A DNA stretch of 25,372 nucleotides, taken from Myxococcota bacterium (GTDB taxonomy: Bacteria > Myxococcota_C > UBA6777). Position 1 is the first letter of the stretch. Each line of letters starts with the position of its first letter. The notes under the pieces were generated by a model that did no database searches, had not been told where the DNA came from, and saw only the letters and a program-made list of their open reading frames with translations. Where the stretch lies: assembly GCA_023150835.1 (NCBI GenBank), contig JAKLKB010000101.1, positions 1 through 25,372 of the forward strand, given 5' to 3'. Both the position numbers and the translations under genes were made by a program. Of the stretch, positions 1 through 25,372 are shown piece by piece.

Positions 1-135
1 GTATTTTCCGTATTTTCCGTATTTTCCGTATTTTCCGTATTTTCCGTATTTTCCGTATTTTCCGTATTTTCCGTATTTTCCGTATTTTCCGTATTTTCCC
101 TATTTTCCCTATTTTCCGTGCTTTCCGTGCTTTCC
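1..135. repeat. 9-bp tandem repeat array
   Basis: Fifteen contiguous 9-bp units fill the left edge: eleven copies of gtattttcc (1-99), two of ctattttcc (100-117) and two of gtgctttcc (118-135). The variants are grouped at the right end, as expected when an array grows by slippage from the left. The array runs off the window, so its full length is unknown. The period is a multiple of three, so it could sit in a reading frame (Val-Phe-Ser on plus, Gly-Lys-Tyr on minus), but I see no gene that includes it. Confidence 0.95.
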
Positions 136-226
136 GTGGACTCTTCTTTGCGGCATCCTCTGCCTATTTCGCGTTTCTTTCCGTGGACTCTTCTTTGCGG
201 CATCCTCTGCCTATTTCGCGTTTTAT
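136..226. repeat. 47-bp direct duplication
   Basis: A unit beginning gtggactcttctttgcgg occurs at 136-182 and again from 183 to about 226, with no visible mismatch until the end of the second copy. The first copy ends in ctttcc, the same ending as the 9-bp units to its left, so the two repeats adjoin and may have arisen by the same slippage or recombination process. Confidence 0.9.
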
Positions 227-459
227 GCCCCTGCAAGGCGGGGCTAGGGGTGTGAGGGGTATCACGATCAAGCTCCTATTATTCGAGGATTTCGCCTTAT
301 CTTGACGCGTACGGAGCAACGCCTCACAAACGCGATTCAACAAACCCTCCAAACAACATCAAGACGTCGTGCAGCGCGAACAAAAACCTGCGACTTGACC
401 CGCATGGCTTGGATCGCGTATCTCCTTTGTTGGACGTTCGTTTTGTTTAGGAGAGCGAG
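227..459. other. Gene-free stretch upstream of the ceramidase-like gene
   Basis: No credible gene is visible here. The short minus-strand reading frame at 164-352 has ordinary intergenic composition and overlaps the 47-bp duplication. A -35-like TTGACC at 395-400 is followed 18 bp later by a poor -10 (TATCTC, 419-424), so a promoter for the gene at 460 is possible but weak. A good ribosome binding site, AGGAG, lies at 451-455. Confidence 0.4.
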
Positions 460-2514
460 ATGATCAAGCGTGTGTGGAGTGCGTATGTGGGGGCTTTTTT
501 GGGGGTGGTGTTGTTTTGGGGAATGGCGTGTGAGTCCCCCGAACCAAAGAAAGAAGATCCGAAGCCGATCGATCCGAATACACGGGGGTTATTGCAGATC
601 TGCCCGGGAGCCAAAGGTTGTTTGCGTTCGGAGGGTGCGTTAAAAGCGAGTGCGGTCGCGGTGAAGATATCCCCAGAGAATTATGAGATCGCACGGTGGT
701 CATATTTCCAAGAGCGAGACTTTTGTCCCGAGCCTGTGGTGAAAGATCGATTTGGCATCAAGCGGTGCCAGCAGTTGAAGCGGGGGGCGATGGACAGCCG
801 TAAAGACTGCGGACACGACGGGCTTTGTGCAGGTGACAATTGGAAAACAGAGGCGACGTGTAGCAGCACACAAGCCTGTCCAGCGGGGCTGGTGTGCCGA
901 GAGCAAGAAGGGCGATGTTACGCCGAATACAGCAAGCCAGACGAAGACGGTTCGGAAGGCGACGGTCAACCCGATTGGTTTGTCGACTGCGGGCGTGATG
1001 GGGTGTGTCCGTGCATCGATCTCCAAGGCCAACCCGCATACTTTGGGGCGGATAAAAAAACTTGCTTGAAGGGACACAAAGCCAATCCCGATTACAAGGG
1101 TGCTGATGCCGATGGAAGCGAAGGGAACGGAGAATTTGAGGGGATCTGGATGGGCGGGTTCCAAAGCAACCACCCCTTGCAAGGCGTGCATGACGATATC
1201 TGGGCGCGGGTGGTGGTATTGCAAACAGGCGAAACGACCGTTGCGATCGTCTCTTTGGATCTTGTTGGGTTCTTTTATGACGGAGTCAAGGCCATCCGCA
1301 AACGTGTCCAAGAAGCACTTGGCGAAGGGGCGATCGACTACATCTTGATCTCTTCGACGCACAACCACGAAGGCCCCGATACGATGGGGAATTGGGGTCC
1401 GGGAACGTCGATACCTGTACGGTCGGGGGTTGTAGCATTTTACTATGAGCAGGTTTTACAGAAGACAAGCCAAGCGATCCAACAAGCTTATACACAGCTT
1501 GCCCCTGCCAAGATGCGCGTTGCGCAGTTGCGAACGGGTGTGGATGGACTCAACAACGATATCCGCGATCCCTTTATCATCGACGATACGATGACCGTCG
1601 CGCAATGGACCGCCACCGAAAACAACAAGCCGATCGCAACGCTGGTGAATTGGGGCAGCCATCCCGAAGTGCTGTTTTTGTCGAACAACTACCTAACTTC
1701 GGACTTTCCGCATTATCTGCGCGAGGGTTTGGAGCAAGGTGTTTTTGGGGCCGGCAAGAAGGCGCTTTCACCCGCACAAGGCGGTGTCGCGGTGTATCTG
1801 CAAGCCGCCGTGGGTGGGCTGATGACGCCCTTGGGTGTAGAAGTTCCCGATCTAGACGGTACGTTGCGCAAACAAGACGATTGGGACAAAGCTCGGGCCT
1901 TGGGGTCTCGTCTGGCGATCAAAACGACGGAAGCTCTAAAGCAAGCAGCGCCTGTGGAGACAGCAAGCATCCGATTGTGGTCGCGTGAGGTGCGCTTGCC
2001 CGTGGACAATACGGTGTTTTTGCTGGCCTTTGCGGGCGGATTGATCCAGCGAGAGATCTACGACTACGACAAATCCAAGTCGATCGGGCCGAACAATCCG
2101 GGGAAAGTGCAAACGGAGATCGCCGTGATTCGGATCGGCGGATTGAGTTTTTATTCGATGCCGGGCGAAGTCGATCCCGAACTCTTGGTGGGTGGTTTTG
2201 ATGGAGCGTACAGTTTTGGAAAGCCGTTGGTGGGGTCCAAGAACGAAAATCCCCCGAATCTCTCGAAAGCTCCCAAAGGCCCCTTCTTGAAAGAAAAGAT
2301 CCCGGGGGAGTACAAGATCATGGTTGGGCTGGGCAACGATGCGCTCGGATACATCTTGGGAGAATGGAACTTTGTGTTGGCCGACTCGCCCTACTTCAAC
2401 GGCGCAAAGGGCGATCATTACGAAGAAACCAACTCGTTGGGACCGAAGACAGCACCGTTGCTGTTGGAAGCCTACGATGCGCTGCTCAAGGAAGTGGAGC
2501 GCAAAGATCCTTAA
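460..2514 (+). CDS. Neutral/alkaline ceramidase-family lipoprotein
   Basis: This 684-residue protein begins with a lipoprotein-type signal peptide whose Cys is residue 24 (GMAC). Residues about 225-684 resemble the neutral/alkaline ceramidase family, zinc amidases that hydrolyse the N-acyl bond of ceramide. The matching landmarks are SSTHNHEGP (298-306), NWGSHPE (397-403), PGE (568-570) and NDALGY (626-631), which correspond to the family's zinc His, Glu and Tyr positions. Before the domain lie two Cys-rich modules, DCGHDGLC (116-123) and DCGRDGVC (176-183). Each is followed by an acidic DxDGSEG loop, at 161 and 216, that looks able to bind calcium. AGGAG lies 4-5 bp before the ATG. The protein is probably attached to a membrane and faces the periplasm or exterior. 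Whether the substrate is ceramide is not shown; many bacterial members are uncharacterised. Confidence 0.85.
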   Translation: MIKRVWSAYVGAFLGVVLFWGMACESPEPKKEDPKPIDPNTRGLLQICPGAKGCLRSEGALKASAVAVKISPENYEIARWSYFQERDFCPEPVVKDRFGIKRCQQLKRGAMDSRKDCGHDGLCAGDNWKTEATCSSTQACPAGLVCREQEGRCYAEYSKPDEDGSEGDGQPDWFVDCGRDGVCPCIDLQGQPAYFGADKKTCLKGHKANPDYKGADADGSEGNGEFEGIWMGGFQSNHPLQGVHDDIWARVVVLQTGETTVAIVSLDLVGFFYDGVKAIRKRVQEALGEGAIDYILISSTHNHEGPDTMGNWGPGTSIPVRSGVVAFYYEQVLQKTSQAIQQAYTQLAPAKMRVAQLRTGVDGLNNDIRDPFIIDDTMTVAQWTATENNKPIATLVNWGSHPEVLFLSNNYLTSDFPHYLREGLEQGVFGAGKKALSPAQGGVAVYLQAAVGGLMTPLGVEVPDLDGTLRKQDDWDKARALGSRLAIKTTEALKQAAPVETASIRLWSREVRLPVDNTVFLLAFAGGLIQREIYDYDKSKSIGPNNPGKVQTEIAVIRIGGLSFYSMPGEVDPELLVGGFDGAYSFGKPLVGSKNENPPNLSKAPKGPFLKEKIPGEYKIMVGLGNDALGYILGEWNFVLADSPYFNGAKGDHYEETNSLGPKTAPLLLEAYDALLKEVERKDP

Positions 2515-2529
2515 AGACGGGAGAGAGCG

Positions 2530-2625
2530 ATGCCGGAGTTATCGGGTTTTGTAGATATCCGAGTGGAGCCGATGGATGTGATCTTGTGTGTGACGTTGGA
2601 GCGCAAAGAGGCGCGAAATGCGTAG
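2530..2625 (+). pseudogene. Truncated enoyl-CoA hydratase-like N-terminus
   Basis: An ATG 15 bp after the ceramidase-like gene, preceded by a purine-rich gggagagagcg, opens a 31-codon frame ending at TAG (2623-2625). Its peptide runs VDIRVEPMDVILCVTLERK and then EARNA, which resembles the first strand of crotonase-fold proteins (pattern V-x-VTLxRPEARNA), where the family continues for about 230 more residues. Nothing in the next 26 bp resumes the family in any frame, and the convergent TPR gene ends at 2652. I infer that this is the 5' remnant of an enoyl-CoA hydratase/isomerase gene whose body was deleted. A short functional peptide is the alternative. The match rests on about 20 residues. 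Confidence 0.45.
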
Positions 2626-2651
2626 ATAACGTTTGTCCACCCGTCGCCCGA

Positions 2652-5600
2652 TTAACGCTTGCGCTTTTTACCTTTTTTGCCTTTTTTGCCTTTTTTGGGA
2701 TCTTTTTCTTTGTTGGCAGCTTCTTCACGTGCGCGGGCCTGCATTTTGTCCCACGTTTTTTCGAGACCTTCTTTTTCGACCGTTTCGGCGTCGCCTTTGA
2801 ATTGTTCAGCGGTTTCTTTGAGGCCCTCAAATTCCGCAAGGGCTTCGCTGTACATCTTGAGCGTGCGAACAACGGTCTCGATGGTTTCGGGTTTTGGCTT
2901 GTGTTTTTCAGCGTCTGCGACTTTACCCTGCGCCATGAATTGGGCTTTTTCCGCTTGGAACTTCACGACTTCTTGTCGGATCAACATCGCTGCTTTTTGT
3001 TTGAAGGTGTTTGTGGCGCGTTCGATGCCGTCGCTTTCCTCTTTTTCGCCTTTGATGATGGTTTCAGCGAGCAGTTTCGAGGTTTTCTTGGCGTTGTCGT
3101 AATCAAGATCGCGCAAATAACCAGAGATCGCGACGTCGAAGTGACCTTGTGCATCGGCCCATCGTTGGTTGGAGTGCCAGAGGGAGCCAACCCAAAAGCG
3201 CGGTTCTGCCGAACCCGGGCGCGTTTGCATGGCTTGTTCGATGAACGCTCCAGCATCTTCGTCGAGCGCCTCGAGGATATTGGCCATCTGTAGGTTGATG
3301 ATCTTTTTCTTGGGCATATTTTCGGCTTTGAGGTCTTTTTGAAATTCTTCGTACGTTGCAACGTCCTCTTCGGAGGCTTTGAGGCCGTCTTGGTATTCTT
3401 TGATGCGCTCTTTGACTTTTTTCTCGATCCCCGGATTGCGCGGGGTTTTGGCCGCTTCGTCTTTGAGGCGCTTTTCCCATTTTTCGATGAGTTGTTTCCA
3501 GTCATCGTTGCGCTTTTTAAACTTTTCGCGAAGTTTTTTGTCGTAAAGCTTGATGTATCCGAGAACAAGGGGAAAATCTTCTTTTTCGAGGGGATAGACT
3601 TTCTCTTCTTTTTTGCCCTTCTTTTCGGTGGTGGGCCGAAGTTTTTTTGCGCGTTTTAGGCGAAGAATACCACGAGCAAGGTTGGCTTCGTAATGTTCGT
3701 AGTCTTTTTCGAGTGCTTTGCCCCAGAGTTCATCGGCTTTTTCGACATCGCCTTTTTTCTCTGAGAGTTCGCCGCTGAGATAGAAAAAGGCATCCTGTTC
3801 GCCGAAGTTCTGTTTGATCTTTCCAAGGAGTTCTTCGACTTTATCGGCCTTGGTGGGTTTTCCGTTTGCGTCCAAGGCTTCGAGCATACTGAGAACGCCA
3901 TCGTAATAGATCTGCAAGACATAAGGTTCGAGGCCAAGGGCTTTTTGGAAGTTGGTCCATGCTTCATCAAATTTCTTTTGGCGGGCCAAGATCATGGCTT
4001 GTAGGCCAAAGAAATAGCCTTCGTAGTTGGCGATCTTGAGTGCTTTTTCGATGGAGGCTTGTGCTTTGGTCAGATCATTTTGGTGCCAGTACATCTTGGC
4101 TTCGAGATAGTGGAGCCATGCCTCGTTGTGAGGGGAGAGATCGCCGTCTTTTTTGACGGTTTCAGCCAGTTTGAGGGTATCACGAACCATTTGAAACGCA
4201 GCGGACATACCGACGCCTGCATCGAAAACGGCGAGAGCATCGCCGATATCAGCCATGAGATAGTGATTGTGTGCGGCGTAAAACGTTTGCAGGGCGGGGT
4301 GGAAGGAGCATTTGGGGACCGTGACGGCTTCGAGTGCGGCGTTGGCGGCATCTTGGAGCAGATCAAGCGTGGTCAGTTCGAGTCCGCGAGGTGCGCTGTT
4401 TCCGAGAAGAGAGGGAGGATTGATCCAACAATAAGCATTTTTCTGCTTGCTGCGATCCGCGAGTTCGCCTTGGACGTTGCCTGCATTTTGCTGTCCTTGT
4501 TCGGAGGCACTTTTGAATTGGCCATGTGCATCTTGGAATTTGCGGGAGCGGAGGTAGCTGTAGGCATAGCGATAACGGAAGTAAGGGTTATTCCATCCGA
4601 TCTCAGCGGCACGCTTGAAGTTTGCGCGGGCGAGACGATCTTGGCGGAGACCTTCGGCGACAAGACCGTGAACCCAGTTGAGGCGGGGATGGATGGCGAC
4701 TTCGGGAACCCACTTGTTGATGTAATCATTGGCATTTTTCAGGTCTTTGTCGGCCTCGTCAAACTTGCCATCGAGTTGCTTTTTGCGTGCGCTGTCGTAG
4801 GCGACCAAGGCGCGAAGGGCATGGTAAGGAGCGAGTTGATCGAGGAGGTCACGAGAACCAGAGGCTTGGAGTTTGGTAAAGTAATCGCGAAAGCCTTGAT
4901 AGTAGGCGTCGGTGCGCTCGTGTTGATCCCAGATGCTGTAATGGACTTCTGTGAGGTGCATCAGGGCGAAGGGATGGACAGGATCGAGCGTTTCGAGAAC
5001 TTTTTTGTAGACGGGGATGGCTTTTTTGAGATTGCTGTACGCGGCTGTGGCTTGTTGGGTACGGGCAAGGATCACAAGAGCGCGGATCTTCTTTTCATGG
5101 ATGGCGTTTTGGGCATAAAGCCAAACGCCAGAAAAGATCACAAGAAAAAAGATCGAGGCATCACGGACGGTTTTGAAGATCGAGTCGGTTTGAGGGACGG
5201 GAACCCCGAGTTCGGTGTTGATATAGAAAGGTCCATATTCGTCTTGGATCTCGATATCTTCGCCGAGGCTTTTGAGCAGCATGCGTGCGTGGGGATGGTG
5301 TGGGTTCAGTTGATGTGCTTTTTTGAGCGCATCTTTGGCCCCTTGAAGGTCGTCTTGTTCGACGAGGATATCACCGCGCAAGGAGTGAGCTTCCCAGTTG
5401 TTGGGTTCTTTGTTGAGCAGATCGTCGACTTCGTGGAGGGCTTTTTTGAGCAACGCGGTTTTGGGTGCTTTGAAGTCGGCGGAGGCATCGAAGAAGGCGC
5501 GTGCGAGGAGGAGGCGGCCTTTTGGGTGCTCGTTGTTTTTGAGGCCCTTTTGGCAGACACGGATGGCCTCTTGTGGAAATCCGCGTCGGATGTAGGCTTC

Positions 5601-5699
5601 TGCGAGGGGCAAGAAGACTTCGGGAGAAGCATCGTTGCGAAGAAGCTGCTCAAGCTCTTCGACATCTTTTTGCAGGGTTGCTGCCAGTTGATCGGCCAT
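2652..5699 (-). CDS. Membrane-anchored TPR-repeat protein
   Basis: The 1015-residue product starts at the ATG at 5699, chosen because GGAGGA precedes it by a normal distance; an in-frame ATG at 5792 has no such site. The N-terminal 150 residues are helical TPR-like repeats (for example LPLAEAYIRRGFPQEAIRVC at 31-50 and WEAHSLRGDILVEQDD at 102-117). One hydrophobic segment at about 181-197 (ASIFFLVIFSGVWLYAQ) is followed by a long run of further TPR units. The C-terminal third is highly charged and predicted helical, and the protein ends in a Lys-rich tail (KKGKKGKKGKK). TPR arrays bind other proteins. The single internal membrane span suggests an N-terminal cytoplasmic part and a large periplasmic part, or the reverse. 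No catalytic motif is visible and the partner is unknown. It is convergent with the ceramidase-like gene. Confidence 0.88.
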   Translation of the reverse strand: MADQLAATLQKDVEELEQLLRNDASPEVFLPLAEAYIRRGFPQEAIRVCQKGLKNNEHPKGRLLLARAFFDASADFKAPKTALLKKALHEVDDLLNKEPNNWEAHSLRGDILVEQDDLQGAKDALKKAHQLNPHHPHARMLLKSLGEDIEIQDEYGPFYINTELGVPVPQTDSIFKTVRDASIFFLVIFSGVWLYAQNAIHEKKIRALVILARTQQATAAYSNLKKAIPVYKKVLETLDPVHPFALMHLTEVHYSIWDQHERTDAYYQGFRDYFTKLQASGSRDLLDQLAPYHALRALVAYDSARKKQLDGKFDEADKDLKNANDYINKWVPEVAIHPRLNWVHGLVAEGLRQDRLARANFKRAAEIGWNNPYFRYRYAYSYLRSRKFQDAHGQFKSASEQGQQNAGNVQGELADRSKQKNAYCWINPPSLLGNSAPRGLELTTLDLLQDAANAALEAVTVPKCSFHPALQTFYAAHNHYLMADIGDALAVFDAGVGMSAAFQMVRDTLKLAETVKKDGDLSPHNEAWLHYLEAKMYWHQNDLTKAQASIEKALKIANYEGYFFGLQAMILARQKKFDEAWTNFQKALGLEPYVLQIYYDGVLSMLEALDANGKPTKADKVEELLGKIKQNFGEQDAFFYLSGELSEKKGDVEKADELWGKALEKDYEHYEANLARGILRLKRAKKLRPTTEKKGKKEEKVYPLEKEDFPLVLGYIKLYDKKLREKFKKRNDDWKQLIEKWEKRLKDEAAKTPRNPGIEKKVKERIKEYQDGLKASEEDVATYEEFQKDLKAENMPKKKIINLQMANILEALDEDAGAFIEQAMQTRPGSAEPRFWVGSLWHSNQRWADAQGHFDVAISGYLRDLDYDNAKKTSKLLAETIIKGEKEESDGIERATNTFKQKAAMLIRQEVVKFQAEKAQFMAQGKVADAEKHKPKPETIETVVRTLKMYSEALAEFEGLKETAEQFKGDAETVEKEGLEKTWDKMQARAREEAANKEKDPKKGKKGKKGKKRKR

Positions 5700-6149
5700 A
5701 CTTCGGATTCCTCCAATTGGGCGCTGAGGGGGTATGGATGGAAATGAACCCCCCACCCGTATCGATAAGGCGTTTGAAAAGCGGCAAAACAAAGATCAAG
5801 AAAAACACAAAAAACGTAAAACTTTCAAATAGATAACCGTTCTACTCAAAAAGAAGTATCCCAACCGTATAGCGAAGATCGATCCCGATGTCAACTCCGA
5901 TGCAAACCGTCAAGCACGCGGCATACGCAGGACGATGGTCGGTTGAAGAGAGAGCGAGCGGCGAGGCGCTTACAGGGATGGGGAGGATCGAAATAGAGCA
6001 TTGCAGTGAGCAAGCGAGTCGGATCGTGGTTATGGCTTGACCTTGTGTGGTTTTCTCCTTAACACAAGGGGGCAAAGAGATCGAAGAAGCGGCTTGATAA
6101 CGGCTTTGGGCCATGACGAGTCGCGGTCCAAGCGGAAAGGGCGGAAGGA
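5700..6149. other. Divergent intergenic region between the TPR gene and surA
   Basis: Both flanking genes are transcribed away from this 450-bp stretch, so it should contain two promoters. I could not identify convincing -35/-10 pairs for either. It holds the TPR gene's Shine-Dalgarno sequence close to 5705 and a perfect 8-bp inverted repeat, CCTTGTGT (6041-6048) with ACACAAGG (6062-6069), about 80 bp before the surA start. The sequence taacacaagggg from that site recurs just after pdxA (8435-8446). The reading frames across the region look like chance. Confidence 0.5.
6041..6069. promoter_or_regulatory. Inverted repeat upstream of surA
   Basis: CCTTGTGT at 6041-6048 is complementary to ACACAAGG at 6062-6069 across a 13-base loop. 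It lies about 80 bp before the surA-like start codon. It could be an operator or an mRNA leader hairpin. There is no T-run, so it is not a standard terminator. No factor can be assigned. Confidence 0.35.
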
Positions 6150-7280
6150 ATGGTGCGTTGGAACGGATGGAAAGTGTTGTTGTTGTGGAGCGTTTGGTGT
6201 TTGGGGGGAGCGCGAGCATGGTCTGAAGAGATCGTGATCGAAAAGATCGTTGCGGTGGTCAACAACGATATCGTGTTGTTGTCGGAGTGGGAACAGCGTT
6301 TTGCTTTGGTGCGCGTGCAATTGCAACAGATCATCGATCCTGTGGAACGCAAAAAGAAAGAAGAATCGATGCGTTGGGAGCTTTTGGAGCGGATGATCGA
6401 AGACAAGCTGCTCAACCAAGAAGCCAAAGCCAAACAGATCGAAGTGACCGACGCGGATATCGAAGGGGCGATCAAGCGGACACGCGAACAAAACGGCAAC
6501 ATCCCCGAAGCGGAGTTTGCAGCGGAATTGAAGAAGCGCGGTTATTCGATGGATGCGTACAAGGCGATGATGCGGGGAGAGATCAGCAAGTTTCGTTTGT
6601 TGCAACAAACGATGGCCTCCAAGATCCGCATCACCAAAGAAGACGAGTATGCTTTTTACAAGAAGATGACGCACAAGGAAAAGCCGGGTCCACCCGAATA
6701 CAAGCTTCGCCATATCGTCTTTGTGTTGGATGAAAAGCCGAGCGCCGAGCAGATCAAGTCACAGCGCGAAAAAGCCGAAAACGTGCTGTTGTTGGCGAAA
6801 CAAACGCCCAAAAACTTTGCGGCATTGGCGCGTCGTTTTTCGCAAGCAGGCCAAGACGAGGGCGGAGATCTGGGGTACGTGAAGATGAGCGAGATCGACC
6901 CAGTACTTGGGCGTGCGATGAGTACGATGAGAGAAGGCAGCGTCCACCCGAAGATTTTACAAACGAGCATGGGGTTTCATGTGCTGTACTTAGAACATCT
7001 GCGTGTGGCGAATGTGTTGAGTTTCAAAGAAGCTCGCCCCGAGATCAGCAAGCGGCTGCAACAAGAAGCTTATGAGAACATGTACAAGAAATACATTACA
7101 CAACTGCGTAAAAAAGCGGTGATCGAGATCAGGGCCAAAGGGAAAGAGACGGAAAAGAAAGTATTTAAATCGACGTTTGGGCCGATCGATCCAAGCGGAG
7201 GGCCGAAAGAAGAGAAGAAGAAAAAGCGCAAAGAAGGCCGAGGGGGCCGAGGGGGCCGAGGCGGAGGTTTTCCGCGATGA
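6150..7280 (+). CDS. surA: SurA-like periplasmic peptidyl-prolyl isomerase
   Basis: A 376-residue periplasmic chaperone/isomerase of the SurA type. Residues 1-24 form a signal peptide (cleavage likely after ARA). Residues about 27-150 match the SurA N-terminal chaperone domain, starting with the typical IVAVVNNDIVLLSEWE. Residues 184-285 form one parvulin rotamase domain (YKLRHIVFVL, LARRFSQAGQDEGGDLGYV, SMGFHVLYLEH). E. coli SurA has two parvulin domains, so this is the shorter form common outside gammaproteobacteria. The C-terminus ends in an unusual Lys-rich stretch followed by GRGGRGGRGGG, encoded by a 9-bp DNA repeat (about 7240-7266). SurA proteins help outer-membrane proteins fold. The gene overlaps pdxA by four bases, so the two are probably co-transcribed and translationally coupled. 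The E. coli surA and pdxA genes are also adjacent. Confidence 0.88.
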   Translation: MVRWNGWKVLLLWSVWCLGGARAWSEEIVIEKIVAVVNNDIVLLSEWEQRFALVRVQLQQIIDPVERKKKEESMRWELLERMIEDKLLNQEAKAKQIEVTDADIEGAIKRTREQNGNIPEAEFAAELKKRGYSMDAYKAMMRGEISKFRLLQQTMASKIRITKEDEYAFYKKMTHKEKPGPPEYKLRHIVFVLDEKPSAEQIKSQREKAENVLLLAKQTPKNFAALARRFSQAGQDEGGDLGYVKMSEIDPVLGRAMSTMREGSVHPKILQTSMGFHVLYLEHLRVANVLSFKEARPEISKRLQQEAYENMYKKYITQLRKKAVIEIRAKGKETEKKVFKSTFGPIDPSGGPKEEKKKKRKEGRGGRGGRGGGFPR

Positions 7281-8437
7281 CAGCGTATCGGGTGGGTATC
7301 ACGATGGGCGATCCAGCGGGCGTGGGGGGAGAGGTGCTTGTTCATGGGCTCCACACCTTGCTTCGGTGTATCGAGGTCGGAGAACTGCCTGCTTCGGCGC
7401 TGGCGATCCGAGGAGATGGAAAAGACCGTCGTTCCGATGGTTCCGAGCGTTCGGATCGAGCGATCAGCACGAACAAAGGCAGCGCAGGAAAAAACGATAT
7501 AGCGAGCGGAGGGTCGAGGGAACGCAGCGAGGCACAGTGCGCGAAGCTGCGTTCGGTCCGATGGCGGATCTACGGGGATCGCCGACGGTTGGAGCAGATC
7601 GCAGAGAAGGCGGGGTTGGCAGCGTTGCAGCGGTGGCGGAACGTGGAGGTGATTGAAACAGAGACAGAGGGCGAGGCCTTTGGTTGGGGCGGATTGACGG
7701 AAGTGGGAGCGAGGGCACAGGTCTCATACATCGAGCAGGCGTTGGCGGAGAGAAAAGCGGGAAAAGTGCAATCGTTGGTGACGGGGCCGATCCACAAACA
7801 AGCGTTGGCGTGGATGGGCGTGGGACACGTTGGGCATACCGAGTGGTTGGCGAAAGACGCGGGCGTGTCGATGCCTGTGATGATGTTGGCAGGACCGCGA
7901 TTGCGCGTCGTTCCCGCGACCATTCATATCGCTTTGCGTGAGGTGATCGAAGCCTTGACACCGCGATATCTGCGCGAGGTGATCGAGACCACGTCGACGG
8001 GGATGCAGCGTTGGCTTGGGTTTGATCGACCGCGTTTGGGCGTATGTGGCCTGAATCCTCACGCTGGAGACGGCGGATTGATGGGCGAAGAGGAGCAGCG
8101 TTGGATGATCCCATTGTTGCGGGAGATGGCCCAACAAGAGCAGATGGCGTTGGTGGGTCCGCTTCCTGCGGACACGGCCTTCTATTTTGCTTCAAAAGGC
8201 GGATACGACGCCGTGATCGCGATGTACCACGATCAGGCTCTCGCCCCGTTGAAGGTGCTGCACTTTGAGGAAGCGATCAACCTAACGCTGGGACTTCCGT
8301 ACTTACGGACTTCTGTGGATCACGGGACGGCGTATGATATCGCAGGCAGCGGCAAGGCCAGCGCACAAAGTATGCTGCATGCGTTAGTGATCGCGGGGCT
8401 TTCTGTGTCGCTTGCTTTTTCGGACGAACAGCATTAA
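7277..8437 (+). CDS. pdxA: 4-hydroxythreonine-4-phosphate dehydrogenase
   Basis: PdxA oxidises 4-phosphohydroxy-L-threonine in the DXP-dependent pathway to pyridoxal phosphate. Family landmarks are ITMGDPAGVG (8-17), TGPIHKQAL (169-177), GHTEWLA (186-192), ATIHIAL (214-220), NPHAGDGGLMGEEE (260-273), YHDQALAPLK (317-326) and TSVDHGTAYDIAGSGKA (345-361). His187, His217 and His318 are the expected metal ligands. Two features are odd. The usual GPE after the first glycine loop is GGE. About 50 residues (roughly 44-95), rich in Ser, Arg, Asp and Gly, separate the first strand from the RIYGD strand where the family normally has a short connection. The ATG overlaps the end of surA (ATGA). Related enzymes of the PdxA2 group act on threonate or erythronate phosphates, so substrate specificity is inferred, with the surA linkage favouring true PdxA. 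Confidence 0.88.
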   Translation: MTAYRVGITMGDPAGVGGEVLVHGLHTLLRCIEVGELPASALAIRGDGKDRRSDGSERSDRAISTNKGSAGKNDIASGGSRERSEAQCAKLRSVRWRIYGDRRRLEQIAEKAGLAALQRWRNVEVIETETEGEAFGWGGLTEVGARAQVSYIEQALAERKAGKVQSLVTGPIHKQALAWMGVGHVGHTEWLAKDAGVSMPVMMLAGPRLRVVPATIHIALREVIEALTPRYLREVIETTSTGMQRWLGFDRPRLGVCGLNPHAGDGGLMGEEEQRWMIPLLREMAQQEQMALVGPLPADTAFYFASKGGYDAVIAMYHDQALAPLKVLHFEEAINLTLGLPYLRTSVDHGTAYDIAGSGKASAQSMLHALVIAGLSVSLAFSDEQH

Positions 8438-8504
8438 CACAAGGGGCGTTTGGAGGGGGCCGTATCGCTCCCTCAGATGGACGGTTGCGGAAGGAGGCGA
8501 GTCG

Positions 8505-9155
8505 ATGCCATCGGTATATTACAGTCGCTTTTTGGGCGATGGTTGGAGCGCTTGGGAAGGAGGGCATTTCTTGCCTCCCATGCCAACGGAGTTTGATCAA
8601 GACGCAGAGGTATCGTTGGCCTCACGCGACGGCGAAGATCGTTGCTACGTCTATTCGCCCGAACGAGAAGAAGTCAAGTGGTGTGTCTGGAAAGGGGATC
8701 GTTGGAGTGAGTGGTTGGGAACAGCGCATCTTTCGCCTCCTCCGAACTACATCGTAGACGAACAAGAGGCTTTTTTTTCGGTGTCCAGCCATCGGCTTGG
8801 TGAATGGGTGATCGCGTACAATCCAGCGGATGGTCGAGTGTATTGGAGCCCTTGGACGGGCCGAGGTTATGGGCCTTGGGAGGGTCCGAATATCCTGCAA
8901 GAAGAGCCGCCTAACCTCAACGAGTCGGCGGATGTTTTTGCGGCGGGGGATGGGAAAACCGAGTGGTTGGTTTGCGTCAATACGGACGACTGGAGCGTTT
9001 ATTACGCGAGCCTTGAAGAAGACGGATACAGCGAGTGGAAAGAAGCACCTGCTTTACCCGTACCCGAAGAATGGGTCGAGATGGGCCTCGACTTGGATGG
9101 GGACGGTCGCAGTGGCACCTTCTGGGTGTATGCGACGGTGTACAACGACGAATAA
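8505..9155 (+). CDS. Trp-rich 53-residue repeat protein (propeller-like)
   Basis: The start at 8505 is preceded by a strong AAGGAGG (8491-8497); an upstream in-frame start at 8412 has no such site and overlaps pdxA. The 216-residue product has no signal peptide. It contains an aromatic motif repeated four times at an even 53-54 residue spacing: YYSRFLGDGWSAWEGG (5-20), KWCVWKGDRWSEWLGT (58-73), VYWSPWTGRGYGPWEG (112-127) and VYYASLEEDGYSEWKE (165-180). Between them lie acidic, beta-strand-like segments. The pattern suggests blades of a small beta-propeller, comparable to PLL-type lectin or DUF346-like repeats, although no family was recognised with certainty. A possible Asp-rich calcium loop (DLDGDGRSG) is at 196-204. 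It follows pdxA by 67 bp and may belong to the same transcript. Confidence 0.75.
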   Translation: MPSVYYSRFLGDGWSAWEGGHFLPPMPTEFDQDAEVSLASRDGEDRCYVYSPEREEVKWCVWKGDRWSEWLGTAHLSPPPNYIVDEQEAFFSVSSHRLGEWVIAYNPADGRVYWSPWTGRGYGPWEGPNILQEEPPNLNESADVFAAGDGKTEWLVCVNTDDWSVYYASLEEDGYSEWKEAPALPVPEEWVEMGLDLDGDGRSGTFWVYATVYNDE

Positions 9156-9341
9156 CGAGACCCGCCATAGACCTCGATTTGCCCGCATCCATTCAAGCGC
9201 TCGCATCACACGACGACAAAGAAGCTTGCCCGCCGTGCGCAACAACGAATAAGCTTGCCGGAACATACCAAGGCAGACAGGTTTGTGTAGAGTTCGAGAG
9301 ATGTTTTTGTTTAGGACGTTTATGCGCAAAGGTTAAGTCGG

Positions 9342-10388
9342 ATGGATCGGAAGAAGTGGTTGTCTTTGGGGGTAGGGTTTTTGGTGACGTTGTTGTGTGT
9401 GGGTTGGCTGGCCTACGAAGTGGAGTGGCAAAAGCTGCAAATCCAGATGGCACGGGTCGATTGGCGCTGGTGTGTGTTGGCGGTGGGGTTGTATCTGTCG
9501 GGCCATCTGTTCCGAGGGATCCGTTGTGCTTGGATCTTGCGGCCTCACAAACAGATCCCGTGGTTTGAGGCCACGCAAGTCGTGTGGATCGGTTATGCGA
9601 CCAACAATGTGCTTCCTGCGCGGCTTGGGGAGTTGGTGCGTGCGTATGTGCTGGCGCGTCGAGAGAAACTCTCCAAAGGCTTGGCTATTTCGACCTTGTT
9701 GGTGGAGCGGATCTTGGATGGCTTGGCGATCGTAGGGATCTTGGTGGTCACGGCCTTTTGGGCTCCGACCGATCCATGGATTCGGCGTATCGGGTGGTTT
9801 GCGGGCGTGTTGTTTGTGGGGGCGATGAGCGTGATGCTGATGGCGCGCTTGGCGCGAGGAATGTTTGAGCGATGGTTGGCATGGGGAGCAGCGCATCTTC
9901 CCCATGCGATCGGCGAAAAAGCGGAGGGCTTCGGCCATCGCTTGTTGGATGGGACGGCTTGCTTGCGCGGTGATCGCTACATGGTGGGTGTGCTGTGGTT
10001 GAGTGTGCTGATCTGGTTGGTTGAAGGAGCGATGTTTTTTGTGCTGCTACCGGCCTTTGGTCTGCCGATGTCGTTGATGACCGCCTATCTTGCGATGTCG
10101 ATCACCAACTTGGGGGTCTTGCTGCCCTCAACCCCCGGGCATGTGGGAACGTTTCACTTTTGCTGTACAAAAGCGTTGTTGTTGGCAGGCGCGATCACGG
10201 TGTCCAATCAATCGGTTGGAGTGGGGTATGCGCTGGTGCTACACGCGCTACAATACATCCCCGTCACACTCATCGGGTTTTGGTCGCTCTACCACTACGG
10301 GTTTAATTTGCGCACGATCTGGCACGTAGAGGACTCCTCTTCCAACGCAACACCCGCCACTTCGCCCTCCTCCAGTATCGCCCGATGA
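9342..10388 (+). CDS. LPG-synthase-type (UPF0104) integral membrane protein
   Basis: A 348-residue polytopic membrane protein with about eight hydrophobic segments. The conserved stretch GYATNNVLPARLGELVRAYV, followed by SKGLAISTLLVERILDGLAI (about residues 84-130), is the signature of the lysylphosphatidylglycerol synthase transmembrane-region family (UPF0104). A second conserved patch, NLGVLLPSTPGHVGTFHF, lies in the C-terminal half. The family includes the flippase-like domain of MprF and stand-alone proteins thought to handle lipids or glycolipids in the inner membrane. The soluble aminoacyl-transferase domain of MprF is absent, so lysylation of phosphatidylglycerol is not implied. AAAGG lies about 10 bp before the ATG. 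The 186-bp gap upstream shows no recognised promoter. Repeat copy A follows the stop codon by about 70 bp. Confidence 0.87.
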   Translation: MDRKKWLSLGVGFLVTLLCVGWLAYEVEWQKLQIQMARVDWRWCVLAVGLYLSGHLFRGIRCAWILRPHKQIPWFEATQVVWIGYATNNVLPARLGELVRAYVLARREKLSKGLAISTLLVERILDGLAIVGILVVTAFWAPTDPWIRRIGWFAGVLFVGAMSVMLMARLARGMFERWLAWGAAHLPHAIGEKAEGFGHRLLDGTACLRGDRYMVGVLWLSVLIWLVEGAMFFVLLPAFGLPMSLMTAYLAMSITNLGVLLPSTPGHVGTFHFCCTKALLLAGAITVSNQSVGVGYALVLHALQYIPVTLIGFWSLYHYGFNLRTIWHVEDSSSNATPATSPSSSIAR

Positions 10389-10460
10389 TCTTGATTCTCC
10401 AAACCGCGAAGGGACGGACATCTGCGCATCATGGTTTTTCGACAACGCAAGTTCCGCGTG

Positions 10461-10580
10461 TCATGCGAGATCCGCAGGGTGTGTGATCGCAAAACGTAGG
10501 GGCAGACAGGTGTGGCTGCCCAACAATCGGGCGTCTACACACTATCCTTCGGGAACACTTCACTCGGATATCGTATCATT
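10461..10580 (+). repeat. Palindromic intergenic repeat, copy A
   Basis: This copy carries the 5' arm (gcgagatccgc), GTGTGATCG (10481-10489), the core hairpin GGGGCAG...CTGCCC beginning at GTAGGGG (10496), a GGGCGTCTAC segment, and the 3' arm cggatatcgtatc. The partner of GTGTGATCG has decayed here to gggaacac. The copy lies downstream of the UPF0104 gene. Its 3' arm contains, in reverse, the TGA that ends the minus-strand reading frame at 10576. Confidence 0.85.
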
Positions 10581-11154
10581 CGGCAAAAAGCCCTGATTCA
10601 AGGGACTTTTGCAAAAAATCCAGACGCCCACCAAGAACAGCGCACCGAAGCGCAAGAAAGCGAAGAACGTGTTGGCGCAAGAGCAGAAAGTCTTCGAGGC
10701 GAGCAGCGAGGCACTCGCAAAGCCAGAGGCGATCGTGTTCTTGGATGGCCCAAAAACAGACGTGGCGCGCTGCTTGGACAGGATCTGTCGAAGCCATCGA
10801 AAGGCCAAGATAAAAAGCTCTATGCGCCGGAGATTCGGCGTCTTGAGAGCGTTGAGAGCGTTGGATTTCTTGGTGCAAGCCATGAATCGAAGACAGCGGT
10901 TGTTCACCTTCGATCCATTGGCGAAGCGTATCAAGAAGCTTTTGCAACAGGGCGTAATGGGGAAGTTCGAGCCATCGGGCTTGACGAAGGATTCGCTGGA
11001 ACCCGTCACAAGCGAAATGATAGAGCAGATGGTGTGGAATCTCGTTGGGACGCAAAGCCTCAAACAAGCGCTTGGCAGAAGGAACCGCAGGATCGCGTAG
11101 CCATCGTTGCCAAAACAACAGGCTTTCGGCGAGGCGAGGCGGTCGAACAGACAA
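10576..11154 (-). CDS. Hypothetical helical protein (strand uncertain)
   Basis: This open frame of 192 residues starts at a TTG (11154) with no clear ribosome binding site. Its product is Leu-, Arg- and Trp-rich with regular amphipathic helices, for example LPHYALLQKLLDTLRQWIEG and LAARLEDFLLLRQHVLRFLA. No family was recognised. Its TGA stop lies in the 3' arm of repeat copy A, at exactly the offset at which protease 1 ends in copy D, and this would make copy A lie between convergent genes, as copies C and D do. Against it, only about one third of codons begin with a purine, unlike other genes here. The opposite strand is also open at 10609-11100. Probably only one of the two is real. Confidence 0.42.
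   Translation of the reverse strand: MSVRPPRLAESLLFWQRWLRDPAVPSAKRLFEALRPNEIPHHLLYHFACDGFQRILRQARWLELPHYALLQKLLDTLRQWIEGEQPLSSIHGLHQEIQRSQRSQDAESPAHRAFYLGLSMASTDPVQAARHVCFWAIQEHDRLWLCECLAARLEDFLLLRQHVLRFLALRCAVLGGRLDFLQKSLESGLFAE
10609..11100 (+). CDS. Alternative hypothetical ORF antisense to 10576-11154
   Basis: This 163-residue frame begins at TTG with AGGGA four bases upstream and reads the same triplets as the minus-strand frame in the opposite direction. By hand count about 62% of codons start with a purine and G is the commonest third base, both closer to the confident genes of the window than the minus frame. The product is basic (about one fifth Lys/Arg) with a Lys-rich N-terminus and an amphipathic C-terminal half (DPLAKRIKKLLQQGVMGKFE). 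No family was recognised. It is listed because strand choice cannot be settled from this sequence alone. Confidence 0.3.
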   Translation: MQKIQTPTKNSAPKRKKAKNVLAQEQKVFEASSEALAKPEAIVFLDGPKTDVARCLDRICRSHRKAKIKSSMRRRFGVLRALRALDFLVQAMNRRQRLFTFDPLAKRIKKLLQQGVMGKFEPSGLTKDSLEPVTSEMIEQMVWNLVGTQSLKQALGRRNRRIA

Positions 11155-11157
11155 AAA

Positions 11158-11241
11158 AACGTAGGGGCAGCCCCCCGTGACTGCCCAAGGATAGGGCGTC
11201 TACGCACGACCCTTCGATCACACACCACACAGATAACGGAT
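11158..11241 (+). repeat. Palindromic intergenic repeat, copy B (5' part missing)
   Basis: The core GTAGGGGCAG...CTGCCC hairpin (11161-11186), GGGCGTCTACGCACGACCC and CGATCACAC (11215-11223) are present. The 3' arm has decayed to cagataacggata. The 5' arm with GTGTGATCG is replaced by unrelated sequence, so this copy is truncated. Confidence 0.8.
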
Positions 11242-11644
11242 AACCCCCCTCCACACGAGCGGGGTTTGGTGCAAAGCTGTGAGGCGAGTCACAGAAAAAG
11301 TTCTTTGATCTTGGGGCGATGAATAATTTTTGACATTTGTGGTCAGAGCAGGCACAACCAAGAAGACCGCAGCGCTCTTCGTCAAAACACAGGAGAAACG
11401 CTGCGCTTTGGGTTTGGCCTCGCGAGAGGTGAAGTCAGAAGCAAGCATGAGGCTTTTGTGTGGTTTGGCGTGTGGCCTTTTTCGCCAAGGACGGGGTAAA
11501 AGGCCAAGACATCGACGGGACCAAGGAAGAAGCTGCGGTAGAATGTGTTGCTCAAATGTTGTTTGTGGAAGATGTATTGTTTTTCTTATCGTGTGTTAGA
11601 TCTCAGCGGGATCGGGAGACCGATCAAGCGAAGGGATGGGAAGT
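11242..11644. other. Gene-free stretch before the HEAT-repeat gene
   Basis: No convincing gene was found in this 400-bp stretch; the frames present (for example plus 11330-11599 and 11460-11756) have random-looking composition and run into the next gene out of frame. A perfect inverted repeat CTGTGA (11277-11282) / TCACAG (11289-11294) with a 6-base loop is visible, without a T-run on the plus strand. TTGACA at 11330-11335 matches a -35 box but has no -10 at the right distance. Confidence 0.45.
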
Positions 11645-12409
11645 ATGGATAAATCATCAAAGTCGAGGCAGCGGTTGGGATTGGTCGAGACACCTGTACG
11701 CAGTGCAGAAAAAAGCGGAACGACGAGCGGGATGCGCCCCTCCTTTGGAGGCGTAACGGAGACAGCAAGCCGCCCGCAAATGCAACAAGCCACTGCCATT
11801 GTGGGAGTAGGTGTTCAGACACGACCCAAGATGCCCGAAGTTGCGCAGCGTGGACACGCAAACGCCGATCTTCAACGTCGGCGCGAAAGCGCCCTGCTGA
11901 TGATGCAGCTCAACGAAAAACGTCGCCGAGACCAACAGATGGGCTATTACGAAGCCCATCGCCGTCGTGAGCCGGGCTTGGAGTCCTTGCGGTTTCAAGC
12001 GTTGTCGGGTGCCAACGTGCAAACGCGGATGGAAGCCCTTGAGGGCTTGGTCGCCTTGCAACCACACGCAGCGGTGACGTACTCTACGTTGCAAAGTGTC
12101 CTTGAAGAACGGCAGGAAGCGCCCGAACTACGAGTGAAAGCACTCGAATTGTTGGCGGCGTACCCTCCACCGCTCGAAGAGGATCGATTGATGGAGTTGA
12201 TGATCGCGAGTGCGTGGGACAAAGAGATTACTGTGCGGAAAGCAGCGACGCGAGCTCTTGCAGCGCATCCTGACCCGCGCTCACTTGGCCCGTTGATGGG
12301 GCTTTTGGGAACCAAAGATCCAGAGCTTCGCCAACTTGCCGAGCGTTCTTTGTCCAAGATCGCAGCGGATCTCGGACCTCCGCCCGAACGTATAGACGGA
12401 GATACATAA
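11645..12409 (+). CDS. HEAT-repeat protein
   Basis: The ATG at 11645 is preferred over 11636 because aaggga lies about 8 bp before it, whereas the same purines abut the earlier ATG. The 254-residue product has a Ser/Thr/Gln-rich, probably unstructured N-terminal region to about residue 75, and a basic helix with RRRESALLMMQLNEKRRRDQ. Paired helices of HEAT type follow from about residue 115: MEALEGLVALQ, VKALELLAAYPPP, VRKAATRALAAHPDP and LRQLAERSLSKIA. HEAT repeats form protein-binding solenoids. There is no signal peptide, membrane span or catalytic motif, so it is probably a cytoplasmic scaffold. The DASS transporter gene follows by 59 bp in the same direction. Confidence 0.8.
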   Translation: MDKSSKSRQRLGLVETPVRSAEKSGTTSGMRPSFGGVTETASRPQMQQATAIVGVGVQTRPKMPEVAQRGHANADLQRRRESALLMMQLNEKRRRDQQMGYYEAHRRREPGLESLRFQALSGANVQTRMEALEGLVALQPHAAVTYSTLQSVLEERQEAPELRVKALELLAAYPPPLEEDRLMELMIASAWDKEITVRKAATRALAAHPDPRSLGPLMGLLGTKDPELRQLAERSLSKIAADLGPPPERIDGDT

Positions 12410-12468
12410 GGTGGAGCGCGCCTTGTCGTGGGCGTTGCCTCCTCACCACGCCAAGGAGATTTCCAAAG

Positions 12469-14295
12469 ATGCACGAAGCTCACGCAAAAAGTTCGATGGG
12501 AGTGGGGTTTTGGGTCGGGCTGCTCGGTTTTTTGTTGTTGTGGGGAGCGGTACAATCAGGCTTCTGGCAGCCTCGTTCGGGCCATGAAGGTCTTTTGATC
12601 GGTCGGATGTTGGCGATTACGTGGTTGATGGCGGCTTGGTGGATGTCCGAAGCCTTGCCGATCCCGATTACTTCGCTGTTGCCGTTGGTGTTGCTTCCGA
12701 TGGCGGGGATCATGTCTGGCGACAAAGTCGCGCACGAATACACAAATGAAGTGATCTTTTTGTTTATGGGGGGATTTTTTCTTGCGTTGTCTTTGCAAAA
12801 GTGGGGCGTACATCGTCGGATGGCGCTGCATCTGGTGTTGCGAACGGGAGGGGGCCATCCGCGTTGGCTGATCTTGGGATTTATGGTGGCTTGTGCTTTT
12901 TTGTCGATGTGGATGAGCAACACAGCGACGGTGGTGATGTTGATGCCGATCGCCGTCTCTGTGATCCATCTGATGAAAGAAGAACAAGGCGATGCCGCCA
13001 TCCAGATGGGACAAGTTTTGTTGTTGGGCCTCGCCTACGCCGCAAGCATCGGTGGAATGGCAACCTTGGTGGGGACACCGCCCAACCTTTCGTTTGCGCG
13101 AATCTATAAGATGTATTTCCCAAACGCCCCCGAAGTCTCGTTTGTTGAGTGGCTCAAGTTTGGATTACCCGTCACCTTTGTGCTGTTGCCGACCTTTTGG
13201 CTTTTCATGGTGTTTGTGCTGTTCCGTCGCCCTCTTCAAGAAGTACGAGCGGGCGGAAACGTGCGAGCGTGGTTAGAAGAACAGCTCGCAGCGATGGGGC
13301 CGATGCGCGTCCAAGAAAAAGCTGTGTTATTGGTCTTTGCGATCACAGCCTTCTTATGGGTGTTTCGCGTCGATATCCAAATGGGTCCATCGTTTCGCAT
13401 CCCGGGTTGGATGGGCGCTTTGGGCCTCTACCACAACGTCAAGACGGTACGCTACGAACCACTCAAAACGGCCACCCAGTCCAAACAACACCCAACGACT
13501 CCAAACAAGCCGAGTGTTGCGCTGTCCAAGCCGAGTGTTGCGCTGTCCAAGCCGAGCGTTGCGCTGTCCAAGCCGAGTGTTGCGCTGTCCAAGCCGAGTG
13601 TTGCGCTGTCCAAGCCGAGTGCTGCGCTGTCCAAGCCCGTCCGAGCGTTGCCCAAATCAGGTAGCGAGTTGTATGTACGACGAGAGATCGTGCGGCGCAA
13701 GCCGCTGTTTGGGGACGGTGTGGTCGCGATGATGATGGCGCTGTTGTTGTTTTTGATGCCGGCAGGCGGTGGAGAGCGCTTGTTGGACTGGGAGAATGCG
13801 AAAGAGATCCCGTGGGGGATGTTGTTGCTGTTTGGAGGTGGATTTGCCCTTGCTGCGGGGATTCAATCAAGCGGGATGAGTGCATGGATTGGTGAGATCT
13901 TCCGTTGGCCGGGATTATCGGCCTTTGGGACGTTAGGGATCATCTTGTTTCTCTGCTTTTTGATCACCTTTGTGACGGAATTCACCTCAAACACCGCCAC
14001 GACGGAGATCTCTTTGGCAATGATCGCGCCTGTGGTTGCGACGTTTGGGGGGACGGGTGTGCATCCTTATTTGTTGATGGTGCCGATCACGATCTCGGCT
14101 TCGTGCGCATTTATGATGCCGGTCGCAACGCCGCCAAACGCGATCGTGTATGCCACAGGGATCGTCGGGATGCGTGCGATGGTGCGTGCAGGGTTTTGGC
14201 TCAACCTGATCTCGGCGGTCTTGATCGCGCTTTTGTTGTACGGGATCTTTTTGTGGATGGGGATTCCGCTGCGAGTCAAGCCCGATTGGCTTTGA
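12469..14295 (+). CDS. DASS/SLC13 sodium:anion symporter with repeat-expanded loop
   Basis: A 608-residue inner-membrane transporter of the divalent anion:Na+ symporter family, which takes up dicarboxylates such as succinate, or sulfate in some members. Both signature SNT motifs are present, SNTATVVMLMP (150-160) and TSNTATTEISL (from 506), as are both PPN motifs, GTPPN (202-206) and ATPPN (553-557). These place the sodium and substrate sites as in VcINDY. The family is usually about 450-500 residues. The extra length lies in a loop between the two inverted halves (about 325-408), which contains seven tandem copies of a KPSVALS-like heptapeptide (347-395) encoded by a 21-bp DNA repeat. Start: AAGGAG lies 10 bp before the ATG. 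The exact substrate cannot be read from the sequence. Confidence 0.9.
   Translation: MHEAHAKSSMGVGFWVGLLGFLLLWGAVQSGFWQPRSGHEGLLIGRMLAITWLMAAWWMSEALPIPITSLLPLVLLPMAGIMSGDKVAHEYTNEVIFLFMGGFFLALSLQKWGVHRRMALHLVLRTGGGHPRWLILGFMVACAFLSMWMSNTATVVMLMPIAVSVIHLMKEEQGDAAIQMGQVLLLGLAYAASIGGMATLVGTPPNLSFARIYKMYFPNAPEVSFVEWLKFGLPVTFVLLPTFWLFMVFVLFRRPLQEVRAGGNVRAWLEEQLAAMGPMRVQEKAVLLVFAITAFLWVFRVDIQMGPSFRIPGWMGALGLYHNVKTVRYEPLKTATQSKQHPTTPNKPSVALSKPSVALSKPSVALSKPSVALSKPSVALSKPSAALSKPVRALPKSGSELYVRREIVRRKPLFGDGVVAMMMALLLFLMPAGGGERLLDWENAKEIPWGMLLLFGGGFALAAGIQSSGMSAWIGEIFRWPGLSAFGTLGIILFLCFLITFVTEFTSNTATTEISLAMIAPVVATFGGTGVHPYLLMVPITISASCAFMMPVATPPNAIVYATGIVGMRAMVRAGFWLNLISAVLIALLLYGIFLWMGIPLRVKPDWL
13507..13653 (+). 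repeat. 21-bp in-frame tandem repeat inside the DASS gene
   Basis: Seven adjacent 21-bp units start at 13507, 13528, 13549, 13570, 13591, 13612 and 13633. The first five encode KPSVALS, the sixth KPSAALS and the seventh the degenerate KPVRALP. Because the period is a multiple of three the transporter frame is kept. Near-identity of the units suggests recent expansion and likely copy-number variation between strains. Confidence 0.97.
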
Positions 14296-14310
14296 TCACG
14301 AATCAAAACG

Positions 14311-14448
14311 TACCATACGAGATCCGCCCGTTGTGTTACCATGAAGAGGTAGGGGCAGCCCCTGTGGCTGCCCGATAGCAGGGCATCTACGCACGACCCT
14401 TCGATTACAGATCTTTCGGATATCGTATCCCTCGGATATCGTATCCCT
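14311..14448 (+). repeat. Palindromic intergenic repeat, copy C
   Basis: It starts with the 5' arm atacgagatccgcc (from 14315) and continues through GTAGGGGCAGCC...GGCTGCCC (14349-14372), GGGCATCTACGCACGACCC and the 3' arm. The 3' arm is duplicated: the 16-bp cggatatcgtatccct occurs at 14417-14432 and again at 14433-14448. The outer stem is degenerate. It lies between the convergent DASS gene and the minus-strand gene ending at 14584. The 135 bp after it hold two imperfect copies of a cgaaggaaaggtggatagt-like sequence and nothing else I recognise. Confidence 0.85.
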
Positions 14449-14583
14449 CGAAGGGAAGATGGATAGTCGAATAGCCCGAAGGAAAGGTGGATAGTGAGCA
14501 TGGACAGGAGGTCGGGGTGGGGAAGAGAGATGCACAGAGGCGGTGCATCCGATGGGATCGTCTGATTTGACATTGGGCGGGGG

Positions 14584-15096
14584 TTAGAGGTCGTATCCTT
14601 CGGCGTCGATACCCACTTCGTCGCGGAGTTCATATTTATGGAGTTCATGGAGGAGCTCTTCGCAGAGCTCTCCGAGGTCGGCGTGGGATTCGTCGGTATG
14701 GAAGGTGAGATAGTCGCCCGCTTCTGTTTCAAGTTCGCCGTCGGCTTCGGGGTATTCCCATTCCTTCATCATCGCGAGCGCTTCGCCACTAAAGTCGACA
14801 TCACCGTCGTTGACGAGGACATCGAGTTGGACGCCATCGCGGTTTTTCTTGAGGATCAACAGCTCTGCTTCGTCTTCATCTAGTTCGTACACGGTGAAGA
14901 CCGCGCCTCGACCGGCGTTTTTAGAGAACTCGCGTACGATATCGCGGATCTCGCGAACTTGTGCAGTATCGCCGTCATCCACAACTTCTTCGACGATCAC
15001 GGTTTGTGCGGGTGGCTCGGCGCTGCTGTTGAAGAAGACAAAGTAGATCACAAGGATCACGACGAAAACGATAACACCGATAACAACGGGACTCAT
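14584..15096 (-). CDS. Small acidic membrane-anchored protein
   Basis: The start at 15096 is chosen because GGAGGTT precedes it by about 6 bp; an in-frame start at 15123 lacks this. The 170-residue product begins with one transmembrane helix (residues 3-22, PVVIGVIVFVVILVIYFVFF) and has almost no cytoplasmic head. The rest is strongly acidic and soluble: a linker rich in Glu, Asp and Val, then about 120 residues with alternating strands and helices (AVFTVYELDEDEAELLILKK, GELCEELLHELHKYEL). No family was recognised. The topology suggests a periplasmic domain held at the inner membrane or, if the helix is inverted, a cytoplasmic one. It is transcribed in the same direction as the CAP gene, with its own promoter candidate in the gap. 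Confidence 0.8.
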   Translation of the reverse strand: MSPVVIGVIVFVVILVIYFVFFNSSAEPPAQTVIVEEVVDDGDTAQVREIRDIVREFSKNAGRGAVFTVYELDEDEAELLILKKNRDGVQLDVLVNDGDVDFSGEALAMMKEWEYPEADGELETEAGDYLTFHTDESHADLGELCEELLHELHKYELRDEVGIDAEGYDL

Positions 15097-15216
15097 GCGT
15101 AACCTCCAACAGTCTGGACCCAAGGTCTATCTTGAGACCTTTTGTGTTTGTTGTTTTGTGCGGGGAGAGATGTCTTGGCGTTGTAGGGAAGATCAGGTTC
15201 CCGCACAGCGCTACAC

Positions 15217-15245
15217 TATATAGGGTTATTGTGCCCGTCTGAAAA
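15217..15245 (-). promoter_or_regulatory. Putative sigma-70 type promoter for the acidic membrane protein
   Basis: Read on the minus strand, TTTTCA (15245-15240) is followed after exactly 17 bp by TATATA (15222-15217). Each matches the consensus at four of six positions. It lies between the CAP stop codon and the gene starting at 15096 and would give a leader of about 110 bases. Confidence 0.4.
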
Positions 15246-15271
15246 GGGGAGAACAAAAAAATCTTTGTGTC

Positions 15272-16591
15272 TCAGAGCGCGGAGACAAACACTTGGACAA
15301 AGTAAAAACGGCCAGATGGGGAGGGATAGGCAGCGATGCCTGTCCAGAGAAGGTCTGGATGGAGCAGATTCTTTCGATGTACGGGGCTTTCGACCCACTG
15401 CCGAAGCGCTTCTTCGGGAGTGTGAGCGACCACGATATTTTCGCGAGCGTTGCGAGCAGGCCAACCAAGCTCTTTGAAACGCTGCGCAAAGCTGCCTTTT
15501 TTGGGGGAGTTGTGCCCAAAGTATCCTTGTTTGACCATCTCCTCGGCATGTTCGTAAGCAAAGCGATCCAGTCGGTGGTGTCGGCGAAAAAGCACAAGTT
15601 CGCGGTGCGCTCGCACCGCATTCAACAGTTCGCACAAACGATGCGCTGCGGTGGTGCTATTAAGCAAAACAGGCCGATGCTTGGGGGCAGAAGAAGCCCC
15701 CCAAAGAGCGTGCAGTTGTTGTTGCAAATGCGTACGCCAAAGGGTTTCGGGGGTGTGTGGCGGCTTGTAGATATCGACCGCCCATTGAGCGGAGATCCAC
15801 GAGCCACGGTGATCACGGGCGATGAACTGGATCTGAAAACGCCCATCACTCGGCGGAATCCATTGAAAAGAGAGGATCTTTCCGATGTATTGGGCCGTGA
15901 GCGTTTGTGTGCGCGCATCTGGATGACCGATCACCACGCTGTCAAATTGAAAAGGCTTAAGAACCCTCGCCCGCAGATGCAGGGCTTGTCCAAAGGCCGA
16001 CCATCGGGGGCTTACAGCGATCTCAACGGCGCGGCGTACGAAAAGGATCACACAGATACGCTGCTGTTTGGAACGGATCGCAAGGCCCATTCGGTTAAAG
16101 CGCTGTTCGGCCAAGCGTTGTGCCAGCGCATCTTGAAGTTGTTTCCACAACAAGGATTCTTGTGTAAAAGCCATCGCAAAGATCTGGAGTTGAAGATCGC
16201 TGCGCCCGCTAAGGGTGAGTGCTGCTTGAACACGTTCGTGGGAAAGCTGACGGCTCGGAGCATGGGCAAGATAGGACGCCAGCAGCACAGCCGCCTCACG
16301 AAGACCGTTGTCCCGCTGCGGCAGATCGTAGGGTTGGGCGTTGTACCAAACAGAGAGTCGTTGCAAAAGCGCTTGTTCTTGTTTACTCTCTGCTTTTTGG
16401 GGCCAAGGTGTGTGAAGGTTGTCGTAATGCAAGGGCCGCGCTTCCGCGAAGAAAACGCCAACAACCAACAGACCACACCCGCCCATCCATATCCGGATCT
16501 GACGCAAGATTTGTTTGCGACGTGTGTTTTGTGCGTTGGCATCGGTCTTTTGGCTTGTCAGGTCATGCGTTGTATTGTGGGAGGCTTGCAT
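15272..16591 (-). CDS. CAP (SCP/PR-1) domain protein with N-terminal anchor
   Basis: A 439-residue protein with a CAP superfamily domain at residues about 310-439. The typical elements are all present: LLNAVRAHREL, HAEEMVKQGYFGHNSPKKG, ENIVV, EEALRQWVESPVHRKNLL and a final FYFVQVFVSAL strand, including the cavity His residues of HAEE and HRKN. CAP proteins are secreted and their bacterial roles are varied and mostly unknown. A basic stretch RRKQILRQIRIW and the hydrophobic MGGCGLLVVGVFFAEA (36-51) form a signal peptide or anchor. Residues 60-300 are a divergent region with a beta-rich, possibly immunoglobulin-like middle part. The ATG at 16591 gives a 35-residue N-terminal extension; an internal ATG at 16486 would place the hydrophobic segment at the start. 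Neither has a strong Shine-Dalgarno sequence. Confidence 0.85.
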   Translation of the reverse strand: MQASHNTTHDLTSQKTDANAQNTRRKQILRQIRIWMGGCGLLVVGVFFAEARPLHYDNLHTPWPQKAESKQEQALLQRLSVWYNAQPYDLPQRDNGLREAAVLLASYLAHAPSRQLSHERVQAALTLSGRSDLQLQIFAMAFTQESLLWKQLQDALAQRLAEQRFNRMGLAIRSKQQRICVILFVRRAVEIAVSPRWSAFGQALHLRARVLKPFQFDSVVIGHPDARTQTLTAQYIGKILSFQWIPPSDGRFQIQFIARDHRGSWISAQWAVDIYKPPHTPETLWRTHLQQQLHALWGASSAPKHRPVLLNSTTAAHRLCELLNAVRAHRELVLFRRHHRLDRFAYEHAEEMVKQGYFGHNSPKKGSFAQRFKELGWPARNARENIVVAHTPEEALRQWVESPVHRKNLLHPDLLWTGIAAYPSPSGRFYFVQVFVSAL

Positions 16592-18638
16592 GATGGATGT
16601 TTTTCTACCCCGTCACAAGGGATGGTTTGTATCCTTTGGGGTGTGTGTTGTAGTGTTGTGGGCGGCGTGTACTCCGTCCACGGAGCCGTTGCCGTGTGAT
16701 ACGTCAGATGATTGCCCCAACGCACAGCGTTGTCAACAGCGCAAGTGCATCGCTCGCGTACGCTGTTCGTTGGCGAGCGCTGCGCTGGTTTGTTTACCAA
16801 GCGAAGCGTGCGTGGATGGGTTTTGCCGCCCCAACAGCACTCCCCAAGGCAAATGCACCGTCAACCAAGACTGCGAACAACCCAAGATCTGCGACACCGC
16901 CGCCCAACGGTGCGTCCGCTGTTTGCGCGACGATGACTGCCCGATATCCGAACGCTGCAATCTCGCCAATCTGTGTACTCCCAAAAACACCGAATCCACC
17001 GCAGAGTCCGTCCCCGATGGAGAGGCCATCCCCGAATCCACAGGCAAATGCGCTTCGGATGTGGACTGCAAAGACAAGCCCAACCATTACTGCGATCTGA
17101 TCGCACAGATCTGCAAAGTCCGCACAGGCTCCTCCTGTCAAAGCGACAAAAACTGCCCAAGCAAGCAACATTGCGTCAACAACGCCTGCACGCTCGGATG
17201 GCGCTCTTGTTCGGCCAGCCCAACGGCTTGTGAAGCCGAATTTGAATGTCGCAACAACCTGTGTTATCCGAAGGTCTGCCAAACCGACGAAGACTGCGAA
17301 CCCGGCCGCCCTTGCAACCAACAATTCGGGCTGTGTCAAGCCGGCCAAGATTGCACCGTCGCAGGTTGTCCAAGCGACGCCCAATGCAACGCCACCACCA
17401 AGCAATGCGAACCCAAACCCGCCGATTGCACCACCACAGGATGCCCCACCGACCAACAGTGCAACGCCACCACCAAAAAATGCGAACCCAAACAAGCAGG
17501 TTGTACCCAAAATACCGAATGTTCCCCTCCCAAGGGCAGTTGCCGCCAAGGCCAATGCCAGACCTGCGCATCGGAGTTCACTTGTTCGAGCGGACAAACC
17601 TGTGATGCCGCTTCGGGACGCTGCCAGACCGCGCAGGCAACGTGCGCCAAAGACGCCGATTGTACGCCCCCTGCGGGCGCTTGTAGCAACAGCCGTTGCG
17701 TCAGTTGCGCAAGCAGCAGCTTGGATTGCACGAACCTTGGAAAGCAGTGTGATCTGGTTTCAGGCCGTTGTGTCGGTGGCACATGTACCGACAACACGGG
17801 CTGTTTGAGTACCCAGTTTTGCAAAAGTGGCGGGTGTGTCGCAAAAGAGTGCGACCCCGCCATCGGACTGGCCTGTGCAGCAGGTGAAACTTGCACCAAC
17901 TTCGAGTGTACAGGCGGTGGCCCACGCACTTGCACGTCCGACAGCGATTGCAAAAACACGCAGTATTGCAAGTCCGGGACATGCACCACCAAAGAGTGTA
18001 GCGCAACACAAACCTGCCCAAGCGGGCAAACCTGCCAAGACTCCCGCTGTGTCGCCTCCCAAACAAAAAAACAATGTACCACCAACACCACCTGCGGAGC
18101 GGGTTCGACTTGTGTTGGCGACGATCCAAACGTCAGTTACGGACATTGCTATCGAACCTGCACAACGCCCGATACACAGGGGATTTGCAAAGCCGGTGAG
18201 ATCTGTGCGCAGATCACCGCGACGCTCACGCTTTGCTTGCCCATCGGTACCAAGCCCACAGGCGCAACCTGCGGTATCGTCGACAACCGATGCGATCTCA
18301 ACAACGTCTGCTTTTTCGCAAGCGACACCGCCACAACCGGCCTTTGCTACAAGCGATGCACCACCGTCGGTAGCGCCACAGGATGCCCCTCCAGCACCTC
18401 CTGCGAAACCATCGGTGTCTCCAACGCTTGTGTCCCTCCCCCCACGCAAAACTACCTCGGAACCTGCGCCGGTATCACCAAGCGCTGCAAATCCCCCAAC
18501 ATCTGCGTCTACACATCTTCGACCGCATCATCCGGCACTTGCTACAAGCCTTGTACAAAGAACTCCGATTGCTCGGGACTTGGTTTGTACGATACTTGTC
18601 AATCACTCCAAAACGGTGGGGGCTTCTGCTATCTTTGA
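16590..18638 (+). CDS. Large Cys-rich repeat lipoprotein
   Basis: The start at 16590 follows GGAGG (16580-16584). The 682-residue product has a lipoprotein signal peptide ending LWAAC, with Cys27 as the likely lipidated residue. Almost the whole mature protein consists of short disulfide-type modules of the form CxxDxDCxxxxxC, for example CTVNQDCEQPKICD and CPTDQQCNATTKKCEPKQAGC. Two neighbouring modules near residues 260-310 are nearly identical, so the array grew by duplication. The modules resemble Dickkopf- or EB-like Cys-rich repeats seen in many Myxococcota surface proteins. No catalytic domain is visible. The last 150 residues lose the regular spacing (for example CRSPNICVYTSSTASSGTCY-like segments). 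It is probably an outer-membrane surface protein. Its start codon overlaps that of the divergent CAP gene. Confidence 0.85.
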   Translation: MMDVFLPRHKGWFVSFGVCVVVLWAACTPSTEPLPCDTSDDCPNAQRCQQRKCIARVRCSLASAALVCLPSEACVDGFCRPNSTPQGKCTVNQDCEQPKICDTAAQRCVRCLRDDDCPISERCNLANLCTPKNTESTAESVPDGEAIPESTGKCASDVDCKDKPNHYCDLIAQICKVRTGSSCQSDKNCPSKQHCVNNACTLGWRSCSASPTACEAEFECRNNLCYPKVCQTDEDCEPGRPCNQQFGLCQAGQDCTVAGCPSDAQCNATTKQCEPKPADCTTTGCPTDQQCNATTKKCEPKQAGCTQNTECSPPKGSCRQGQCQTCASEFTCSSGQTCDAASGRCQTAQATCAKDADCTPPAGACSNSRCVSCASSSLDCTNLGKQCDLVSGRCVGGTCTDNTGCLSTQFCKSGGCVAKECDPAIGLACAAGETCTNFECTGGGPRTCTSDSDCKNTQYCKSGTCTTKECSATQTCPSGQTCQDSRCVASQTKKQCTTNTTCGAGSTCVGDDPNVSYGHCYRTCTTPDTQGICKAGEICAQITATLTLCLPIGTKPTGATCGIVDNRCDLNNVCFFASDTATTGLCYKRCTTVGSATGCPSSTSCETIGVSNACVPPPTQNYLGTCAGITKRCKSPNICVYTSSTASSGTCYKPCTKNSDCSGLGLYDTCQSLQNGGGFCYL

Positions 18639-18668
18639 ATTCGAGGCTTCTGCTATCTTTGAATTCGA
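18621..18668 (+). repeat. 24-bp tandem duplication spanning a stop codon
   Basis: The 24-bp unit ggcttctgctatctttgaat plus tcga occurs at 18621-18644 and again immediately at 18645-18668. The first copy encodes the last residues and TGA (18636-18638) of the Cys-rich lipoprotein. The second copy is therefore downstream of the stop and abuts the Shine-Dalgarno sequence of the next gene. The duplication lengthened the spacer between the genes. Confidence 0.95.
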
Positions 18669-18682
18669 AAGGAGCGCATGAG

Positions 18683-19138
18683 ATGTTTCTCTCAAAGAGA
18701 AGAATTCGACCCAATTTGAAGCAGCATTTCTTTCTATCGATCGGGCTTTTTTCTATGGTAGGCTTCTCGCCCGTGTGGAGTATGCCAAGCAGCCGCCCTG
18801 CCGCCTCCAAACCCTCCTCCCTTTCGGCCAAAACACCCGCTCCCCCAACAACACGCCCTCGCTCGGAGACATCAACGATTTCACGACCTGCTATCGCACA
18901 AAAACCTGCATTCGCGGGGCGATCAGACGCTTTCAAAACAACAGCTTCGCGGCCTGCTATCGCACAAAAAGCCGCCACAACACAACCAATCCGCTCTATA
19001 AACCCGCGATCATCACAAGAAACGGTCGACGAAACACCTTTATTACCGAGCGATTCTCCAATTCGAAGAAAGTTGATCTCTTCGCTTGAACTGACGAATA
19101 GTCAGTCCGACAGAGAGTCGTACGAGATCCGCCCATAG
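18683..19138 (+). CDS. Small secreted Ser/Pro/Thr-rich protein
   Basis: The ATG at 18683 follows AAGGAG (18669-18674). The 151-residue product has a signal peptide with a basic start (MFLSKRRIRPNLKQ) and a hydrophobic stretch (FFLSIGLFSMVGFSPVW). The mature part is low in complexity, rich in Ser, Pro, Thr, Ala and Lys, and carries two copies of SRPAIAQK about 23 residues apart. No domain was recognised. The last residues, SYEIRP, and the TAG stop are encoded by the 5' arm of repeat copy D, so the original C-terminus may have been replaced when the repeat inserted. It lies 44 bp after the Cys-rich lipoprotein gene and is probably co-transcribed with it. Confidence 0.65.
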   Translation: MFLSKRRIRPNLKQHFFLSIGLFSMVGFSPVWSMPSSRPAASKPSSLSAKTPAPPTTRPRSETSTISRPAIAQKPAFAGRSDAFKTTASRPAIAQKAATTQPIRSINPRSSQETVDETPLLPSDSPIRRKLISSLELTNSQSDRESYEIRP

Positions 19139-19222
19139 TGTGATCGCAATACGTAGGGGCTGCCCAACAATCGGGTGTCTACGCACGACCCTTCGATCAC
19201 ACATCACACGGATATCGTATCA
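19117..19222 (+). repeat. Palindromic intergenic repeat, copy D
   Basis: The 5' arm tcgtacgagatccgcc and 3' arm cggatatcgtatca are near-complementary, and the outer stem GTGTGATCG (19138-19146) pairs perfectly with CGATCACAC (19194-19202). GTAGGGGC and GGGTGTCTAC are present, but about 12-15 bp of the core hairpin found in other copies is missing. It fills the gap between two convergent genes. TAG in its 5' half ends the plus-strand gene and TGA in its 3' end, read in reverse, ends protease 1. Confidence 0.9.
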
Positions 19223-21787
19223 CCCCACCCGACGGCGGATCAGGGCCAACAAAAGCAACAATCCCCATCCAAGCGGAAGACTCGGGTCATGGCCTCTCGT
19301 GTCACAGCCACACCCTCCGCCCGACGTGATCAGCGTTTCTGTCGTGGCTTGCTCTTTGGGGCTTTCTTGGACGGGCTCAGGAGTGCTTTCTGGGCTTGCA
19401 TCCGCCACAACCGCTTCTTCGATCACAGGCTCGGGGCTGATCTCGGCAGCGGGTTCAGGTACAAGTTCGGGGGTTGGTTCTTGCGTGGGTTCGGGGGAGA
19501 CGGGTTCGGGGGGAGGCTCATTTTTCTTGGTCGGATCAAAGACACAGATATCGTTTTCGCACTTGTGTTCTGCGGGGCAGCCTGTGTCCGCCTTACAAGG
19601 ACTTCCCTTGGCACGTGCGCAATAGCCGTAAACAGAGCCATCTTGCGAAGTAAACAGCCGCTCACACACGCTGCCTTGGGGACATTCCTTCGCATCGCGG
19701 CACAAGCAGATCGCAAAGTCACCGCCAAAACTCACGCAGTTTCCGTTGCCGTTGCACGGCACCGCAGAAGAGCAGCTTTGCATACACACTGGGCCATCTT
19801 GCTCGCTAGAGAAGCGATTGCAGCTTAACCCTTTTTCACAACGCAACGTCTGGCTGCACGATTGACCGGCCTTTTGCGTACCATCTCCCGGCAAACAAGC
19901 TCCCCCAACACTCGAAGTCGGGCGACACGAAGTCCCCGAAGGACAAGACGTTCCCGCACCTTTGCTCACACAAGCCCCAAATCCATACGAGCCTGTGACG
20001 GTGAGATTGCATTCTTGGTTGGGACCGCAATCGCTGTCTTGCTCACAGATGCAAGCCGAAAAGGTACGGCCCAATCGTTGGCAAGAACCGCCGTTCGCAC
20101 AAGTCCCCGAGCAGGCCCCCAAGCAAATCGCCAAACCACCGCCAAATTGGACGCATTGCAGCCCGGCATCGCACGTGCCTCCCGAACGACACTGGCTTCC
20201 CGCGCTCCCGTCTGGAGGACCACAGCCCAACGCGCAACGGCCCGCTTCTTCTGTTTCAGACACGCACTTGTAACCCGCTGCGCACACTGTTTGTTGGTTG
20301 CAAAAGTCACCGTATTTTCCGCCACCATCGCGCTTACAAACACCGCCCACACACTGATAATCCGATGGACAGGCGTTTTGAGCAGAACAATTCATGCTAC
20401 AGATCGCATTCGGTAAGCAGCGTTTGAGACCTGCGGCGATCTCTTTGCAAGCAAATCCCACAGGACAATAATCGCCCTCGCTGCAACCTTGGACGCAATA
20501 ACCAAGACCGCTATTTCCTCCCAAACAAAAGCCGTTGCTTCCGCATTGATCGCTGCTATAACACGGGCGGCAGATCTGCGCATTGGGCGCAGGCAACGAG
20601 ATCTTGCACACACCATTGTCGCAAACTTCGGAAGGGCCGCACTCTGTGTCAACCGTGCATTTGGCGGGAGGGCATTCGTTTTGCGAAGGAAAGCAGAGTT
20701 TCGCCGTGGCTCCCCCATCATCGGCATGTTCACGACAGAAACTACCACTCGGACAACAATTGTCCGTATTGCAGGGCATCACACAGCGATACCCCTCTTT
20801 TAATTGAAGACATTTTCCGCCACTACAATCGGCATCTTTACGGCAAGGCGCACAGACACCTGTGGGAAGCGAGACAGGTTTACGCTCACAAAACAGGTTC
20901 TTGCAAGTATCGCAGGAGCTACAGTTTTTGTCTTCGGTACAGGGTTTTGGCCCGTCGCTGTACTGATCGAGATAAGGCTGCAAAAAGTCTGTGAGGCTGG
21001 TGTCGACGCGGCAAGAAACGGCTCCCCCGTCGCAGTAGGTTTGCCCTGCTTGGCCGGTTGAAGTGGCGCGGTACGCCGTCGAAGTGACTCCCAAGATCAC
21101 CCATTTTCCGTCGATCATCGTCAGGGCCGGTCCACCCGAATCTCCGTGACAAGCGCTTTTGCGTTGAGCGACGGTAGGATTTTGATCGAAGTGGATGAAT
21201 GTGTTGGTGGCGATCTGATTGAGCGGGATATCCGCAGCGTATTTTTTGTCTGCGGAGACGATGCTTGGGCGGGTTTGGATCTGACCGTACCCCACAACAC
21301 GAACATTTTGGCCGATCAGCGATTGAGGGATCGGAGCCGTGTTGGGTGTGATCGGTGTGACGTTGTTGGCTTTGGTTTTGAGAACCAAGACAGCGATATC
21401 ATAATCCGAATAATTCGAAGTATTGCTTCGGCTGTATTTGGGGTGGGTGACGGCTTGGTCGAGTTGATAATAATCGCTGGTATAAGTACCGTTTGCGGCA
21501 GGAAAATCAACTCGATATTCTACGTTGGTGATGCCATATTGACGCACAGCTTCGACACAATGCGCAGCCGTCACCACAAGCTGCTTTGTCAACAACGTTC
21601 CTGTACAAAAAGGCGAGCGTCTGGCAGTCAAAGCCCCGATGGCAGGCTCGGATAGGTCACCTTGACCGTTGATGATAAACTTTTCTTGTTTCGCAGGCGC
21701 TTCTTCGATGCGTCGACAAGCCCCCGACCAAGCCCCCGCCAAGACCAACGCGGCCAACCAAAAAAAACGAATTCGAACCCGTGACAT
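19220..21787 (-). CDS. Trypsin-fold Cys-rich surface protease 1 (MYXO-CTERM-like tail)
   Basis: The ATG at 21787 follows AAAGGA by 7 bp. The 855-residue product has a lipoprotein-like signal peptide (Cys24, WSGAC). Residues 38-275 form an S1-family serine protease domain with the full triad: His76 in VVTAAHC, Asp130 in DYDIAVLVL and Ser217 in HGDSGGP. The residue six before the catalytic Ser is Ser211, not the Asp of trypsin, so Lys/Arg cleavage is not predicted. About 450 residues of Cys-rich modules follow (CRKDADCSGGKC, CTVDTECGPSEVC and others), then a Pro/Glu-rich linker. The end, GGGCGC, then a hydrophobic helix and RRR, resembles the MYXO-CTERM sorting signal. The protein is probably displayed on the surface. 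It is a paralogue of the next gene upstream. Confidence 0.88.
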   Translation of the reverse strand: MSRVRIRFFWLAALVLAGAWSGACRRIEEAPAKQEKFIINGQGDLSEPAIGALTARRSPFCTGTLLTKQLVVTAAHCVEAVRQYGITNVEYRVDFPAANGTYTSDYYQLDQAVTHPKYSRSNTSNYSDYDIAVLVLKTKANNVTPITPNTAPIPQSLIGQNVRVVGYGQIQTRPSIVSADKKYAADIPLNQIATNTFIHFDQNPTVAQRKSACHGDSGGPALTMIDGKWVILGVTSTAYRATSTGQAGQTYCDGGAVSCRVDTSLTDFLQPYLDQYSDGPKPCTEDKNCSSCDTCKNLFCERKPVSLPTGVCAPCRKDADCSGGKCLQLKEGYRCVMPCNTDNCCPSGSFCREHADDGGATAKLCFPSQNECPPAKCTVDTECGPSEVCDNGVCKISLPAPNAQICRPCYSSDQCGSNGFCLGGNSGLGYCVQGCSEGDYCPVGFACKEIAAGLKRCLPNAICSMNCSAQNACPSDYQCVGGVCKRDGGGKYGDFCNQQTVCAAGYKCVSETEEAGRCALGCGPPDGSAGSQCRSGGTCDAGLQCVQFGGGLAICLGACSGTCANGGSCQRLGRTFSACICEQDSDCGPNQECNLTVTGSYGFGACVSKGAGTSCPSGTSCRPTSSVGGACLPGDGTQKAGQSCSQTLRCEKGLSCNRFSSEQDGPVCMQSCSSAVPCNGNGNCVSFGGDFAICLCRDAKECPQGSVCERLFTSQDGSVYGYCARAKGSPCKADTGCPAEHKCENDICVFDPTKKNEPPPEPVSPEPTQEPTPELVPEPAAEISPEPVIEEAVVADASPESTPEPVQESPKEQATTETLITSGGGCGCDTRGHDPSLPLGWGLLLLLALIRRRVG

Positions 21788-21808
21788 CTGTCCATCCTTT
21801 CGATCAAA

Positions 21809-21829
21809 CAGGCGCTTCCGTTGCGCCTG
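21809..21829 (-). promoter_or_regulatory. Leader hairpin of protease 1
   Basis: In the protease 1 leader CAGGCGC and GCGCCTG form a perfect 7-bp GC-rich stem with a 7-base loop, about 22 bases before the start codon and followed by TTTG. It could affect translation or transcript stability. It may also be chance. Confidence 0.35.
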
Positions 21830-21953
21830 CAACAAATCACTGTAGTCTATTTCGATGGCTGAAATCTCTTTTGGAATTGGTATTTGGGCGAGAAGATCAA
21901 CACATCCTGAAACGCAGCGGAGACACACTAGGCGAGGCCTGACACAAGATGTT

Positions 21954-21968
21954 GTTCAAAGATTGAAC
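21954..21968. promoter_or_regulatory. Palindrome GTTCAA-N3-TTGAAC upstream of protease 1
   Basis: The perfect palindrome GTTCAAAGATTGAAC is centred 174 bp upstream of the protease 1 start codon. The identical 15 bp occurs at the matching place upstream of protease 2. Two 6-bp half-sites separated by 3 bp are typical of sites bound by dimeric regulators. The regulator is unknown. Confidence 0.6.
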
Positions 21969-22000
21969 GGCTTTATGGCGAAAACCCTCGATTCGGCGCA

Positions 22001-22130
22001 GTAGTGCGAAATCCGCCCATTGCGTGATCGTAAAGAGGTAGGGGCAGCCACAGGGGTCTGCCCAACAATAGGGCTTCTACAGCGGATCGCGTCTCCCCTT
22101 CGATCACACTGCTCTCGGATATCGTGTGAT
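22001..22130 (+). repeat. Palindromic intergenic repeat, copy E
   Basis: This is the longest unduplicated copy. It has the 5' arm gtgcgaaatccgccc, GTGATCG (22024-22030) pairing with CGATCAC (22101-22107), core GTAGGGGCAG...CTGCCC, GGGCTTCTAC and the 3' arm cggatatcgtgtgat. About 10 bp are inserted after CTAC relative to other copies. It lies between the upstream region of protease 1 and the 3' end of protease 2, ending 2-3 bp before the protease 2 stop codon. Confidence 0.88.
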
Positions 22131-22132
22131 GT

Positions 22133-24757
22133 TCAGAGGCGTTTTCGCCGCCCCCACAAGAACAGCCCAAAGACAGCGAAGAAAGCAAGCCATAAGGAAG
22201 AATCTTTCTCGCCCGACGCGACAGAACAACCACAGCCTCCGCCGAGGATCTTTGGTTCGGTGGTGATCTCTGGGCTGTTGTTTGAAGAGTCGGAAGGCCC
22301 GGCATCTTGGGCGCTCTCTTCGCTTACAGCCATCGCTTCTTCGGGTGCGCTCTCCGCTGCCTGTTCGACCGCAGGCTCAAAAAGCTCAGGGGTCGGTTCG
22401 GTCGGCGTCTCGGAGGGCTTTTCTTCGACGGGTTCGGTAGGTTTTGCGAAGACACAAGCACCCGCGTTGCAGGTGTAGTCTTTGGGACAATCCTTGTCTG
22501 CGGTGCAATTGGCGTTGAATGCGGGGCGACAGATGCCGACCCCTTGATCACGAAAGACCAGATCGCATTGCTTTCCAAGGCCACAATCTTGATCGCGCTG
22601 ACAGACGCAAAGCAACAGTCCACCGCCAAAGTCCGCACATCCACCGCCGTTAGAACAAGTGTTGTTGGAATCGCAAGTCTCCATGCAGCGGGGGGTTCCG
22701 TCAAAGTTATAACAAGCCAGTCCCGACTGACAACGCAAGGTGCGGCTACAGATCGCACCTGCGCGCAAATCCCCGTCTTCAGGGAGACAAGACTTGCTTG
22801 ACGAAGCCGATCGACACACCAGCGGATCGGGGCAAGGCGGCGGGGCTTTTGTTTTGTCGACACATCCACCAAGCGCCGAAGAAGCCCATCGGTTGATGTT
22901 GCAGAATTGGTCTGCTTTGCAGTCGCTATCGCTGCGACAGACGCACACCGTGATACCCTGTTGGATGTTGGTACAGATCCCGCCGTCCGCACAGGCTTGG
23001 CCGATGTTGGTACAATCTTTCATACAAGCAGGAGTGCGTGTACCGAAACAAGAAAGGCCCGTATCACAGGCACGATTGCTGCCACAAGCATTCCCCGCAA
23101 CAAGGCCATTGGGAGCGCAATTCAAGGCACAGCGGCCACTTCCATCATCTTCGGACAAACAGCGGTAGTTGGGCGCACAAGTGAACCCATCCGCACAAAA
23201 ATCACCGTCTTTTCCGCCCTCATCGCGTTTGCAGCTTCCTCCGCTACAGGTGTATCCGTTTGGGCAAGCCGTCACATCATCGCAGCGCATAAAGCATCCT
23301 GCTTGGGGGATACATTGTTTCGTGCCTTGCGTGAGTTGCGTACAAAGGAAGCCCTCGGGGCAATAATCGCCTGCACCGCAGCCTTGGACGCAATAACCCA
23401 AACCACTCCCCGGCTCCAAACAAAAACCGACGCCGCAATCGGCGCTACTCTTACAAGGTCGGCAAAGTTGAGCGATCGGCGTGGGGCGCTCGATCTTGCA
23501 GACGCCTTGTGTGCAAAGCTCGGCAGGACCGCAGTCCGCGTTGGTTTGGCATGACGCAGGTGGGCAAACCCCGTTGGAAGGGCGACAAGAAAGCGTGGCT
23601 TGTGCGCCTCCCCCTGCGACAGTTTGGCAGATCCCGCCGGATGGGCATTGATAGCACGCGGCGTCTGTACACGGCTGCATACAGCGAAAGCCTTCGGATG
23701 TACGCAAGCATTGGCCGCTAAAACCGCAATCTGCGTCCGTGGCGCAAGGCTTACAGTATGTTGTGGCGCTGACGGTTGCGGCCCCACAAGCCCCTTGTTG
23801 GCACGCTCCACAAGCCCCGCAATCAGCGTCTGTTGTGCAGGTTGGCGGAGTGTCTGCGTAGCGTTTTAGATAAGGCTCCAAAAAGGCGATATTCACATCC
23901 AATCGCGCCGATACACCGGCAGAATCGCAAAAGGTCATGTTGGTTTGTGGGTCAGGCGTAGCACCTTCGACCACAGAACTGACGCCGAGAATATATTCCA
24001 CGCCGTTGACGGTGTACAACGCAGGCCCGCCCGAATCCCCGTTGCATACGCTTTTTTTGGTGGCTTTGTCCCAATGACGAAAAGACCGAGGCCGGATCTC
24101 ATCAAGCGGGATCATCGCGGATTGTTTGCTTTGCGCGGAAAGCCGCTGGGGTTGGGTTTGAACCAGCCCATACCCGACCAGTTTCAAATCCGTTGTCAAC
24201 CAAGTCGTTGGGATCGCGGTTCGGTTGACAGGGACGGGAATCACCCCAGAGACGGGCTGTTTGAGTATCCAGATCGCAACATCGTAGTCGGAATAAGCTT
24301 GCACAGAAACGCTTCGGCTGTAGCGAGGATGCGCAGCCGAATCTTGGACCTCGTACAACGCCGTCGTGAATGTGACGCCGTCGGCGTTGGGCGTATCGAC
24401 ACGGAAGCGAAAGTTTCCCAGATCCTCTGCAACGCCCTCCACACAATGGGCCGCTGTCACGACAAGTCGGCTGCTCAACAAAGTACCTGTGCAAAAGGGC
24501 GAATATCCGCTTCCTGCGCGCCGCATGAGAGCGCCGATCGCGGGATTGGAGATATCTTGCGCCCCGTGAATGATCGAGCGGCGGGTTGTTTCATAAGCAG
24601 ATGGGGACGGCACGCGCTCACACCCCCCGCTCCACAACCCAAGCAAGCAGACGACCCAAACCAACCTCCAAAAAGGCCGATGCACCAAGATCTCGGAACC
24701 CAAAACCATTTTCCTTTTTTGGGTGGTATTTGAAACAAGAAGTGGGGTATGCAACAT
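22133..24757 (-). CDS. Trypsin-fold Cys-rich surface protease 2 (MYXO-CTERM-like tail)
   Basis: The start at 24757 is chosen because GAAGGA lies 6-7 bp upstream and because it puts the shared palindrome at the same distance as in protease 1. An ATG at 24709 would give a more usual signal-peptide length but has a poorly spaced ribosome site. The 874-residue product has a lipobox WSGGC (Cys46 with this start). Residues 62-305 are an S1 serine protease domain with His104 (VVTAAHC), Asp159 (DYDVAIWIL) and Ser242 (NGDSGGP). The specificity position is again Ser (236). Cys-rich modules, a Glu/Pro-rich linker, GGGCGC, a hydrophobic helix (LWLAFFAVFGLFLW) and GRRKRL complete it. The domain order matches protease 1 throughout, so the pair arose by tandem duplication and has since diverged. 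Confidence 0.88.
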   Translation of the reverse strand: MLHTPLLVSNTTQKRKMVLGSEILVHRPFWRLVWVVCLLGLWSGGCERVPSPSAYETTRRSIIHGAQDISNPAIGALMRRAGSGYSPFCTGTLLSSRLVVTAAHCVEGVAEDLGNFRFRVDTPNADGVTFTTALYEVQDSAAHPRYSRSVSVQAYSDYDVAIWILKQPVSGVIPVPVNRTAIPTTWLTTDLKLVGYGLVQTQPQRLSAQSKQSAMIPLDEIRPRSFRHWDKATKKSVCNGDSGGPALYTVNGVEYILGVSSVVEGATPDPQTNMTFCDSAGVSARLDVNIAFLEPYLKRYADTPPTCTTDADCGACGACQQGACGAATVSATTYCKPCATDADCGFSGQCLRTSEGFRCMQPCTDAACYQCPSGGICQTVAGGGAQATLSCRPSNGVCPPASCQTNADCGPAELCTQGVCKIERPTPIAQLCRPCKSSADCGVGFCLEPGSGLGYCVQGCGAGDYCPEGFLCTQLTQGTKQCIPQAGCFMRCDDVTACPNGYTCSGGSCKRDEGGKDGDFCADGFTCAPNYRCLSEDDGSGRCALNCAPNGLVAGNACGSNRACDTGLSCFGTRTPACMKDCTNIGQACADGGICTNIQQGITVCVCRSDSDCKADQFCNINRWASSALGGCVDKTKAPPPCPDPLVCRSASSSKSCLPEDGDLRAGAICSRTLRCQSGLACYNFDGTPRCMETCDSNNTCSNGGGCADFGGGLLLCVCQRDQDCGLGKQCDLVFRDQGVGICRPAFNANCTADKDCPKDYTCNAGACVFAKPTEPVEEKPSETPTEPTPELFEPAVEQAAESAPEEAMAVSEESAQDAGPSDSSNNSPEITTEPKILGGGCGCSVASGEKDSSLWLAFFAVFGLFLWGRRKRL

Positions 24758-24823
24758 CAAAAATCCTTCTGTCCTGTCTGTCCAAAGAGCAACAACACGC
24801 GCAGAAAGGTTGGATGTGGGCCA

Positions 24824-24856
24824 TAAAAAAGCGTTGCGAATCGCTCCCCCCGCAAC
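24824..24856 (-). terminator. Terminator-like hairpin in the protease 2 leader
   Basis: Read on the minus strand, GTTGCG (24856-24851) pairs with CGCAAC (24838-24833), followed by GC and six T (24830-24825). This lies between the shared palindrome and the start codon of protease 2, so it could act as an attenuator or, less likely, end a transcript from upstream. The stem is only 6 bp and the loop is 12 bases. Confidence 0.3.
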
Positions 24857-24927
24857 AGACCTTTTCCAACGCCCCAACCAAACGGCGCAAAACAAAACGA
24901 ACGTAGAACATACCCAAGAGGCTCGCT

Positions 24928-24942
24928 GTTCAAAGATTGAAC
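24928..24942. promoter_or_regulatory. Palindrome GTTCAA-N3-TTGAAC upstream of protease 2
   Basis: This is identical to the site at 21954-21968 over all 15 bp and one flanking T. It is centred 178 bp upstream of the protease 2 start at 24757, against 174 bp for protease 1. The leader sequences between site and start show no obvious similarity by eye. Confidence 0.6.
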
Positions 24943-25159
24943 TGATTCATACGTGCTCGATGTTCGGCACAATGTCTACGGCTCTCTTGGCAAATCTCGA
25001 TGACATCTGTTTTTCCCGTTGGGTCAACATCACCGAGGGCTTCGGTATTCTTTTTTCAGACCGTCCTCTCGCTACATGACAGTTGAAGAAAACAACGAAA
25101 AATCGAGGGGTTCGTTCAAAACAGATAGCAATGAAGAGGTCAGCGACGCAACAGATCGA

Positions 25160-25186
25160 GGGCAGGCACGGGGGCCTGCCCCTACA
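25160..25186 (-). repeat. Repeat core hairpin, reversed copy F
   Basis: Read on the minus strand this is GTAGGGGCAGGC followed by GCCTGCC, the same core hairpin as copies A, B, C and E but in opposite orientation. The stem bases differ from the others yet still pair. The outer arms are absent. Confidence 0.7.
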
Positions 25187-25187
25187 A

Positions 25188-25235
25188 AACACCGTGTGAT
25201 TTCCAACACGTAGGGGCAACCATGTGTGGTTGCCA
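25188..25235 (+). repeat. Repeat core hairpin, forward copy G
   Basis: GTGTGAT (25194-25200), then GTAGGGGCAACC paired with GGTTGCC (to about 25234), gives a forward core hairpin 20 bp from copy F, so that CCCCTAC and GTAGGGG face each other. The pair forms an inverted doublet upstream of the gene at 25312. Confidence 0.7.
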
Positions 25236-25311
25236 TTGGCATCAGGTTAAGAAGTAAAAGCAGATTCTTGTGGCATAATGGCGCACCTCAAAACGCGAAA
25301 GGGGAATAGAG

Positions 25312-25372
25312 ATGTTCACACAAAGCGCCGAAGCACAAGAGTTCACCGCCTCATTTGAGAAGATGTTCAACG
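25312..25372 (+). CDS. Start of a CDS cut by the window edge
   Basis: An ATG at 25312, preceded by gaaagggg (about 25297-25304), opens a frame that stays open to the end of the window and reads MFTQSAEAQEFTASFEKMFN. Twenty residues are too few to assign a family. A -10-like CATAAT at 25274-25279 lies 33 bp before the start, without a matching -35. Confidence 0.55.
   Translation, partial: MFTQSAEAQEFTASFEKMFN

Follow-up and report, generated by a model that had tools for sequence, protein, structure and literature searches.

What would an identical 15-bp palindrome be doing in front of two neighboring genes for surface proteases? The sequence GTTCAAAGATTGAAC occurs exactly at 21954-21968 and at 24928-24942 of the window (the whole 25,372-nt stretch of DNA that was analyzed), and because both protease genes lie on the minus strand, the gene-strand sequence is GTTCAATCTTTGAAC in both cases. 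The two genes are adjacent and in the same orientation, and their products share 43% identity over the whole length. Each protease carries an N-terminal signal peptide with a cysteine and a C-terminal MYXO-CTERM sorting signal, the latter scoring 20.0 bits in protease 1 and 22.7 bits in protease 2 against TIGR03901 (NCBIfam cut-off 20). The lineage is uncultured and known only from assembled genomes; we know of no study of regulation in this deep, uncultured Myxococcota-related lineage, and the regulation of MYXO-CTERM surface proteins appears to have been little studied. The features of the locus are as follows.

19220..21787, minus strand: protease 1, with a signal peptide with Cys, a trypsin domain (PF00089, E 3e-23), Cys-rich repeats and a MYXO-CTERM tail (TIGR03901, 20.0 bits)
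21925..21930, minus strand: predicted -10 hexamer TAGTGT, 23 bp 3' of palindrome 1 (offset statistics; predicted +1 at ~21918)
21954..21968, minus strand: palindrome 1 (GTTCAATCTTTGAAC on the gene strand), 5' of protease 1 (exact match; center at ~-43 of the predicted transcription start)
22133..24757, minus strand: protease 2, a paralog of protease 1 with a trypsin domain (PF00089) and a MYXO-CTERM tail (profile matches)
24900..24905, minus strand: predicted -10 hexamer TACGTT, 22 bp 3' of palindrome 2 (offset statistics; predicted +1 at ~24893)
24928..24942, minus strand: palindrome 2 (GTTCAATCTTTGAAC on the gene strand), 5' of protease 2 (exact match; center at ~-42 of the predicted transcription start)

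A scan of the 25,372-nt window with up to 3 mismatches allowed retrieved no third match to GTTCAAAGATTGAAC, confirming that the two identical palindromes lie where the sequence-only reading had placed them and nowhere else in the window. That reading had also called for a genome scan for GTTCAA-N3-TTGAAC. In the genome to which the window belongs (G000; 7.56 Mb in 239 contigs), the pattern has 4 matches, as opposed to 1 for a reversed-pattern control, and all four are situated 109-178 bp 5' of genes for surface proteins bearing a signal peptide and lipobox. These genes encode the two trypsin-like proteases and two Cys-rich lipoprotein-like proteins, one of 952 residues (C107, site 109 bp upstream) and one of 1008 residues (C225, site 137 bp upstream). 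The comparison set was then the five genomes G000-G004, all fragmented assemblies, and the order, class and phylum levels give the identical five. Together they hold 16 sites against 1 control match, and 11 of the 16 are promoter-located, 5' of secreted lipoprotein-type (lipobox) genes that include MYXO-CTERM proteases. The placement is thus non-random both in the genome (4/4) and in the clade (11/16). We would like to note that genes were called with a home-made codon-usage caller, and that no enrichment p-value is given for lipoproteins because our crude lipoprotein classifier is positive for 28% of background genes. The five remaining sites comprise one in a HEAT-repeat frame (G001:C17), one within a called gene (G004:C101) and three on G003:C281. 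The last are exact GTTCAACCGTTGAAC-type palindromes (L040:2260, 3711 and 5587) inside 3.4 kb of a single 5.9-kb contig that carries one tRNA-Thr and no called genes, and they are unrelated to the promoter set. Text searches of the literature retrieved no description of a GTTCAA-N3-TTGAAC motif.

Similarity between the two leaders could in principle account for a shared block. Local alignment of the leaders scored 33, with 31 as the best of 500 shuffles, and the two are alike only in the palindrome, a few flanking bases and a piece of a genome-wide dispersed repeat. The earlier claim that the leaders are unrelated around the palindrome is therefore borne out, apart from the dispersed-repeat piece, and we reject duplication of the leader as the source of the match. 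The dispersed repeat itself is a palindromic element of ~94 bp (core GTAGGGGCAG...CTGCCC with ...GGATATCGTAT) with at least 54 copies in G000, several of them in tandem; its copies in the window are at 10496, 11161, 14349, 19153, 22038 and 25185-25210, and one copy lies between the stop codon of protease 2 and palindrome 1. That the 15-bp palindrome is a component of this repeat is likewise rejected, given at least 54 copies of the one versus 4 of the other in G000. The window also contains two tandem repeats, a 9-bp unit repeated 15 times at the contig end (1-137) and a 21-bp unit repeated 6 times (13506-13637) inside a symporter-like gene (12469-14295).

The sites are conserved in related genomes. 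All four G000 sites are kept in the sister species G001 (MAG KLAP109), with the counterparts of palindromes 1 and 2 at C37:3939 and C37:6910, respectively. The site at the C107 lipoprotein promoter is shared by three genera, TCT spacer included, and is exact in G000, G001 and G002; it reads GTTCAATCTTTGAAC in G002:C52 (genus g2) and GTTCAATCTTTAAAC in G004:C22 (genus g3), the orthologs having been recognized through a neighboring ThiF/MoeB-like gene whose name was judged from sequence. The C225 lipoprotein gene, recognized in G002 through its preceding kinase-like gene, has a 1-mismatch copy there (GTTCCATTCTTGAAC). In G004, exact sites stand 5' of a trypsin-family gene (C84), at a syntenic locus with a lepA-like gene close by, as in G001, and 5' of a second secreted protease (C178). 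Such conservation at orthologous promoters in other genera supports an operator-like site. As separate observations, ~400 bp 5' of the C107 ortholog in G004 there is another palindrome, an imperfect one, GTTCACAGTGTGAAC, followed after 23 bp by TACACT (C22:32910-32953), and the C225 Cys-rich lipoprotein (L017:8806-11832 in G000) has a match to the MXAN_6577-like Cys-rich family and a weak one to the outer membrane exchange receptor TraA, both below curated cut-offs.

The five genomes have 82 PF00089 matches, and to place the motif among trypsin genes the 500 bp 5' of the trypsin domain were taken for 70 of them. In 6 of these upstream regions the best motif match is free of mismatches, 4 regions have a best match with 1 mismatch, and a further 4 have one with 2. 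In the same 70 regions, eight control patterns (reversed, half-sites swapped, spacers of 1, 2, 4 and 5, and two permuted palindromes) gave 0, 0 and 0-3 matches at 0, 1 and 2 mismatches, so that at no more than 1 mismatch the motif is found in 10/70 and the controls in none. As most trypsin genes do not carry it, it is not a general feature of the family. The motif label changes 8 times on a maximum-likelihood tree of 46 domains, with at least 6 changes forced by well-supported branches; because the motif-bearing proteases form no single clade, the site is the mark of some proteases and does not follow any one gene lineage.

The palindrome also stands at a fixed distance from a -10-like element. 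Fourteen target sites, gathered before their downstream sequence was inspected, were aligned on the palindrome in the direction of the gene, and each offset was scored with an E. coli -10 matrix, which may not fit the promoters of this clade exactly. The score peaks at 22/23 bp 3' of the palindrome, with a mean of 1.65 compared to -0.85 for the next best offset outside the neighboring one, and none of 20,000 circular shifts reached this peak at any offset. As the pattern had first been noticed by eye, the data were split: the exact sites alone (n=7) peak at 22 (p 0.00095), and the degenerate protease sites alone (n=6) also peak at 22 (p 0.00145). On the opposite side of the palindrome neither site set has a -10 peak (p 0.57 and 0.95). 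In the whole of G000, the two protease promoters of this window are the only places where an exact palindrome is followed at 22-23 bp by TANNNT. Should the hexamer be a -10 element, the palindrome would cover ~-49 to -35 and be centered at -42 for protease 2 and -43 for protease 1. At nine promoters with a clear -10, the hexamer 17 bp 5' of it matches TTGACA at no more than 2 of 6 bases, by a count made by eye. The -10 is weak or missing at the expected place in the targets C225, C84, C8 and C22. An RNA hairpin in the leader is unlikely because the predicted transcription start comes 3' of the palindrome; no Rfam match was found in the window.

The constancy of this distance does not extend to the start codons. 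The sequence-only reading had the palindrome centers 174 and 178 bp upstream of the two ATGs, which is correct for starts at 21787 and 24757, and had treated these matching positions as a feature of the motif. Elsewhere the distance from palindrome to ATG spans 81 to 302 bp, so the similarity of the two values is incidental, and what is constant is the 22-23 bp to the -10-like element. The palindrome lends no support to 24757 as the start of protease 2, as had been argued. That start is favored instead by its ribosome-binding site, which is identical in the sister species G001, whereas the ribosome-binding site that serves the other possible ATG (24709) differs in that species, with AAAAAAGAAAA in place of AAAAAAGGAAA.

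Taken as a site on DNA, the palindrome is probably where a putative regulator docks to switch on a small set of cell-surface genes. More specifically, we favor, at a probability of about 0.6, a putative homodimeric activator of the class II type driving a small regulon of envelope lipoproteins and proteases. A homodimeric transcription factor would bind the palindrome at ~-49 to -35 (center ~-42) and stand in for the -35 hexamer that these promoters lack, contacting an RNA polymerase that would use the -10 element 22-23 bp downstream. One such factor may switch on MYXO-CTERM trypsin-like lipoprotein proteases, Cys-rich surface lipoproteins and a few other envelope proteins. The sequence-only reading had proposed a functional operator controlling both surface proteases together; the shared operator-like site is strengthened by the genome-wide and cross-genus scan, and the two genes would respond jointly. 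A more ambitious version, to which we would give somewhat less than even odds, is that a lineage-specific global activator would govern the cell-surface digestive and adhesive coat through the -42 palindrome, bringing MYXO-CTERM proteases and Cys-rich lipoproteins under common control.

The main rival, unlikely but by some way the strongest of the alternatives, is that the palindrome is a repressor operator or dual-acting site over the -35 region, at which the regulator would hold off RNA polymerase until a signal lifts the block. Repressors, too, commonly have palindromic 6-3-6 sites near -35, and all the conservation and spacing data fit. However, a repressor site could sit anywhere over the promoter, yet here the spacing to the -10 is constant to 1 bp, and clear -10 elements without a recognizable -35 hexamer suit a promoter in need of help. 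We consider it improbable that the palindrome is instead part of an alternative sigma factor promoter with TTGAAC as its -35, even though TTGAAC resembles a -35 hexamer and the constant downstream spacing is promoter-like. The distance from TTGAAC to the -10 is 22-23 bp, ~5 bp over the spacing of known two-part promoters of the sigma-70 family, and conservation covers both halves of the palindrome, more than a sigma factor would require; it is for these two reasons that the sigma-factor reading is unlikely, and the downstream element moreover scores as an ordinary -10.

Two further readings are very improbable, and to about the same degree. That the palindrome is the LexA (SOS) box of this lineage is suggested by GTTC-N7-GAAC, which shares half-site and spacing with the alphaproteobacterial LexA motif, GTTC-N7-GTTC, and by the presence of GTTCAATACTAGACA (3 mismatches) in the lexA leaders of G002 and G003. 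We nevertheless disfavor it: the best copies in the lexA leaders of G001-G004 have 3-4 mismatches, and none of the promoter-located exact sites lies at an SOS gene, be it recA or the imuA/imuB/dnaE2 cassette. A lexA gene was not found in the G000 assembly. The alphaproteobacterial boxes also have their GTTC half-sites 7 bp apart as a direct repeat, whereas here they are inverted. The other reading, that the copies have no function and are a relic of tandem gene duplication or of chance, draws on the paralogy (43% identity), adjacency and common orientation of the proteases, but the leaders are otherwise unrelated, the motif is met again in three genera and in front of unrelated lipoprotein genes, and the scatter of motif-bearing proteases over their tree forces at least 6 label changes.

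The class II type activator that we prefer has known counterparts. In class II promoters of the CRP/FNR type, a dimer at ~-42 contacts the polymerase and makes up for a missing -35. The promoters described here are predicted to resemble those of CRP, FNR and PrfA type in having a palindrome near -41.5/-42, a usable -10 and a poor -35: in both site sets the site is predicted to lie near -41.5 over the -35 region with fixed spacing to the -10, and the -35 hexamer is poor or absent at the nine promoters with a clear -10. The sites of CRP (TGTGA-N6-TCACA) and FNR (TTGAT-N4-ATCAA), in contrast, differ in sequence from GTTCAA-N3-TTGAAC. The T-N11-A symmetry of the 15-bp interrupted dyad GTTC-N7-GAAC fits the box of LysR-type regulators (LTTRs) and would suit such a protein; LTTR recognition sites, however, are mostly located near -65, and the regulator gene is usually adjacent and divergent, whereas the site here is predicted at ~-42, and beside the palindromes the window showed no gene for a regulator. 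An IclR-type protein would fit the 15-bp form; IclR-family 15-bp near-palindromes begin with GTTC and some are used for activation, but compared with PcaR/PcaU-type operators the half-site sequence is only partly similar and there is no linked regulator gene. Palindromic activator sites that serve a small regulon are an ordinary kind of system. A domain scan of the ten other proteins of the window found no DNA-binding (HTH) domain, and no gene for a recognized DNA-binding protein was found among the target promoters with a good site and -10. The 15-bp bait and the predicted start offer a tractable handle on the regulator and signal of this surface protease and lipoprotein program.

The regulon is wider than the two proteases. 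Sites with 1 mismatch and a correctly spaced -10 or near -10 precede further lipoprotein-type genes, among them the trypsin genes C169, G002:C88 and G003:C817. Other candidates with such a site are a lipoprotein gene with MKKCMMCVGLFALVGVLMPGC (G003:C466), a lipoprotein-like gene (G003:C329) and an envelope-protein-like gene (G002:C1:672); these three are leads outside the statistics, because the scans that retrieved them allowed mismatches or made use of the -10. When whole genomes were searched for the composite motif with up to 2 mismatches, the total was near background, which means that sequence alone does not suffice to list the full regulon. One last site, GTTCAAAGATTGAGC (L018:5981-5995, G000:C8:24480; L047:694), lies 5' of a gene for a 52-residue lipoprotein. 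Its only good -10, TACTAT at 22 bp, faces away from that gene, toward a side on which no gene was called, and both the site and its TACTAT are conserved in the sister species G001.
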